Positions 1 to 64,000 of a stretch of 64,000 nt of DNA are shown piece after piece (positions within the stretch are counted from its first letter, which is position 1; every line of letters starts with the position of its first letter). The stretch is from Beijerinckiaceae bacterium. GTDB taxonomy: Bacteria; Pseudomonadota; Alphaproteobacteria; Rhizobiales; Beijerinckiaceae. The notes below the pieces were generated by a model. That model was not told the DNA's origin, did no database searches, and saw only the letters and a program-made list of their open reading frames with translations. The translations under genes and the position numbers were made by a program. The stretch is taken from NCBI GenBank assembly GCA_004298435.1, contig SCSF01000133.1, positions 29,291 through 93,290 on the forward strand, given 5' to 3'.

Positions 1-539
1 ATCCGAAAATTCATTATTTTCCGGAACATTCAGGTTGCGGCGTTCGGCCTGGCGTCCTCAGGCATTGCCCGATGCGGTAAGCGTCATTCCAGGACGGAAC
101 CCAGGACGCCACGCCCATAGGCACGGTCGAGCCTGTTCCGAGAGGGGTACAATAGCCGAACATTCCGCCAAACGCCATAGAATAAGCCTGTCACTCCTGG
201 CGCTCCCTAAGAACGCCCGGCTGAATCCCAAACTTGCAAAGCCTTCGGTGGCTGGAAAGCTATATAGGTCGCGGAAATGGTTTGCCCACGGCTCTCCGGC
301 CGAATTGACTTCTGTTGGGCTACCCTTCTTTAGCGTCCTTGTCGCGGCGTCTTTTTGTTGCGGTGCATTCTGCCGCACGCGCCAGCCTCATTGATGCTAT
401 CAATGGCACGCGGATTCCCGCCGGGGCTGAGAGCTTTTTTTGGCGAATTCAAACCGCAACTCTATTTACTTGTTTTGACGCGCTTTCTCGACGCAAGCCA
501 AAAGCCGTTTCGCGCGAAAACGCCACAGGATCAGGCCAG
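1..539. other. non-coding leader region before ppdK
   Basis: I see no convincing gene here. The listed ORFs (35..394 + and 58..378 -) overlap each other antisense, are Arg/Pro-rich and match no family I know. A segment around 88-112 resembles the 'GTCATTCC-GGGACG' intergenic repeat common in Rhizobiales. The end of the gap holds a dispersed repeat that abuts the ppdK start. Confidence 0.6.
461..523 (-). repeat. dispersed GCGTTTTC-type repeat, copy upstream of ppdK
   Basis: Divergent copy of a repeat whose fuller form reads 'AGAGCGTTTTCGAGCGAAG' then 'CCGGTTCGCGT(G/T)AAG' then 'AAAACGCGTC'. Here it lies in reverse orientation (TGTTTTGACGCGCTTTC ... GCGCGAAAACGCC) and ends about 17 nt before the ppdK start codon. 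The GCGTTTTC and GAAAACGC arms can pair. Related copies lie near 4746, 7932, 21461, 28250/29064 and, degraded, 37728 and 58958. Confidence 0.7.
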
Positions 540-3212
540 ATGACGAAATGGGTCTACACATTCGGTGACGGGAAGGCGGAAGGCGCGAGCCGGATGCGCG
601 ACCTTCTCGGCGGCAAGGGCGCCAATCTGGCCGAGATGGCGAACCTCGGCCTTCCTGTGCCGCCGGGCTTCACCATCACGACCGAGGTCTGCTCCTTTTT
701 CTACGCCAACGCCAAAAGTTACCCGCCGGACTTGGCCGGGCAGGTGGAGGCGGCTCTGTTGCACGTCAGTGAGCTTACCGGCTGCAAATTCGGCGATCCC
801 GAAAATCCCTTGCTGGTGGCGGTGCGCTCAGGCGCACGCGCCTCGATGCCCGGCATGATGGACACGGTGCTGAATCTCGGCCTCAACGACGAGACGGTCG
901 ATGCGCTCGCCAGGAACGCCGGCGACCGCCGTTTTGCCTATGACTCCTATCGCCGTTTCATCCAGATGTATTCGGATGTCGTGCTGGGTGTGAAGCATCA
1001 TGTGTTCGAGGACATTCTCGAACAATTCAAGGAAAGCAAGGGCCTGCTGCTCGACACTGAACTGACGGCTGAAGATTGGCAGGTGATGATCGGCGCCTTC
1101 AAGCAGAAGGTCGAGGAGGTGCGTGGCGCACCCTTCCCACAGGATCCGCATGCGCAGCTTTGGGGAGCCATCGCGGCGGTCTTCGGCTCCTGGCTCAATC
1201 AGCGCGCGATCATCTATCGCCGTCTCCACGATATTCCCGAAAGCTGGGGAACGGCGGTGACGGTGCAGGCGATGGTCTTCGGCAATATGGGCGAGACCTC
1301 GGCGACCGGCGTCGCGTTTACCCGCAATCCCTCGACCGGCGCAAAAGAGCTCTATGGTGAATTTCTGATTAATGCCCAGGGCGAAGATGTCGTCGCGGGC
1401 ATCCGGACGCCGCAGAACGTGGCCGAGGTGGGGCGACTCGCGGCCGGCTCCGACAAGCCATCGATGGAAACGGCGCTGCCGGACGTCTATGCCGATTTTG
1501 TCCGCATAACGCAGCTTCTCGAACGGCATTACCGCGACATGCAGGACATGGAGTTTACCGTCGAGCGCGGCAAACTCTGGATGTTGCAAACGCGCTCTGG
1601 CAAACGCACGGCGAAGGCGGCGCTGCGCATCGCTGTCGATATGGCGACGGAGGGGCTGATCTCGCAGGAGGATGCGGTTCTGCGGACGGATCCCGCCTCG
1701 CTCGATCAGCTTCTGCATCCCACCCTCGATCAGGACGTGGATCGCAAGGTATTGGCGACCGGCCTGCCGGCCTCGCCGGGGGCAGCCTGTGGCGAGATTG
1801 TTTTCAGTGCCGACGAGGCCGAAGAGATGCACCGCAACGGCCGGAAGGTCATCCTCGTCCGCATCGAGACAAGCCCCGAAGATATTCACGGCATGCACGT
1901 CGCCGAGGGCATTCTGACGACGCGCGGCGGCATGACATCGCATGCGGCTGTCGTGGCGCGTGGCATGGGCAAGCCGTGCGTGACCGGCGCTGGCTCTCTC
2001 GCGGTCGATTACGACAAGGCGACCATGGGCATCGGCGGAAAGGTTTTTAACGCTGGCGACGTCATCACCATTGATGGCGGAACGGGGCAGGTAATCGAAG
2101 GCGAGGTTGCGATGGTGCAACCGGAGCTTTCCGGCGAATTCGCGCTCGTCATGGAATGGGCCGACAAGGTCCGCCGCATGGGCGTGCGCGCTAATGCCGA
2201 GACCCCAATGGACGCGCGCATGGCGCGGAATTTCGGCGCCGAGGGCATCGGTCTTTCCCGCACCGAGCATATGTTCTTCGAGGCTGACCGCATCATTGCC
2301 GTCCGGGAGATGATTCTCGCCGAGGATGAAGTGGGCCGCCGCGCGGCGCTGGCAAGGTTGCTGCCGATCCAGCGCGACGATTTCGCAGCGCTGTTCGAGA
2401 TCATGGCGGGCCTTCCGGTGACGATACGGCTGCTCGATCCGCCTTTGCACGAGTTCTTGCCACATACGCAGGAGGAAATAGCCGAAGTCTCCGCCGCGAT
2501 GGGCGTGCCGGCCGAGCAGTTGGAGCGGCGCGCCACGGAACTGCACGAGTTCAACCCCATGCTCGGCTTCCGCGGCTGCCGCCTCGCGATCGCTTTTCCG
2601 GAGATTGCGCAAATGCAGGCGCGTGCGATCTTCGAGGGCGCAGTCGCGGCCAAAAAGAAGACCGGCGCGATGCCGCATCCTGAAATCATGGTGCCCCTGA
2701 TCGTTACCAAAAGGGAGCTCGATCTCATCAAGGCCGACATCGATGCAATGGCCGCTGCCGTCGCTTCCGAAACCGGCGAGACCATTCCCTATACGGTCGG
2801 AACGATGATCGAACTTCCGCGCGCCTGCCTGCAAGCGGGCAGAATTGCGGAAACCGCCGAGTTCTTTTCCTTCGGCACCAACGATCTCACCCAGACGGGT
2901 CTCGGCATCTCACGCGACGATGCTGGTTCATTCCTGGGGACTTACGAGGAGCGAGGCGTTCTTTCGAAGGATCCTTTCGTATGTATCGATGAGGAAGGCA
3001 TCGGCGAACTCATCGAGATCGGCGTCAACCGGGGGCGCGAGACGCGTCCCGAGATCAAGCTCGGAGTTTGCGGAGAGCACGGCGGCGATCCGGCCTCGAT
3101 CGATTTTTTTGAGAAGATCGGGCTGACCTATATTTCCTGCTCGCCGTTCCGCGTGCCGATCGCGCGGCTTGCCGCCGCGCAGGCGGCGCTCCGCCACAGG
3201 CGACCGGGTTAG
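540..3212 (+). CDS. ppdK: pyruvate, phosphate dikinase
   Basis: Cytoplasmic enzyme interconverting pyruvate + ATP + Pi and PEP + AMP + PPi. The 890-residue length matches the family. The N-terminal ATP-grasp begins 'GGKGANLAEMANLGLPVPPGF'; the mobile phospho-histidine domain shows 'TRGGMTSHAAVVARGMG' near residues 458-475, with the catalytic His in TSH; the C-terminal PEP/pyruvate barrel carries 'GTNDLTQ' and 'CGEHGGDP'. I chose the ATG at 540 (MTKWVYTFGDG), where family similarity begins; the ORF track's extra 75 residues upstream run through a repeat and resemble nothing. It appears monocistronic. In C1- or acetate-using alphaproteobacteria the enzyme can feed PEP to the serine cycle or gluconeogenesis, but that role is inference here. 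Confidence 0.97.
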   Translation: MTKWVYTFGDGKAEGASRMRDLLGGKGANLAEMANLGLPVPPGFTITTEVCSFFYANAKSYPPDLAGQVEAALLHVSELTGCKFGDPENPLLVAVRSGARASMPGMMDTVLNLGLNDETVDALARNAGDRRFAYDSYRRFIQMYSDVVLGVKHHVFEDILEQFKESKGLLLDTELTAEDWQVMIGAFKQKVEEVRGAPFPQDPHAQLWGAIAAVFGSWLNQRAIIYRRLHDIPESWGTAVTVQAMVFGNMGETSATGVAFTRNPSTGAKELYGEFLINAQGEDVVAGIRTPQNVAEVGRLAAGSDKPSMETALPDVYADFVRITQLLERHYRDMQDMEFTVERGKLWMLQTRSGKRTAKAALRIAVDMATEGLISQEDAVLRTDPASLDQLLHPTLDQDVDRKVLATGLPASPGAACGEIVFSADEAEEMHRNGRKVILVRIETSPEDIHGMHVAEGILTTRGGMTSHAAVVARGMGKPCVTGAGSLAVDYDKATMGIGGKVFNAGDVITIDGGTGQVIEGEVAMVQPELSGEFALVMEWADKVRRMGVRANAETPMDARMARNFGAEGIGLSRTEHMFFEADRIIAVREMILAEDEVGRRAALARLLPIQRDDFAALFEIMAGLPVTIRLLDPPLHEFLPHTQEEIAEVSAAMGVPAEQLERRATELHEFNPMLGFRGCRLAIAFPEIAQMQARAIFEGAVAAKKKTGAMPHPEIMVPLIVTKRELDLIKADIDAMAAAVASETGETIPYTVGTMIELPRACLQAGRIAETAEFFSFGTNDLTQTGLGISRDDAGSFLGTYEERGVLSKDPFVCIDEEGIGELIEIGVNRGRETRPEIKLGVCGEHGGDPASIDFFEKIGLTYISCSPFRVPIARLAAAQAALRHRRPG

Positions 3213-3249
3213 TACCATTCTGAAACGCATCGACAATTTTATTCGTAAA

Positions 3250-3272
3250 CGCCTCTTTTAGCTTAAGAGGCG
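3250..3272. terminator. hairpin downstream of ppdK
   Basis: The palindrome CGCCTCTT-TTAGCTT-AAGAGGCG lies 38 nt after the ppdK stop. No T-tract follows, so it may be a weak terminator or an mRNA 3'-end stabiliser. Confidence 0.45.
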
Positions 3273-3336
3273 ATAACCATCCCATAGGGACGATGAGACG
3301 GAGCCTGTGATCTTTTAGACACACCGTCGTCCGCGT

Positions 3337-4581
3337 GTGGGGTGTCGCGTGCTGTCTGGTTTGTTCCGTATCAGTTGGGCGTTGGGCGTTGTGGCCCCCT
3401 GGTGCATAGGCGTCGGGCTTGTCGTGTCGATCTCGGCCGATGCCGGCCAGGATTCGAGTTTCGGCGCGACCGTCGCTGCGGCGCGCTTTCAAGCAATCAT
3501 CCAGCCAATCGATCTCGTACCCGCGGACAGCGGCGGCCCGACGCTCAGACTCATCGGAGAGCAGCCACGGCCCCGGATTGAACAGGCGCGGCTTGAACTC
3601 GGACCGCCAGACGCGTTCAATCTGCCTTCCGATGAGAAAGAGCCGCGCATCGCCTTCAAGAACAAGGTGCCCGGCATCGTGGCGAAGCTGCCGCCGGAGA
3701 TCGACCGGACACACAAGGGCGATCCGTTTGTCGGCTTGCGCCCGACCTTCGACAGCGAATTGCGCCACAGCGGCCTTGCCCATATGCGGATGGCGGATCT
3801 GATGTTCACCCGCGATGACCTCTGGCCGCTCAGCGCCTTCTCTGCCAGGGAAAACGCGACAGGCGGGCCGGACAGCGCCTCCAGCTTCGAGCCGTGGCCT
3901 GAAGGCGAGAGCCCGACGACCGCTCATTCGTCTTCATCGGCATCACCACAACAAGGCGGCGTATCGTTGATTACGATGCGGCCTGCGGCAATCAACGAAC
4001 GGCTGATGCAAGGTGCGACCCCTGCCGTGCCGCTCGCCACAAGGCTCGCTTCGACGACGCCTGCGCCTGCCGATGCGACGCCGATCGAGGTTTATGCGGG
4101 AACAGAGCCGAAAGATACGACGGTGGTGCCCGCCGATCGGCCGAAATATGCCGCGCTGGTCGGTCAGGATCATGCCAGGCGCGAAATGCACTGTCTGGCT
4201 GAAGCGATTTATTTCGAGGCGCGCGGCGAGCCGCCTGAGGGGCAGGCAGCAGTGGCGCAGGTTGTGCTCAACCGGGTTTCGAGCGGGCTTTACCCATCGA
4301 CAATCTGCGGCGTTGTCTTCCAGAACCGCAGCCATTATCGCGCCTGCCAGTTTTCCTTTGCCTGCGAAGGGCGCTCTTTGCGGATCACCGAGCCGGACGC
4401 CTGGCGCAGGGCTGTGCGAATCGCCAATGCCGTCTCCGACGGAAAAACCTATGTGGCCGACGTCGGCGCGGCGACGCATTATCACGCCGATTATGTGCGC
4501 CCCCGCTGGGCGCGGCATTTGAAACGTATGGATACGATCGGCCACCACATATTTTACGAATTACGCCCCGGGCAGACGTGA
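3337..4581 (+). CDS. SleB-type cell wall hydrolase
   Basis: Predicted exported peptidoglycan hydrolase of the Hydrolase_2 (SleB/CwlJ) family, which in non-sporeformers acts in wall remodelling. The domain occupies about residues 285-400: 'LAEAIYFEARGEPPEGQAAV' followed by 'VLNRV', 'YPSTICGVVFQ' and 'CQFSF', including the family's catalytic-type Glu. The N-terminus has a hydrophobic segment (ISWALGVVAPWCIGVGLVVS) that could be a signal anchor, followed by a long Pro/Ser/Thr-rich linker of about 230 residues. The start is a GTG at 3337; a second GTG lies at 3349. Known spore-germination names for this family do not imply sporulation here. Confidence 0.85.
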   Translation: MGCRVLSGLFRISWALGVVAPWCIGVGLVVSISADAGQDSSFGATVAAARFQAIIQPIDLVPADSGGPTLRLIGEQPRPRIEQARLELGPPDAFNLPSDEKEPRIAFKNKVPGIVAKLPPEIDRTHKGDPFVGLRPTFDSELRHSGLAHMRMADLMFTRDDLWPLSAFSARENATGGPDSASSFEPWPEGESPTTAHSSSSASPQQGGVSLITMRPAAINERLMQGATPAVPLATRLASTTPAPADATPIEVYAGTEPKDTTVVPADRPKYAALVGQDHARREMHCLAEAIYFEARGEPPEGQAAVAQVVLNRVSSGLYPSTICGVVFQNRSHYRACQFSFACEGRSLRITEPDAWRRAVRIANAVSDGKTYVADVGAATHYHADYVRPRWARHLKRMDTIGHHIFYELRPGQT

Positions 4582-4745
4582 ATTCAGTCGCGTCCGGCGC
4601 AACAACGCAAAACCGCCATTTTCTGTCTCACTATGACGCGGTTCTTGCGATTTTCCGCGCGGCGCCAATGGCAGGTGCGCGTCCCTTTTTGCTGCCATTC
4701 TGATTCGGCCTGGCTTTGCCGCTCCCGTGAGGCGCAACCGCTTCG

Positions 4746-4851
4746 CTAGAGCGTTTTCGAGCGAAGCGGCTTCCGGTTCGCGTTAAGAAAACGCGTCAGA
4801 ACAAATAACTAGAGCCTCGGTTCTGATTCCATCAGAACCGGAACGGCTCTA
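4746..4851 (+). repeat. composite dispersed repeat (A arm plus B hairpin), most complete copy
   Basis: Most complete copy in the window. Module A runs from 'TAGAGCGTTTTCGAGCGAAG' to 'GAAAACGCGTCAGAACAAA'. Module B follows as a near-perfect hairpin, TAGAGCC-CGGTTCTGATTCCATCAGAACCG-GGCTCTA. The same A+B order recurs at 28250/29064-29140, where A is interrupted. The rest of 4582-5030 holds no gene I can support; the minus-strand ORFs there are shadows. Confidence 0.8.
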
Positions 4852-5030
4852 TAGGAGCGAGGGCTTCTTTGGGATAAGAGTTTTCCCCGACGGAGGCTGG
4901 CGGCGATCTCCCGCTTTCGGATAATTCCAGACGGAATATTCTTGCCTGCCTGAAACGCTTGCCTGTACGACACTCCTGATCGAGAGCGATGCGGATCCTG
5001 AGCGCTCCCAAAATTTCTGCGAGATATTCC

Positions 5031-6842
5031 ATGTCCATGAAATTCAAGATTGTTCTGGAGAATCAGCGCTTGTCCTCGCCTCGTCCCGCTTCCCGCGCTG
5101 GCCTTCGCGCCGCCGCTCTCCTTTGCGTCTCCTCGATTGCTGCTTCTCTCGTGAGCATGCCTGCCGCGGCGCGTGAGCATGAGAACTTTTCGGTTGCGAC
5201 GCCTTTCGAGGTCGGCGACAGCCCGGCAGGCAATTATCTCGCCGCTCTCATTGCCGGCGATGATCGCGATACCGGCGCTGCCGCAACCTTCTTCGGCGAG
5301 GCATTGCGCTTCGATCCGCACAATCAGCAATTGCTTGAGCGCACCTTCGTCGCCGCGGTTTCAAACGGCAATATGCAGGAGGCATTCGGCCTCGCCGAGC
5401 GGCTTCTCGCGCGCGATCCGCACAACACTCTTGCGCATCTCGCGATCGGGGTCCGGGCCGTCAAGGCCCGCAGATATTCGGCGGCGCGGGCGCAATTCAC
5501 GCGCGGCGGCGTGGGGCAGGAGCACGATCTCACCGCAACCCTTTTGTCGGCTTGGACCTATGCCGGCAACCGCGACTACAGGAAAGCGCTCGACGTCCTC
5601 GACAAGCTGAATGATCCCGGCTTTGCGATCTTCCGCGAATATCACAAGGCCCTGATCGCCGATCTCGGCAATAATGTTCCGGTCGCGACGCGGGCTTTCA
5701 AGGCGGCATACAAGACCGACAAGAATACCCTCCGCCTCGTCGATGCCTATGGGCGGTTCCTGTGCCGGCATGGCAAGAAGGATGAAGCGATCAAGGTCTA
5801 TCAGGCCTTCGATCAGATTTTGCCGAACCATCCGACAGTCGAGGCCGCGCTGAAAGCGCTCAACGATGGCAAGAGGCTCGAACCGATCGTGCGGACGCCG
5901 GAGCAGGGGGCGGCGGAAGTTCTTTACGGGCTGGGTGCCGCGGGTGGTCGCCAGGGCGATGATCTTGCCGCGCTGATCTATCTGCGGCTGTCGCTTTACC
6001 TCGATCCAAACAACAGCCTCGCCACGCTGACGCTCGGCGATCTCTATGAGCGTCTGAAGCAACTCGAAACGGCGATCGACATCTATCAGTCAGTGCCGGA
6101 CAGCGATCCGTTGCGCCTGACGGCGGATATCGAAACCGCGGAAGTTCTCGCAAAGCTCGGCCAGACCGACAAGGCAGCCAGAGCTCTGGGAGACATCATA
6201 ACGGACCATCCCGACAATGAGGATGCACTGACAGCCCTGGGCAATCTGGAGCGCGCGCAAAAGCATTATCCCGAAGCGATCGACGCCTATACGAAGGCGA
6301 TCGCGCATTCGAAGAAGCCGGAAAAGGCGAATTGGCCGCTCTATTATTTCCGCGGCATCGCCTATGAGCGGAACAAGGAATGGCCGCCTGCGGAGGCGGA
6401 TTTCCAGCACGCGCTGAAACTCAATCCCGATCAGCCGCTGGTTTTGAACTATCTGGCTTTCAGTTGGGTCGACAAGGGCATCCATCTGAAGGAAGCGCTG
6501 CCGATGCTGAAACTCGCGGTGGAGCTGCGCCCGACGGATGGCTACATCGTCGACAGTCTTGGCTGGGCGGATTACAAGCTCGGCCATTACGATGACGCCG
6601 TGAAGGAACTGGAGCGCGCAGTCGATCTCAAGCCGGCCGATCCCGTGATCAATGAGCATCTGGGCGATGCCTACTGGCGCGTCGGCCGCAAGCTCGAAGC
6701 GCATTTCCAGTGGAACCATGCGCGCGACATGAAGCCTGACGCGGAGGAATTGCCGAAAATTCTGCAAAAAATCGCGCACGGGCTGGATTCGGCGAATAAA
6801 CCCGCCGCGGCGGAAGCGGCGCCGGCCAAGAGCGGCGGCTGA
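5031..6842 (+). CDS. exported TPR-repeat protein
   Basis: About 600 residues. After the Met-Ser-Met-Lys start comes a basic region, a hydrophobic segment 'AAALLCVSSIAASLVSM' and a probable cleavage site 'PAAA|RE', so it is probably periplasmic or outer-membrane attached. The rest is tandem tetratricopeptide repeats, clearest as 'ALTALGNLERAQKHYPEAID' and 'GWADYKLGHYDDAVKELERA'. The C-terminus is Ala/Glu/Lys-rich. TPR scaffolds mediate protein contacts; the partner is unknown. I prefer ATG 5031 (or 5037) over the track's 4989 because the signal peptide fits. ispE follows 74 nt downstream on the same strand. Confidence 0.88.
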   Translation: MSMKFKIVLENQRLSSPRPASRAGLRAAALLCVSSIAASLVSMPAAAREHENFSVATPFEVGDSPAGNYLAALIAGDDRDTGAAATFFGEALRFDPHNQQLLERTFVAAVSNGNMQEAFGLAERLLARDPHNTLAHLAIGVRAVKARRYSAARAQFTRGGVGQEHDLTATLLSAWTYAGNRDYRKALDVLDKLNDPGFAIFREYHKALIADLGNNVPVATRAFKAAYKTDKNTLRLVDAYGRFLCRHGKKDEAIKVYQAFDQILPNHPTVEAALKALNDGKRLEPIVRTPEQGAAEVLYGLGAAGGRQGDDLAALIYLRLSLYLDPNNSLATLTLGDLYERLKQLETAIDIYQSVPDSDPLRLTADIETAEVLAKLGQTDKAARALGDIITDHPDNEDALTALGNLERAQKHYPEAIDAYTKAIAHSKKPEKANWPLYYFRGIAYERNKEWPPAEADFQHALKLNPDQPLVLNYLAFSWVDKGIHLKEALPMLKLAVELRPTDGYIVDSLGWADYKLGHYDDAVKELERAVDLKPADPVINEHLGDAYWRVGRKLEAHFQWNHARDMKPDAEELPKILQKIAHGLDSANKPAAAEAAPAKSGG

Positions 6843-6916
6843 CAGTTTTTCGGTTTTCCCGCGCCAAAGCTTTTCGAGCCGCCGGCACGTCCGGCTTTCG
6901 CCCCTTTGCTTCGACC

Positions 6917-7792
6917 GTGCCCTTGCTGCTGACAGAACGCGCCCCCGCCAAGATCAATTTTACGCTGCATGTCATAGGCCGGCGCGCGGACGGCTATCAC
7001 TCGCTCGAAAGCCTCGTCGCCTTTTCGCGCAGCGGCGATGTCCTGTCCTTCGATCCCGGCAGCAAGCTGACACTGTCCGTAGATGGCCCGACGGCAGGTG
7101 AGGCGGGGGATCCGCAGGATAATCTCGTCTTCAGGGCCGCGCGCAATCTCGCCGAACGGGTCGATAATCTGAAGCTCGGCGCCTTTTGCCTCAACAAGAC
7201 GCTGCCGGTAGCCGCCGGCATCGGCGGCGGCTCTTCCGATGCTGCGGCGGCATTGCGCCTTCTGGCGCGGGCCAATGATCTGCCGCTCGATGATCCGCGT
7301 CTCATGCAGGCCGCGGCGGCGACGGGCGCCGATGTCCCGGTCTGCCTTGCCGCGAGAGCCCGGATGATGACTGGCATCGGCGATAAGCTCGGGCCGGTTC
7401 TGCGCCTGCCGCCGCTGTTCGCGCTGATCGTCAATCCGCGGCAGGCGCTTGCGACGAAAGACGTTTTCGTGCGGATGAATATTGCGCCCGGCAGCGAAAC
7501 AGGCTTCGGCAGTCATCCGGCAATCGAGAGCGGCACAGACGCCGCGGCGCTCATCGCAGCCGTGAAGAGAGGCCGCAACGATATGGAGGATGCAGCGATC
7601 GTGCTCGTCCCCGTCATCGGCGATGTTCTGAATATTCTGGCCGCGGCTCCCGGCTGCCGGCTGGCGCGGATGTCCGGTTCCGGCGCGACCTGCTTTGCCC
7701 TGTTCGGGGATCGCCGCGCGACGATGCGGGCGCGGCGCGCGATCGTGCAGGCGCATCCCGGCTGGTGGGTAAAGGCGGCGGTCCTGAATTGA
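6917..7792 (+). CDS. ispE: 4-diphosphocytidyl-2-C-methyl-D-erythritol kinase
   Basis: Fourth step of the MEP isoprenoid pathway, phosphorylating CDP-methylerythritol with ATP. This is a GHMP kinase of 291 residues: 'APAKINFTLHVIGRRADGYH' at the N-terminus, the glycine-rich ATP loop 'PVAAGIGGGSSDAAAALR' near residue 98, and the C-terminal motif 'MSGSGATCFALF'. The start is GTG at 6917 (MPLLLTERAPAK). It follows the TPR gene closely and probably shares its transcript. It supplies the same isoprenoid precursors that the polyprenyl synthase encoded at 9.7 kb consumes. Confidence 0.96.
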   Translation: MPLLLTERAPAKINFTLHVIGRRADGYHSLESLVAFSRSGDVLSFDPGSKLTLSVDGPTAGEAGDPQDNLVFRAARNLAERVDNLKLGAFCLNKTLPVAAGIGGGSSDAAAALRLLARANDLPLDDPRLMQAAAATGADVPVCLAARARMMTGIGDKLGPVLRLPPLFALIVNPRQALATKDVFVRMNIAPGSETGFGSHPAIESGTDAAALIAAVKRGRNDMEDAAIVLVPVIGDVLNILAAAPGCRLARMSGSGATCFALFGDRRATMRARRAIVQAHPGWWVKAAVLN

Positions 7793-7821
7793 GGACAGCG
7801 GCTTGAGACCGCGTGCAGCAA

Positions 7822-7855
7822 CCCTTCCCACAGAGAGAAGGAAAGTGCCCAATCA
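7822..7855. repeat. short REP-like palindrome
   Basis: 'CCCTTCCCACAGAGAGAAGGAAAG' followed by 'TGCCCAATC' just after ispE. A close relative at 63721-63754 reads 'CCCTTCTCCCACCGGGAGAAGG', then 'AAAGCGCCCAATC'. It belongs to the CCCTCTCCC/GGGAGAGGG family also seen at 18235-18400 and 61693-61856. Confidence 0.6.
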
Positions 7856-7931
7856 CTAAATTAGTTGGGTCTTGGCCCTAGATAGATGAGACTGATCTGC
7901 GGAAGCAGCGCTACCGCTGCTCCAATAATAT

Positions 7932-7990
7932 GCGTTTTGACGCGTTTTCTTCACGCGAACAGGAAGCCACTTCGCTTGAAAACGCTTTAG
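7932..7990 (-). repeat. dispersed GCGTTTTC-type repeat abutting an RBS
   Basis: Reverse-oriented module A: GCGTTTTGACGCGTTTTC, TTCACGCGAAC, CCACTTCGCTTGAAAACGC. Its last bases run straight into 'TTTAGGAGGC', the Shine-Dalgarno of the downstream sulfur gene, whose ATG is at 8004. The repeat therefore forms the 5' leader of that mRNA. Confidence 0.8.
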
Positions 7991-8003
7991 GAGGCCCGAC
8001 GCC

Positions 8004-9089
8004 ATGCTCATCTTTCGCCAGATGTTCGATGCGCAATCCTCGACTTACACCTATCTCTTGGCGGATTCTGACTCGCGCGCCTGCGTGCTCATCGATCCTG
8101 TCTTCGAACAGGCGCGGCGCGACGCCTCCTTCATCCATGAACTCGGGCTCGATCTGCTCTGGACGCTCGATACGCATGTCCATGCCGATCACGTCACCGG
8201 CGCATGGCTCTTGAAGCAGAGGCTCGGCAGCCGCATCGCCATTGCCGCCGCTGGCGGTGCGGAAGGCGCGGACCGCCTGCTTCAGCATGGCGATGTTGTG
8301 ACTTTCGGCGCGCGCTCGCTGGAAGTCCGCGCCACGCCGGGCCATACCGATGGCTGCCTCACTTATGTTCTCGACGATCATACGCGCGCTTTTACGGGCG
8401 ATGCGATCCTCATTCGCGGCTGCGGGCGAACCGACTTTCAGCAGGGCGACGCCGGACATCTTTATCATTCGATCAAGGAGCAGATCTTCACGCTGCCGGA
8501 GCATTGTCTTCTGTTTCCCGGTCACGACTATCGCGGAGCGACGGTTACTTCGGTCGATGAAGAGAAGCGTTACAATCCGCGCATCGGCGGCGCGCTGAGC
8601 GAATCCGATTTCACTGGATATTTGGCCAATCTCGGATTGCCGCATCCAAAGCAGATCGACATTGCGCTGCCCGCCAATTTGCGTTGCGGACGGCCGCAGA
8701 ACGATGCCGTACAGGCTGATCCCGATTGGGCTCCGCTGAATCTTACCTTCGCCGGCATATGGGAGGTCGAGCCGCAGTGGCTCGAAGAACATGCGGGCGC
8801 GGTTCAGATCCTTGACGTGCGCGAGCCCGATGAAGTGATCGGGCCACTTGGCGCGATAGACAAGGCGATCGCTATTCCTCTCGCGCAACTCGGCGAGCGG
8901 TCCGGCGAATTATCGAAAGAAAAGCCGATCGTGACGGTCTGCCGCGCCGGCGGGCGCTCGGCGCAGGCGACTGTGATCTTGCAGCACAAGGGCTTCGACA
9001 AGGTCGCGAATCTTGCGGGCGGTATGCTGCGCTGGAACGCCGGGCATCATCCGACGAAAGGCAGCTTCGATTACGATGCGGGGCTGTGA
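8004..9089 (+). CDS. persulfide dioxygenase-rhodanese fusion protein
   Basis: Two-domain cytoplasmic enzyme. Residues about 1-240 are an ETHE1-like metallo-beta-lactamase-fold persulfide dioxygenase: 'DTHVHADHVTGAW' (HxHxDH metal motif), 'ATPGHTDGCLTYV', 'FTGDAILIRGCGRTDFQ' and 'LLFPGHDYRG'. Residues about 260-355 are a rhodanese domain with 'ILDVREPDEV' and the active-site loop 'VCRAGGRS'. In the family the first domain oxidises glutathione persulfide to sulfite, and the rhodanese can pass sulfane sulfur to or from it. A strong RBS (AGGAGG) precedes the ATG. No regulator or sulfide:quinone reductase is adjacent. Confidence 0.92.
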   Translation: MLIFRQMFDAQSSTYTYLLADSDSRACVLIDPVFEQARRDASFIHELGLDLLWTLDTHVHADHVTGAWLLKQRLGSRIAIAAAGGAEGADRLLQHGDVVTFGARSLEVRATPGHTDGCLTYVLDDHTRAFTGDAILIRGCGRTDFQQGDAGHLYHSIKEQIFTLPEHCLLFPGHDYRGATVTSVDEEKRYNPRIGGALSESDFTGYLANLGLPHPKQIDIALPANLRCGRPQNDAVQADPDWAPLNLTFAGIWEVEPQWLEEHAGAVQILDVREPDEVIGPLGAIDKAIAIPLAQLGERSGELSKEKPIVTVCRAGGRSAQATVILQHKGFDKVANLAGGMLRWNAGHHPTKGSFDYDAGL

Positions 9090-9142
9090 TTTGGCATTCA
9101 ATAAAGCCAGAGAACGAGCCATGTCCGCGCGTAATATGCGTC

Positions 9143-9216
9143 GTCATTGCGAGCGCAGCGAAGCAATCCAAACGGGCGGAACTGGATTGCTTTGTCGCTT
9201 CGCTCCTCGCAATGAC
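9143..9216. repeat. GTCATTGCGAGCG inverted repeat
   Basis: A 74-bp imperfect palindrome: GTCATTGCGAGCGCAGCGAAGCAATCC paired with GGATTGCTT-GTCGCTTCGCTCCTCGCAATGAC. It is of the intergenic palindrome type widespread in Rhizobiales. It lies just before the duplicated ispB terminus. Confidence 0.9.
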
Positions 9217-9221
9217 GTTCG

Positions 9222-9309
9222 TCAATGCACCCGCTCAATGCAGTCGGCGACCCCGATCAGCGCCGTCTTCCGTGACGATGCAGGGAAGAGTTCCAGCCCG
9301 CGACGGGCA
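9222..9309 (-). pseudogene. duplicated 3' end of the polyprenyl synthase gene
   Basis: Read on the minus strand this fragment encodes 'ARRGLELFPASSRKTALIGV' and then 'ADCIERVH' and a TGA stop. The intact gene at 9662 ends 'ARDALELFPASAWKTALIEV' and then 'VDFCIERVH' and a TGA. The match keeps frame apart from one codon deletion, and the stop codon is conserved. No start or upstream part of the gene is present, so this is a terminal fragment rather than a gene. The HTH gene at 9326 lies between the two copies. The track ORF 9235..9456 reads it out of frame. Confidence 0.85.
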
Positions 9310-9325
9310 TACACGGTTGCCGCGT

Positions 9326-9655
9326 CTACGCGCGGGCAAGGGCTTTCCGCAGGCCGTCGGGGTCAGCTTTGATGGCGCGTAGCAGAGTCCGTGTGGGACC
9401 GCTCGGCTTTTTGGCGCCGCGCTCCCATTCCTGCACGGTTCGGATGCTGAAGTCATAGACAGCGGCGAACTCGACTTGCGTCATGCCAGCCGCGCGCCGG
9501 ATGGCGCGCACATCAATTTCAGGGGCCATGTCGGGTGCGGCGTCAGGATTGGACGCGATCTGACGAGTAATGTCCGCGTCCGTCATCGCGTCCATTTTGC
9601 GCCAGTCCGTTGCCGCCAGCGCCTTACGCGCCGCCTCACTCAAGCCTTTCGCCAT
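9326..9655 (-). CDS. Xre-family HTH protein, antitoxin-like, unpaired
   Basis: 109 residues. The C-terminal part is a Cro/C1-type helix-turn-helix: 'RAAGMTQVEFAAVYDFSIRT' followed by 'VQEWERGAKKPSGP'. The N-terminal part, 'DWRKMDAMTDADITRQIASN', resembles the N-terminus of HTH antitoxins that pair with small RelE/HigB- or BrnT-like toxins. No toxin gene adjoins it: upstream on its own strand is ispB (6 bp away), downstream is a duplicated ispB fragment. It could be an orphan antitoxin or a solitary regulator; its position suggests acquisition (see findings). Confidence 0.8.
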   Translation of the reverse strand: MAKGLSEAARKALAATDWRKMDAMTDADITRQIASNPDAAPDMAPEIDVRAIRRAAGMTQVEFAAVYDFSIRTVQEWERGAKKPSGPTRTLLRAIKADPDGLRKALARA

Positions 9656-9661
9656 AGCGAT

Positions 9662-10675
9662 TCAATGCACCCGCTCGATGCAGAAATCGACGACTTCGAT
9701 CAGCGCCGTCTTCCAGGCTGAGGCGGGGAAGAGTTCCAGCGCGTCGCGCGCCATCGCGCCATAATGGCGGGCGCGCTCCACCGTATCTTCGAGCGCGCGA
9801 TGGGCGTGCATCGATGCGATCGCAGTTTCGAGATCGCCTTCGCCTGTCTCCCCGCGTTCGAGCGTGCGGCGCCAGAAGGCGCGTTCTTTTTCAGAGCCGC
9901 GGCGGAAGGCGAGCACAACGGGCAGGGTGACCTTGCCCTCGCGGAAGTCATCGCCGACATTTTTGCCGAGCTTGGCGGAGGTTCCGCCGTAATCGAGGGC
10001 ATCGTCGATAAGCTGAAAGGAGATACCGAGGTTCATGCCATAGCTGCGGCAGGCGGCGATTTCCGCCTTTGGCCGCTGCCCGAGAATCACGCCGACCTCG
10101 CAGGCCGCGCCGAACAGGGCCGCCGTCTTCGCCCTGATGACGGCGAGGTAATCGTCCTCGCTTGTCTGCATGTCTTTCGCGGCAGAGAGCTGCATGACTT
10201 CGCCTTCGGCGATCACCACAGCGGCGGACGAGAGAACATCGAGACAGGCGAGAGAGCCGACCTCGACCATCATCTTGAAGGCCTGGCCGAGCAGAAAATC
10301 GCCGACCAGAACACTTGCCTCATTGCCCCAGAGCATGCGGGCCGCGAGCTTGCCGCGCCGCATGTCGCTTCCGTCAACGACATCGTCATGCAGGAGCGTG
10401 GCTGTGTGCATGAATTCGACAGCAGCAGCCAGCTTGATATGGCCGCTGCCCTCATAGGCGCAGAGCCCTGCGCTCGCCAAAGTCAGCATCGGCCGCAGGC
10501 GTTTGCCGCCCGAGGAAATGAGGTGGTTCGCGATGTCGGGGATCATCGTCACATGCGACGCCGCGCGGCCGAGGATCGCCTGATTGACCCGCTCCATATC
10601 GGCGGCGACGAGACTCGTCAGCGCTTCGACACGGCGTTCCGGCGTGACTTCTTCAAGAGGGATGACGACGCCCAA
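9662..10675 (-). CDS. ispB: long-chain polyprenyl diphosphate synthase
   Basis: Trans-prenyltransferase extending FPP/GGPP with IPP to the side chain of ubiquinone. Both aspartate-rich motifs are visible: 'HDDVVDGSDMRRG' (first, DDxxD type) and 'QLIDDALDYGG' (second). 'GGKRLRPML' near the N-terminus binds the diphosphate. I place the start at TTG 10675 (M-GVVIPLEEVTPERR), 9 nt after a GGAGG, giving 337 residues as usual for the family; the track's extension to 10780 has no family-like sequence. Chain length (octa, nona or deca) cannot be read from sequence alone. It is transcribed divergently from the DUF2007 gene. Confidence 0.93.
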   Translation of the reverse strand: MGVVIPLEEVTPERRVEALTSLVAADMERVNQAILGRAASHVTMIPDIANHLISSGGKRLRPMLTLASAGLCAYEGSGHIKLAAAVEFMHTATLLHDDVVDGSDMRRGKLAARMLWGNEASVLVGDFLLGQAFKMMVEVGSLACLDVLSSAAVVIAEGEVMQLSAAKDMQTSEDDYLAVIRAKTAALFGAACEVGVILGQRPKAEIAACRSYGMNLGISFQLIDDALDYGGTSAKLGKNVGDDFREGKVTLPVVLAFRRGSEKERAFWRRTLERGETGEGDLETAIASMHAHRALEDTVERARHYGAMARDALELFPASAWKTALIEVVDFCIERVH

Positions 10676-11019
10676 GCTTCCCGCCTCCGGCTGGCACGAT
10701 GATCTTGCCGGCATCCGTTTGGATGCCGCGGCCATCCTCCCCGCGCGAGAAGATGCCCATAATAGGAAAGATGCGCACATCGGCCTTTCGACCCTGTGCG
10801 CTTTCCCATATGGAAACTAGGACGGGAGCGGCCTCTCCGCAACTGACCGGCGGCAGGCTGGCCGTGGCAGGACATTTTGCCCCAGCGGCATCGCTTGCAG
10901 CGGTTTCGGGGGATGGCTTTCGATTTGCCTGATGAAAATGCCGGGGAAGCGTTCCAATTCCATCTGAAGCGAAACGGCTTTAGGATAGTGTGCTCGCAGC
11001 CAAGCCTCCGGGATTGCTT

Positions 11020-11244
11020 ATGATCGAACTTTTGCGGACCAATGATCTGGTGTTGATTTCGGCAGTCGAGGCGATCCTCGCCGGACTGGGAATCAAGGTT
11101 TTCGTCGCGGATCAATTCACCAGTTCGATCGAAGGATCGCTTGGCTTTTTACCCCGGCGCATGCTCGTGCATAGTGACGATGCGTCGGCAGCGCGCCGGG
11201 CTTTGAAAGATGCGGGGCTTGCCGCGGAATTGAGTCATGGCTGA
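11020..11244 (+). CDS. DUF2007 family small protein
   Basis: 74 residues from ATG 11020: 'MIELLRTNDLVLISAVEAIL', then 'GIKVFVADQFTSSIEG' and 'LPRRMLVHSDDASAARRALK'. This matches the DUF2007 / putative signal-transducing protein family, an alpha-beta fold of unknown biochemical role. Its stop overlaps the start of the methyltransferase gene by 8 bp, so the two are translationally coupled. The gap upstream contains a very degraded GCGTTTTC-type repeat (about 10931-10985). Confidence 0.85.
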   Translation: MIELLRTNDLVLISAVEAILAGLGIKVFVADQFTSSIEGSLGFLPRRMLVHSDDASAARRALKDAGLAAELSHG

Positions 11245-12007
11245 AACCGTAGCGGCCGCCACGGCTGTTACGCAGGATGCGTTTCTCGGCGGTCGGCTGC
11301 TTTTGCATCAACCGGCAGAGGGGCATCGGGCTGGCAGCGATGCGATTCTGCTGGCTGCTGCCGCACCGGAGTCCATTTCCGGACTCGCGCTCGATATTGG
11401 CGCAGGGGTGGGGGCGGCAGGTCTTTCGCTTGCCGCGCTGCGGCCGGGCCTGACGTTCGGCCTCGTCGAAAACGATCCCTCGCTTGCGGCGCTGGCGCGC
11501 ACCAATATCACCGTCAACGGTTTCGGCCAGTCAGGCTCGGTCTATGAGGCGGATCTTCTCGATCCGCAAAGCCGCGCCGCCGCCGGTCTTCTGGATGGTT
11601 CGGCTGCCCTCATCATCAGCAATCCGCCGTTTCTTGATGCGGCCCGCGTCCGCTCCTCGCCGAAGGCCAGCAAACGCTCGGCGCATGTCATGCCGGACGG
11701 CGCTACGCTCGAAGGCTGGATCACCGCCTGCCTCGCGCTGCTGATGGATGGGGGGCAGCTCATCCTGATCCATCGCCCGGATGCCTTGCCGGAGATGCTC
11801 GCGGCGCTTCAGCGGCGGGCCGGGGATATAGGTCTGCTGCCGATCCATCCGCAAGCCGGCAAACCCGCCATGCGGATTCTTCTGCGCGCCAGAAAGGGCA
11901 GCCGTGGCCCGCTCGCCATCGCGCCGCCTCTCGTCCTGCATGAGGCCGGCAGATTCACGCCCGCCGCAGATGCGCTTCATCGCGGCGAGACGCTGATCGC
12001 ATGGTGA
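11237..12007 (+). CDS. TrmN6-type tRNA1(Val) adenine N6-methyltransferase-like protein
   Basis: 256-residue SAM-dependent methyltransferase. 'ALDIGAGVGAAGLSLAAL' is the SAM-binding motif I and 'IISNPPFLDA' the NPPF catalytic motif of N6-adenine methyltransferases. It resembles COG4123 proteins, in which E. coli YfiC/TrmN6 methylates A37 of tRNA1(Val). Substrate assignment is by family only. It overlaps the upstream DUF2007 gene (ATG inside the end of that ORF). Confidence 0.82.
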   Translation: MAETVAAATAVTQDAFLGGRLLLHQPAEGHRAGSDAILLAAAAPESISGLALDIGAGVGAAGLSLAALRPGLTFGLVENDPSLAALARTNITVNGFGQSGSVYEADLLDPQSRAAAGLLDGSAALIISNPPFLDAARVRSSPKASKRSAHVMPDGATLEGWITACLALLMDGGQLILIHRPDALPEMLAALQRRAGDIGLLPIHPQAGKPAMRILLRARKGSRGPLAIAPPLVLHEAGRFTPAADALHRGETLIAW

Positions 12008-12116
12008 TCCTACAGAGAACGGCAGGGTGCGCCCGGCAAGACCCGAAGGCTTTGCCCGCCATTCACGCAGTTGGTTCTGGAAGCATCATGTCACTGGTTA
12101 CAGCCGCAACGCATGA

Positions 12117-12392
12117 TCACCAGCGATGGCACCAATGATGGTGGCACCAGTAGCGATGATGCCAATGGTGGTGGTGATGCCAGTAGTGGTGATGATGCCA
12201 GTAGTGGTGGTGGCGCCAATGGCGATGATGCCAATGGGCCTTTATGAGAAGCGGTGAAGCCGATGTCGTTTCGACCGTGGAGGCCGCTTGCGCCGCACCC
12301 GTCAGCGGGCCAGCTTGCGCGATAGTAATGCCGCCGATCGACATGCCGGCGATAGTGCAGACGACGAGTCCCAATTTGCGTGGCAACCGCAT
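12117..12392 (-). CDS. secreted His/Trp-rich small protein
   Basis: 91 residues. An N-terminal signal peptide (MRLPRKLGLVVCTIAGMSIGGITIAQA) is followed by a short Ala/Thr spacer and then a 40-residue tail with about 22 His plus regularly spaced Trp/Tyr (HHHYWHHHHYWHHHHHWHH) and two Cys near the end. GGAGAG lies upstream of the ATG. The DNA of the tail is a tandem array of short GGTGATGCCAGTAGT-like units, so repeat length may vary between strains. A role in periplasmic binding of Ni, Cu or Zn is inference from composition. A second His-rich exported protein lies at 58982. Confidence 0.75.
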   Translation of the reverse strand: MRLPRKLGLVVCTIAGMSIGGITIAQAGPLTGAAQAASTVETTSASPLLIKAHWHHRHWRHHHYWHHHHYWHHHHHWHHRYWCHHHWCHRW

Positions 12393-12570
12393 ACTTGCTC
12401 TCCTTTCTGTAATAATGTCCGCAGCATACGGACACGCTTTGGACCCAACTCACACAAGGACAGATGGTTGCTGAATCGCGCCGGGCAAATGCGCATTCGC
12501 GCTATGCGAGTGGGGCAGCACGGAAGGACGCGTCTTCCATCTTCCGTTCCAGGCCGATCTCGGCTAGGCA

Positions 12571-13521
12571 ATGCGCATGAATACTGCTGCCATTGCACCG
12601 CAGAATTCGGCTCCCGCCGTTTTCGATCCGCGCCGTTCCTTCCAGGGCCTTATTCTCGCCTTACAGAAATTCTGGGCTGAGGCAGGCTGCGCTCTGTTGC
12701 AGCCTTATGACATGGAGGTGGGCGCGGGCACATTTCATCCCGCGACCATCCTGCGGGCGCTGGGTCCACGGCCCTGGCGGGCGGCCTATGTGCAGCCTTC
12801 GCGCCGGCCAAAGGATGGCCGCTATGGCGAAAATCCCAACCGGCTACAGCATTATTATCAGTTTCAGGTCATCCTGAAGCCGTCGCCCGAAAATTTGCAG
12901 GATCTCTATCTCGGCTCACTGGCCGCTATCGGCATCGATGCGCATCTGCACGATATCCGTTTCGTCGAAGACGACTGGGAAAGCCCCACGCTTGGCGCCT
13001 GGGGCCTCGGCTGGGAGTGCTGGTGCGACGGGATGGAGGTTTCGCAATTTACCTATTTCCAGCAGGTCGCAGGCATCGAATGCGCGCCGGTCGCAGGTGA
13101 ATTGACCTATGGGCTCGAACGGCTCGCCATGTATGTGCAGGGCGTCGAAAACGTCTTCGATCTGAATTTCAATGGCGGCGAGGGCGCGGAAAGAATTTCC
13201 TACGGCGATGTGTTCAGGCAGGCCGAGCAGGAATATTCGCGCCACAATTTCGAGGCCGCCAATGTCGAGACGCTGTTCCAGCATTTCCGTGACGCCGAAG
13301 CCGAGTGCCAATCTCTCTTGGCGAAGGGCGCGCAAGGCGAGCGCCAGCTCATGGTGCTGCCGGCCTACGATCAGTGCATCAAGGCATCGCATATCTTCAA
13401 TCTGCTCGATGCGCGCGGCGTGATCTCAGTGACCGAGCGGCAGAGCTATATTCTGCGCGTGCGCGAACTCGCCAAGGCGTGCGGCCGGGAGTGGCTGAAG
13501 ACGGAGGCGGGCGGCGGATAG
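12571..13521 (+). CDS. glyQ: glycine-tRNA ligase alpha subunit
   Basis: Catalytic subunit of the tetrameric bacterial glycyl-tRNA synthetase. 316 residues with the hallmark '[20 protein letters not shown]' near the start, '[20 protein letters not shown]' (class II motif 2 region) and '[20 protein letters not shown]'. The N-terminus has a family-atypical tail of about 22 residues before '[10 protein letters not shown]'; an alternative ATG lies at 12577. glyS follows after 75 bp. Confidence 0.97.
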
Positions 13522-13596
13522 CATTCCTTTGCTGGCTTCATCCGTTTATAGAAAGCGCCTCAATAGTCCGCGGGTTCGCCCGCCCAAGTCGAGATC

Positions 13597-15732
13597 ATGG
13601 CCGATTTTCTGCTCGAACTGTTCTCCGAAGAAATTCCAGCCCGCATGCAGGCGCAGGCGGCCGCTGATCTGCGCCGTCTGGTCACGGGAGCCCTGTCGGA
13701 CCAGGGCCTGAGCTATATGGGCGCCGCGAGCTTCGCGACGCCACGCCGGCTGGCCCTGCACATCGCCGGCCTGCCGGAGCGTCAGGAGGACCGCCGCGAG
13801 GTCAAGAGAGGTCCGCGCGTCGGCGCGCCCGAGGCAGCGGTCCAGGGGTTTTTGAAAAGCGCCGGCCTCAATTCGATTGATGAAGCGCAGATCGAAGTCG
13901 AACCGAAAAAGGGCGAATTCTACGTCGCGATTATCGAGCGCCCGGGCCGCGGCACGGCGGAGTTGCTGTCCGAGATCCTGCCGGGCCTTCTGAAAAATTT
14001 CCCGTGGCCGAAAAGCATGCGCTGGGGAAGTGCGTCCGCCGCGCCAGAAGCGCTGCGCTGGATCAGGCCGCTGCACAGCATTCTCGCGACCTTCGGTCCG
14101 GAGACGGAAGAAACCCAGATCGTCCCGTTTTCGCTTGATGGCGTCACCGCTGGCAATGTCACCTACGGACATCGCTTCATGGCGCCGGGTGCGATCACAG
14201 TGCGCCGCTTCGACGATTATGTGAGATCGCTCGAAAGCGCCAGGGTCGTGCTCGATCCGGAACGCCGGCGCAACATCATCCTCTTTGACGCGCAGAGCCT
14301 TGCCTATGCGCAAGGTCTTGAGCTCATCGTCGATACGGGACTGCTTGAGGAAGTGGCGGGGCTTGTCGAATGGCCTGTCGTGCTGGTCGGCGAATTCGAT
14401 GCGGAATTCCTCGCCATTCCGTCTGAAGTGATTCAGGCGACGATCCGCGCCAATCAAAAATGTTTCGTGTTGCGCGATCCGAACACCGGCTCGCTCGCCA
14501 ACAAGTTCATCCTGACCGCCAATATTGTCGCCTCGGATGGCGGCGAGGCGATCGCTGCCGGCAATGGCAGGGTCGTCCGCGCGCGATTGTCAGACGCAAA
14601 ATTCTTCTACGACACCGATCTTCAGGTGAAGCTCGAAGATCGCCTCGCAAAGCTTGAAAACATCGTCTTTCACGAGAAGCTGGGATCGCAGGGCGAAAGG
14701 GTCAGGCGTCTCATCGAACTCGCTGGCGCGATTGCGCCGCAGATCGGCGCCGACGTTGAGGCTGCGAAACGCGCGGCGAAACTCGCCAAGGCCGATCTCA
14801 CTTCCGAAATGGTCGGCGAATTCCCCGAATTGCAGGGGCTGATGGGCAAATATTACGCGCTGGCCCAGGGGGAGCCCGAGGCTGTCGCGACCGCGATCGG
14901 GGACCATTACAAGCCGCAGGGGCCGAACGACCGCATCCCGACTGAGCCCGTGGCGATGGCTGTCGCGCTCGCCGACAAGTTCGATACGCTCGTGGGCTTT
15001 TTCGCAATTGACGAAAAACCGACCGGCAGCAAGGACCCCTATGCTCTGCGCCGCGCCGCGCTCGGCATCATCCGCCTCATTCTTGAAAACGAGTTGCGGC
15101 TGCCGATCCTCGGTCTGACAGAGGGAGCCCTGAACGGATACCTCGCGGACGAGAACAACGCCGATGTTCGTGCGGTCGCCAAGCCTGATCTTCCCGATGC
15201 CGTTTTGAACTTTTTCGCGGATCGGTTGAAAGTCTATCTCCGCGAAAAGGGCGCGCGGCATGATCTGATCGATGCCGTATTTGGCCTGGGTGAACAGGAC
15301 GATCTTCTGCTTATCGTGCGGCGCGTCGATATGCTCGGCGCGTTCCTCGATACGGAGGATGGCAGCAATCTTCTGGCCGGCTACCGGCGTGCAGCGAATA
15401 TCCTGAAAGCCGAGGAAAAAAAGGCCGGAGCGGAAGAGGCGAAGAGCTATCAGGAGGCTTTCGCACCCGAGCGATTTGTAATGGAGGAGGAGCGCGATCT
15501 TGCCGCGGCGCTTCTGGCCGCTGCAACCGCAGCGATTCACGCCATTGTTGACGAAAATTTCGCAACCGCCATGCAGGCGTTGTCAAATCTGCGCGCGCCG
15601 GTTGATTCCTTTTTCGAGAAGGTGACAGTCAACAGCGAAGACAGGACGCTGCGCCTCAACCGGCTGCGCCTGCTCAACGGGCTGCGCACCGCCGTGCATC
15701 AGGTTGCGGATTTTTCGAAAATCGCGGGATAG
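13597..15732 (+). CDS. glyS: glycine-tRNA ligase beta subunit
   Basis: 711 residues, the usual size for the beta subunit that binds the tRNA. It opens '[20 protein letters not shown]' and carries '[20 protein letters not shown]' followed by '[12 protein letters not shown]' in the HD-like core and a DALR-like C-terminus ending '[20 protein letters not shown]'. It is co-directional with glyQ and ends at a repeat-built hairpin terminator. Confidence 0.97.
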
Positions 15733-15760
15733 TTTGGCCCGCGTGAGCGTCATTGATGGC

Positions 15761-15818
15761 AAAAAGCCCTCATCCTGAGGAGCGTCTGAAAGGCGCGTCT
15801 CGAAGGATAGGGCTTTTC
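15761..15818. terminator. repeat-derived bidirectional terminator between glyS and xseB
   Basis: AAAAAGCCCTCATCCT ... AGGATAGGGCTTTTC forms a long stem with A and T tracts on both sides, so it could stop transcription from either direction between the convergent glyS and xseB genes. The loop is the 'GAGGAGCGTCTGAAAGGCGC' segment of the CCTCA-CCTGAGG repeat family. Confidence 0.8.
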
Positions 15819-15840
15819 ATATGAGTATCGGGAAAGCGAT

Positions 15841-15947
15841 CCCTCGCCCTTCGAGGCTCCGCTTCGCTACGCACCTCAGGGTGAGGGTTTGGAGCCTATA
15901 TCTCCTCATGCTGAAAAGCCGCCAGAGGCGGCGTCTCGAAGTATTCA
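15841..15947 (-). repeat. CCTCACCCTGAGG family repeats
   Basis: Two units. 'CCCTCGCCCTTCGAGGCTCC' to 'CACCTCAGGGTGAGG' is the reverse complement of 55800-55848 with only about two differences. 'CTCCTCATGCTGA' plus 'GCCGCCAGAGGCGGCGTCTC' matches 55874-55912. They lie in the glyS-xseB gap. Confidence 0.85.
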
Positions 15948-15976
15948 AAAGCTGTTTTCAATGACGACAACCCGCC

Positions 15977-16225
15977 TCATTCCACATCGAGCGGCGTGCT
16001 GCCGGTCGGTTTTCCATCCGCGCCGAGGGTGATTTTTTCGATCCTCTGTTCGGCGCTTTTCAATAGCGCCTCGCAACGCTTTTTGAGCGCTTCGCCGCGC
16101 GCGTAAATCGCAATCGACTCTTCGAGCGGCACCGCGCCTTTCTCCAGTTTATCGACCACCTCTTCGAGTTCTTTCAGCGCCTGTTCGAAGGGGAGGGTGG
16201 CAACATCGTCCGAGTCTGCTGTCAA
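15977..16225 (-). CDS. xseB: exodeoxyribonuclease VII small subunit
   Basis: 82 residues, acidic and helical: '[20 protein letters not shown]' and '[20 protein letters not shown]', the conserved XseB core. It associates with XseA to degrade single-stranded DNA; xseA is not in the window. Here it is a solitary gene convergent with glyS, unlike many relatives that place it beside an HDAC-like gene or dxs. Confidence 0.95.
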
Positions 16226-16300
16226 AGCGGGTCTCTTGGCTTCAAAGGGGGATGGAAACCTATATCACATGCCGGCAAGCTGGGGCTAATCAACCCTGGA

Positions 16301-16813
16301 TTATTGCAGCTCCAGCGCGAAGGGAATGCCTTCGGCGCAATCCTCGCCACGGCCGATCCTGTCGATCGCAGCGACCATACGGCCGCTGCGGCCAAGCATA
16401 TCGTCTGCCACGGCCACGAGCCTCGGATTGGGCGTGGCGGTCGGCGAAGACCGGCGGATCGTCTGCGCGATCTCGCTCTCGTCGCGCTGAGGGTTGAGCG
16501 CACATGCCGAAATGAATGCAGCCGCCGTCGAGCGGCTGACACCGGCGAAGCAATGAATCAGCAGCGGGTGCTCGCGGTCCCAGAGCCTCACGAAATCGAG
16601 GAGGCTTGCAACGTGGTTGTCGGCGGCCAGGACATAACCTTCCATTTCATCCGCGATGTCGGAGACCGCGACGACGAGATGCCGCTCCGGCGCGATTCCC
16701 TCCGGCCGTTGAACGACGACGTCCTGATTCATCAGCGTGATGAGTGAACGTGCCCCGGTCGATGCCGCGATATCGGCAATCTTGAAAATCGAGCAGACGT
16801 GAATTCGTGACAA
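16301..16813 (-). CDS. tyrosine phosphatase family protein
   Basis: About 170 residues. The CX5R phosphatase loop is clear: 'LLIHCFAGVSRSTAAAF'. The N-terminus 'SRIHVCSIFKIADIAASTGA' and 'SLITLMNQDVVVQRP' match a conserved alphaproteobacterial family of cytoplasmic dual-specificity-like phosphatases of unknown substrate. I chose TTG 16813 (GAGG about 9 nt upstream) because family similarity begins exactly there; the track's ATG at 16852 would add 13 unrelated residues. Same strand as xseB, 75 bp apart. Confidence 0.85.
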   Translation of the reverse strand: MSRIHVCSIFKIADIAASTGARSLITLMNQDVVVQRPEGIAPERHLVVAVSDIADEMEGYVLAADNHVASLLDFVRLWDREHPLLIHCFAGVSRSTAAAFISACALNPQRDESEIAQTIRRSSPTATPNPRLVAVADDMLGRSGRMVAAIDRIGRGEDCAEGIPFALELQ

Positions 16814-16944
16814 ATGTTCAGACCTCGCGCGCGGCAAGCCGCATTCCAACACAGAAAATCATAGACGTTTTATCCGCCCGCTTCATGGCCGAACATCGCG
16901 TCGCAGGCAATGGTATTTGGTATTTCTGGAGTTGTCCCCTTGTC

Positions 16945-17568
16945 TTATGTAACGGACGGTGTGCTCAGCGCAGCAAGCTCGGCGAGAAAGCGATCCGCCG
17001 CGAGCCCCGGCGGCCAGGGCTCCCAGGGTGCGCCGCTATAGACGGGGACGAGCGGATCCTCCTTCAGCGGCTTGAAGGGGATGCGCAGCACGTTGCGCAC
17101 TTCCGCCTCGGTCCAGCCAACCACATGCACAGCCTCGCTTGCCGCTGCGATCCGGTCGGCCTTCTTGTGCGGCGCGCGATCCTTCTCCGTCCAGGCGGGG
17201 AGGCCGTAGCGAAGTGCGATGACATTCGCGAGCCGCTCCGCCAGTTGCCGGTAGGCGTCGCCCAAAAAAGGCTTCAGCACGGAAATGCAATCGAAGCCGA
17301 GAAGGCCTTCGTCGGCGTCATGCAGAAGCTCGCGGAGATCGGCGCGCCTGTCGTGCGCCTCGGGAAAGGCGAGCCGGCGCAGTTGCAAAACGAGCAAAGA
17401 ATGTTGCGCCACCGACAGCGGCAGCGGCCAGGCGGAATGGCCGCCCCAGCGATAGGTGCGCGCGAGGCCGAGCGCGAGATCTTCATCATCCCAGTCGAAG
17501 GGTGTCGGGTTGAGTAGATCGAGCCGCTTGCCCGAAAGCAGTCTTACCCAGGCGCGTGCCTCGGCCAT
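16945..17568 (-). CDS. HD-domain phosphohydrolase
   Basis: 207 residues from ATG 17568. 'WGGHSAWPLPLSVAQHSLLV' followed later by 'LRELLHDADEGLLGFD' gives the His and His-Asp metal ligands of an HD hydrolase of the YfbR-like class; members act on nucleotides, but the substrate is not known here. The ATG overlaps the tag stop codon as ATGA, so it is translationally coupled to the DNA repair gene. Confidence 0.85.
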   Translation of the reverse strand: MAEARAWVRLLSGKRLDLLNPTPFDWDDEDLALGLARTYRWGGHSAWPLPLSVAQHSLLVLQLRRLAFPEAHDRRADLRELLHDADEGLLGFDCISVLKPFLGDAYRQLAERLANVIALRYGLPAWTEKDRAPHKKADRIAAASEAVHVVGWTEAEVRNVLRIPFKPLKEDPLVPVYSGAPWEPWPPGLAADRFLAELAALSTPSVT

Positions 17569-18173
17569 CAGCGTAGCTTTTGCGCCAATGCGGCGCATTC
17601 CTTGTGGCGGTAGCAGGAAACGAGGTGATCGTTCACCATGCCGACGGCCTGGCAAAAGGCATAAACGATGGTGGGTCCGCAGAATTTGAAGCCGCGCTGC
17701 TTGAGGTCCTTGGACAGGCGGATCGACAAGGCGGTTTCCGCCGGAATCTCGCCATGTGCGCGAAACCTGTTTTGCTGCGGCACACCATCGACGAAGCCCC
17801 AGATGTAATTCGCGAACCCCTCGTGCTCCATGATGTCGAGGTACGCGCGCGCCGAAACCACGGAAGCATCGATCTTGGCGCGGTTGCGGATGATGCCCTG
17901 ATCCTGCATCAGCGCCGACAATTTGGCTTCATTGAAGCGCGCGATCTTTGCCGGTTCGAACCCGTTGAAAGCGCTGCGAAAGGCTTCGCGTTTGCGCAGA
18001 ATGGTGATCCAGGAAAGACCCGCCTGAAAGCCATCGAGGATCAGCTTCTCGAACAGCGCACGGTCATCCCATTCGGGGACGCCCCATTCCTCGTCGTGAT
18101 AGGCGACGTAAAGCGGATCTTCGCCGGGCCATGCGCAGCGAGTCTTTTTGTCGAGGGCGGAGGCGGTGGTCAT
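17568..18173 (-). CDS. tag: DNA-3-methyladenine glycosylase I
   Basis: Removes 3-methyladenine from alkylated DNA. 201 residues with 'RCAWPGEDPLYVAYHDEEWG' at the N-terminus, 'DGFQAGLSWITILRKREAFR' (helix-hairpin-helix and base pocket) and 'GFKFCGPTIVYAFCQAVGMV' followed by 'NDHLVSCYRH'; Cys and His of the Tag zinc snap are present. First gene of a two-gene operon with the HD hydrolase. Confidence 0.96.
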   Translation of the reverse strand: MTTASALDKKTRCAWPGEDPLYVAYHDEEWGVPEWDDRALFEKLILDGFQAGLSWITILRKREAFRSAFNGFEPAKIARFNEAKLSALMQDQGIIRNRAKIDASVVSARAYLDIMEHEGFANYIWGFVDGVPQQNRFRAHGEIPAETALSIRLSKDLKQRGFKFCGPTIVYAFCQAVGMVNDHLVSCYRHKECAALAQKLR

Positions 18174-18234
18174 CCCTAGGCGCGTAGCCTGATCGATCGG
18201 GGGAGTCCAGCCGATTGAGTGCGTGCCCGGCGGT

Positions 18235-18400
18235 CCCCTCTCCCCATAAGCGAAGCGATGGGGAGAGGGTTAGGGTGAGGGGCCGGGTGATTGGCTCCGA
18301 CGATCAATCAACGCGCACCATTTAGAGCCAACTGCCGCAGATTATTCCGACTCACTCAGCCCCTCACCTTACCTCTCCCCGCTCGCGGGGAGAGGAGCGG
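18235..18400. repeat. paired inverted REP elements
   Basis: CCCCTCTCCCCATAAGCGAAGCGATGGGGAGAGGGTTAGGGTGAGGGGC on the left and GCCCCTCACCTTACCTCTCCCCGCTCGCGGGGAGAGGAGCGG on the right form two hairpins in inverted orientation around about 75 bp of unique sequence, a BIME/REPIN-like arrangement. It fills the gap between the 3' end of ygfZ and the 5' end of tag. Confidence 0.85.
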
Positions 18401-18428
18401 CAAGTGCTCGCGTAAAATGACGGAATGC

Positions 18429-19298
18429 CTACAGCAGCCTCTCCACGCCGGCCGCTGCCGCGACGAACTCCGGTGGAACATCGACATTGAGCGTAGCCTC
18501 GCCAGCCCTGAGCGGAACGCCGGCGGCTTGGGCCGCTTCGAGCCGATCGAGCCGCAGCGTCACGAGTCCTTCGGACCCGGAGATCGAGCCAATCGAACCA
18601 ATCGCGATTTCGCCGTAAAGGATTTCGCTGCCAGGCGCTGGCGGCGGCCCGTCGAAATGCACTTTTACGATTCGCTTGCGGGCCGTTTTGCGAAAATGCA
18701 CCCGCGAGACGACTTCCTGGCCGACATAGCAGCCCTTTTTGAAGTCAACTCCGTGCAAGGCATCAAAATTTGCTTCGTGAACGAACGTATCGCCATAGAT
18801 AAAATCAACGCCGCCCTTTGGGACGGTCGCGGCGATACGGTGATTCTCGTAAGCCTGCTCATTCGCAGGAGCGAGCTTCGCCAGAACAGCATGCGGTGCG
18901 ATGAGCCGAGAACCCAGCGCGTCGGCGCGTGGATCCTTGAACGTTATGCCTTCAGCCGCCTGCGGCGCTTCCTGCCCCCAGAAGGCGGCGACGCCGAGAC
19001 TTTCCGAGACATCCTCGACGGTGATTTTGGCGCGCATTTTGTGGAAGTTGATGCGCTTGGCGAGATCGGCCGCCTGCGCCTTCACACAATCGAAGTAATA
19101 GCCTGAGCCTTCCGGCAGCGACACGATAAGAAAATCAAACAGCAATTTGCCCTGCGGCGACAACAACCCGGCATAGCGGGCCTCGCCCGGTTTCATATCG
19201 AGCATGTTGTTGGTGACGAGCTTCTGGAGAAAAGCCTCTGCTTCGCCCGTCACTTTGATGACGCCGCGATCGGTGAGAAGACTGGCACCCTTGTCCAT
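18429..19298 (-). CDS. ygfZ: YgfZ/GcvT-type folate-binding protein
   Basis: 289 residues from ATG 19298 (MDKGASLLTDRGVIKVTGEA). The signature 'KKGCYVGQEVVSRVHF' with its conserved Cys identifies YgfZ (COG0354), a tetrahydrofolate-binding factor needed for assembly or repair of certain Fe-S enzymes. N-terminal 'LQKLVTNNML' and 'LLSPQGKLLFDFLI' match GcvT-like domains. It is divergent from dihydroorotase. Confidence 0.93.
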   Translation of the reverse strand: MDKGASLLTDRGVIKVTGEAEAFLQKLVTNNMLDMKPGEARYAGLLSPQGKLLFDFLIVSLPEGSGYYFDCVKAQAADLAKRINFHKMRAKITVEDVSESLGVAAFWGQEAPQAAEGITFKDPRADALGSRLIAPHAVLAKLAPANEQAYENHRIAATVPKGGVDFIYGDTFVHEANFDALHGVDFKKGCYVGQEVVSRVHFRKTARKRIVKVHFDGPPPAPGSEILYGEIAIGSIGSISGSEGLVTLRLDRLEAAQAAGVPLRAGEATLNVDVPPEFVAAAAGVERLL

Positions 19299-19524
19299 TG
19301 CGCATCCTGACAGTTGATTTCTGAGGCAGGGCACGCCGCCCCTGACGCTGATGCCTATCTAAGCCGTTCCCGCAGGCAAACAAGCCAGACGAAATGGCAC
19401 GCTGAAGACCTGCCAACGGGCAGACAAGACGTGCTAAAGACAGGGCTGAAGCGCTGTGGCATTCCCGAGTGCCGCGATTTGCATGTTGGAGCGGTCCGCC
19501 GGCTGGCGGCAAAGCGGGGGAATT

Positions 19525-20850
19525 ATGCCGCAAACATTTGATCTCATTATAAAAAATTCGACCGTCGTCAATCAGGATGGGATCGGCCGGCGGGACATCG
19601 CCGTCACAGCCGGAAAGATCGCAGCGATCGGTGATCTCGGCTCCGCCTCGGCAGGAGAGGTGCTGGATGCGACCGGCCTGCATGTTCTGCCCGGCGTGAT
19701 CGACAGCCAGGTTCATTTCCGCGAGCCCGGTTTTCCGCACAAGGAGGACCTCGAGTCAGGCTCCCGCGCCGCTGTGATGGGCGGTGTCACGGCTGTCTTC
19801 GAGATGCCGAACACAAATCCGTTGACGACGGGCGCGTCCGAGCTTGCCGACAAGGTCGCTCGCGGCCTGCATCGCATGCATTGCGACTTCGCTTTCTGGG
19901 TCGGTGGCACGCATGAGAACGCCAATGATGTTCCCGAGCTTGAGCGCCTGCCGGGTGCGGCGGGCATCAAGGTCTTCATGGGCTCTTCGACCGGCACGCT
20001 GCTTGTCGAGGACGATCCCGGCATTGCCGCCATTCTGGCCAAGACGCGCCGCCGCGCCGCGTTTCATTCGGAAGACGAATATCGGCTGAACGAGCGTAAG
20101 GCGGTACGCGTCGAAGGCGATCCGTCCTCGCATCCGATATGGCGCGACGAGGCGAGCGCGCTCATTTCAACGCAAAGGCTGTTGCGCATCGCACGCGAGA
20201 AGCACGCTGCGGTCCATGTGCTGCATGTTTCGACGGCGGAGGAGATCGAACTCCTTGCTGCGAACAAGGATCTCGCCAGCGTCGAGGCCACGCCGCAACA
20301 TCTGACATTCAGCGCCGACGATTATGCGCGGCTCGGCACCCGATTGCAGATGAATCCGCCAGTGCGCGCGGCGCGCCACCGCGAGCGCATCTGGCAGGCG
20401 CTCAATGAAGGCATCGTCGATGTGCTCGGTTCCGATCATGCGCCGCATACGCTGGAAGAAAAGGCGAAGCCTTATCCGCAAAGCCCGTCCGGCATGCCCG
20501 GCGTGCAGACGCTGCTTCCCATCATGCTCGATTATGTGAATGCAGGCCGTCTCTCGCTGCTGCGGCTTGTCGATCTGACGAGCGCCGGCCCGTTGAGGCT
20601 CTTCGGCATTGCCGGAAAGGGACGGATCGCTGTCGGTTATGACGCCGATCTCACCATCGTCGATCTGAAGAAAGTCGTGACGATGAGTGATGCGGACATG
20701 GCCTCGCGCGTCCGCTGGACGCCTTATGACGGCATGAAGATCACCGGCTGGCCGGTCGGCACCATCATCCGCGGCCAACGCGTCATGTGGGAGAACGAGC
20801 TGGTCGCCCCATCGCTTGGCGAGCCGGTGCGCTTCGTCCAGGGTTTGTGA
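19525..20850 (+). CDS. pyrC: dihydroorotase, class I
   Basis: Third step of pyrimidine synthesis, or a close dihydroorotase/allantoinase-type amidohydrolase. 441 residues from ATG 19525 (MPQTFDLIIKNSTVVNQDGI). The metal motif is 'GVIDSQVHFREPGFPHKEDL'; 'GIKVFMGSSTG', 'HVLHVST' and 'VLGSDHAPHTLEEKAKPYPQ' follow the class I layout with the catalytic Asp. In this order it commonly neighbours ygfZ. Other PyrC homologues may exist elsewhere, so a strictly pyrimidine role is likely rather than certain. Confidence 0.9.
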   Translation: MPQTFDLIIKNSTVVNQDGIGRRDIAVTAGKIAAIGDLGSASAGEVLDATGLHVLPGVIDSQVHFREPGFPHKEDLESGSRAAVMGGVTAVFEMPNTNPLTTGASELADKVARGLHRMHCDFAFWVGGTHENANDVPELERLPGAAGIKVFMGSSTGTLLVEDDPGIAAILAKTRRRAAFHSEDEYRLNERKAVRVEGDPSSHPIWRDEASALISTQRLLRIAREKHAAVHVLHVSTAEEIELLAANKDLASVEATPQHLTFSADDYARLGTRLQMNPPVRAARHRERIWQALNEGIVDVLGSDHAPHTLEEKAKPYPQSPSGMPGVQTLLPIMLDYVNAGRLSLLRLVDLTSAGPLRLFGIAGKGRIAVGYDADLTIVDLKKVVTMSDADMASRVRWTPYDGMKITGWPVGTIIRGQRVMWENELVAPSLGEPVRFVQGL

Positions 20851-20983
20851 GTCAGCTCTATTTACATTCATTTGATTTCGACAAGTGCCAAGGTGCGCCA
20901 AGGCGGAGTCCCTGGACCCGCAGCAGCCAGATTGCAGTGGGATTATCCGAGAGTATTCAGAGATACTAACCAAGCGTGCCGCT

Positions 20984-21436
20984 ATGACATGTCTGAACCA
21001 ACGGCGAAGTAAGGAAGCCATAGGTGCTTTTGTCGATATAGTGAGCTTTGCCAATTCCGCTGGCGAGGATGATACGAAATTTAGGCTAAAGGTATTTTAT
21101 GTGCATTCTTTATTCGCAGATTTGTGGCTCTTGATGGGGACTTATCTCATAGGCGTTTGGGCCGCCGCAAGAGTACTGTTATTTTTATTGATTATATTAT
21201 CAGTTGCCGGGCTGATTGGTGGGCGTTCTAAAAGCTCACTCTTGATTCAAGCGGTGCCGATTTATGGTATAATCGTTTGTGAATCCTTAGTTTTTATTAT
21301 GTTTATCAGCAGTACTTACTTGGCGCTCCGAGAGGTTGGTATGGGAATTTTTCTGTTTCTGTCGGGTTTATTGATTTCCGGGGCAGTTTGGCGTATCGCC
21401 GCAAGTGTAAATCTAGTCAAACAATCGTCAATGTAG
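20984..21436 (+). CDS. hypothetical AT-rich membrane protein
   Basis: Unrecognised. From ATG 20984 about 150 residues, with a short charged N-terminus and three or four hydrophobic segments: 'LWLLMGTYLIGVWAAARVLL', 'FLLIILSVAGLIGG', 'IYGIIVCESLVFIMFISSTY' and 'MGIFLFLSGLLISGAVW'. Base composition is visibly richer in A+T than its neighbours, with codons such as ATA, TTA and ATT that are rare elsewhere in the window, which suggests recent acquisition or weak selection. The track's GTG at 20885 would add 33 residues in a region of ordinary composition. Confidence 0.5.
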   Translation: MTCLNQRRSKEAIGAFVDIVSFANSAGEDDTKFRLKVFYVHSLFADLWLLMGTYLIGVWAAARVLLFLLIILSVAGLIGGRSKSSLLIQAVPIYGIIVCESLVFIMFISSTYLALREVGMGIFLFLSGLLISGAVWRIAASVNLVKQSSM

Positions 21437-21460
21437 AGCGATTTAAAATTGCTGTCGGTC

Positions 21461-21510
21461 TAACGCGTTTTCTTCAGGCGAACGGCAAACCACTTCGCCT
21501 GAAAACGCTG
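21461..21510 (-). repeat. dispersed GCGTTTTC-type repeat
   Basis: Reverse-oriented module A: AACGCGTTTTC-TTCAGGCGAACGG-CAAACCACTTCGCCTGAAAACGC. It ends directly at the stop codon of the TIGR02301 gene, in the gap with the membrane orphan. Confidence 0.75.
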
Positions 21511-21996
21511 TCAGCTCGGCCCGTAGCGATGTGCGACATCATGCGCGATCTGGCGCGATTCGGTCAGGAAGCGGCCGATGATCGCCCGCGCGTTTGCCGT
21601 GCAGAGACGATAGGTGAGCGCATAGCCCTGAAAGCCCCGGTTGAAGGCGCCTGCAAGACGCTCTTTCCGTAAAGGCGTCTTGGCTTCCGCAGCGAGAAGC
21701 GCCGCCATTTTCGCGCGCCAGACATCGCCCTGATGATGGTCGCAGAGGTCTTGTAGATAGGCGAGCGCGCCGAGCATTTCCGAAAGCCGCAGCAACTGCG
21801 GCTCATAGGGCGGCGCTGCGGTATCGGGCGGCGGTTCGGCGGGCTTCGCGTCAGTTGCCGGCGGCTTGTCGGCTTTCGCAGCCGTCGCCGGGTGGTGCGC
21901 TGTTGCGGTTGCGGCAAAGACTGGCGCCGAACTCATGCAGGCAATCATAGCCGCGGCAAGCATCCGTATGAAGCGACGCGAGCCGGTGCTGTTCAT
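21511..21996 (-). CDS. TIGR02301-type secreted protein
   Basis: 161 residues from ATG 21996. Signal peptide 'MLAAAMIACMSSAPVFA', then an Ala/Pro/Lys-rich linker and a conserved C-terminal domain: 'QLLRLSEMLGALAYLQDLCD', 'WRAKMAALLAAEAKTPLRKE' and 'RLAGAFNRGFQGYALTYRLC'. This matches the Rhizobiales-restricted TIGR02301 family of unknown function with two conserved Cys. Its ATG overlaps the NUDIX stop as ATGA. Confidence 0.85.
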   Translation of the reverse strand: MNSTGSRRFIRMLAAAMIACMSSAPVFAATATAHHPATAAKADKPPATDAKPAEPPPDTAAPPYEPQLLRLSEMLGALAYLQDLCDHHQGDVWRAKMAALLAAEAKTPLRKERLAGAFNRGFQGYALTYRLCTANARAIIGRFLTESRQIAHDVAHRYGPS

Positions 21997-22451
21997 GCGA
22001 GGCTTTCCCGCGCGAATATTCTGCTGGCCGCCTCGACGACGGGGATGAGGCCCGGCGTTGTCGGCAGATGTTTGAGATCCTGCGGCGCGACCCACCTGAC
22101 CTCGCCGGCCTCCGGGCCTGGGCGAGGTTCGCCCGACAGCCATTCGCCGACGAAGGATGCGATCACGAAATGGCGTGAATATTTTGAATATTGCAACGCG
22201 CTGTCCCAGCTCACCGTCTCGACATGCTGATTGAAGGCGATGACGCGGGCGGTGACGCCGACTTCTTCATAGAGTTCGCGCAACGCCGCTTCCTCCAGCG
22301 TTTCGCCGGCTTCGAGATGACCGCCGGGAAGCGAATATATGCCGACAAAGGGCGGCTTCATGCGGGTTGCGACAAGCACGAGCCCTTTGCGGAAAACCGC
22401 GAGGCTGACGCCTATGGCTGGGCGGGAGGCAGGAGAGGGTTCAAGCATCAT
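21993..22451 (-). CDS. NUDIX hydrolase
   Basis: About 152 residues from the ATG pair at 22451/22448. The Nudix box is complete: 'GGHLEAGETLEEAALRELYE' continuing 'EVGV'. The leading 'RPAIGVSLAVFRKGLVLVAT' resembles ADP-ribose/NADH-type hydrolases; the substrate is not defined by sequence. The track extends to 22841 antisense through pdxH, which I reject. It is co-directional with pdxH (38 bp gap) and coupled to the TIGR02301 gene. Confidence 0.9.
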   Translation of the reverse strand: MMLEPSPASRPAIGVSLAVFRKGLVLVATRMKPPFVGIYSLPGGHLEAGETLEEAALRELYEEVGVTARVIAFNQHVETVSWDSALQYSKYSRHFVIASFVGEWLSGEPRPGPEAGEVRWVAPQDLKHLPTTPGLIPVVEAASRIFARESLA

Positions 22452-22489
22452 GGCAGGATGCGATCGTAACGCAGAAAAGGTGAGCGCGC

Positions 22490-23107
22490 TTATGGAAACA
22501 GGCGCTCTTTGTGCCAGGCTTCGCCCGGCGAGGCGCGATGAAACCTGATCCGGTCGTGCAGGCGGAACGGCCCGTCGGACCAGAATTCGATCACCAGCGG
22601 GCGGATTCGATAGCCGATCCAATAGGACGGCCGGGGGACATCCGACAAGGCGTATTTCGCCGCATATTTGGCGACCGCCTTTTCCAGAGCAAAGCGGCTT
22701 TCGAGAGGGCGCGACTGGCGGCTGGCCCATGCGCCGATGCGGCTCTGCAAGGGGCGGCTGTGGAAATAGGCGTCCGCTGTTGCCGCATCCACCTCCTCGA
22801 CAGGACCGCGGATGCGGACCTGACGCCGCAGGGATTTCCAATGAAAAACCGCTGCGGCGCGCATATTCGCTGCGAGTTCTATGCCCTTGTCGCTTTCGTT
22901 GTTGCTATAGAAGACAAACCCATCGACATCCGCGTCTTTCAATAGGACCATGCGGACGTTTGGCAGGCCGTCGGCATCCACTGTCGCCAGCGCCATCGCG
23001 CTCGGGTCGTTTACCTCGCTTTTCTCAGCTTCGGCATACCAGGTGGAAAAAAGCGCGAAAGGCTCGTCAGCCTGGGTAAAGTCACGCGCGGTTAATTCAT
23101 TCAATTT
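22490..23107 (-). CDS. pdxH: pyridoxamine 5'-phosphate oxidase
   Basis: FMN enzyme making pyridoxal 5'-phosphate from PNP/PMP. '[20 protein letters not shown]' followed by '[16 protein letters not shown]' is the FMN region, and the C-terminus '[15 protein letters not shown]' is conserved. I set the start at TTG 23107 ([19 protein letters not shown]), where family similarity begins; no ATG sits nearby, and the track start at 23182 would add 25 unrelated residues. Divergent from the RT0821 lipoprotein gene. Confidence 0.93.
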
Positions 23108-23143
23108 AATATACCCCGATGGCGATAGGATGGAGGTGCCCGG

Positions 23144-23641
23144 TTGCCAGACGCGAAAGACAAGGTGAGCTCCGCAGTTCACTCCTATATAGGGATTGGC
23201 GGCTTGTGGCGAAATCCGTCATGTGGGGGGCTCAAGCGCGCGCCGCTGCTCCTCTGCCTCGCGCTGCTTGGCGGCTGCTCGGTATCCATGCCTATGGCGT
23301 CGCTCATGCCGGCCCATCACGATGATGAAACCGGCTCCATCCCGAATTTCCAACTGGCTGGCTGGCTCGATGATGCGGACTGGCAGCGCGCCAAGCCCGC
23401 TTTCGACAAGGCGCTTGCGGAAACGAACGTTTCGGCGGTGAGTTGGGCCAACCCCGACTCCGGCGCAAAAGGAAACTTCAAGGCTGTCGGCCAGGCTTTC
23501 GCGGGGACCGCCGGCATGTGCCGGGGCTTCCATGCCACCCTTGTCGAGCCTGCGGCCAACAAGGCGCTTGAAGGGACCGCCTGCTCCGACAAGACTGGCA
23601 ACTGGCAGGTCACGGACGTCAAGCCGGTCAGGCAGGGCTGA
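23144..23641 (+). CDS. RT0821/Lpp0805-type surface lipoprotein
   Basis: 165 residues. A lipobox '[12 protein letters not shown]' predicts lipidation at Cys after signal cleavage. The C-terminal domain has '[20 protein letters not shown]', '[13 protein letters not shown]' and '[11 protein letters not shown]', matching the family named after Rickettsia RT0821 and related to 17-kDa surface antigens. Function unknown, probably envelope. The start could instead be GTG 23165. The 5' end overlaps the upstream region of pdxH on the other strand. Confidence 0.82.
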
Positions 23642-23694
23642 AATTCCTGCGGGAGCTTCGCCGTTGACTCCGCTTGGCCGGATCATTAGCACTG

Positions 23695-23865
23695 GGTGGG
23701 ACGGTTCCCTTCGGGGATCAATAGGGAACATGGTGAGGCTTCGGCCGATGCCATGGCTGCCCCCGCAACTGTAAGCGGCGAGCCGCGCGCCATTAACGCC
23801 ACTGGGCAACCGGGAAGGCGGCGCAAGGCAGAGACCCGTGAGCCAGGAGACCTGCCGTCAGCCGT
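23695..23865 (+). promoter_or_regulatory. cobalamin riboswitch
   Basis: Diagnostic adenosylcobalamin-riboswitch blocks occur in order: 'GGTTCCCTTCGGGGATCAAT' with 'AGGGAACATGGTGAGGC' (P2/P3), 'CCATGGCTGCCCCCGCAACT' then 'GTAA', 'GCCACTGGG...CGGGAAGGCG', and the B12 box 'AGCCAGGAGACCTGCC'. GACGG and CCGTC close P1. It leads the btuB-like operon. A further hairpin at 23912-23937 (GCTTAGGCT...AGTCTGAGC) lies between aptamer and start codon and may be part of the expression platform. By family logic B12 should switch the operon off. Confidence 0.97.
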
Positions 23866-23983
23866 GGTCACACGCGAACACATTGAGCGGGGTGCATCAA
23901 TGGGGACGGATGCTTAGGCTGAAAAATTAGTCTGAGCCTTCTGCTTTGGTTCGCAGTGACGTGTCACGTTGCTGCGAGGCCTT

Positions 23984-25954
23984 ATGGTTTCCCGTTCTTT
24001 TCGTCGTTTGCCGCGCCTCTCCGCGCGAGCCATTTGCTTGTCTTCCGCTTTTGTCCTGACCACTTCAGCGCGTTTGCATGCGCAGGAGGCTGCGCCGGAT
24101 GCGATCAATCTCGACCCTGTGGTGGTCAGCGCCACCCGGCTGCCGACGCCGGAAAGCGAGATCGCAAGCAGCATCACCGTCATCACCAGCACGGATATGG
24201 AGGCGAAGCAGGAGCGTACTTTGCCGGATGCTCTCGCGGATGTGCCAGGCCTCAATGTCGTCCAGGCCGGCGGTCCCGGCGGCCAGACCTACGTCTACAT
24301 GCGAGGCACGGATCCCAATGATACCAAGGTCTTGATCGACGGCATCGATGCCAGCGATCCGAGTTCGGCCGACGGCTCGTTCGATTTCTCCAGTATATTG
24401 ACCTCCGGCATCGAGAGGATCGAAGTGCTGCGCGGGCCGCAAAGCGGCCTTTATGGATCTGACGCCGTCGGTGGCGTCATCAATATCATCACCAAAAGCG
24501 GCTCCGGGCCGGCGCAATTCCACGGTTCGGCTGAAGGAGGCTCCTTCGGCACCTTCAACCAGACCGCCGGCGTCAGCGGCTCTGCCTCCTGGCTCAGCTA
24601 TGCGTTCGACATGGCGCATTTCCATTCGAGCGACACGCCGGTGACTCCTTTTGGGTTGGTGCCTCCGGGACGCCCTGTCAATAGCGATTCATATGACAAT
24701 CGGACATTCTCGCTGAAACTCGGCGCGAAAATCGCGGACAATTTCGATCTCGGCTTCGTCTCGCGCTACCTCGAATCGAATCTCGCTTCGACGAGCGACG
24801 ATTATCTCGGGCCGGAAGCGACCCCGAGCCACAGCGATAATCAGGAACTGTTCACGCGCGCGACCGCACACACGGTGCTTTTCAATGGCCGTTTCGATCA
24901 GACGCTGGGGCTTGGTTATACGAAGTACAATCGTTCGTTTCTTGATCCGAACGCGGCGCCGGCCATTCCTGACTTTTATAACGGCGAAAGGGTCAAACTC
25001 GACTGGCAGGGCAACATCAAGCTTCTGCCCGGCGAAATCCTGACGATCGGCGCAGAGCATCAACGCGACCAGATCGACAACAGCTCACCAATCCTCGCCG
25101 GCGTGACCAACGAGGCGGGTTTCGCCCAGCTTCAATCCAGTTTTGGCAAAAGGGTCTTCAATACCGTCAGCGTGCGCTATGACGACAACAGCCAGTTCGG
25201 CAGCGCCGTGACCTATCGCGTGGCTCCGGCTCTTCTCATTCCGGAGACGGGAACGAAGCTCAAGGCCAGTCTCGGCACAGGGTTCAAGGCGCCCAGCCTC
25301 GATGAGCTTTACAACAGTTATCCGCAGTACGGCTTCTTCGCCAATCCTGCGCTCCAGCCGGAGAAAAGCCTTGGCTACGATGCCGGATTCGAACAGGGCC
25401 TTTTCAAAGAGAAGCTGCGTTTTGGCGTCACCTATTTTCACAATGATCTCAGAAATCTGATTGAGATCAACGATAGCTATACGTCTTATGTGAACGTGGG
25501 GCGGGCGACGACGCAAGGCATTGAGAGCTTTATCGCGCTCCACCCCTGGACGCGACTGACGCTGCGCGCAGATTATACCTACACCGCCGTATATAACGAT
25601 ATTACGCAGACCGAGCTTCTGCGCCGGCCGAGACACAAGGCGAGCATTTCCGGCACCTGGCGCGTAACCAACGCCGCTCAGTTCAGCGCGACAGTCATCT
25701 ATGTCGGTTCATGGCTCGACAGCAACCGCGACGGCAGCACAACCAATATTCCCGCGCCTGCCTATGTGCTCGTGAACCTTGCAGCCTCCTATGATTTGGG
25801 CCAGGGCGTTACCGCGTTCGCGCGCGTCAACAACGCGCTTAATGTGCATTATCAGGATCCGCTCGGTTTCCAGCGGCCGGGGCTTGGTGTGTTTGGCGGC
25901 TTGAGGGTCGCCTTCGGCGGCCCGAGTGCTGCGGCGAAAACACATGGAGAGTGA
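23984..25954 (+). CDS. btuB: TonB-dependent receptor, BtuB-like cobalamin transporter
   Basis: Outer-membrane receptor of 656 residues from ATG 23984 (GAGG six nt upstream). Signal peptide ends near 'LHAQEA'. A TonB-box-like stretch 'LDPVVVSATRLPTP' precedes a plug domain: 'LPDALADVPGLNVVQAGGPG', 'MRGTDPNDTKVLIDGI' and 'VLRGPQSGLYGSDAVGGVIN'. A beta-barrel follows and ends in 'GVFGGLRVAF', close to the aromatic end typical of barrels. The riboswitch upstream argues for cobalamin as ligand. No btuCDF or tonB gene is in the window. Confidence 0.92.
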   Translation: MVSRSFRRLPRLSARAICLSSAFVLTTSARLHAQEAAPDAINLDPVVVSATRLPTPESEIASSITVITSTDMEAKQERTLPDALADVPGLNVVQAGGPGGQTYVYMRGTDPNDTKVLIDGIDASDPSSADGSFDFSSILTSGIERIEVLRGPQSGLYGSDAVGGVINIITKSGSGPAQFHGSAEGGSFGTFNQTAGVSGSASWLSYAFDMAHFHSSDTPVTPFGLVPPGRPVNSDSYDNRTFSLKLGAKIADNFDLGFVSRYLESNLASTSDDYLGPEATPSHSDNQELFTRATAHTVLFNGRFDQTLGLGYTKYNRSFLDPNAAPAIPDFYNGERVKLDWQGNIKLLPGEILTIGAEHQRDQIDNSSPILAGVTNEAGFAQLQSSFGKRVFNTVSVRYDDNSQFGSAVTYRVAPALLIPETGTKLKASLGTGFKAPSLDELYNSYPQYGFFANPALQPEKSLGYDAGFEQGLFKEKLRFGVTYFHNDLRNLIEINDSYTSYVNVGRATTQGIESFIALHPWTRLTLRADYTYTAVYNDITQTELLRRPRHKASISGTWRVTNAAQFSATVIYVGSWLDSNRDGSTTNIPAPAYVLVNLAASYDLGQGVTAFARVNNALNVHYQDPLGFQRPGLGVFGGLRVAFGGPSAAAKTHGE

Positions 25955-25957
25955 CGC

Positions 25958-26551
25958 ATGAATGTCGAAACGCGCACAACGCATGCGTCGGAACGCATCA
26001 TCGACGCCGATGGCGCTCAGATCGACGTCTTTGAGCTTCCAACGGATTCCATGAGCCTCGAAAGCTTGCTCAGCGATCTCTTCGAAAACCATTGGCGGGA
26101 AATTGTTTTCGGTCCGATCATCCAGGGCGCGGTGTTTGAGTGGCGGGCTCAGCAGGCGCCTACGCGCATTGGAATGTTCGATGGCTATTTGACCGTCGCT
26201 TTCGGGGTTCCGCATTTTCATTTGTGCATCGGTGAGCACAAGGGCATGCCGAGCCATCCTGTCGCATCGGCCCTCGCGCATCACCGCCGCACCTCGCGCG
26301 CCGAGCTCTTTCGCCGCGTGTGCAAGGCGGGGACGCCAGTCTCTTGGGGGCTTCGTCTTTTTAACGGCAGGGGAGAGCAGCAGATCACCATTCTGCTGCC
26401 CAATCCGTTTTTGAATCCCGACACGGACAAAATTCTGAAAGCGCCGGATTGGTCCAGGCTGGAACTCTGGGACCAACTCCGGGCGCGCTGGTTCGGGCTC
26501 GATGCGCCGGATCCTTTTGACAGATCTGGCAAAGGGTTTCGCCACGAGTGA
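25958..26551 (+). CDS. conserved hypothetical protein in B12-regulated operon
   Basis: 197 residues, no signal peptide or membrane segment. Not assigned. Distinctive stretches are 'ESLLSDLFENHWREIVFGPI', 'TRIGMFDGYLTVAFGVPHFH' and 'LCIGEHKG', the last a His/Cys-containing motif that could bind metal or corrin. Two further His (AHHRR) follow. It starts 3 bp after btuB stops, so it is almost certainly cotranscribed and under the same riboswitch. Position suggests a role in cobalamin or cobalt handling; that is inference. Confidence 0.8.
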   Translation: MNVETRTTHASERIIDADGAQIDVFELPTDSMSLESLLSDLFENHWREIVFGPIIQGAVFEWRAQQAPTRIGMFDGYLTVAFGVPHFHLCIGEHKGMPSHPVASALAHHRRTSRAELFRRVCKAGTPVSWGLRLFNGRGEQQITILLPNPFLNPDTDKILKAPDWSRLELWDQLRARWFGLDAPDPFDRSGKGFRHE

Positions 26552-26584
26552 AACAAGGCTATCAATCTTGAGAAGGAGAAGACA

Positions 26585-27154
26585 ATGCGAGGGTATTCAT
26601 CTGAAATGCGTGTTCCCGGGGCTTCTTTGTTGTGGGGATTGGCGCTCGTTGCTGTGAGCGTCGCTTTCAGCCTCGGTCTGGCTTGCGCTGTGCCGCTCGC
26701 CGCTTTTGCCGCTATAGCAGTGCTGACCGGAAATCGAGCCGAAGCTCTGTTTCTGATCGCCGCTGTTTTCCTGACCAATCAATGTATTGGTTTCGGCCTG
26801 CTCCATTATCCCTTGACCGTCGACACATTCGCATGGGGCGGCGTGCTGGGCCTTGTTTCCGTCGCCGCGGTTTTTGGCGCTGAATGGGCTCGCGACCGGC
26901 TGAGCGGCATGGGGCGTGTTCTGTCGGCTTGCACGGTGTTTTTGGCAGCTTTCGCGCTTTACGAGGGACTGCTTTTCCTGGTCACTGCAATTTCGGGCAG
27001 CGGCTTCGAGGCTTACACTGCGCCGGTCGTGGCGCGGGTCTTCTTCATCAATGTTGCGGCATTTGCCGGGCTTCTCGTCTTGCACCGCCTCGCGATTGCG
27101 GTTGGTCTTGCCAGCCCGCCAACGCCGAGGTTGATGGCTCAAGGGTCCGTCTGA
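26585..27154 (+). CDS. unassigned integral membrane protein in B12-regulated operon
   Basis: 189 residues with about five or six hydrophobic helices: 'LLWGLALVAVSVAFSLGLAC', 'LAAFAAIAVLTG', 'ALFLIAAVFLTNQCIGFGLL', 'WGGVLGLVSVAAVFGAEWAR', 'LSACTVFLAAFALYEGLLFL' and 'VFFINVAAFAGLLVLHRLAI'. An AGAAGGAGAAG RBS precedes the ATG. Size and topology are like substrate-binding S components of ECF transporters, but I see no defining motif and cannot assign it. It is third in the riboswitch-led operon, 33 bp after the previous gene, which makes it a candidate inner-membrane cobalamin or cobalt carrier. Confidence 0.8.
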   Translation: MRGYSSEMRVPGASLLWGLALVAVSVAFSLGLACAVPLAAFAAIAVLTGNRAEALFLIAAVFLTNQCIGFGLLHYPLTVDTFAWGGVLGLVSVAAVFGAEWARDRLSGMGRVLSACTVFLAAFALYEGLLFLVTAISGSGFEAYTAPVVARVFFINVAAFAGLLVLHRLAIAVGLASPPTPRLMAQGSV

Positions 27155-27272
27155 CACGGTCAGGCTTGCGGTCGGCTCCGGCGCACCCCAAATTGCCAGA
27201 TGAGACATTGCGCCCGCGCCACCAGATCCAGGACAGGATCGAAGACGGGCGGGCGCCGGAGTGGGCTCCAAT

Positions 27273-28244
27273 ATGCGCGATCCATATACGGTACTGGGTG
27301 TTGGGAAATCGGCCGATGCGGCTGAAATCAAAAAAACGTTTCGCAAACTCGCGAAGAAATACCATCCCGACCAGAGCAAGGATCCGAAGGCGAAGGAACG
27401 CTTCGCCGAGGTGAGCGCCGCCTATGAAATTCTGGGCGACGAAAAGAAACGCGGGGCTTTTGACCGTGGCGAAATCGATGCCGAAGGCAAGCCGCGCGGC
27501 TTTGAAGGCTTTGGCGCGGGAGGTCCGGGAGGTCCCTGGGCGTCAAGCCGGCGCAGCCAGCCGGGCGGCTTCGAACATTACGAATTCAGTCAGGGTCACG
27601 GTCCTGGCGGAGCAGGTTTCGACGCCAGCGACTTTTTCAGCGAGATTTTCGGCAATCGCCGTGGCGGCGCCAGACAGGCGGGAGGAACTCAAAGCAGCCG
27701 GTCCTTGCCGCGTGGCGAAGATGTCGCGGCGCATGTCACCGTCACTTTGTCCGAGGCGGTGCATGGCACGAAGATTCGGGTCTCATTGCCGACCGGACGC
27801 ACGCTTGAAATCTCTGTGCCGGCCGGAATCGAGGACGGCAAGCAGATCCGGCTCAAGGGGCAGGGCCATCCCAGCCCCTTCGGCGGCGAGCAGGGCGATG
27901 CGCTGGTAACGGTCAAGATCGCCAAGCATGCCTATCTGAGAGTCGATGGACGCGATCTGCGCCTCGATCTGCCCTTGACGCTTTATGAGGCCGTGCTGGG
28001 CGGCAAGATCAACGTCCCGACGCTCGACGGCATGGTGGAACTCAATATTCCCGCGGGTTCGAACGGCGGCAGGACCCTGCGGCTGCGCGGCAAGGGCCTG
28101 CCGAATCCGCAGGGTGGCACGCATGGCGATCTGCTCGTCACATTGCGAATCATGCTGCCGGATGCGCCTGATGCCGATCTCATCAGCCTGATGCGGCAAT
28201 GGCAGACGGAAAAGCCTTACGATCCGCGCCGCGACGTCAGGTGA
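27273..28244 (+). CDS. DnaJ/CbpA-type co-chaperone
   Basis: 323 residues from ATG 27273 (MRDPYTVLGVGKSADAAEIK). J domain with 'KYHPDQSKD' carrying the HPD triad, a Gly/Phe-rich linker (GFEGFGAGGPGGPW), and two DnaJ C-terminal substrate-binding domains ('GTKIRVSLPTGRTLEISVPA', 'VLGGKINVPTLDGMVELNIP'). The Cys-rich zinc-finger domain of true DnaJ is absent, so it is the CbpA/type II class stimulating DnaK. An in-frame GTG at 27261 is the alternative start. Confidence 0.93.
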   Translation: MRDPYTVLGVGKSADAAEIKKTFRKLAKKYHPDQSKDPKAKERFAEVSAAYEILGDEKKRGAFDRGEIDAEGKPRGFEGFGAGGPGGPWASSRRSQPGGFEHYEFSQGHGPGGAGFDASDFFSEIFGNRRGGARQAGGTQSSRSLPRGEDVAAHVTVTLSEAVHGTKIRVSLPTGRTLEISVPAGIEDGKQIRLKGQGHPSPFGGEQGDALVTVKIAKHAYLRVDGRDLRLDLPLTLYEAVLGGKINVPTLDGMVELNIPAGSNGGRTLRLRGKGLPNPQGGTHGDLLVTLRIMLPDAPDADLISLMRQWQTEKPYDPRRDVR

Positions 28245-28249
28245 AACGC

Positions 28250-28281
28250 AGAGCGTTTTCAAGCGAAGTGGATGCCGGTTC
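28250..28281 (+). repeat. left half of a split dispersed repeat
   Basis: AGAGCGTTTTCAAGCGAAGTGGATGCCGGTTC is the first half of module A; the repeat then breaks off. The second half resumes at 29064. The intervening 782 bp holds mazEF. Confidence 0.8.
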
Positions 28282-28425
28282 TGAATATTCAACAGCTTAT
28301 ATCGAATAAAAATTCCGGCTATGTCTGAAACCATGTCCAAGCAAAGCTTGGAAATCAGCACTTTTCGGCGAAATCGAGCCAAGGCGCACTTCTTGGGTTG
28401 AAATCGGGCGAGCGCAGGCTTATTA

Positions 28426-28444
28426 GTATCAACATTGTTGATAC
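28426..28444. promoter_or_regulatory. palindromic operator upstream of mazE
   Basis: GTATCAACA-T-TGTTGATAC is a perfect 9-bp inverted repeat with a 1-nt spacer, ending exactly where the mazE Shine-Dalgarno (GGAGGT) begins. MazE antitoxins of this class bind palindromes over their own promoter, so this is the likely autoregulatory site. Confidence 0.7.
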
Positions 28445-28453
28445 GGAGGTTCC

Positions 28454-28696
28454 ATGCGCGTCACGGTCAAGAAATGGGGCAACAGTGCCTCCGTCCGTAT
28501 CCCGTCCCCCATTATGGAAGCGGCGCACGTCCGGTTGGATCAGCAGGTGGACGTGCGAGAGGAACGAGGCCGTATCGTCATCGAGCCGGTGCGCGTGCCA
28601 GCCTTCGATCTTGCAAGCCTGGTGGCCGGAATTACGGATGAGAACCGCCACGGTGAAATCGACTTCGGCGGCCCCGTCGGCAGAGAGGTTCTCTAG
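28454..28696 (+). CDS. mazE: MazE-type antitoxin (AbrB fold)
   Basis: 80 residues: 'MRVTVKKWGNSASVRIPSPI' is the canonical MazE swapped-hairpin DNA-binding start; the C-terminal 'LASLVAGITDENRHGEIDFG' is the toxin-binding tail. GGAGGT lies upstream. Its TAG stop shares a base with the GTG start of mazF, so the two are translationally coupled. The module is bracketed by repeat halves, suggesting it moved here as a unit. Confidence 0.94.
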   Translation: MRVTVKKWGNSASVRIPSPIMEAAHVRLDQQVDVREERGRIVIEPVRVPAFDLASLVAGITDENRHGEIDFGGPVGREVL

Positions 28697-29028
28697 TGGC
28701 GGCCGTCTATGTGCCGGATACCGGCGACATAGTTTGGATCAACTTCGACCCCCAAGCGGGCCATGAGCAAGCCAAACACCGGCCCGCCGTGGTCCTCAGC
28801 CCCGCCAGCTACAATGATCGGGCCGGGCTGCTTCTCTGCTGTCCCACCACCACGAAGATCAAAGGCTACCCCTTCGAGGTCGAGCTGTCCGGCCATCCCG
28901 CCAGCGTGGCCTTGGCCGATCAGGTCAAGAGCTTCGATTGGCGGGCACGCAAGGCGCAAAAGAAGGGAAAAATAACTGCTGGCGAACTTGCGGAAATTCG
29001 CGCCAAGGTACATGCACTCATTGGGTAG
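28696..29028 (+). CDS. mazF: MazF/PemK-type endoribonuclease toxin
   Basis: 110 residues with 'PDTGDIVWINFDPQAGHEQA' followed by 'KHRPAVVLSP', 'LLLCCPTTTKIKGYPFEV' and 'ALADQVKSFDWRARKA', the whole MazF core including the RNA-binding Gly-His-Glu loop and the TTK segment. It cleaves single-stranded RNA at short motifs when MazE is lost. Start is GTG 28696 overlapping the mazE stop. Appears full length and intact. Confidence 0.94.
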   Translation: MAAVYVPDTGDIVWINFDPQAGHEQAKHRPAVVLSPASYNDRAGLLLCCPTTTKIKGYPFEVELSGHPASVALADQVKSFDWRARKAQKKGKITAGELAEIRAKVHALIG

Positions 29029-29063
29029 AACATTCTCGCGCATGAGGATGAAATGACGGATAT

Positions 29064-29140
29064 GGTTTGCGTGAAGAAAACGCGTCAAAACAAATAAGTA
29101 GAGCCCCGGTTCTGATTCCGTCAGAACCGAAACGGCTCTA
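29064..29140 (+). repeat. right half of the split repeat plus B hairpin
   Basis: GGTTTGCGTGAAGAAAACGCGTCAAAACAAATAAG completes module A, and TAGAGCC-CCGGTTCTGATTCCGTCAGAACCGAAAC-GGCTCTA is module B. The last three bases (CTA on plus) supply the TAG stop codon of the anti-sigma gene on the minus strand. Confidence 0.8.
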
Positions 29141-29974
29141 ACGCTGAGGATCCGCCAGAAGGGCGTGGATCTGCCGCGCCAGCGTGGTAAGCCGTTCGCT
29201 GTGCGAAGGCGCGGCGAGTGCGTAGAGGCTCTGCCCCTGGCGCCAGTAAACCGCGTTGGCCGACACCATTTCCAGACCCCGGAACGCGGGATCATCAGCG
29301 GGTTTCGCTGCGGCAATGCAGAGGACGATCGGCATTCCGGATGGATCGTTAAAATCGAGGCAGTTGACGGGGCCTTCGGCGTTGCCGCCCGCTTCGCCGC
29401 GCAACAGTTCCAGCCCGTGACGTTTCAGGCTCGGCAGAATGACGAGCGCCGGTTCGACCGCTCCGGCGTTCCAGCTCGCCGGCTGCTGCCGCATGGCGTG
29501 CTTTGGATGTCTGTGATGGAGGGCCGCCGTCGCGAGGAGCGCCACGGCTGAGCCATGGTTCGAAGATGCGTCAGAAAACGCATCGACGGCAAAGGCGCGA
29601 TAGCGATTCATCGACAGATTGGCGGCGATCGTGACGGTGATCCCGGCAACAAACGCAGCCGCAGCGAATGCCAGACCGCGCCGCCGCCGGCGTCGCGGGA
29701 GAAGGTCGCGCGTTCCGCCCTCATGTGACGGCGGCAGGCTGACGAGCCGCGGCGCGCAGGCCAGCGAGAGACTTGCCGGCACCTGCTCGATTCCGACGTG
29801 AGAAAATGCCGCCTTCAACAGCATGTTCTGCTGCCGCCAGGCTTCGATGCGCGCGGCGTCAGCCGGCGTATTGGCCAGATAGGCCAGCACAGCCTCGCGG
29901 CGATCGTCGTCGATTTCGCCATCGACGAAGCTATGCAGATCATCTTCGGCGATGGGGAAGGGGGTAGAACTCAT
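29138..29974 (-). CDS. membrane-anchored anti-sigma factor
   Basis: 278 residues. N-terminal anti-sigma domain 'IAEDDLHSFVDGEIDDDRRE' continuing through 'ARIEAWRQQNMLLKAAF', without a zinc-binding HxxxCxxC motif. A basic RRRRRR stretch precedes one transmembrane helix (GLAFAAAAFVAGITVTIAAN), leaving a periplasmic C-terminal domain of about 150 residues that would sense envelope signals. The sigma gene ends 7 bp before its start. The stop codon falls in the adjacent repeat. Confidence 0.85.
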   Translation of the reverse strand: MSSTPFPIAEDDLHSFVDGEIDDDRREAVLAYLANTPADAARIEAWRQQNMLLKAAFSHVGIEQVPASLSLACAPRLVSLPPSHEGGTRDLLPRRRRRRGLAFAAAAFVAGITVTIAANLSMNRYRAFAVDAFSDASSNHGSAVALLATAALHHRHPKHAMRQQPASWNAGAVEPALVILPSLKRHGLELLRGEAGGNAEGPVNCLDFNDPSGMPIVLCIAAAKPADDPAFRGLEMVSANAVYWRQGQSLYALAAPSHSERLTTLARQIHALLADPQR

Positions 29975-29981
29975 GGCGGCA

Positions 29982-30539
29982 CTATTTCACGAGCCGCAGA
30001 TGCGTCGCGCGGCGCAGGGGCGCTTGCGGTGACGTTTCCGATAGCGCTTCGGCAAGGCGGCCTCGCGCCCGTCCCAGACGCGCAATCAATCCGCTACGGG
30101 AAATATGCAGAATCCGCGCGGCTTGCGCATAATTGAAACCTTCGAGTGCAACAAGCAGCAACGCCTCGCGCTCCTCGAGACGCAGGCTCGAAAGAGCGGC
30201 GCATAGTCCGCGCGGCAAAGCATTGGCGTGCAGCGCGTTGGAGTGTCCCGCCCGCGCCAGTGAGTCATCGCTATGAAGAGAGCCGCCGCTCAGCGCGCCA
30301 TTGCCGCCGGCCGCCTGGAACTGGTGGCGGCTGTCGCGGTGCAGTTGCGTCAGATGCGCATAGACCTGGATGGCCAGATCGGGCCGATGTTCCGGTGAGC
30401 CGGATTCGAGAACCCGCATGAATGCCGCATGCACGAGTTCATCCGCCGCGTCGTTCGGCGCGGGCGAAGCCTGCATAAGGGCACGGGCATAACGACGCAA
30501 TCGCGGCGTCATAACGCTCAGTTCGTCCCTGACACTCAC
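29982..30539 (-). CDS. ECF-type RNA polymerase sigma factor
   Basis: 185 residues from GTG 30539 (M-SVRDELSVMTPRLRRYARA), preceded by GAGGAGGG at good spacing. Region 2 (RLRRYARALMQASPAPNDAADELVHAAFMRVLE, here shown in part as 'DAADELVHAAFMRVLE') and region 4 with HTH ('LRLEEREALLLVALEGFNYA' and 'QAARILHISRSGLIARLGRA') are visible. It forms an operon with the anti-sigma factor. No PhyR or NepR partner is near, so it is not the general-stress EcfG type by context. The track's upstream extension to 30614 is unsupported. Confidence 0.88.
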   Translation of the reverse strand: MSVRDELSVMTPRLRRYARALMQASPAPNDAADELVHAAFMRVLESGSPEHRPDLAIQVYAHLTQLHRDSRHQFQAAGGNGALSGGSLHSDDSLARAGHSNALHANALPRGLCAALSSLRLEEREALLLVALEGFNYAQAARILHISRSGLIARLGRARGRLAEALSETSPQAPLRRATHLRLVK

Positions 30540-31090
30540 CTTAGCCCTCCTCGGAGTGCTTCCCGAAAAGCTTAAAGGTCTTTTCGAGGCGGCGCGCGCG
30601 TTCCCCCACAGCAATTTTTGTATCTTTGACGGCGATCGAATTGATCAGGTTCAAAGAGCTTGTCCCAAGGCGTCCCTTCGCCAACCTGCGGCAGATAGCG
30701 CTTGACCCTATGCTGCCGCCCTTTTCTTAAATATTAGAGCGCAGTTGCTGCCTTGCCTATGGCTAGTTTGCAAATCTTCGCGCGAATTTCGCGGCTCCGG
30801 TTTCGTCCCGTTGCTGGCGGACCCGGCTGCGGCCGGCGGAATTTCCTCATGCCGGCCCTTTCCTTTGAACTTGCGCTCTGGTTAAAGGGCTCAGGTTTCG
30901 GTCGAAAGCGCCACTGTTCTCCTTGGCGGGCGGGAGCAGGGCTCCTGGACCGGAAGCGACAGCCCGGAGCCGCGACAGGCTCCACGAAACAAGTCTTGAC
31001 CGAGGGCTTGGCCAATGTGCCAAATCCGGGTTAAGGCAGCCCCTGCGCGGCGGCAGTCATGGGTCGCCCCTCTCTTGAGCCGGATCGAGA
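30540..31090. other. divergent intergenic region, sigma factor / fabI
   Basis: About 550 bp between the divergent ECF sigma gene and fabI. The ORF 30753..31034 is Arg/Gly/Pro-rich without recognisable features and I reject it. The region must hold both promoters; I could not pick out convincing -35/-10 or ECF-type elements. Confidence 0.6.
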
Positions 31091-31939
31091 ATGACGCAAC
31101 CCGAACCCACGCCCGTCAAAGCAAATCCTGTCGGGATCCTTACCGGCAAACGCGGCCTCGTCCTCGGCGTCGCCAATAATCGCTCGATCGCTTGGGGAAT
31201 CGCCAGGGCGGCGCGCCAGGCCGGCGCGGAACTCGCCTTCACCTTTCAGGGTGAGTCGCTCGAAAAACGGGTGAGGCCCCTGGCGCAGGAACTCGATGCC
31301 CTCGTCGTCGGTCATTGCGACGTCACGGATCCTGCAACCCTCGACGCCGCCTTCAGCGAAATAGAACGTGTGTGGGGCCGGCTCGATTTCATCGTTCACT
31401 GCGTCGCCTTTTCCGACAAGGACGAGTTGACGGGGCGTTATGTCGATACGACGGCGGACAATTTCTGCAATACGCTGCTGATTTCCTGTTATTCCTTCAC
31501 CGCAATTGCGCAGCGCGCCGAAAAACTGATGACGGAGGGGGGCTCGATGCTCACCCTCACCTATTACGGCGCTGAAAAATGGATGCCCCATTACAACGTC
31601 ATGGGTGTCGCCAAGGCGGCGCTGGAAGCCAGCGTCCGTTATCTTGCCGCCGATCTGGGCGAGAAGAACATTCGGGTGAACGCTATATCCGCCGGCCCGA
31701 TCAAGACGCTCGCGGCCTCCGGCATCGGCGACTTCAGCTATATTCTGAAATGGAACGAATATAACGCGCCGCTGCGGCGCTCCGTGACGATCGAGGAAGT
31801 GGGCGAGACATCCGCTTTCCTGTTGTCGCCGATGGCGCGTGGCATTACCGGCGAAATCCTGCACGTCGATGCAGGCTATCATGTCGTGGGCATGAAAAAC
31901 CCCGCCGCTCCCGATATGTCGGCTCTCATAAAAGACTGA
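31091..31939 (+). CDS. fabI: enoyl-[acyl-carrier-protein] reductase (NADH)
   Basis: Last reductive step of each fatty-acid elongation cycle. 282 residues, SDR fold: 'GKRGLVLGVANNRSIAWGIA' (NADH loop specific to FabI), 'FIVHCVAFSDKDELTGRY', 'MLTLTYYGAEKWMPHYNVMG' followed by 'VAKAAL' (catalytic Tyr and Lys) and 'SAGPIKTLAASGIGDF'. Start ATG 31091. Stands alone, divergent from the sigma factor gene. Confidence 0.96.
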   Translation: MTQPEPTPVKANPVGILTGKRGLVLGVANNRSIAWGIARAARQAGAELAFTFQGESLEKRVRPLAQELDALVVGHCDVTDPATLDAAFSEIERVWGRLDFIVHCVAFSDKDELTGRYVDTTADNFCNTLLISCYSFTAIAQRAEKLMTEGGSMLTLTYYGAEKWMPHYNVMGVAKAALEASVRYLAADLGEKNIRVNAISAGPIKTLAASGIGDFSYILKWNEYNAPLRRSVTIEEVGETSAFLLSPMARGITGEILHVDAGYHVVGMKNPAAPDMSALIKD

Positions 31940-31982
31940 AGCCTTCGGCTGGCCTCTGCGGCGACGACGGCGCGAATTTCCG

Positions 31983-32010
31983 GCATCGCCGTCGCGCGAC
32001 GGCATGATGC
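31983..32010. terminator. GC palindrome downstream of fabI
   Basis: GCATC-GCCGTCGCGCGACGGC-ATGATGC: a perfect 16-bp palindrome within a longer imperfect stem 43 nt after the fabI stop. No T-tract, so terminator function is tentative. Confidence 0.35.
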
Positions 32011-32188
32011 CGCATGAGCCGGAATTTTGCCCGAAGCTTGCGCCGGTTCATGCAAAGTTCATGTCGTTTGCTGCATAGAGTCACGGCAGCTTCAAAGGCC
32101 ATTATCCGTGGCCAAAGTCGCTGAGAAAATTGCGATATCAGGCGTTGGGGGGCGCATCGCATGTTGAACTCATGTCATTTCGGCCGCG

Positions 32189-35100
32189 ATGCCGAATAGC
32201 CGATCGCTTCTCCAGATGAATTCCCCGCTTCGCGCCCACACGCCAAACCTCGCTCCGGTGCGGCCGGCCCGAGTCCTGCGCGGCCCTGTCCGCCCCGATT
32301 TGTGCCGCGACGAATTGCTGTGCGAGATTTTCTCCGCAGCCGTCCAGGCCCAACCCGATGCCGTCGCTCTGATCAGCGGCGGCAGCCAACTGACCTATGC
32401 GGAACTCGACCGGCGCGCCGAAGCCATTGCGCGTGGACTGGTCCGGCAGGGGATCGGCCCGGGACAGGTCGTCGGCCTCTGGCTGCCGCGCGGCTGTGAA
32501 TTGCTGATCGGGCAGATCGCGATTGCCAAGACAGGCGCGGCCTGGCTGCCGTTCGACGCCGACACCCCGATCGACCGCATCGCCACATGCCTCGATGACG
32601 CGTCTGCCACCGCGCTCCTGAGTTCCGGGCCGCGCGCCGAGATAGCGCGCGCCAAGCCGGTTTCCGCCGTCTTCACCGCCGCCGATCTCGTCGATGATGC
32701 CGATCAGACGACCGTCAATGCGCGTGCATTGGGAGCGACGCCGGATCATCCAGCCTATCTGATCTATACGTCCGGCTCGACCGGCGCGCCGAAAGGCATC
32801 GTGATCAGCGGCCGCAACATCTGCCATTTCCTACGGGCCGCCAATGAAGTCTACGGCCTGAAAAACACGGACGTCGTCTTCCAGGGCGCTTCCGTCGCCT
32901 TCGATCTGTCGATGGAAGAAATCTGGCTGCCTTATCTGGTCGGCGCCACACTGTTCGTCGCGAGCCCGGAAATTCTCGGGGAGGCGGAACGTCTTCCGGA
33001 TGTTCTGGAGGCGAACGGCGTCACTGTGCTCGACACCGTGCCGACGCTGCTCTCCTTATTGCCGCGCGACGTGGCAAGCTTGCGGCTCATCATCCTTGGC
33101 GGCGAGGCCTGCCCGCAGGCGGTCGCCAATGCCTGGTGCCGTCCGGGCCGCAGAATTTTCAATTCCTATGGGCCGACGGAAGCGACGGTCGTCGCGACCA
33201 TCGCGGAGGTTCGCGTCGGCGCTGCCGTGACGATCGGAACGCCAATCCCGAATTACAGTTGCTACGTCGTGGATGAGGGGCTGGGTCTTCTCGGCGTTGG
33301 CGAGGAGGGGGAACTCCTGATCGGCGGCCCGGGCGTTGCGCAAGGCTACCTCGGCAGGCCGAAGCTGACTGGCGAAAAATTCATCGCCAATCCCTTCGCG
33401 GCCACCACTGGCGATCCGCTTCTTTATCGCTCGGGCGATGCCGTGGCGATCGATCAGCACGGCAATCTGTCGTTCCGCGGCCGCATCGACGATCAGGTGA
33501 AGATCCGTGGTTTTCGCGTCGAACTTGGGGAAATCGAGGCGAAGCTGACGGAATGCGCCAGCGTCGAACAGGCCACCGTGGTTTTGCGCCAGAACGACGG
33601 GCTCGACGAACTCGTGGCCTTCATTGTTCCAGCGCGGGACGCCAAAATAGATGCGAGGCTTTTGCGCACCGAACTCAGGGCGCAGTTGCCGCCCTATATG
33701 GTGCCGGTCCGTTTCGAGACGCTCGCGGCCTTGCCGCGGCTTATCTCCGGCAAACTCGACCGCAACAGCCTGAAGAAACTGCAACTCGTTCCGCTCGCCT
33801 CCACCGAGGCGCAGGAGGAGCCGCGCAACGAAACCGAGGAGTTGCTTCTCGCCGCCGCGAAGCGCGTGCTGCCGCCGCAGCCGATCCCTCTCGACGCGGA
33901 TTTCTTCACGGATCTCGGCGGCCATTCGCTGATTGCCGCGCGCTTCATTTCCGTCGTGCGGGAGACTCCGCGCCTCGCCGGAATCACCTTGCAGGATGTC
34001 TATGCTGCGCGCTCCCTGCGCGCCATGGCCACGCTTCTGAATGACAAAGCGCCTCCGGATGACGGCGCCGATCTTTCCTTCGAGCCGCCGCCGTTGCGCC
34101 GGCGTTTTCTCTGCGGCCTCGCACAATTTGCGGCCATGCCGTTCATTCTATCGTTGATCGCGATGCAATGGCTCGGCGTATTTATGAGCTACATGCTGTT
34201 CACGGACGCAGATGCAACGCTGTTCCAGGAAACGGTGACGCTGATTGCGGTCTATATCGCGATCGAGATCGGCATCGTCGCGATCGTGATCGGCGCCAAA
34301 TGGCTGCTGCTCCCGCGCACGAAGCCAGGTCGCTATCCGCTATGGGGCGTCTATTACTATCGCTGGTGGCTGACCGAGCGACTGCTGAGCCTGATCCCTG
34401 TCAGGAACTTCCAGGGGACGGCGCTGATGCGCTTCTACCTGCGTGCGATCGGGGCGAAGATCGGTAAGGATGTGCTCATCGCCGATCTCGCCTGCGGAGC
34501 CTATGATCTTGTGTCGATTGGCGACCGCACCTGCATTGGCGCGAACGCAACCCTGGCTAATGCGCGGGTCGAGGGCAACGAGCTGATCATCGGCGCGATC
34601 GACATTGGCGCGGACGTGCAGATCGGCACCTCCTGTGTGATCGAAGAAGATTGCGTGATCGGCGACGGTGCGGAATTGCGCGATTTGACGGCGCTCCCTG
34701 CGGGCGGCCGTATCGGCTCTTACGAAATATGGGATGGCACGCCTGCCGCCAAAAGCGGAACTGTTGATCCGGAGACGCTCACCTGCTTTGCCACGGCGGG
34801 ACGGTTGCGCCGCACGGTAATGACCGCTTTGCAGGGCCTACTGCTTCTGGCGTTGCCGCCGCTGAGCATGTTGCCGGTGTTCGCCGGTTTCTGGGTCTTC
34901 AATCGCGTCGATGATCTCATTGGCGTCGCGGATATAGACCGGCTGCTTTATCGTCTGTCGATTCCCGTGATGGCGTGGCCAGCGGCCTTCGTGATGGTGG
35001 TCGCCACGATCGGATTCACCATCGCCTTTCGCTGGATTATCCTGCCGCGCGTGAGCGAAGGCGCCTTCTCGGTGCATTCCTGGTTCTATCTGCGCAAATG

Positions 35101-36259
35101 GGCGGTTGCGCTCTCGACGGAGGCGACGCTCGACACGCTCTCCTCGCTTTATGCAACGATCTACATGCGCATCTGGTATCGCCTGATGGGCGCGAAGATC
35201 GGCAAGGGCACCGAGATTTCGACGAACTTCGCCGGCCGTTACGATCTCGTCGAATTGGGCGAGAAATGTTTCATCGCCGATGAGGTGGTCCTTGGCGACG
35301 AGGAGATCCGCCGCGGCTACATGATCCTGAAACGCGTAAAGACCGCGTCGCGCGTCTTTATCGGCAACAGCGCGGTTGTGCCGGCGGGGGCTGAAATTCC
35401 GGCCAACGCGCTGATCGGCATCAAGTCCAAGCCGCCAGCGAATGAGCTTATAAGCCGTGGCGACACCTGGTTCGGTTCGCCGCCGATCAAACTGCCGGTG
35501 CGCCAGACGTTCGATGTCGGCGGCGCTGCCTGGACCTATGAACCCCCGTGGTGGAAAAAGCTCGGCCGCGCCTGTTTCGAGGCGGTGACGATCTCGCTTC
35601 CCGTCATGCTGTTCATCACTTTCGGCACCTGGGCTGTCGACTGGTTCGCTGATGCGCTGCTCGGCGGCATCTGGGGCGAAGTCGCCTGGCGCTTCGTCGC
35701 TGTGGCGGTGATGATCTCGGTTGCGCTCTGCGCTGTCGTCGTGGCGTTGAAATGGATCACCATGGGCCGCTACGAGCCTGTCGTGAAGCCGATGTGGTCG
35801 TGGTGGGCGATGCGCACCGAGGCGGTCGCGGTGATCTATGCCGGGCTTGGCGGGCGCATGCTGCTCGAACATCTGCGCGGCACGCCTTTCCTGCCGTGGA
35901 TCTGGCGGCTTCTCGGCGTCAAAGTCGGGCGCGGCGTGTTCGTCGACATGACCGACATTACCGAATTCGATTGCGTCAGCATCGGCGACTTCTGCGCGCT
36001 CAACGCCAATTCGGCCTTGCAGACGCATCTTTACGAAGACAGGGTGATGAAAGTCGGCCGTGTGAAGGTGGGCAAGGGCGTGACGGTCGGCGCTGGCTCG
36101 ACCGTGCTGTATGATACGAATGTTGCGGATTATGCCCGCCTCGGGCCGCTCACCGTCATTATGAAGGGCGAGGAGATTCCAGGGCATTCGGAATGGGTCG
36201 GTTCGCCGGCGCAGCCGAAAGCGGTTGCTGTGGTTGCGGAAGCGAGGGCCGCGGCGTAG
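32189..36259 (+). CDS. Pls/PosA-type membrane-bound non-ribosomal peptide synthetase
   Basis: 1356 residues. An adenylation domain (about 35-545) has '[19 protein letters not shown]' (A3), 'FDLSMEEIW' (A4), '[17 protein letters not shown]' (A5), 'YRSGDAV', '[20 protein letters not shown]' (A8) and 'SGKLDRNS' (A10). A carrier domain follows (about 555-625; '[15 protein letters not shown]', phosphopantetheine Ser). The rest alternates about six transmembrane helices with three left-handed beta-helix (hexapeptide-type) domains, each introduced by 'GAKIGK'- or 'VKVGRG'-like motifs. There is no condensation or thioesterase domain. This is the layout of epsilon-poly-L-lysine synthetase and TIGR02353-type proteins. 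ATG 32189 lacks a clear RBS; ATG 32216 is the alternative. aroC follows after 11 bp. Confidence 0.92.
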
Positions 36260-36270
36260 GAGTGCCTCCC

Positions 36271-37389
36271 ATGTCGCACAACACATTCGGCCATCTTTTC
36301 CGCGTGACGACCTTCGGCGAAAGCCACGGGCCGGCAATCGGCTGCGTCGTCGATGGCTGCCCGCCCGGCATTCCTCTCGAAGAGGCCGAGATCCAGCGTT
36401 ATCTCGACGAGCGCAAGCCCGGCCAGTCGCGTTTCACCACGCAGCGGCGGGAATCCGACAGGGTGAAAATCCTTTCCGGAGTTCTGCGCGACGCCGCCGG
36501 CGTTCAGGTTACGACAGGCACGCCAATTGCGCTTCTGATCGAAAATGAGGATCAGCGCTCGAAGGATTACGACAAGATCAAGGACAGCTATCGGCCCGGC
36601 CATGCCGATTTCACCTATGAGATGAAATACGGCTTGCGCGATCATCGCGGCGGCGGGCGTTCCTCGGCGCGCGAGACGGCGGCCCGTGTCGCTGCCGGCG
36701 CCATCGCCCGCAAGGTCATTCAGGGCGTGACAGTGCGCGGCGCGCTCGTGGCGATGGGGCCGCACCAGATCGACTGCGCGAACTGGGATTGGGAGGAGAC
36801 GCGGCGCAATCCCTTCTTCGCGCCCGATGCGAAAGCCGCGGCTCTGTTCGCGGAAAAGCTCGATGCCATCCGCAAGGCGGGCTCATCCATCGGCGCCGTC
36901 ATCGAGATTGTGGCCGAGCATGTGCCGGCGGGCTGGGGCGCCCCGATCTACGGCAAGCTCGATGCGGAACTGGCCTCCGCGCTGATGTCGATCAACGCCG
37001 TGAAAGGCGTCGAGATCGGCGACGGTTTTGCCGCCGCGAGCCTGTCAGGCGAGGAGAACGCAGACGAGATCGGCATAGGCGAGGATGGCGCTCCGGTCTT
37101 TCGCTCGAATCATGCCGGCGGCATTCTGGGAGGCATTTCGACGGGGCAGACTGTCGTTGCCCGTTTCGCGGTGAAGCCGACTTCATCAATTCTCACGCCG
37201 CGCCGCACGATCGATCGCTCTGGCCATGAGATTGAGATCGCAACGCAGGGCCGTCACGATCCCTGTGTCGGGATCAGGGCCGTTCCAGTCGGCGAGGCCA
37301 TGGTCGCCTGCGTGCTCGCCGATCAGTTTCTGCGCCATCGCGGCCAGATGGGCGAAGCCCCGCGCGGACCATTTAAGCCGAAGAGCTAA
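36271..37389 (+). CDS. aroC: chorismate synthase
   Basis: Converts EPSP to chorismate at the end of the shikimate pathway, with reduced FMN. 372 residues from ATG 36271 ([20 protein letters not shown]). Conserved '[20 protein letters not shown]', '[20 protein letters not shown]' and '[11 protein letters not shown]' are all present. The start lies 11 bp after the NRPS stop, so the two may share a transcript; the track's extension to 36193 overlaps the NRPS and is rejected. Confidence 0.97.
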
Positions 37390-37395
37390 AGCTGC

Positions 37396-37557
37396 TCAGG
37401 TCAGATTGTTCGCGACCGCGTTAAATCGGTTCGAGAGGCTCGTACCGATCCCCTTCAAAGAAACGATGATCAAGATGGCGATGAAGGCGGCGATCATGCT
37501 GTATTCGATTGCCGTGGCCGCTGTTTTGTCTTGCAAAAATCGTTTGATGAAATCCAT
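37396..37557 (-). CDS. Flp-family type IVb pilin (absent from ORF track)
   Basis: 53 residues, too short for the supplied track: 'MDFIKRFLQDKTAATAIEYS' then 'MIAAFIAILIIVSLKGIGTS' then 'LSNRFNAVANNLT'. The prepilin pattern is typical: short charged leader, Gly/Ala-type processing region (TAATAIEYS with the conserved Glu-Tyr) and one hydrophobic helix. GGAGG sits five nt before the ATG. No tad/cpa assembly genes are in the window. It is tail-to-tail with aroC. Confidence 0.9.
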   Translation of the reverse strand: MDFIKRFLQDKTAATAIEYSMIAAFIAILIIVSLKGIGTSLSNRFNAVANNLT

Positions 37558-37579
37558 TTGGTCCTCCGACTGGACCCAG

Positions 37580-37616
37580 TTAACCCCTGAATCCCCTAAT
37601 CTTCCGCTAAGTTAAC
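37580..37616 (-). promoter_or_regulatory. possible CtrA-type sites upstream of the Flp pilin gene
   Basis: On the minus strand TTAG-N7-TTAG lies between two TTAAC half sites (TTAAC at both ends of this span). The CtrA consensus is TTAA-N7-TTAA, so each half has one mismatch. In Caulobacter CtrA controls pilA; whether that holds here is inference. Confidence 0.35.
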
Positions 37617-37684
37617 CGTGAAGGTCTTTGATACCCGTCGGATTTTTATGGATGGAGGGGCTGGGGGCTTGGTCTTGAAACCAG

Positions 37685-37720
37685 AAAGCCGCCGTTCCGG
37701 GGAACGGCGGCTTCATTTAT
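37685..37720. terminator. hairpin between cold-shock and pilin genes
   Basis: AAGCCGCCGTTCC-GG-GGAACGGCGGCTT is a perfect 13-bp stem, with 'CATTTAT' on one side and 'TCTGGTTTC' on the other. It is the probable terminator of the cold-shock transcript. Just beyond it, 37728-37777 is a degraded GCGTTTTC-type repeat. Confidence 0.7.
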
Positions 37721-37838
37721 CTGTGCCGGCGCGATTTCTTCACGCGAACCAAAGGCCGCTTCGCTCGAATCACCGCGGCCAAGCTTCCGCCTGGTTACGA
37801 TTCATTCACGAGCCTTGCAGCCTTTCACCAGGCGTGAA

Positions 37839-38048
37839 TTACGCTGCCTGGAGATTGCAGGCGGCCATCTTGCCGGAGCGGCGGTCGGTCTCGACGTCGA
37901 ACGAGACCTTCTGGCCTTCGGTGAGGCCACGCATGCCCGAGCGCTCCACGGCGCTCACATGGACGAAGACGTCCTTGCTGCCGTCATCCGGCTGGATGAA
38001 GCCATAGCCCTTTTGATCGTTGAAGAATTTAACGGTTCCAGTCTGCAT
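37839..38048 (-). CDS. cold-shock domain protein
   Basis: 69 residues from ATG 38048: '[20 protein letters not shown]' and '[20 protein letters not shown]', with both RNA-binding motifs (KGYGFI and DVFVHV). CspA-like single-domain RNA chaperone. The track start at 38093 adds 15 acidic residues without family support; a GAAGGA precedes the chosen ATG. Confidence 0.95.
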
Positions 38049-38382
38049 TGAGAGTCCTTCGTTGGCCTCGGTGCCTGTCGGCGCTTCGGCCATTCATTTT
38101 AGGCGCATTCGGTGGCTGATGTGATCAGTACCTCTGAATGCTCTGCTGCACACATGGACGCGCATGGCATGCATGACACATCCGGTTTCAGTCGAATTTG
38201 GCAGAAGAGGCTGAAACGCGCGTCGGCAGAACAGACGGCTCGGTCCAGAATATCAGTCCAAAAGCGATGCCGGTCATATGGCAAGGTCGCATGTCTTTGG
38301 CAATCCCGCGCCATGCGATTTTTTTTTCGACCGGACAACCTGCGGAAGACCAGTTCGGTCTTTTTCGGCTTCGCCGGGTCCT
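38049..38382. other. long 5' region of the cold-shock gene
   Basis: 334 bp between the bioA stop and the cold-shock start, both on the minus strand. Plus-strand ORFs across it have no recognisable features. It contains an A/T homopolymer run near 38319. A long structured 5' leader is common for cold-shock genes, but I cannot show one here. Confidence 0.5.
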
Positions 38383-39651
38383 TCACACCATCTCGGATGT
38401 CACTTTGACCACAGCCCGGGTGAGGCGCCGCAAGTCTTCCGGTTCGATTGTGAACGCCGGTGTCAGATAAATGATGCGGCCAAAGGGACGTATGAAAACG
38501 CCGAGCTCAAGAAAGCGACGCTTGAGCTTCTCAAGGTCAAAGGGCATGGCGAGTTCGACGACGCCGATCGCGCCTTTTACGCGGACATCGCTGACGTGGG
38601 CAAGATCACGGCAGGGCGCAAGCCCTTCGGTCAGCGCCGCCTCGATTGCCTTGACCTCGGCAAGTCTTGGCGCGCTCTCGAAAAGGTCAAGCGAGGCATT
38701 GGCTGCGGCGCAAGCAAGCGGGTTTGCCATAAAGGTCGGGCCGTGCATCAGCGCGAAACCCGGATCGTCCGACCAGAAGGCGTCGAAGATATGCGGCCTC
38801 GCCAGCGTCGCGGCGAGCGCCATCGTGCCGCCTGTGAGCGCTTTGGAAAGGCAGATGATGTCCGGGGAGACGCCAGCCGCTTCGGTGGCGAACAGCGTGC
38901 CGGTGCGGCCAAAACCTGTGAAGATCTCATCGAAGATCAGTATGAGGCCGTAGCGGTCTGCCGCTGCACGAATGTGCTGGAGGACTTCGGCGTCGTGAAA
39001 GATCATGCCGCCGGCGCCTTGCACCAGAGGTTCGACGATGATGCCTGCGATGTCGTCGGCATGATGGGTGAGCAAAGCATCGAAAAGCACGCGCGTTTCC
39101 GCATCGCGTGGCAGGTCTGCGATGATGTTTTGCGGCAGGACGCCAGCGAAGCGGCTGTGCATGCCTTCCTGCGGATCGCAGACGGCCATGGTGGCGAATG
39201 TGTCGCCATGATAGGCGCCCTTGAAGGCGAGAAATTTATGTCGTTTTGCAAAGCCTTTGTTGAGCCAGAACTGCACCGCCATTTTCAGGGCGACTTCAAC
39301 CGCGATGGAGCCGCTATCGGAAAAAAAGACGCGCTCGAAACCGCCGGGCACAAGCGCGCAAAGTCGCGTTGCGAGGCGCAGCGCCTGTTCGTGAACGAGA
39401 CCGCCGAACATCACATGCGGCATTTGTGCGAGTTGCTTGCGCAATGCCTCTGCGATGACGGGATGATTATAGCCGTGACAGGCCGTCCACCAGCTTGCAA
39501 TGCCGTCGATCAGGACACGGCCGTCGGCGAGAGTGATGCGCGATCCCTCGGTTGCCACAACGGGCAAAGGCGCGTCGGCCGTTTTTATCTGGCAATAGGG
39601 GCGCCAGATATGCGCGAGGCCCGGCTCGTACCAGTCGGTTGCGTCAACCAT
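38383..39651 (-). CDS. bioA: adenosylmethionine-8-amino-7-oxononanoate aminotransferase
   Basis: Third step of biotin assembly (KAPA to DAPA with SAM as amino donor). 422 residues from ATG 39651 (MVDATDWYEPGLAHIWRPYC). Class III PLP aminotransferase: 'GIASWWTACHGYNHPVI', 'FSDSGSIAVEVALKMAVQFW', 'LIFDEIFTGFGRTGTLFA' and 'DIICLSKALTGGTMALA' with the PLP Lys. A TTG two codons upstream (39657) is an alternative. Divergent from bioF. Confidence 0.96.
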   Translation of the reverse strand: MVDATDWYEPGLAHIWRPYCQIKTADAPLPVVATEGSRITLADGRVLIDGIASWWTACHGYNHPVIAEALRKQLAQMPHVMFGGLVHEQALRLATRLCALVPGGFERVFFSDSGSIAVEVALKMAVQFWLNKGFAKRHKFLAFKGAYHGDTFATMAVCDPQEGMHSRFAGVLPQNIIADLPRDAETRVLFDALLTHHADDIAGIIVEPLVQGAGGMIFHDAEVLQHIRAAADRYGLILIFDEIFTGFGRTGTLFATEAAGVSPDIICLSKALTGGTMALAATLARPHIFDAFWSDDPGFALMHGPTFMANPLACAAANASLDLFESAPRLAEVKAIEAALTEGLAPCRDLAHVSDVRVKGAIGVVELAMPFDLEKLKRRFLELGVFIRPFGRIIYLTPAFTIEPEDLRRLTRAVVKVTSEMV

Positions 39652-39735
39652 GAGCAAAGTGAGCTTTGTTGAAAGAAGGACGCGATACCGCTACACCGCT
39701 GGAGCACCAAATAAAAGAGCGCCTTCGACCATCGG

Positions 39736-40962
39736 ATGCGCACATCTGAATCGGGCCGCATTGCCGTGACGTCCCTCGATACATTCGCAGAAGCCAAACT
39801 TGCCGATCTGGAACGCGCCGATTTGCGCCGCCATCTTGTTGCGACGCGCCGCGCGCTTGAAGCTGGCGAAGGACCTGTCGTCTATCGCAACGGACGAAAA
39901 TATATTTCTTTCTCCTGCAATGATTATCTCAATCTTTCGCAGCATCCTGCGGTGAAGGCGGCAGCGATCGCCGCCACCGAAACATATGGCACGGGTGCGG
40001 GCGCCTCGCGTCTTGTGACGGGCAATCATCCGCTCTTTGATAGACTGGAAGAAAGGCTCGCGCTCTTCAAGCAAGCCGAGGCGGCGATTGTCTTTGGCTC
40101 CGGCTATCTTGCCAATCTTGGCATCATCCCCGCCTTGGCTGGGCAGGGCGATCTCATTCTCGTTGATGCTCTGTCACATGCCTGCATCTTCGCCGGCAGC
40201 CGCCTGTCGCCCGCGGAATGCCGGGTGTTCCGGCATAACGACGTGGATCATGCGCGAAAGATTTTGGAGAAAGAGCGCGCTTCCTTCCGCAACGCTTTGC
40301 TCGTCACTGACGGCGTTTTTTCGATGGATGGCGATCGCGCGCCAATCGCAGAGTTGGCGGCACTCTGCGCCAGTTTCGATGTCTGGCTGATGAGCGATGA
40401 TGCGCATGGTTTCGGCGTGCTTGGTGAGGGCAGGGGATCGAACTTCGCATCCGGTGCGAAGGTTGACGTGCCTTTGCAGATGGGGACGCTCTCAAAGGCC
40501 ATCGGCGGATATGGCGGCTATCTCTGCGCCTCGCGCCCGGTGATCGAGCTTTTGAAAACGCGTGCCCGCACGCTTTTGTTTGCGACGGGCCTGCCACCGG
40601 CGAGCGTCGCGGCGGCCCTTGCAGCGCTCGACATTATCGAGCATGAGCCAGAGTTGACGGTGAGGCCGCTCGCCAGAGCGCGCGCCTTCACGGCAGAGCT
40701 TGGGCTTCCGGAGGCGCAAAGCCCGATCGTGCCGCTTGTGCTCGGCGATGCGGCTGCCGCTTTGGCTGCATCGAAACTGCTCGAAGACGAAGGCTTCCTC
40801 GTTGTCGCCATTCGTCCGCCGACTGTGCCGGAGGGCACGGCGCGCCTGCGCTTCGCCTTTTGCGCAGCTCACACCGAAGCCGATGTGGCGCGCCTTGCGC
40901 AGGTCGTCGCCGAGCGCATCGCATATAGCAGCGAGATGAACGCATGCCCGCAGTCTTCATAA
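39736..40962 (+). CDS. bioF: 8-amino-7-oxononanoate synthase
   Basis: Joins pimeloyl thioester and alanine to form KAPA. 408 residues; alpha-oxoamine synthase hallmarks 'YISFSCNDYLNLSQHPAVK', 'GTGAGASRLVTGNHPLFDRL', 'DDAHGFGVLGEGRGSN' and 'QMGTLSKAIGGYGGYLCASR' with the PLP Lys. The end overlaps bioD by 19 bp. Products flow F to A to D within this divergent cluster; bioB is not in the window. Confidence 0.96.
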   Translation: MRTSESGRIAVTSLDTFAEAKLADLERADLRRHLVATRRALEAGEGPVVYRNGRKYISFSCNDYLNLSQHPAVKAAAIAATETYGTGAGASRLVTGNHPLFDRLEERLALFKQAEAAIVFGSGYLANLGIIPALAGQGDLILVDALSHACIFAGSRLSPAECRVFRHNDVDHARKILEKERASFRNALLVTDGVFSMDGDRAPIAELAALCASFDVWLMSDDAHGFGVLGEGRGSNFASGAKVDVPLQMGTLSKAIGGYGGYLCASRPVIELLKTRARTLLFATGLPPASVAAALAALDIIEHEPELTVRPLARARAFTAELGLPEAQSPIVPLVLGDAAAALAASKLLEDEGFLVVAIRPPTVPEGTARLRFAFCAAHTEADVARLAQVVAERIAYSSEMNACPQSS

Positions 40963-41639
40963 CGGCAACCGGCACGGACATCGGCAAGACCTTCGTGACG
41001 GCAGGGCTTGCGCGATATCTGCGCGCGCACAATCGCAAAGTTGCAGTCCTGAAGCCGGTGGTCAGTGGCTTCGATATTGCAGCTTTGGCAGGCAGCGATT
41101 CGGCAGTGCTGCTTGAATCCGTCGGGCAGAGGCCGGACCTTGGCGCGATCGAATCGATTTCGCCCTGGCGCTTTACCGCGCCATTGTCGCCGGATATGGC
41201 TGGGCGTCTGGAAGGCGAGGCGATCGATTTTCCGGGCCTCGTCGCCTTTTGCCGCGCTGCCATCGACAAAACGGGTGACGTTCTTTTGATCGAAGGGATC
41301 GGCGGTCTCATGGTGCCGTTCACCGCAAACAAGACTGTGCTCGATCTGATTGAAGCCCTGCGGATCCCATCAATTCTTGTGGCTGGAACTTATGTCGGCA
41401 CCCTCAGCCATACTCTGACAGCCATGGACGTCATGGCGCGGCGCGGCGTCAACCCGGCGGCGCTGGTGCTCAACGAGACAGCCGGCTCGGCGGCGTCAAT
41501 CGCGGAAACCGTTGTAAGCTTGCGGCACTTCTGCGATCCGGTGCCAATCCTCAGTATAGCGCGCGAGGGAACGGGAAACCCCGCGGACATCAATGCTGCG
41601 AGCTTCGGAAAAATCGCCGATCTCGTTCTGACAGCATGA
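40944..41639 (+). CDS. bioD: ATP-dependent dethiobiotin synthetase
   Basis: Closes the ureido ring of dethiobiotin from DAPA, CO2 and ATP. 231 residues: P-loop 'ITATGTDIGKTFVTAGLARY', 'VLKPVVSGFD' and 'LLIEGIGGLMVPFTANKTVL'. The start lies inside the bioF 3' end, implying translational coupling. The MBL hydrolase follows 13 bp on. Confidence 0.96.
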   Translation: MPAVFITATGTDIGKTFVTAGLARYLRAHNRKVAVLKPVVSGFDIAALAGSDSAVLLESVGQRPDLGAIESISPWRFTAPLSPDMAGRLEGEAIDFPGLVAFCRAAIDKTGDVLLIEGIGGLMVPFTANKTVLDLIEALRIPSILVAGTYVGTLSHTLTAMDVMARRGVNPAALVLNETAGSAASIAETVVSLRHFCDPVPILSIAREGTGNPADINAASFGKIADLVLTA

Positions 41640-41652
41640 GGCGCTTTCGCGA

Positions 41653-42564
41653 ATGACCAGCGACGCCAGTACCGGGGACATTGTTTTCGACCGCTCGCCT
41701 GTCGGGCCGCCGAGCAAGCTCGTATCTCTGACCGACGGCGTGCGCCGTATGGTGGCGGACAATCCGGGGCCTATGACATTCACTGGCACTTGCACCTATG
41801 TGATCGGTCACGGCGATGTTGCGGTGATCGATCCGGGGCCGGATCTGCCGCAGCATGTCGCGGCGCTGCTCGAGTCGCTTGGGAACGAGCGCGTCAGCCA
41901 TATCCTCGTTACTCATACGCATCGTGATCATTGCGGGGCTGCTGCTGCCCTGAAAGTTGCAACAGGAGCGAGGCTCGTTGGATGCGCACCGCATGTTGCC
42001 TCAAGGCAGACGGATGGGCGCGAGGATGCGCATGAGCCGCTTTATGCGCCCGATGCGATAATGGCCGACGGCGACACGATAGATGGTCCGCAGTTCGTGC
42101 TGGAGTGCGTGGCGACGCCGGGTCACACCGGCAATCATCTCAGCTTCGCGCTCGTGGCCGAAAATGCTCTGTTTTCCGGCGATCACGTCATGGCATGGTC
42201 AACCTCGGTGATCATCCCGCCGGACGGGGCGATGTCTGATTACATGGCTTCACTGGAGAAGCTTCAGCATCGCCGTGAGACGATTTACTGGCCCGGCCAC
42301 GGCGCTCCGGTGCAAGAGCCGCAGGCCTATGTGGCGGCGCTTATTCGCCATAGGCGGGGTCGCGAGGCTTCCATTCTGGCCGAACTGTCGAGAGAAGGGG
42401 CGAGCATCGCCGAACTCATCTCGGCGGTTTACCAAGGGTTAGATCCGGCGCTTCATGGAGCGGCGCGGCTCTCCGTCCTCGCGCATCTCGAGGATCTCGA
42501 AAAGCGCGGCATCGTGCTGCGTGAGGTAGGGGCTCAAGGGGTGGCGCGATATCGTCTCGCCTGA
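41653..42564 (+). CDS. MBL-fold metallo-hydrolase, LACTB2/GloB-like
   Basis: 303 residues. 'ILVTHTHRDHCGAAAALK' (HxHxDH), 'CVATPGHTGNHLSFALV', 'NALFSGDHVMAWSTSVI' and 'ETIYWPGHGAPV' supply the dinuclear zinc ligands. The C-terminal winged-helix-like extension (LIRHRRGREASILAEL...LAHLEDLEKRGIV) is typical of the LACTB2 group, some of which are RNases. Substrate unknown. It follows bioD on the same strand and may be cotranscribed; no biotin role is implied. Confidence 0.88.
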   Translation: MTSDASTGDIVFDRSPVGPPSKLVSLTDGVRRMVADNPGPMTFTGTCTYVIGHGDVAVIDPGPDLPQHVAALLESLGNERVSHILVTHTHRDHCGAAAALKVATGARLVGCAPHVASRQTDGREDAHEPLYAPDAIMADGDTIDGPQFVLECVATPGHTGNHLSFALVAENALFSGDHVMAWSTSVIIPPDGAMSDYMASLEKLQHRRETIYWPGHGAPVQEPQAYVAALIRHRRGREASILAELSREGASIAELISAVYQGLDPALHGAARLSVLAHLEDLEKRGIVLREVGAQGVARYRLA

Positions 42565-43338
42565 TTATTTGTCGTCCGAGTCGGATTTCAGCTCATCGGC
42601 GAATGCCATGATGCGCTGCGCGTTGGCGCCGAAGTCATGCCATGCGATTCGCGAAACCGATCTGACATCGACGAGGGTTTGCCCGGCGAGCGGCCGAATA
42701 CGGATTGTGATGTCGCTGGGAAATCCGAACACTCTGCCGTGGGCGATCGCATCAACATGGCCAAGCCCGATTCGGCCTCCGGGCGGGCTCTCGCTGACGA
42801 TTTTCCAATGCTGCGCTGCGACGGCCGCGAGGACGCTGCGATAGGCGTCGTCGCCGTCGAGATCGAGGACGATCGGCTGGACATCCGGATAGGCGTCAAT
42901 CTGCGCCTGCCGCGCCTGAGGGGCGACCGGGGCCGGAACGAAACCGTGGCGGGCCGCCAGGGCTTTTGCTGAGAGAGAGAAGGCCGGTGGATTGTCTATA
43001 TCAGTCGAAACGTCGTGCAGCGAGGGCAGGCGAATGGCCTGATAGGTGAGGTAGGCTGGATAAGCGAGAATCAGCAAGGCGAGGAAGCCGCCGGTCAGAA
43101 GCAGGCCCACACCTTTGCGGCCGGTCTGCCAGATCGCGATCGTGGCGGCGCCCGCGCAGAGCGCCGCGAGGCAGGCGATCATAATTGCTGATCCGACCAC
43201 GGCGAGGACGGCCGAGGGGGCAAGACCTATGCGCGCAGAAGCCAGGCCGATGATGATGACAGCCGCTGCGAAGAACGCGAGGCGACGGCTCCATAAGGCG
43301 CTGTCGCAGTAAGGTTCCTCGATAATCAGATGCCGCAT
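42565..43338 (-). CDS. DUF1499 membrane protein
   Basis: 257 residues. Two or three N-terminal transmembrane helices ('LAFFAAAVIIIGLASARIGL', 'VVGSAIMIACLAALCAGAAT', 'GVGLLLTGGFLALLILAYPA') precede a soluble DUF1499 domain: 'VQPIVLDLDGDDAYRSVLAA', 'HWKIVSESPP', 'GFPSDITIRIRPLAGQTLVD' and 'VRSVSRIAWHDFGANAQRIM'. Function unknown. Convergent with the MBL hydrolase, with stop codons adjoining. Confidence 0.88.
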   Translation of the reverse strand: MRHLIIEEPYCDSALWSRRLAFFAAAVIIIGLASARIGLAPSAVLAVVGSAIMIACLAALCAGAATIAIWQTGRKGVGLLLTGGFLALLILAYPAYLTYQAIRLPSLHDVSTDIDNPPAFSLSAKALAARHGFVPAPVAPQARQAQIDAYPDVQPIVLDLDGDDAYRSVLAAVAAQHWKIVSESPPGGRIGLGHVDAIAHGRVFGFPSDITIRIRPLAGQTLVDVRSVSRIAWHDFGANAQRIMAFADELKSDSDDK

Positions 43339-43529
43339 GGGGCGCGCGATCCGGAGTGTGTGGCCTGCATCACGATATGTTCAGGACCAGAGTTTAAAGC
43401 ATAGCGCGAAGCGCACAATTGCCAGTTTCCCGCCAATCAGGCATGTATCGCTCGCGCACAAGACGAAGACGCATTCGGGCAGACGATTGATTTGCCTTTT
43501 CTTTTGCATGAGATTTACGGCCTAACCGC

Positions 43530-44465
43530 ATGAATGCACTCACGCGCCGGAGTTTGTTACTGGGAGGTGGCGCCCTCGTGCTGTCACCTTTCGCGCTCGG
43601 CTCCTATGCGTTTGCGATCGAGCCAGGTTTCGAATTGAAGGTGACGAATTATCACGTTAACCCTTCGAATTGGCCGAAAGGGCTGGTTCTCAAGGCCGTG
43701 ATCATCGCGGACATACACGCCTGCGAGCCCTTGATGTCCGCGGCGCGCATCCGCAGGATCGCCGAACTCGCAAACCGTCTCAAGCCGGACATCATTTTCA
43801 TCCTTGGCGATTTCAACGCCGGCCACCGGTATGTGACCGCTCCCGTATTCCCTGTTGAATGGGGCGAAGCGCTCAGCGTACTGAAAGCGCCTCTCGGCGC
43901 TTATGCGATCCTCGGCAATCACGACTGGTGGCATGGCGCGCTTCCGGGCATGCCGAGCGATGGCGCAGCGAGCATCCGCCGGGCGCTGGCCCACGCCAAC
44001 GTAAAGCTGCTGGAAAACCAGTCCATTCGATTGGAGAAGCAGGGCGCGCCCTTCTGGGTGGCGGGATTGGCGGATCAGATGGGCCATCGGATCGGTCCCG
44101 GTGATTTCGAGGGGCTGGACGATCTCCCTGGAACCCTCGCGCAAGTGAACGATGATGCGCCGATCGTACTGCTGGCGCATGAGCCGTTCATCTTTCCGCA
44201 CGTCCCGAACAAGGTGGCGCTGACGCTCTGCGGGCATACGCATGGTGGCCAGGTGAACCTTCCTTTCATCACAGAGGCCTATCTCGGAAGGCGCTGGGGC
44301 GAGGGCTATATTTACGGGCACATCGTCGAAGGCGGCCGGCATATGATCATTTCGGCTGGCCTTGGCACATCGATTTTTCCTGTTCGTTTCCTGCGGCCCC
44401 CGGAGCTTGTGCAGGTGACCATCGGCCAGCCGGAGAGCGTCCCCGACGTTGCTTGGAAGGCTTAG
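43530..44465 (+). CDS. Tat-exported metallophosphoesterase
   Basis: 311 residues. The N-terminus 'LTRRSLLLGGGALVLSPFAL' is a twin-arginine-type signal. The calcineurin-like fold shows 'VIIADIHACEP', 'IIFILGDFNAG', 'AILGNHDWWHG' (GNHD), 'VLLAHEPFIFP' and 'LTLCGHTHGGQVNLP' (GHTH). It resembles YaeI/LpxG-type membrane-associated phosphodiesterases. Substrate unknown. Convergent with the L,D-transpeptidase gene across a hairpin terminator. Confidence 0.9.
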   Translation: MNALTRRSLLLGGGALVLSPFALGSYAFAIEPGFELKVTNYHVNPSNWPKGLVLKAVIIADIHACEPLMSAARIRRIAELANRLKPDIIFILGDFNAGHRYVTAPVFPVEWGEALSVLKAPLGAYAILGNHDWWHGALPGMPSDGAASIRRALAHANVKLLENQSIRLEKQGAPFWVAGLADQMGHRIGPGDFEGLDDLPGTLAQVNDDAPIVLLAHEPFIFPHVPNKVALTLCGHTHGGQVNLPFITEAYLGRRWGEGYIYGHIVEGGRHMIISAGLGTSIFPVRFLRPPELVQVTIGQPESVPDVAWKA

Positions 44466-44540
44466 ACCGGAAACGGGATTATGCGAACCGGAGGTTCGCG
44501 GCCCGGAACGCGGGCCTCTGGCCCGCACTTCCACACAAAC

Positions 44541-44575
44541 AAAAACCGCCAGGCGAATGAACGTCTGGCGGTTTC
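44541..44575. terminator. bidirectional terminator between convergent genes
   Basis: AAAAACCGCCAG-GCGAATGAACGT-CTGGCGGTTT: a 10-bp stem with an A tract on one side and T-rich end on the other, between the metallophosphoesterase and L,D-transpeptidase stop codons. Confidence 0.85.
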
Positions 44576-44607
44576 TGATCTACAGAGCCGGTTAAACCCG
44601 GCGGCCT

Positions 44608-45252
44608 TTATTCGACGATGACCTTCGTGCCGAGCTTGACGCGGTTGTAAAGATCGATTGCGTCGATGTTCCGCATTCTGATGCAGCCTGACGAAACATC
44701 CTGGCCAATCTTGTCCGGCTCGTTGGTGCCGTGAATCCGGTACAACGTGTCTTTGTTGCCCTGGAAAAGATAGAGGGCGCGGGCGCCGAGGGGATTTTCC
44801 GGGCCGCCCGGCAATCCGCCGGCGGCTGCGGTGGGCTCGAGATGCGGCCAGCGCTGAACCATGTCCGCGGGCGGCATCCAGTGCGGCCACACTTCCTTGC
44901 GGCCGACCGTGGCAGTGCCTGTCCAGCCATAGGCGCCGCGGCCAGTCGCGATGCCATAACGGATCGCCTTGTGCTTCGGCAGCACATAGTAGAGGAAATG
45001 CGTCTTGGTGTTGACGACGATGGTGCCCGGGGGCTGTCCCGTCGGATCATCTACGAGATAGCGACCATATTCGGGATCAACCTGAGCCTTTGGCGCAAGG
45101 GCCAGCCAGTCCTTATCCCGTGCGGATAACGTCGGATCTGGCGTCGACGTGTAGTTGACACAGCCCGACAAAGCGAGCGCCAACAACGGAACCAGCCGAA
45201 CTAAAAGATAACGTGAGATCGTCCCACCCGACATGACCGCTCTCAGCCGCAT
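44608..45252 (-). CDS. L,D-transpeptidase lipoprotein (YkuD domain)
   Basis: 214 residues. Lipobox 'LLALALSGCVNY' predicts a lipidated periplasmic protein. The YkuD domain (about residues 75-214) has 'GTIVVNTKTHFLYYVLPKHK', 'RYGIATGRGAYGW' and the active site 'HGTNEPDKIGQDVSSGCIRM' with the catalytic Cys. It forms 3-3 crosslinks in peptidoglycan or attaches proteins to it. Alternative ATG at 45234. Confidence 0.92.
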   Translation of the reverse strand: MRLRAVMSGGTISRYLLVRLVPLLALALSGCVNYTSTPDPTLSARDKDWLALAPKAQVDPEYGRYLVDDPTGQPPGTIVVNTKTHFLYYVLPKHKAIRYGIATGRGAYGWTGTATVGRKEVWPHWMPPADMVQRWPHLEPTAAAGGLPGGPENPLGARALYLFQGNKDTLYRIHGTNEPDKIGQDVSSGCIRMRNIDAIDLYNRVKLGTKVIVE

Positions 45253-45845
45253 TTCAGTGCCCCCAAATATCGTGAATCGATTAGCTTATTGGCCGATCTC
45301 TTGCCATCTTCTTGTAACGCTGTCGGTGAGAAGCCGAAGTCCTGTGGCGCAAATGAAACAATTTTCGCGTCACAAACTCGGAGCATCTCCCATTCGGGAT
45401 AAATTCCGCGTGAGCGGAAAGAAAATGCCCGATTTCGACAAGCTGAAGCATGTTCCTGGCGGAAGTTCGTTCGACTTCCCGGAACATATTTGTGCTGTCG
45501 AATTTTCCCGCCAGTCCGTTCAAGCCGTAAGGCCCGATTGACCGCTCTACGCAACGCTAACGCAACTTGTCCGTTGCCGTCGGCGGTCCAGCCAGCCGTA
45601 GAATCACAAGGGACGTCCGAACATGGACTCGAAAGGTTACCGGAACCTACGGCTTTCGGCGGTTTGGATGCAAATTTCCTGTTCACGCACTGCCAAGCCG
45701 CCGCTTCAGCCAATCCGTGCAGGTTTCATAAAGGCTTTCTTGCCGATGCCGGCTCGTCCCGATAAGAGCTGATCTGGATCTTGCATACCAGTGCGGCCCT
45801 TATTGCCCGCTTTCCCAGTTCCAATTCAGATTCGAGCAGCAACAG
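45253..45845. other. intergenic region without a supported gene
   Basis: 593 bp between the divergent L,D-transpeptidase and HDAC-like genes. ORFs of up to 156 codons lie on both strands (45243..45713 -, 45490..45765 +), but they overlap each other, lack good RBSs and show no domain or compositional bias of a real protein. An imperfect inverted repeat (GGAAGTTCGTTCGACTTCC) lies near 45460. I see nothing firmer. Confidence 0.5.
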
Positions 45846-46787
45846 ATGCCAACCCTAGTCCTCAGCCATGCGGCGAGCCTCGGCCACGATGCCGGGTACG
45901 GCCATCCCGAAAGACCCGACCGGATTCGCGCGGTCGAAACCGTGCTTGGCCAGGAGGAATTCGAATCACTCAAGCGGCAGCAGGCGCCGCGCGGCAGCCG
46001 CGAGGCGATCCTGCGCGTCCATCCGGAGGACTATCTCGCTGCAATCGAGGGCGCGGCTCCGCGCTCAGGTTATGTCCAGCTCGACGGCGACACGACCATG
46101 AGCCCCGGCACCATGGACGCGCTCATGCACGCCGTCGGAGGCGCCACCAACGCGGTTGATTCGGTGATGCAGGGCAATGCCGATAACGCCTTTGTCGCGA
46201 TCAGGCCGCCGGGGCATCATGCGGAACTCGCGACTCCAATGGGGTTCTGCTTCTTCAATTTCATGGCGATCGCGGTGCGCCACGCGCAGGCAGTACACAA
46301 TGCCGAACGTGTCGCCATCATGGATTTCGATGTCCATCACGGCAACGGCACGCAGCATATTTTCTGGTCCGATCCGAATGTCCTTTATTGCTCAACACAT
46401 CAGATGCCTTTGTTTCCGGGCACTGGCGCACGCAATGAACGTGGCGACTTCGACAATATCGTCAACGCGCCGCTGAGGTCGGGCGACGACGGCGCGGCGT
46501 TTCGCGAGGCCTGCGAGACAGTCATTCTGCCGCGCATCGATGCTTTCCATCCGGATCTCATTCTCGTGTCGGCAGGCTTCGACGCGCACCGGCTCGATCC
46601 GCTCGCCAACGTCAACCTCGTGGAAGGGGACTTCGCCTGGATCACCGGGAAGCTCCTCGACCTCGCCGACAGGCACTGCAAGGGGCGGCTCGTGTCGGTG
46701 CTCGAAGGCGGCTACGATCTGGAAGGCCTGAGCCGCTCGGCCGCAGCCCATGTGCGCACGCTTATGGGCCATGCTTCGGGAGCGTGA
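45846..46787 (+). CDS. histone-deacetylase-like amidohydrolase (acetoin utilization/AphA class)
   Basis: 313 residues. Zn-dependent deacetylase core: 'HPERPDRIRAVE', 'FVAIRPPGHHAELATPMGFC', 'VAIMDFDVHHGNGTQHIFWS' and 'LILVSAGFDAHRLDPLANV'; the His pair and Asp/His/Asp metal ligands are intact. Bacterial members deacetylate small molecules, polyamines or proteins. Substrate unknown. Convergent with ribB. Confidence 0.92.
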   Translation: MPTLVLSHAASLGHDAGYGHPERPDRIRAVETVLGQEEFESLKRQQAPRGSREAILRVHPEDYLAAIEGAAPRSGYVQLDGDTTMSPGTMDALMHAVGGATNAVDSVMQGNADNAFVAIRPPGHHAELATPMGFCFFNFMAIAVRHAQAVHNAERVAIMDFDVHHGNGTQHIFWSDPNVLYCSTHQMPLFPGTGARNERGDFDNIVNAPLRSGDDGAAFREACETVILPRIDAFHPDLILVSAGFDAHRLDPLANVNLVEGDFAWITGKLLDLADRHCKGRLVSVLEGGYDLEGLSRSAAAHVRTLMGHASGA

Positions 46788-46805
46788 GCTGCCCGGTCGA
46801 TCTCT

Positions 46806-47882
46806 TCACTCGATCGGCTCGACCGCCGCAATCTCGATGCCGAAACCGGAAAGCCCGACGAATTTGAACGGCGTCGTTGTCCGCAGGCGAATCGAACTGA
46901 TGCCGAGGTCCTGAAGGATTTGCGCGCCGAGGCCGATCTCGCGCCATTCCTTGAGGCGCTGGGCGTCCGAATCGACCTTGTCCATCCCCGCATTGGTGAG
47001 CGGAACGCCCGCCGTGCCATCGCGCAGGAAGACGAAGACGCCGCGCCCGTCCTTCTTGAATTGTGCGAAAGTCCTGTGAATCGAGTCGCCGCCCGCGATC
47101 ACGTCGGCGACGATATCCACGCGATGCAGCCGCGCCGGCATGTTGCGGCCGTTGCCGATCTCGCCGTGGACGAAAGCGAAATGCTGCACAGGCTCGAACG
47201 GCGTCACATAGGCGTAGCCGGTCAGCGGCCCGTTGGGACCTGCGACCTGAAAGACGTTCACGCGCTCGACGAGCTTTTCGCGTGATTGGCGATAGGCGAT
47301 GATGTCGGCGACGGAGATTCGCTTCAGGCTGTGTTTTGTGGCGAACGCGTCGATCTGGGGTCCCGTCATCACGCTGCCGTCGTCATTGGCGAGTTCGCAG
47401 ATCACGCCGACGGGAGGAAGCTTCGCGAGGCGGCAGAGATCGACGGCGGCCTCGGTGTGACCGGAGCGCATCAGCACGCCGCCTTCCTTCGCAATCAGCG
47501 GAAAGACATGGCCGGGGCGCACGAAATCACCCGCACCCATGTTGCGGTTGGCGAGCGCGCGCGCCGTATTGCAGCGCTGTTCGGCCGAAATCCCTGTGGT
47601 GAGGCCGTGCCGGCCATCCACGGAAACGGTGAAAGCGGTGCCGAGCGGGGCGTCATTGGTCGCCACCATCGGCTGCAAATTCAGCCTCTTCGCATCTTCC
47701 GCCGTAATTGGCGCGCAGACAATGCCGCAGCAATTACGAATGATGAAGGCCATCTTCTCCGGCGTGCAAAGGGCGGCGGCGCAGACGAGGTCGCCCTCGT
47801 TTTCCCGGTCATCATCATCGGTGACAATGACAATCTCGCCGCGGGCGATGGCTTCTATCGCTTCCGTGACAGAATGGGGCAT
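46806..47882 (-). CDS. ribB: 3,4-dihydroxy-2-butanone-4-phosphate synthase with decayed GTP cyclohydrolase II domain
   Basis: Makes the four-carbon unit of riboflavin from ribulose 5-phosphate. 358 residues from ATG 47882. The N-terminal RibB domain is complete: 'VIVTDDDDRENEGDLVCAAA', 'RHGLTTGISAEQR' and 'RPGHVFPLIAKEGGVLMRSG' followed by 'HTEAAVDL'. The C-terminal RibA-like half lacks the zinc-binding Cys cluster of GTP cyclohydrolase II: where 'HSECLTGD' is expected the sequence reads 'RLHRVDIVADVIAGG'. So RibA must be encoded elsewhere. No FMN riboswitch is visible upstream. Confidence 0.94.
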   Translation of the reverse strand: MPHSVTEAIEAIARGEIVIVTDDDDRENEGDLVCAAALCTPEKMAFIIRNCCGIVCAPITAEDAKRLNLQPMVATNDAPLGTAFTVSVDGRHGLTTGISAEQRCNTARALANRNMGAGDFVRPGHVFPLIAKEGGVLMRSGHTEAAVDLCRLAKLPPVGVICELANDDGSVMTGPQIDAFATKHSLKRISVADIIAYRQSREKLVERVNVFQVAGPNGPLTGYAYVTPFEPVQHFAFVHGEIGNGRNMPARLHRVDIVADVIAGGDSIHRTFAQFKKDGRGVFVFLRDGTAGVPLTNAGMDKVDSDAQRLKEWREIGLGAQILQDLGISSIRLRTTTPFKFVGLSGFGIEIAAVEPIE

Positions 47883-47984
47883 AGGGGTCTCCTTGACTTC
47901 GCAGCGGCGAAGATTCATCTGCGGGCGTTACAGGTCTGGTTTTGAAATCGGCGATCATGCAAAAATCGCCCGGGTAAAAGTAGC

Positions 47985-48923
47985 ATGCAGGCACCGCCCG
48001 ATCATCAATTTGCCGATAGCACAGAGGACGGTTCGCGACGAATGGGATCGAATGGCGACAATGGCTCCGTAGTGAGGCTGAGAAACGCGGGAACCGCTTT
48101 GGCGAACAGGCTTGCGGCGCTCCGTCTTGCCCGCCTTTCCATCGGCTTTTTCCTTTCTCTTGGCCTGTGCATCCTCGCGCTGACTGCGGCCCCTGTCCCG
48201 GCCAGTGCGGCTGGCGGGGGATGCCACATTCTGTCAGAGGCGGGCAGTCAATATGTGGTGTGCAGCTTCGATATGCGCCAGAATCGCAATCCTGAGGAGA
48301 TGCGGCTCTTTTTCGCCGGCCCCGGCGGCAAGCCCCTTGGTGGATTTGCGACCCTTGCGGCGATCCTGAAACAGCGTGGCGAGATCCTGCTGTTTGCCAT
48401 GAATGCCGGTATGTTTCAGGAAAATCTGCGGCCCGTCGGCCTGTTCATCCAGGCGCACAAACAGATCCATCCGATCAACCTGCGGGGCGGCGGAGGCAAT
48501 TTTCATCTCAAGCCGAATGGTGTGTTTTATTTCGGCGGTCACAGCGCCGGGGTGATGGAAACATCAGCCTTCGTCAAATCCGGCCTCAAGCCCGAATACG
48601 CGACCCAATCGGGACCCATGCTGGTTCTCGATGGCAAGATCCATCCAAAGATCCTGCCGAGCGGCACCTCGGAGAAAATCCGCAATGGGGTGGGGGTCCG
48701 CGATGGCCACATCGTCATTTTTGCGATTTCGGAAGATCCTGTGACCTTCTATCGCTTCGCGACACTGTTTCGCGATCGGCTCGGCTGTCCCAACGCACTT
48801 TATCTTGATGGCTCCGTATCGAGCCTTTATGCGCCATCAATGGGCCGGGAGGACGGATTACGTCCTCTCGGCCCGATGGTCGGCATCGTCGAGAAAGTGC
48901 AGGACCTCAGCCGCGGGCATTAA
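47985..48923 (+). CDS. exported phosphodiester glycosidase family protein (DUF2233)
   Basis: 312 residues; signal-like segment 'IGFFLSLGLCILALTAAPVP' then 'ASAAGGGCHILSEAGSQYVV'. The DUF2233/NAGPA-like fold shows 'LLFAMNAGMFQENLRPVGLF', 'HLKPNGVFYFGG', 'QSGPMLVLDGKIHP' and 'NGVGVRDGHIVIFAISEDPV', with 'CPNALYLDGSVSSLY' at the end. Family members cleave sugar phosphodiesters. Alternative start ATG 48042. Convergent with the PPOX gene. Confidence 0.88.
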   Translation: MQAPPDHQFADSTEDGSRRMGSNGDNGSVVRLRNAGTALANRLAALRLARLSIGFFLSLGLCILALTAAPVPASAAGGGCHILSEAGSQYVVCSFDMRQNRNPEEMRLFFAGPGGKPLGGFATLAAILKQRGEILLFAMNAGMFQENLRPVGLFIQAHKQIHPINLRGGGGNFHLKPNGVFYFGGHSAGVMETSAFVKSGLKPEYATQSGPMLVLDGKIHPKILPSGTSEKIRNGVGVRDGHIVIFAISEDPVTFYRFATLFRDRLGCPNALYLDGSVSSLYAPSMGREDGLRPLGPMVGIVEKVQDLSRGH

Positions 48924-48980
48924 TCGCGACGCGCGCGTTCTAATTTACTGGGATCGATCACGTTGCATGCTTCAGGTGAT

Positions 48981-49637
48981 CTAACCTTCACCTTTCGCGG
49001 CAAACTCGGCGTATTGCTCGAGCGTGATTGAGCCGCCGATTTCGGCGAGCTTCCCCTGATCTTTTTCCGGCAGAGCCTCTTGCACGATGTCGAGACGCTT
49101 CCAGGCAGGGAAGGGGGCATCGCGACCCGCCTTGGGCACATATTTGGACGTTCCCAACTTCTGATATTTGTGGATGTAGCGCGAGCAATTCACCCAGACC
49201 GATTCAACCGCGACTGTCGTTATGAACTGTGCGCCTGGATATTCCGAAAGGCGCTCGTGTTCGAGATCGATCGTGGCGCTGCCCTGAACGCGCAGACGGT
49301 ATGGCTTTTCGAAGTCCATGAAGAGGAGCCCGACCCGCGGCTCGACCTGGATATTACCCATCGAATAAAACATGCCGTTGCCATCGTAGCTCGGAAATAT
49401 GAGCTCCGCCGGGCCTGTGACTTTCACGAAGCCTTCCGCGCCGCCTTTGTAGGACACGGTGGGGCGTCCGGAGGCATCCACTGTCGACAGGAAAAACATG
49501 TCGCACTTGCCGATGAACTTTTGCTCGTCGGGGGCGAATTCGGTGTGAACATGACCGCCCTCCAGGAAATCGGCCATGCGGCGCGAATCGAAGCGGTCCT
49601 GCAACGCCCGGTGCTGATCCGCATAAAACTTGCTCAT
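48981..49637 (-). CDS. PPOX-class flavin-dependent oxidoreductase
   Basis: 218 residues of the pyridoxamine-phosphate-oxidase-like split barrel: 'DMFFLSTVDASGRPTVSYKG', 'IFPSYDGNGMFYSMGNIQVE' and 'VGLLFMDFEKPYRLRVQGSA'. It is distinct from PdxH encoded at 22.5 kb and lacks PdxH's C-terminal motif. Members bind FMN, F420 or heme; substrate unknown. Stands alone. Confidence 0.88.
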   Translation of the reverse strand: MSKFYADQHRALQDRFDSRRMADFLEGGHVHTEFAPDEQKFIGKCDMFFLSTVDASGRPTVSYKGGAEGFVKVTGPAELIFPSYDGNGMFYSMGNIQVEPRVGLLFMDFEKPYRLRVQGSATIDLEHERLSEYPGAQFITTVAVESVWVNCSRYIHKYQKLGTSKYVPKAGRDAPFPAWKRLDIVQEALPEKDQGKLAEIGGSITLEQYAEFAAKGEG

Positions 49638-50081
49638 GTGATGCCTCCCGAAAGCTCTTGTCGGGGCGCTTCCAGCGCCTCTTTTGCAAGAGTAACTTAT
49701 CGATCAGGCCCCGACAAATTGCTTTGATGACGCGCTTTCCCGCGATCTGTGCGGCTCAGTTCAGCCCGTGTGCTGGTTCTTGAGTCAATCAAAACCGAAA
49801 CGGCCAAAACCAAAACGGCTCTGGCGATGGTGATGCGCAGCAGCAAAGTTGTAATTCCGCATTTTCCGGCAGATGTGCGGCAAAGCTTTTTCCGGACGTT
49901 GCGCCGAAATTGGGCGCACGAAAATTACGCATAGGCAGCGGGAACGCCTTCCTACCCGCGTCGTTAGCGACCGAGAGGCGAGGTCCTTGTTGGTATGCGC
50001 GCGACGCGTTGCCGGCGAGGAGCTGGGGCTCTTTGTAAAAAACACCATTATTGACCCAGGCATTAACCCACGGAGGTTTTC
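49638..50081. other. intergenic region with degraded B-type hairpin
   Basis: 444 bp without a supported gene. Around 49771-49824 'CTGGTTCTTGAGTCAATCAAAACCGAAACGGC' resembles module B of the dispersed repeat (GGTTCT...AGAACCGAAACGGCTCT). The promoter of the downstream small secreted gene must lie near its end; 'ACGGAGGTTTTC' is its RBS region. Confidence 0.5.
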
Positions 50082-50384
50082 ATGCGCGTTAGACATGCCA
50101 CAGCAGTTACGACTGCGCTTGCACTCCTGATGTCCATGCCGGTGGCGGCGGCGTTCGCGGCCGAGGGAAGCACATCCGGCGCCGCAGAGGGCTCTACTTC
50201 CGGTCCGGCGGCGGGCAACCATGTGACGCCCAGCACGGCAGTGCAGAAGAATGGCGAGGACGGAAGCAAGGCCGCAACAGGTCAAGGCGGCGGACCCGGT
50301 GTTGAAGGACAACCGGGCAACAAGAATGGCCCGGCCGCAACGTCTCCAAGCAGCAGCGGCAGCAGCAGCGGCGAATACAAGTAG
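50082..50384 (+). CDS. small secreted protein, paralogue 1
   Basis: 100 residues. Signal peptide 'TTALALLMSMPVAAAFA|AE', then a low-complexity Ser/Gly/Ala-rich chain with a duplicated 'AEGSTSG(A/P)A', a conserved stretch 'SGPAAGNHVTPSTAVQKNGE' and a Gly/Ser-rich tail (SSSGSSSGEYK). The same core occurs in the gene at 50708. No family recognised. A strong RBS and a terminator downstream argue that it is real. Confidence 0.75.
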   Translation: MRVRHATAVTTALALLMSMPVAAAFAAEGSTSGAAEGSTSGPAAGNHVTPSTAVQKNGEDGSKAATGQGGGPGVEGQPGNKNGPAATSPSSSGSSSGEYK

Positions 50385-50407
50385 CAGGCCTTCGCTTTTG
50401 CGAAGGT

Positions 50408-50444
50408 GGCGGCAGGAGCTTTCCCGTAGCTCCTGCCGCTTTTT
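50408..50444 (+). terminator. intrinsic terminator
   Basis: GCGGCAGGAGCT-TTCCCGT-AGCTCCTGCCGC-TTTTTT: a perfect 12-bp stem and six T, 23 nt after the small secreted gene. Confidence 0.95.
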
Positions 50445-50707
50445 TATGCGCGCATGTACAGAGTGTTGCGAACTGTTTTGACGCGGCCTCGTGTAGATTT
50501 CCTATTTGTAAGAATAGCGCCCGGAACGCGTTGCGGACGCTTTCGTTTGCATCGCATCAAGAGGCGCATGCGCGTCGTGAGCGCTGCGATGCCCGCGATG
50601 GCTATAGAAATGAGCCTCTTGAGCAAGGGCTGGAGCTTGCGCTTCACCAATGCCCTAAGGCTGCATAGAGCAGGCTCCAGCCGCTACAACTCAATACAAG
50701 GAGGTTT

Positions 50708-51010
50708 ATGATGCGCATGTATCATGCGGCTTTGGGCGCGAGCGCGCTTGCGTTGATTTTGTCCTTCCCGGCTGCATCATTCGCTGACAGCTACAGCGTC
50801 TCGGGGCCGGCTGCCGGCTCGAATGTGCTGCCGAGCACCGTCGTGCAGAAGAACGCAAAAAAAGAACGTGTGAGCATTGACCAGAGCGCGTTCAACAAAA
50901 ACCCGGATATGATCGGAACACCGCTCGCCGCTGGCGCCCCTGGCGTTTCGGCTGCTCGGGGAACCCAGAGTGGACAGGCAGTGCATGCTCCCGCACAAAC
51001 GCCTTCCTGA
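50708..51010 (+). CDS. small secreted protein, paralogue 2
   Basis: 100 residues after a strong AAGGAGG. Signal peptide 'LGASALALILSFPAASFA|DS', then 'SGPAAGSNVLPSTVVQKNAK', matching the core of the gene at 50082, then a different, partly charged tail (KKERVSIDQSAFNKNPDMIG). A likely hairpin terminator lies at 51077-51102. No family recognised. The 320-bp gap before it holds only the first gene's terminator and no other supported feature. Confidence 0.75.
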   Translation: MMRMYHAALGASALALILSFPAASFADSYSVSGPAAGSNVLPSTVVQKNAKKERVSIDQSAFNKNPDMIGTPLAAGAPGVSAARGTQSGQAVHAPAQTPS

Positions 51011-51076
51011 GAGGCGTCGTCTCTTTCGCTGAAAGCGCGGGAAAATATATGCTGCGCTGAAGCGTAAAGAACGAAA

Positions 51077-51102
51077 ATCCGCGCTCCTGTCAGGAGGCGG
51101 AT
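51077..51102. terminator. hairpin downstream of paralogue 2
   Basis: ATCCGC-GCTCCTG-T-CAGGAG-GCGGAT: palindromic stem about 70 nt after the gene, followed by a short T-containing stretch. Confidence 0.5.
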
Positions 51103-51182
51103 AGTTTCCGTAAAAAATCGCGCCGCAGTGATCCCCGCACGAACATGCGTGGATTGTCTGCGGCGTTATAGAACAGGTTCGC

Positions 51183-51593
51183 TCATTTCAACTTTTGAGC
51201 GTGCCAGACGCCGCCGCAAAGCAGCGTCGGCGCCGACCATGTGCCCTTGCCGTTGCGGCCTTTCACATCGCCGCCGACATGCGCGTAATTGGCTCCCGCG
51301 CTGAATGTCATCGAAACCACGCCATCACTCTCGATGAGGCCAAGCGCGCGGATGTTGGCGGTGTTTGGCGACACCGAAGCAATCTGTGCATCCTTCACCT
51401 GCACTGTCCATCGCGAATTGCCGCATGAGCCGTCCTGAGTCGTTACCTCGACCGAATAGGTCCCGTCGAACTTGCTTGGTCCGAAGAGATGCGCCTGCTG
51501 TTGTTGCGCGAGAGCGGCGGCTGCGCCGGCTGTGAGAAAGCCGCAGGCTGCGGCGCCAATCATCAGAGTTTTGGGAATAGAAACGCGCTTCAT
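51183..51593 (-). CDS. exported hypothetical protein
   Basis: 136 residues from ATG 51593 (AGGAAAAC upstream). Signal peptide 'MIGAAACGFLTAGAAAALAQ' then a compact domain: 'FDGTYSVEVTTQDGSCGNSR', 'WTVQVKDAQIAS', 'IESDGVVSMTFSAGANYAHV' and 'GKGTWSAPTLLCGGVWHAQK'. Two Cys could form a disulphide. It looks like a small beta-sandwich of a Rhizobiales-type periplasmic family that I cannot name. The track extension to 51779 is unsupported. Confidence 0.75.
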   Translation of the reverse strand: MKRVSIPKTLMIGAAACGFLTAGAAAALAQQQQAHLFGPSKFDGTYSVEVTTQDGSCGNSRWTVQVKDAQIASVSPNTANIRALGLIESDGVVSMTFSAGANYAHVGGDVKGRNGKGTWSAPTLLCGGVWHAQKLK

Positions 51594-51785
51594 AGCGGTT
51601 TTCCTGAAGGACATGAGGCGGACGAGACGATGAGGAGGTGAGTCGTTCCTTGTGCGCGAAAGCGCTTGGAACAGGACCTCTAAGCCGCGTGAAATATGTC
51701 GGAAATGCGATTTGCGCGTCTGTTTTTCGGCAGAATTACGGCTCTTGTGGCCAGCTTGCATCGTCCGGCTGAGCGGCAAAAGAGC

Positions 51786-52505
51786 TTAGTTGATCGTGAT
51801 CCCGCTGTCGGCGGAAAGACGGCGCAGCAGCGCAGGGGTCAGTTTGCCTTCCGGAGCCATTCCGTGATTGTGCTCGAATTGCTCGAGCGCATGCCGTGTC
51901 ACTGCGCCCATTTGCCCATCGGGGCGAACCACGAAGCCGAGTTTCACCAGCGCATGCTGGACAGCGAGAACGGTTTGCGGCCGTTCGTCTAACGTCTTTT
52001 CATGCGACTCATGCGAGGTGTTCGACCTCAGCAATTGCCCGATCGAATCATGCGTTACATGTTTCGTTTCGGCTTTCGCGTCTTCATGCGCGTGCCGACG
52101 GGATTCCGGCTTGGCTTTTTCCGCGTCGCCGTGTCCACGCAACCCTGCCAGACGTGCGCCAATCCATTGGCCGATCGGATCGTGCCATGTCCCATGATGT
52201 TCGTGGCTGGCTACGGGAGCGGCAGGCTTTTCGGCATGTGCCTGAACTTGCAGATTGATCGTCTTGTGGAACAGGGGCGCAGGATGGCGGCTGTGCTGGA
52301 GCATCAGCGCGTTGATGATGATTGCCAGCGTCAGTGCAACGACCAGAGCGCCCGCAACCCGGTTCGGATAGGCGGCGATGCGACGGATGAACCGTATCAG
52401 GGTTCCAATGAAGCTGAACACGTTCCGCTGCGGCGCAGCTTTGCGGCGTCGTACCGGCTCGGAGATCACGAAGTCATGATCGGTGCGGGCGAGAGCTTCA
52501 CGCAA
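51786..52505 (-). CDS. membrane-anchored peptidoglycan-binding domain protein
   Basis: 239 residues. An N-terminal cytoplasmic part, one transmembrane helix (VAGALVVALTLAIIINALML), a His/Glu/Lys-rich linker and a C-terminal PG_binding_1 domain: 'VLAVQHALVKLGFVVRPDGQ' followed by 'MGAVTRHALEQFEHNHGM'. Its start overlaps the end of the histidine kinase gene by 8 bp, so both are translated from one mRNA. A link between wall and kinase signalling is suggested by context only. Confidence 0.88.
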   Translation of the reverse strand: MREALARTDHDFVISEPVRRRKAAPQRNVFSFIGTLIRFIRRIAAYPNRVAGALVVALTLAIIINALMLQHSRHPAPLFHKTINLQVQAHAEKPAAPVASHEHHGTWHDPIGQWIGARLAGLRGHGDAEKAKPESRRHAHEDAKAETKHVTHDSIGQLLRSNTSHESHEKTLDERPQTVLAVQHALVKLGFVVRPDGQMGAVTRHALEQFEHNHGMAPEGKLTPALLRRLSADSGITIN

Positions 52506-54342
52506 TTTTCTTCACCATCATTTCGGCGCTGGGTTGATAGGCATCTTCGGCGTTGGAGCGCCTGGAGATTGTCTCGATTTGCGCAACGTGCTTCACGCCA
52601 CGCGGCAGCGGTTTGAAATCGAGCGGCAGGCGCACGCTGATGCAGGTGCCCTTGCCTGGCTCGCTTTCGACACGGATCGAGCCGCCATGCAGGCCGACAA
52701 GGCCGCGCACGACCGAGAGGCCGAGTCCCGTGCCTTCATAGGGCCGGTCATAGCGGACGCCGGCCTGAAAGAATGGGTCGCCGATATGCGCGAGATCACG
52801 CGCCGACATGCCAATGCCGGTGTCGGAGACGCTGAGAATCAGTGCGCCTTCCGCGCACATGGCCTTCATCGTCACGCGGCCATTGCGCGGCGTGAATTTG
52901 ACCGCATTGGAGAGGAGATTGATGAGGATCTGCTTGCAGGCGCGCTTGTCTCCTGTGACCTCGTCGAGCATTTTCGGATAGGCGCGAACGAGTTGCACGC
53001 CGCCAGTCTGCGCCTTCAATTTGACCATGTCGCAGCACAGATCGATCAGCGGAGCGACAGCGAAAGGCTCGGAGCAGAGGTCGAACGTGCCCGACTGGAT
53101 CTTCGACATATCGAGGATCGAGTTTACGACAGAGAGCAGATGCAGCCCGGATTGCTGAATGATGCTCGCATATTCGCGGCGCTTTTCAGGGTCTTGCGGC
53201 ACCAGTTGCACATTGGCGAGCATTTCCGCAAAGCCGATGATGGCATTGAGCGGCGTGCGCAATTCATGGCTGACGTTGGCGAGAAACTGATCTTTCCAGA
53301 GATTCGCTTCCTCGCTGGCGGTGCGCGCGGCCTTTAAGTCGTCTTCGTACTGCTTCGCCAAAGTGATGTCGTGCAGGATCGAAACCACGCGCCCGCGAAC
53401 CGCTTCGGTCCTGTCGCGCGCTTCACCATGACCGAACCGGCGCGCCCGCATCTCCACCCAGCGGAACATGGCTTCCGCGGCGTAGCCTGAGCTTCCGGCA
53501 GAAGGCGCGAGGGCGCGCAGCCGCAAGGAAACGATGATGCAGTCATCCGACATTGCCGCATCGGCGATCGCCTTGAGGAAGGCCGGCCGATCAGCGACGT
53601 GAATGCGTTCGAAGAGGCCGCGTCCGACGAGTTCGCGAGCCGGCATTCCGAACAGATCCTGGCAGTTGGGGCTGACGAATTCGACGGCGCCGTTCTGATC
53701 GTGATGCACCACGAGATCGCCGATGGCGTCATAGGCCGCGCGATAATGCTCCGCAGGCAAGGCATCCGACTGGCGCAACCGATCCTGAAACTCAACCATG
53801 CCATAAGCGAGCGCCGTCGCATAAACGATGGCGGCGAGGACGAACAAGGACGAATGTGCGCTCGCGAAGCCCGGTTCGATCCATCCGGCATGCGCAGCAA
53901 GAACGAGCCCGGCGGAGCCGAGCGCTGCGAACAGGCCGCCCGTGAGCACCATCCGGCGGCTCTGCGAGAAGACACCCTCGAAAGGCGCAAAAGCGAGGCA
54001 GATGACGGCTGTTTGCCATTGCCCTCCGACGGTCGCAATCGTCGCAGCGGCGGCGACGAAGCTTGCGACGCAGATGGCTTGCGACAAAACGAGATGGCCG
54101 GTGCGCGACACGAGCGCCACGGCCGCGACCGGCAGCAGAAACAGCAGAAACAGGAGCGCCTGCCATGCTGCTGGCGCGCCGTAAGCCGCCAGAAACGGCG
54201 GCATGAACGCCAGCACGACAAGCGAACTCGCGAGCCTGCGCAGAATGAAGATCTGATGGCGCAGGCGCTCGCCCGGGCGGCCGGTAATGTCCGGATGAAG
54301 GAAGGAGGTGATGCGCCTCTCGAAATCCAACGCGAAACTCAA
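52498..54342 (-). CDS. DivJ/PleC-like sensor histidine kinase
   Basis: 614 residues. About five or six N-terminal transmembrane helices (35-190), a PAS domain ('YDAIGDLVVHHDQNGAVEFV' and 'SPNCQDLFGMPARELVGRGL'), HisKA with 'FLANVSHELRTPLNAIIGFA' (phospho-His), and HATPase with 'QILINLLSNAVKFTPRNG', 'LSVSDTGIGMSARDL' and 'YEGTGLGLSVVRGLVGLHGG'. The H-box and domain order are those of alphaproteobacterial cell-cycle kinases such as DivJ. No response regulator is adjacent. DivJ identity is a suggestion, not proven. Confidence 0.9.
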   Translation of the reverse strand: MSFALDFERRITSFLHPDITGRPGERLRHQIFILRRLASSLVVLAFMPPFLAAYGAPAAWQALLFLLFLLPVAAVALVSRTGHLVLSQAICVASFVAAAATIATVGGQWQTAVICLAFAPFEGVFSQSRRMVLTGGLFAALGSAGLVLAAHAGWIEPGFASAHSSLFVLAAIVYATALAYGMVEFQDRLRQSDALPAEHYRAAYDAIGDLVVHHDQNGAVEFVSPNCQDLFGMPARELVGRGLFERIHVADRPAFLKAIADAAMSDDCIIVSLRLRALAPSAGSSGYAAEAMFRWVEMRARRFGHGEARDRTEAVRGRVVSILHDITLAKQYEDDLKAARTASEEANLWKDQFLANVSHELRTPLNAIIGFAEMLANVQLVPQDPEKRREYASIIQQSGLHLLSVVNSILDMSKIQSGTFDLCSEPFAVAPLIDLCCDMVKLKAQTGGVQLVRAYPKMLDEVTGDKRACKQILINLLSNAVKFTPRNGRVTMKAMCAEGALILSVSDTGIGMSARDLAHIGDPFFQAGVRYDRPYEGTGLGLSVVRGLVGLHGGSIRVESEPGKGTCISVRLPLDFKPLPRGVKHVAQIETISRRSNAEDAYQPSAEMMVKKIA

Positions 54343-54714
54343 ACCTCGAACTCCACATCACGCCCAAATCACCGGCGTGTTCCGGCAATAAAACCGCAAA
54401 TGCTGATGCCTTCAGCATTGCCGTTGCGGCGATGTCTCAACAGACTCGCCACTTGTCATGCCGGCAGAATCGCAGGCGCGTATTAAGTGAACCCTAAGCC
54501 TGCGGCTCAAAACGCCCGTGAAACCGCCTTACACAGGAGATCGATCGCCCTGCGATGCCGAAAATTCCTGCTATGGTTTAGAACCTCTTGCGAAACGGCA
54601 AGGTTAGCGAAGAGTAAAGTCAACCTCTCGGATTTGCCTGCGGAATATGGGACGAATCTTATTGGGCTCATGCCATCTTTGCTCCGTCGTTATGATCGAG
54701 CGGGCAGTAGGCCG
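54343..54714. other. divergent promoter region, kinase / DUF5330-like
   Basis: 372 bp between divergent genes. It contains TTAA-GTGAACC-CTAA near 54485, one mismatch from the CtrA pattern TTAA-N7-TTAA. No other feature seen. The track's upstream extension of the next ORF (from 54487) has no family support. Confidence 0.45.
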
Positions 54715-55194
54715 ATGTTTTTTCTTATCCGGTGCGCTTTTTGGCTGGCGGTGGTTTTCAACGCCATCTTCACAACGGATCAGGGTCCGGTGGCACCGTC
54801 GCGCCAGCCGGCAATTATGCACCAGGCTCAACTGACCCCGTCGGAGCAGCCTGTTATGCAGGCTACGGCCGAGAGAGGGAAAGTTGCCTCGCATTCCTGG
54901 CTGGACGCCATTTTAGACCACTGGCGCAGCAAAGCTGCGAGCACCTGCGCCATGAAGCCGGAGGATTGCGCCGGAATTGCTGCGCGGCTCGCCGATTTTG
55001 CCCGGCAACACCCCTTCGACCCGCAGGCCAGTTCGTCGAACTGGGCTGAAGCTGTGCCGTCAGCACCGGAAGGCTCGACTACCTCAAAAGCGTCGACACC
55101 CAGGGCCGATGTGCCCCTGCCGCCAGCAAGGCCACGCCATTTGATGAAGTCAGCGCACGCGCACCTCGCAGGCGAACACTTCAGCCGAAGCTGA
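54715..55194 (+). CDS. DUF5330-like membrane-anchored protein
   Basis: 159 residues from ATG 54715: 'MFFLIRCAFWLAVVFNAIFT', an N-terminal membrane anchor typical of short Rhizobiales DUF5330 proteins, followed by a soluble part with two Cys (STCAMKPEDCAGIAARLADF) and a Pro-rich tail 'ADVPLPPARPRH'. Function unknown. The segment 'VPLPPARP' is a common terminal motif in this family. Confidence 0.72.
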   Translation: MFFLIRCAFWLAVVFNAIFTTDQGPVAPSRQPAIMHQAQLTPSEQPVMQATAERGKVASHSWLDAILDHWRSKAASTCAMKPEDCAGIAARLADFARQHPFDPQASSSNWAEAVPSAPEGSTTSKASTPRADVPLPPARPRHLMKSAHAHLAGEHFSRS

Positions 55195-55328
55195 AGCCAC
55201 GTTTAAGTAAAAAGCCGTTTCACTCCAGAAGGCACGCGGGAAATGCCGGTTCAGGGTTGGCATACCCTGCGCCGTGCGTCATATATGATTCATGTATAAG
55301 GACTTTTTTTCTGGCGGTTTGCGGCACC

Positions 55329-55757
55329 ATGAACCTTGAGGACATCGTCGAAGACTTCAATCTGCTGGACGATTGGGAAGATCGCTACCGCTATCTGATT
55401 GAACTCGGCCGTACCTTGGAGCCGCTCGAAGAGGCGGCCCATAATGACCGGAACAAGGTGCTTGGCTGCGTAAGTCAGGTTTGGCTCGTCACCGCAGTTG
55501 AAGCTCGGGCGGGCGAGCCCGTGCTCAGCTTCCGCGGCGACAGCGACGCTCATATCGTCCGCGGCCTCGTTGCGCTGGTTCTGGCGATGTATTCGGGCAA
55601 GCGGGCTTCGGAAATTCTGGCGACCGATGCGCAGCCTCTGTTCAAAGAGCTTGGACTCTCCGCGCATTTGACGCCGCAACGCAGCAATGGCGTGCGCTCA
55701 ATGGTGGAGCGGATCAAAAGCGATGCGCGGCGCGCGGCGGAAACCGCTACCGTTTGA
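55329..55757 (+). CDS. sufE: SufE-type sulfur acceptor
   Basis: 142 residues from ATG 55329: 'MNLEDIVEDFNLLDDWEDRY' and 'LIELGRTLEPLEE'. The sulfur-accepting Cys lies in 'NKVLGCVSQVWLV', and 'FRGDSDAHIVRGLVALVLAM' is conserved. SufE takes persulfide from SufS for Fe-S cluster assembly; the suf operon is not in the window. Convergent with mucR. Confidence 0.95.
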   Translation: MNLEDIVEDFNLLDDWEDRYRYLIELGRTLEPLEEAAHNDRNKVLGCVSQVWLVTAVEARAGEPVLSFRGDSDAHIVRGLVALVLAMYSGKRASEILATDAQPLFKELGLSAHLTPQRSNGVRSMVERIKSDARRAAETATV

Positions 55758-55799
55758 AGTGTAGAAAGGCTTCTGATTCCCTCAGGAAATGCACCAGAT

Positions 55800-55933
55800 C
55801 CCTCACCCTGAGGTGCGGAGCAAAGCGGAGCCTCGAAGGGCGAGGGATCGCTGTTTTGCCCTTCACAAAAAAGCCCCTCATGCTGAGGAGCCGCCAGAGG
55901 CGGCGTCTCGAAGCACGGAGGGGCTCTTTTTCC
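55800..55933. terminator. repeat-derived terminator between sufE and mucR
   Basis: Unit 1 (55800-55848, CCCTCACCCTGAGGTGCGGAG ... CGAAGGGCGAGGG) is the inverse of 15841-15890. Unit 2 (55867-55933) forms AAAAAAGCCCCTC ... GAGGGGCTCTTTTT around a GCCGCCAGAGGCGGC hairpin, a strong bidirectional terminator between convergent genes, like the glyS-xseB gap. Confidence 0.85.
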
Positions 55934-55950
55934 GCTCTATAGCGGCTTTA

Positions 55951-56376
55951 TTAGCGCTTCGCGCCCGTGCGCCGGCGCTGCTGGCCGAGGCCCATCTGCT
56001 TGGCGAGATTGGACCGGGCCTTGGCGTAATTCGGCGCCACCATCGGATAATCCGGCGGCAGATTCCATTTCTCGCGATATTCGTCGGGCGACATATTGTA
56101 TTGCGTCCGCAGATGCCGCTTCAGCGATTTGAACTTTCTGCCGTCTTCGAGGCAGACGATGTGCTCGTTGGTGATCGACTTCTTCGGTGAAACGGCGGGC
56201 TTCGGCGTCTCCGGCACGGCGATGACCTGTCCTGAGGTCACGCGCAGAAGCGCCGAATGGACCTCATTGATCAGCGCGGGCAGATCGCTCGCGGGGACTG
56301 AATTGTTGCTGACATAGGCCGAGACGATATCGGCTGCCAATTCGATGTAATTATTAGAACCCATTGTGTCACTCAT
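55951..56376 (-). CDS. mucR: MucR/Ros-family transcriptional regulator
   Basis: 141 residues from ATG 56376 ([20 protein letters not shown]). The Ros/MucR domain reads '[20 protein letters not shown]' followed by '[20 protein letters not shown]' and '[20 protein letters not shown]'. It is an H-NS-like global repressor of exopolysaccharide, motility and cell-cycle genes in this order. The expected zinc ligands are partly altered, as in other MucR proteins. The track's extension to 56481 is unsupported. Confidence 0.94.
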
Positions 56377-56776
56377 GGCATCCCTGCGTCGCGCATTACT
56401 GCAATCGGCGTTGCGACACCAAGCAACAGCTCTGCCGGCCCAGTCCTCTGACTGGTGCCTGCAAAATGTCCTCCCGGACATCTCGGCCGACGCTTTCGCT
56501 CGCCCCCGCTTTTTGTTGTATCCTCACCAAGACGTTCCGTTCAACATGACCTTTAGTGCAGTTGTATGCGAGTCATCTTGGAGAACGCGCTATTCCTAAG
56601 TCGAAATCAAGCAGTCCGCAAGTAGCAATCAGCAATTAAACTGAGATACCAGACAGAATTCATCCGCATTCTTTGGGTCGCTTTTCCGGTCGCGGGGTAG
56701 GGGAGCTGAGCGGTCTTCGGGCTTGTGCGCCATCGGCGGCGGGTCATAGAAAGGCCCCGCGAGATTTGAAAGAAGG
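56377..56776. other. divergent intergenic region, mucR / oligopeptidase B
   Basis: 400 bp with no supported gene; ORFs 56364..56549 and 56366..56599 are overlapping frames without features. MucR often represses itself through T-rich sites; an AT-rich stretch at 56615-56655 could serve, but this is not demonstrable here. Confidence 0.45.
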
Positions 56777-58912
56777 ATGTCGATGTCGCGAGACAATCAA
56801 GGCAAACCCGCCGCCCCGCTGCCGCCCGCCGTGGAAAAAAGAAGGCAGGCGCGGCAGCTCCACGGCGCTGTAATCGAAGACGATTATGCCTGGCTGAAGG
56901 CCGGCAACTGGCAGAAAGTTCTGCGCGATCCTGCCGTTTTGCCGCGCGAGATCAGGGCGGTGCTCGACGCGGAAAACGCCTACGCAGATCGCATGCTGGC
57001 GCCCTTCGCCGATCTTCGCAAAACGCTCGTAGCGGAACTGCGAAGCCGCATCAGGGAAGACGATCGCGATGTCCCGGTCACAGATAGCCCTTATCTTTAC
57101 TATCATCGTTATCGCGAGGGCGGGGAGCATCCGGTTTTCTGTCGCGCGCTGTTAAACGGGGGCGACGAAGAGGTGCTTCTCGATGGCGACGCCGAGGGCA
57201 AGGGAAAAGCCTTTTTCGACATTGGGGACGCGCAGGCCTCGCCTGACCACGCGATGCTCGCCTGGAGCTTCGATGACAAAGGCTCCGAACTCTATCGCGT
57301 GAGGCTGCGCGATGCCGGGACAGGCGGGAACGCCGCCGCCGATCGGGCGGAGACGGTTGAGGACACGGATGGCAGCTTTGTCTGGAACTCCGATTCAGAC
57401 GGCTTCTATTATGTGCGTATCGACGCCAATCATCGCAGCGCGCAAGTCTTCCGGCATCGTCTGGGCAGCAATCCGCCGCAGGATGAACTGGTAGTCGAGG
57501 AGCGCGACCCCGCATGGTTCGTGCATTTGCACGAAAGCTCGTCGCGCACGCATGCGGTTGTCACGATTGAAGATCACGTCGCTTCGGAATGCTATTTGAT
57601 CGACCTCGCCGACCCGATGGCGAAGCCGCGTCTCGTCGCGCCGAGGATGGGGGATCAGCGCTACACGGTTGAACCCGGCGAGAACAGCCTGTTCATCCGC
57701 ACCAATGCCGACGCGGCGGAAGACTTCAAAATCGTGCGGGCGCCGCTTGCCGATCCCGGACGCGGCCAATGGATCGATGTCGTGCCGCATAAGCTGGGCC
57801 GCATGATCACCGCAATGAAGGTGTTCCGAGATTATCTCGTCTGGCTTGAGCGCGAGAACGGCTTGCCGCGAATCGTTTGCCGCAATCTTGCAAGCGGCGA
57901 AGAGCATGCGGCGAGCTTTGCCGAGGAATCCTTTCACCTGCGTTTCAAGGACAATCTCGGCTATGCGAGCAACACCCTGCGCTTTGTCTATTCATCGATG
58001 ACGACACCCGAGGAGACTTACGATTATGATCTTGCGACGCGCCAGCGCGTGCTGCGCAAACGCGAGGAGATCCCTTCGGGCCATGATCCGGCGGCTTATG
58101 TGACGCGCCGGCTGCTGGCCGAAGCGCTGGATGGAGAGCTTGTGCCGATCTCGATCCTTTACCGGAAGGATATGGTGCGCGACGGCAATGCGCCGCTGCT
58201 TCTTTATGGATACGGAGCCTATGGCTCCTCCATGCCGGCGAGCTTCGACGCCAACCGGTTCTCGCTTGTCGATCGCGGTTTCGTCTATGCGATCGTCCAT
58301 ATCCGCGGCGGCACGGAAAAAGGCTGGCGCTGGTATCTTGATGGCAAGCTTGCCAACAAGCCCAATACGTTTTTCGATTTTATAGCAGCGGCACGCCACC
58401 TCATCGCGGAGCGTTACACCAGGGGAGGGCGAATCGTAGCGCGCGGCGGCAGCGCCGGCGGCATGCTGATGGGCGCTATCGCCAATCTCGCGCCGGAACT
58501 TTTCGCCGGAATCATCGCCGACGTTCCGTTTGTCGATGTGCTGAATACGATGCTCGACGCCGATCTGCCGCTGACGCCGCCGGAATGGCTCGAATGGGGC
58601 AATCCGATCGCGGACCCTGAAGCTTTCGCGACGATCCGCGCTTATTCGCCTTACGACAATGTCGCAGCACAGTCCTATCCGCCGATCCTGGCGCTCGGCG
58701 GGCTCACCGATCCGCGCGTGACCTATTGGGAGCCGGCGAAATGGGTTGCGCGATTGCGCGCGACGATGACGGGCGGCGGCCCGATTCTGCTCAAGACGAA
58801 TATGGGCGCGGGCCACGGCGGCGCGCCGGGACGATTCGAGGAGCTCGCCGAAATCGCCCTGCAATATGCGTTCGCCCTCGCATGCGTCGAAGGCGGATTC
58901 GGGCGCGACTGA
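56777..58912 (+). CDS. ptrB: S9 family oligopeptidase B
   Basis: Serine peptidase cleaving small peptides after basic residues. 711 residues: N-terminal beta-propeller (about 10-430; 'DDYAWLKAGNWQKVLRDP', 'LAWSFDDKGSELYRVRLRDA') and a C-terminal alpha/beta hydrolase with 'LLYGYGAYGSSMPASFDANR', 'VYAIVHIRGGTEKGWRWYLD', the nucleophile 'ARGGSAGGMLMGAIANL' and 'TNMGAGHGGAPGRFE' holding the catalytic His. Start ATG 56777. No signal peptide, so cytoplasmic. Confidence 0.93.
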   Translation: MSMSRDNQGKPAAPLPPAVEKRRQARQLHGAVIEDDYAWLKAGNWQKVLRDPAVLPREIRAVLDAENAYADRMLAPFADLRKTLVAELRSRIREDDRDVPVTDSPYLYYHRYREGGEHPVFCRALLNGGDEEVLLDGDAEGKGKAFFDIGDAQASPDHAMLAWSFDDKGSELYRVRLRDAGTGGNAAADRAETVEDTDGSFVWNSDSDGFYYVRIDANHRSAQVFRHRLGSNPPQDELVVEERDPAWFVHLHESSSRTHAVVTIEDHVASECYLIDLADPMAKPRLVAPRMGDQRYTVEPGENSLFIRTNADAAEDFKIVRAPLADPGRGQWIDVVPHKLGRMITAMKVFRDYLVWLERENGLPRIVCRNLASGEEHAASFAEESFHLRFKDNLGYASNTLRFVYSSMTTPEETYDYDLATRQRVLRKREEIPSGHDPAAYVTRRLLAEALDGELVPISILYRKDMVRDGNAPLLLYGYGAYGSSMPASFDANRFSLVDRGFVYAIVHIRGGTEKGWRWYLDGKLANKPNTFFDFIAAARHLIAERYTRGGRIVARGGSAGGMLMGAIANLAPELFAGIIADVPFVDVLNTMLDADLPLTPPEWLEWGNPIADPEAFATIRAYSPYDNVAAQSYPPILALGGLTDPRVTYWEPAKWVARLRATMTGGGPILLKTNMGAGHGGAPGRFEELAEIALQYAFALACVEGGFGRD

Positions 58913-58926
58913 ACAATAGCAAAAAC

Positions 58927-58956
58927 AAAAGGCCGGGACTTTTGTCCCAGCCTTTG
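58927..58956. terminator. bidirectional terminator after oligopeptidase B
   Basis: AAAGGCCGGGAC-TTTT-GTCCCAGCCTTT, a 12-bp stem with one mismatch between convergent genes. Immediately after it, 58958-58981 (GCGCGTTTTCGAGCGAAGTGGC) is a half copy of the dispersed module A. Confidence 0.8.
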
Positions 58957-58981
58957 AGGCGCGTTTTCGAGCGAAGTGGCT

Positions 58982-59341
58982 TTACCGATAGTAGGGATAG
59001 TATCGATAGGAAGGATAGCGCGGCGCTTCGGCGAAAGGCGGATCGTTTTCCGCGTTCATCAGCCATTGCAGCGTGTTGGCCGGAAGCCGGTCTTCCGGCG
59101 GAACATCGAAGATGGAGGCCGGCATCGGCGGATAATAATAAGTGTAGGGCGGCGGCACGGGCGCACCATATTCGCCGTAGTGGCGGACGTGGTGATAGTG
59201 ATGATGGTAATGGTGGTGATAAATATGATGATGGTGGTGGTAATAATGATGATGATGATGATGCGCGGCGTGAGCCTCGGCGCCCGGCGCTGAAGCGACC
59301 AGCGCGAAACTGAGCACGAAGGCCGAGACAATCGTTTTCAT
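58982..59341 (-). CDS. secreted His/Tyr-rich protein
   Basis: 119 residues. Signal peptide 'IVSAFVLSFALVASAPGAEA' is followed by a His/Tyr tract (HAAHHHHHHYYHHHHHIYHH and onward, about 21 His within 33 residues), then a Pro/Tyr-rich region (PVPPPYTYYYPPMPASIFDV) and 'LPANTLQWLMNAENDPPF'. Composition suggests exported metal binding; the C-terminal part is not low complexity and may be a distinct small domain. Not the same sequence as the His/Trp-rich protein at 12117. Confidence 0.78.
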   Translation of the reverse strand: MKTIVSAFVLSFALVASAPGAEAHAAHHHHHHYYHHHHHIYHHHYHHHYHHVRHYGEYGAPVPPPYTYYYPPMPASIFDVPPEDRLPANTLQWLMNAENDPPFAEAPRYPSYRYYPYYR

Positions 59342-59595
59342 TGCAATCTCCTGGTCGTTCGGCGCCGGCGTCTGAGGCTATAAATAGCTCAATTCGGCAG
59401 GCGGGACGAATGTTCCGGCGAAACGGCGAACGCTTTATATGTTTGCAAGCGTCTTCATGCGCACGCCGCGTGGCGGTTAAATGCGTCCAGCTTCGAAAAT
59501 CTTATCGTAATTCGTCTCAGCGGCGGAAACAAACTGCGGGCATGGTTGATGCTGTCGCCCGCAGCGCAGCGACGTGAGGTTATGGCAAGCGCGCG

Positions 59596-60714
59596 TTATT
59601 GCGGCGTTCCCTGGCTCTCGAAATAGGCTCGCAGCTCCGCCATCGAACTGAAGTGAGCAACACCATGTTCCGAATGCGCTTCGATCGAGCCATCGGCGTA
59701 CATGATGTAGTTCGTTCCATCCGCATCATAGCGTCCGATGACCGACGGTTTTTCCTTGAACGGAAATTCGGAGGCGAGCTCGTGCGCCATTGGAGGCGGA
59801 GGCTCGACAGCGAACTCATGATGTGAGGTTTCCTCGGCGGGCGAGGCAGCGGCTGGCTCCGTTGCTTCCGGTTTCGCGGCTTCCCGCTGCGCGGCTTCGT
59901 GATGTGCGGTCTGGGTTTCTGCGACCTCCGGAGCCGCGGTCTGTGCGATCGCGGCATCGAATTCCGCGAAGGCATGGTCGAGCCAATCGCCATGCTCGGC
60001 GACAGGTTCGCTTTCGCGCTGCTCCGCCGGTTCTGGAACAGGTGTGACCGGATGAAGCGGCGGCGGTTGGGTCGTCACGGGAGATTCTGCAACCTCCGGC
60101 TCTTTCGGTTCGAGCGCGCGCTCGCCCGACGGTTTCGCCTCGGTCTCGCGGGCGAGGCGCCGCCAAAGATCCTTTACGGAAGGCCTGGCCCGTTCCACCG
60201 GGGGTGGCGGCGCGATGCCCATAGACGCAGCGGCTGCCGGAGTGCGGAGCATTTCGCTTGTCTCGGCAACAAGGAGACCCTCCTGCTTTTCGCTGGCAAC
60301 AGGCTCTGCCGGTGCTTCTGCGGCAACCACGGATTCCGCCTCAGGTGCGGCTTTTTCAGCCGTCTTGTCTGCGCGGGCAGGGAAAGTATGCGGCGGCCAG
60401 GATACCGCAGCAGCAGGCATCGGCAGATCCGCTGCGGGTACACGCGCTGAAGTCTCCTGAAAGGTCTGGCGGACAGAAGCGCCAGACCCGATGCTCAAAG
60501 TCGCTGCGCTCATCTGAAGCAGGGCGCTGATGTGCTCAAGCGTCTTGATAACCCAGGCGACACCGATGAGGAGAAGGCCGCCAACGAGCGCTGTCGTGCC
60601 GGCGATAACGCTCGACCAGCCACGCTCGATCTCGATAATGCCAGAACCGAAGTAAACCGAATAAGCGCCGATGAACAGCAAAAGCAGACCGAGGGCGAAG
60701 AGAACATATTTCAT
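59596..60714 (-). CDS. membrane protein with long Ala/Pro/Glu-rich linker
   Basis: 372 residues. Two N-terminal transmembrane helices ('YVLFALGLLLLFIGAYSVYF' and 'VIAGTTALVGGLLLIGVAWV') are followed by about 230 residues of Ala/Pro/Glu-rich disordered sequence and a conserved C-terminal end 'PSVIGRYDADGTNYIMYADG' then 'SIEAHSEHGVAHFSSMAELR'. That terminal motif recurs in Rhizobiales proteins of unknown function. It may present a small cytoplasmic domain at a distance from the membrane. Confidence 0.78.
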   Translation of the reverse strand: MKYVLFALGLLLLFIGAYSVYFGSGIIEIERGWSSVIAGTTALVGGLLLIGVAWVIKTLEHISALLQMSAATLSIGSGASVRQTFQETSARVPAADLPMPAAAVSWPPHTFPARADKTAEKAAPEAESVVAAEAPAEPVASEKQEGLLVAETSEMLRTPAAAASMGIAPPPPVERARPSVKDLWRRLARETEAKPSGERALEPKEPEVAESPVTTQPPPLHPVTPVPEPAEQRESEPVAEHGDWLDHAFAEFDAAIAQTAAPEVAETQTAHHEAAQREAAKPEATEPAAASPAEETSHHEFAVEPPPPMAHELASEFPFKEKPSVIGRYDADGTNYIMYADGSIEAHSEHGVAHFSSMAELRAYFESQGTPQ

Positions 60715-61071
60715 CGTCGTTGAGTCCTACTCTTGGATACGTCTTGAATTTGGTCCTGTGCTCTGGCTTTCGCTAAGCTTGTTGGTTGATGATGATCCAG
60801 ACAGGACAAAACAAATTCTTTCTCACAATCCGTTGCAATACTTTGGGGCAGGATGCAACCTAAACCGGTATCCGCTTTCCCGCCCCTTGGCTCTCAGGCT
60901 CGCGGCATCGCACGAGCCGGGTCGCAGTCCATGACAAGATGTTCCCCTTATGAGCATGGTTGCCTGGAGCGTCTCGCGCGTTAGATTAGCGGATCATCCC
61001 GCTCATGCTATACGAGCTGCGGCAGCTTGATCTCAGCCGGCTCGCCGAGCACTCATCCGAGGAGGTCTCAA
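60715..61071. other. divergent intergenic region, membrane protein / sodB
   Basis: 357 bp with no supported gene. It carries the sodB leader, including 'GAGGAGGTCTCAA' as RBS. I found no clear Fur box or other operator by eye. Confidence 0.5.
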
Positions 61072-61680
61072 ATGAAACTCGTACTTCCCGATCTTCCGTT
61101 CGCCTATGATGCGCTTCAACCTTATTTTTCGAGTGAAACATTCGAATATCACCACGACAAGCATCACAAGGCTTATGTCGATAACGCCAATAAGCTTCTC
61201 GAAGGCAATAGTTTGGCGAGCAAACCGCTCGAAACCATAGTCAAGGAGTCTTATGGCAATAACACGGCCCTCTTCAACAACGCCGCACAGCATTATAATC
61301 ACTGCGAATATTGGCGCTCACTGAAGGCGAAGGGCGGCGGTTCCATTCCCGGCTCGCTGGAGAAGGCTCTCATTGATTCTTTCGGTTCCGTGGCCAAGGC
61401 CAAGGAAGATCTTATCAAGGCCGGCGTCGGACAGTTCGGCTCAGGCTGGGCCTGGCTTGCCTTGAAGGGTGGCAAGGTCGTGGTGATGGCCACCAGCAAT
61501 GCCGAGAATCCGCTGGTTCACGGAGCTTCGCCAATTCTGACTGTCGATCTGTGGGAGCACACCTATTACATCGACTACAGGAACCGGCGTAAGGACTACC
61601 TTGAGGCTTATCTCGATCACATGGTGAACTGGGAATATGCGGCGGAGCGCTGCCTCGCTGCGATGAAGCAGGCCGCGTAG
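61072..61680 (+). CDS. sodB: iron-type superoxide dismutase
   Basis: 202 residues from ATG 61072 (MKLVLPDLPFAYDALQPYFS). Metal ligands: His in 'FEYHHDKHHKAYVDNANKLL', His in 'AAQHYNHCEYW', and Asp/His in 'LTVDLWEHTYYIDY'. 'GSGWAWLALKGGKV' is conserved. Iron rather than manganese is favoured by overall FeSOD resemblance but is not certain by eye. The track start at 61027 is unsupported; GAGGAGG precedes the chosen ATG. Confidence 0.95.
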   Translation: MKLVLPDLPFAYDALQPYFSSETFEYHHDKHHKAYVDNANKLLEGNSLASKPLETIVKESYGNNTALFNNAAQHYNHCEYWRSLKAKGGGSIPGSLEKALIDSFGSVAKAKEDLIKAGVGQFGSGWAWLALKGGKVVVMATSNAENPLVHGASPILTVDLWEHTYYIDYRNRRKDYLEAYLDHMVNWEYAAERCLAAMKQAA

Positions 61681-61692
61681 ATTCTAAGATGA

Positions 61693-61856
61693 ACCCTCTC
61701 CCGCCTGCGGGAGAGGGTGGCAGGCGGAGCCTGCCAGGTGAGGGGAACCTCATCCTGCTTCAGCCCTCATCCGTCATGCCATAGCCCGTTGCTTGCGACG
61801 GGCGTCGCCTTGCAACGCCCTATGGCATGACACCTTCTCCCGTAAACGGGAGAAGG
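61693..61856. repeat. cluster of palindromes between sodB and the chemoreceptor gene
   Basis: Three elements: ACCCTCTCCCGCCTGCGGGAGAGGGT with a trailing GGTGAGGGG; a 59-bp hairpin GTCATGCCATAG-CCCGTTGC ... GCAACGCCCTATGGCATGAC (61773-61831); and CCTTCTCCCGTAAACGGGAGAAGG. All lie between convergent genes and probably act as terminators. Confidence 0.85.
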
Positions 61857-61876
61857 ATTCGCGCGATCGTCGTCGA

Positions 61877-63565
61877 TCAGATTTGCGCGACGTTTCTCAA
61901 AAAGCCGTCCACCGTTTCGCTGAGGCGCTTGGCCTGCGTCGCGACATGAGCCGCGGCGTGATGAACTTTCTCGGCCGACAGGTCCGTCTCCGCGGCGCTT
62001 GCCGCGACATGGCTGACATTATCCGCGGCGACTTCCGTACCCGCAGCGGTTTCGGCAACAGTGTCCGAGATTTCGCTCGTCGCATTGGATTGCCGCTGAA
62101 CCGCAACGGCAATGATCTCCGTCGAGCGCTGCGCCTCTGACATGGTGGCGGCGATCGATGCGATCGCTTCAATCACCTTGTCGGTCACGCCCTGAATGGC
62201 GAGCGCATGGCCGCCGATATGCTGCGCGGCTTTCGTCGTCTGGCTCGCGAGCAGTTTCACTTCCTGCGCAACGACTGCGAAGCCGCGGCCGGCTTCGCCA
62301 GCCCGCACCGCCTCGATCGTTGCGTTGAGCGCCAGCATATTGGTCTGTTCGGCAATATTCTGGATGAGGACGATGATCTCGCCGATTTCCTCCGCCTTGG
62401 CGGCGAGCGCATCCGTGGCGCTGCGGGTTTTCGCGCTGGTTTGCGCCGCATCTGCAACGACGCGCCGCGTTTTCGTCACCTGCCGCTCGATTTCGCTGAT
62501 CGATGCGGAAAGATCTTCGGAAGCGCGTGCGACGGTGCGGACATTCTTCGAGGATTCGGTGATGGCAGAGGCCGCCTCGTTCGCCTGCCGGCTGCTTTGC
62601 GTCGCTATCCCGGCCAGATTGGTCGCTGCGAGCGTCATCGCATCGCCTTGCACCTTGACCTGCCCGAGACTGTCGGCGACGGCGAGGCGGAACTCGTCCA
62701 GAAGCTCCTCGAGCCGGTGCCGGCGCGTGTCGGCGCGTGATTGTATGCGCTCCGTCTCCTCTCGCAGGGCCTTGCGTTCGGCAAGCTTTTCTTTGAAGAA
62801 CTGGATCGCGCGTGCAAGCGCGCCGATTTCATCACTCCGCATCCGGCTTGGCACCTCACAGGAAAGATCGCCATTGGCGATCCCGAGCACCGTTTCCGCC
62901 AGCTTTTCCAGAGGCAGTGTGATGTGGCCGAGGCTGATGTGCAGAATAAGCGCGAGAAGCCCCAGGATGAGCAAGCCGCCGGCGGCCGAGCCGATGAACT
63001 CGTATGTCGCCAGCCTCTCCATCAGCTTCAGAGAATAGACAGCCGTAAAATAGGCGATGGGCGCTTTCTGCGAAGAAGATCCATAAAGCGGCCGGTATAC
63101 GGTCAGATAGCCGTCCGCGATTTCATCCGAGGGATAGTCCTGATGCGCGCGTTTCTCGGAAGTGCCTGCTTGGGAAAATGCGGTGAGCGCGCGCGCTCCC
63201 TGCGGCAGAGCGACCAGAATACGGCCCTTGGGATCCTCTATCCTGGCGGCGCGGAAATTTGGATCGAGGCTGAGAGCGCTGAGACGTGCTTCCGCGGTTT
63301 TGAAATCGCCACGGCCGACGAGAGCATTAAGGGACGCCGTGACGATGTGAGTCGACAGATCGACGCTTTCCTGCAAATCACGCATGCCCTTGCGATCATT
63401 ATAAAGGGCGGCGAGCGCGACGATGACGACGAGAGACAGCGCCATCGCCGTGAGAGATGCGCTCAGGACGGAGCGTCGGAACGAATTCTCGCTGACGAGG
63501 GAAGCCGACCTCGAGGTTATGGCCACCCCGCCGACGGTTGGATTTGGTGGGGTGCTGCTGCTCAT
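61877..63565 (-). CDS. methyl-accepting chemotaxis protein
   Basis: 562 residues from ATG 63565. Transmembrane helix 1 '[20 protein letters not shown]', a periplasmic sensor of about 130 residues, helix 2 '[20 protein letters not shown]', a HAMP domain ('[20 protein letters not shown]') and a signalling domain with the hairpin tip '[20 protein letters not shown]' continuing '[20 protein letters not shown]'. The ligand is unknown; no che genes are adjacent. The track start at 63634 is unsupported. Confidence 0.93.
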
Positions 63566-63720
63566 GCGGTCGGGGTAGAACGATGAAGCGCAAGGGCTTC
63601 GGAGGATCATGGCGGCGTGGAGAGTGCTCTGCAATGGCTTAAATTAAGGTTAATTGGTATAAAATGTGCCTCAATAATGCCAAGTTCCGCGCCATGTCGA
63701 GCGGCCAACAGAAGCAGGAT

Positions 63721-63754
63721 CCCTTCTCCCACCGGGAGAAGGAAAGCGCCCAAT
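63721..63754. repeat. short REP-like palindrome upstream of murJ
   Basis: CCCTTCTCCCACCGGGAGAAGG followed by AAAGCGCCCAATC; sister of the element at 7822-7855. Confidence 0.65.
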
Positions 63755-63851
63755 CATCGAAGCATATGCCTCACTCCTGCTTCGCAACCGCTGCTTTGAC
63801 TTGCGCAGCGATTCACAACATCGTGGCCAGATCGGACGGCCGGACCGGTTC

Positions 63852-64000
63852 ATGTACAGAAACCTTTTTTCGGTAGCGGCCTTCACTCTGCTTTCCAGAG
63901 CGACTGGCTTCATTCGCGATGTCATGCTCGGCGCCGTGCTCGGCGCTGGGCAACTCGCCGATGCCTTCTATGTCGCCTTCCGCCTTCCGAACCATTTCCG
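63852..64000 (+). CDS. murJ: lipid II flippase MurJ, 5' part (cut by window end)
   Basis: 49 codons visible: 'MYRNLFSVAAFTLLSRATGF' followed by 'IRDVMLGAVLGAGQLADAFY' and 'VAFRLPNHF'. This is the conserved N-terminal of MurJ/MviN, the inner-membrane flippase moving lipid II for peptidoglycan synthesis. The frame runs off the window with no stop. Confidence 0.93.
   Translation, partial: MYRNLFSVAAFTLLSRATGFIRDVMLGAVLGAGQLADAFYVAFRLPNHF

Follow-up and report, generated by a model that had tools for sequence, protein, structure and literature searches.

The window, a stretch of 64,000 nucleotides from a Beijerinckiaceae bacterium, carries at 32189-36259 (+) an intact, full-length open reading frame of 1356 aa. 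The encoded non-ribosomal peptide synthetase (NRPS) is an intact member of the known Pls/PosA family and not a new kind of system. We consider it probable that this enzyme is a membrane-bound single-module synthetase, which makes a short cationic isopeptide homopolymer from one basic amino acid. The first-pass annotation had proposed an isopeptide-linked homopolymer; the family placement supports this product class and makes the proposal a reasonable one. Added here are the placement of the NRPS clade as a supported sister clade of PosA, an often-fixed locus with natural empty sites, a near-core distribution in the bacterial family of the window and a motif that is confined to the third of three beta-helices.

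Domain architecture and relatives of the synthetase

TIGR02353 ('Pls/PosA family non-ribosomal peptide synthetase', NCBIfam) matched residues 645-1341 and scored 602 bits, above its cut-off of 423; TIGR01733 (amino-acid adenylation) matched the N-terminal part with 401 bits. The adenylation domain (residues 49-522; 32333-33754, +) comprises the Pfam domains AMP-binding at residues 49-388 (E 1e-79) and AMP-binding_C at residues 448-522, and it was aligned residue by residue to PosA 8G95. It is followed by a carrier domain (PF00550, residues 553-617; 33845-34039, +) with the phosphopantetheine site Ser580 (33926-33928, +), which is invariant in 111 of 111 sequences. Hexapep repeats were detected in the C-terminal half by Pfam, while the Pfam and NCBIfam scans of the 1356 residues revealed neither a condensation nor a thioesterase domain, as had been noted before.

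A confident AlphaFold2 model of residues 540-1356 (pLDDT 86.5, pTM 0.87; alignment with 55 orthologues) places long hydrophobic helices in three pairs, with a beta-helical domain after each pair. The first pair (residues 636-671 and 678-707; 34094-34309, +) precedes beta-helix C1 (approximately residues 767-858; 34487-34762, +), the second (residues 872-911 and 918-951; 34802-35041, +) precedes C2 (approximately residues 1021-1102; 35249-35494, +) and the third (residues 1121-1158 and 1162-1191; 35549-35761, +) precedes C3 (approximately residues 1263-1337; 35975-36199, +). A hydropathy scan agrees with the six modelled transmembrane helices. The domain content given in the first-pass annotation (adenylation domain, carrier, about six transmembrane helices and three beta-helices in one chain) is therefore borne out by Pfam, NCBIfam, AlphaFold2 and hydropathy alike. 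Its wording 'beta-helix domains in the membrane' needs correction in one respect: there are three beta-helices, but according to the model they are soluble domains stacked on the membrane helices. The same arrangement was described for a model of PosA, in which three left-handed beta-helices pack as one domain over the membrane helices (PMC10522769).

Eighty orthologues with 58-69% identity were fetched. In comparison with four relatives both halves of the NRPS gave dN/dS values of 0.14-0.29 (0.14-0.15 against the copy from the same genus, 0.22-0.29 against more distant relatives). Because of this conservation and this purifying selection, chance is excluded as an explanation.

With the adenylation core as query, PosA 8G95 was the closest solved adenylation domain (424 bits), and Pls 7WEW reached 210 bits. 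A match of 529 bits to linear gramicidin synthetase does not indicate a close relative, since this score adds two adenylation domains; with the core alone PosA leads. Identity over the full length amounts to 43% for PosA (L142), 32% for Streptomyces Pls (L143) and 62% for an Azospirillum homologue, and an orthologue from the same genus is 81% identical over the fetched part. The NRPS belongs, in a tree of 39 rows, to an alphaproteobacterial clade with 18 rows; its sister clade contains PosA and has 6 rows. Support is 100 for each clade and for the node that unites them. The Pls/TIGR02353-type layout that had been recognized from the sequence is thus upheld by profile score, solved structures and phylogeny.

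PosA, the delta-poly-L-ornithine synthetase of Acinetobacter baumannii characterised in 2023 (PMC10522769), resembles the NRPS in architecture, in two essential pocket acids common to both and in being encoded by a lone gene without partner genes. It differs in its adenylation code (DMEHNGTVSK versus DLEDIGSVVK), in its clade and in lacking the location between fabI and aroC. In general the products of proteobacterial members are indeed mostly unknown, as stated in the first-pass annotation, but PosA is an exception. The epsilon-poly-L-lysine synthetase Pls of Streptomyces (7WEW) shares the layout of adenylation domain, carrier, six transmembrane helices and C1/C2/C3 without condensation or thioesterase domain, and the Q-x-H motif in C3 is common to both, whereas overall identity is only about 32% and the code is DAESIGTVVK. 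The Streptomyces pls gene that we examined is followed by an M1 metallopeptidase gene, which is absent beside the NRPS gene. A plasmid of Mycobacterium avium (L166) also carries a gene of the Pls type; its code is likewise DAESIGTVVK, and a cysteine-synthase-like gene precedes it.

Adenylation pocket and candidate monomers

The alignment to PosA 8G95 yielded the pocket code DLEDIGSVVK, formed by D239, L240, E243, D282, I302, G304, S326, V334, V335 and K522. The code was read alongside calibrators in the same alignment, namely PosA (DMEHNGTVSK, ornithine), Streptomyces Pls (DAESIGTVVK, lysine) and two homologues that have a diaminobutyrate transaminase gene beside them (DFECLSAVTK and DFECLSVVTK). 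The pattern DLED(I/L/V)G(S/T)VVK occurs in 109 of 111 sequences, comprising the NRPS and its relatives. The remaining two are homologues of 31% identity from the same bacterial family with the code DFEALG(T/S)VTK, one in each of two genomes (L004, L019), so that at least two classes of code exist within the bacterial family. Phe at the second code position is reported for poly-Dap/poly-Dab synthetases (PMC10522769). The neighbourhoods of the two transaminase-flanked homologues (L146, with an additional aspartate kinase gene, and L148) suggest poly-diaminobutyrate clusters.

The pocket of the NRPS has neither the ornithine code of PosA (5 of 10 positions identical) nor the lysine code of Pls (7 of 10 identical; positions 2 and 4 differ, and Ser replaces Thr at position 7). 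D217 and E221 of PosA correspond to D239 and E243, and both acids are kept; exchange of either one for Ala inactivated PosA (PMC10522769). D282 provides an extra acid where PosA has H260. A second acid at the fourth position, as D282, is also found in the published codes DMEDVGSVDK (ornithine, also lysine), DGEDHGTVTK (ornithine) and DGEDHGTVVK (lysine), and the arginine consensus likewise carries an acid pair, Glu239 and Asp278 (PMC12283262). Because of the acid pair shared with these ornithine, lysine and arginine codes the pocket fits a basic amino acid. Since the chemistry of the family needs a free omega-amine, ornithine and lysine are the likeliest monomers; L-ornithine is the most likely, with L-lysine next.

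Several observations speak against ornithine or blur the choice. Thr304 and Ser313 of PosA, which touch the delta-amine of ornithine, are changed to Ser326 and Val335; the exchange S313A in PosA lowers kcat/KM 183-fold (PMC10522769). The Glu and Asp pair would fit an arginine code as well, although arginine lacks the free omega-amine that isopeptide formation requires, and no neighbouring gene backs any substrate. It is conceivable, with a chance somewhat below even, that the enzyme is of the Pls type and uses lysine, diaminobutyrate, arginine or a modified basic amino acid instead of ornithine, so that the polymer might be an undescribed one. As this reading departs from the main one in substrate only, our confidences in the two overlap. 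It gains from the greater similarity of the code to Pls than to PosA and from the arginine consensus. Furthermore, 'D L E D I G T V T/V/I K' appears in Patel and Gulick among the codes without assigned substrate; they call it unique and give archaea, rhizobia and Methylobacterium as its sources (PMC10522769). This group has the same code class as the NRPS, and the two very likely belong to one clade; the accessible text of that paper gives the code and does not mention a conserved locus, clade-wide counts or the C3 motif. Against a monomer other than ornithine, Leu at the position related to chain length is nearer to Met (PosA, ornithine) than to Ala (Pls, lysine). Diaminobutyrate in particular is disfavoured: no diaminobutyrate transaminase above the cut-off was found in this genome, and the homologues flanked by such a gene have another code, DFECLS(A/V)VTK. 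Literature searches with the exact code of the NRPS returned no match, and we found no report of a product for any enzyme of its clade.

The C-terminal half and a proposed mechanism

In a 29-row alignment of diverse family members the invariant C-terminal residues are kept in the NRPS, with one conservative deviation (I754 for Leu). The earlier annotation would have been contradicted if all three C-terminal domains had lost active-site residues; this is not the case. All 144 complete family sequences carry the motif Q-[TAGS]-H in C3; two further sequences that lack it end at contig edges and were left out of this count. In the NRPS the motif reads Q1278-T-H1280-LYEDR (Q1278 at 36020-36022, H1280 at 36026-36028, both +) and marks C3 as the candidate site of polymerisation. 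In the members aligned, C1 and C2 have no such histidine at the corresponding positions, while C2 contains an invariant Asp1031 and a near-invariant Asn1060. The assumption of three equivalent C-terminal domains that each join residues does not agree with this pattern. Since Q-x-H is invariant in the third beta-helix only, one catalytic centre, located in C3, appears more likely than three. PMC9205021 cites a study from 2013 in which the three Pls domains were mutated.

Neither sequence nor fold searches detected a solved homologue of the whole C-terminal half (TM-score by query length ≤0.16). The fold search retrieved single beta-helices only, mainly of hexapeptide acetyltransferases and gamma-carbonic anhydrases. 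A profile of C3 matched the same families and paired Q-T-H with the Q-H-H found in QdtC, an N-acetyltransferase. In hexapeptide acyltransferases a histidine of the beta-helix often serves as general base. The NRPS shares the left-handed beta-helix fold with these enzymes (galactoside and maltose O-acetyltransferase, QdtC) but differs from them by three fused copies in a membrane protein, which would be fed by a carrier domain and not by soluble acyl-CoA.

In the mechanism we propose, the adenylation domain would activate one basic alpha-amino acid and load it onto the phosphopantetheine at Ser580; priming of this site would fall to a phosphopantetheinyl transferase whose gene lies elsewhere in the genome. 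The role of a condensation domain would be taken by the C-terminal half with its platform of six helices and three beta-helices. The carrier-bound thioester would be attacked by an omega-amine, that of a free monomer or that of the growing chain, giving a short isopeptide polymer. C3 would hold the single catalytic centre with His1280 as general base, and C1 and C2 may be structural or may bind the chain.

The likeness of the beta-helices to hexapeptide acyltransferases by fold and profile is also consistent with a different outcome, namely that no free polymer is formed and that the platform acts as an N-acyltransferase, which attaches a basic amino acid, or a few of them, to a lipid, a cell-wall component or a similar acceptor. 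Such a role would fit the position of the gene, which lies in a housekeeping block and not in a secondary-metabolite cluster, and the finding that neither exporter nor hydrolase genes recur around it. Nevertheless we regard it as improbable: PosA and the Pls proteins of Streptomyces and Corynebacterium, which have the same architecture, make free homopolymers (PMC10522769, PMC8117764), and the NRPS shares the family-invariant residues with these characterised homologues. Far less credible still is a decaying or inactive relic. Several genomes of the same genus lack the NRPS and have aroC directly after fabI, but the full-length reading frame, the intact invariant residues and the dN/dS values of 0.14-0.29 in both halves argue against decay. 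The synthesis of a short homopolymer from a basic amino acid is the preferred reading.

Locus, distribution and implications

The gene is located between fabI (enoyl-ACP reductase, PF13561; 31091-31939, +) and aroC (chorismate synthase, PF01264; 36271-37389, +), the likely ATG of which lies 11 bp past the NRPS stop codon. Among the 80 relatives fetched, fabI belongs to the same short locus in 46 and aroC in 33, and many of these loci have the co-directional order fabI, histidine-phosphatase gene, NRPS, aroC. Azospirillum members adjoin fumarate hydratase instead. In three genomes of the same genus without the NRPS gene, aroC follows fabI after a gap of 16-97 bp. Most simply read, the position between fabI and aroC is ancestral and the gene was lost in some lineages; a gain is the alternative. 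We see this often-fixed locus with its natural empty sites as the main point of interest.

The first-pass annotation had noted that no dedicated hydrolase, exporter or regulator is adjacent. This was confirmed, and no such gene recurs over the 80 related loci; within 3.5 kb there is no recurrent exporter, hydrolase or phosphopantetheinyl transferase. An adjacent phosphopantetheinyl transferase gene was found for homologues from Rhizobium (same clade) and Sphingomonas. The present genome encodes an Sfp-like transferase (L150) and AcpS (L151), both away from the NRPS locus. It also encodes a second short NRPS (L152, C87:6791-7990, -) of 954 aa, apparently composed of adenylation domain, carrier and thioesterase-like C-terminus. 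Further upstream in the window, a MazE/MazF-like pair occupies 28454-29028 (+), where an antitoxin-like reading frame of 80 aa (28454-28696) overlaps a toxin of the PemK/MazF family (28696-29028; PF02452, E 9e-27). At 29138-30614 (-) lies a sigma factor-like gene (PF08281), followed downstream by an anti-sigma-like reading frame; in 15 of the 80 related loci a gene of the former kind, and in 6 one of the latter kind, is again found upstream of fabI.

TIGR02353 matches were obtained in 138 of 199 genomes of the bacterial family of the window. Among its good-quality genomes 124 of 171, from 34 of 43 genera, have a match, that is about 70%, usually in a single copy; these counts include any TIGR02353 member, and at least two such members are of the DFEALG class. 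Of 398 genomes drawn evenly from the phylum, 30 matched, 13 of them in the window's own family.

The product is probably a constitutive polycation of the envelope or with a protective role. A more specific view, which we put forward as a speculation with rather low confidence, is that of a near-core alphaproteobacterial enzyme that supplies a cationic isopeptide for normal envelope physiology and not a sporadic antibiotic, with a monomer new to the family and a single catalytic histidine in C3. The restriction of Gln-x-His to C3 turns the way in which an NRPS without condensation domain joins residues into a one-mutation question. The genomes of the same genus with an empty fabI-aroC site offer a ready natural comparison. 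Retention across the bacterial family (about 70%), the usually single copy, the often shared housekeeping locus and purifying selection together argue for a general role of the cationic isopeptide.
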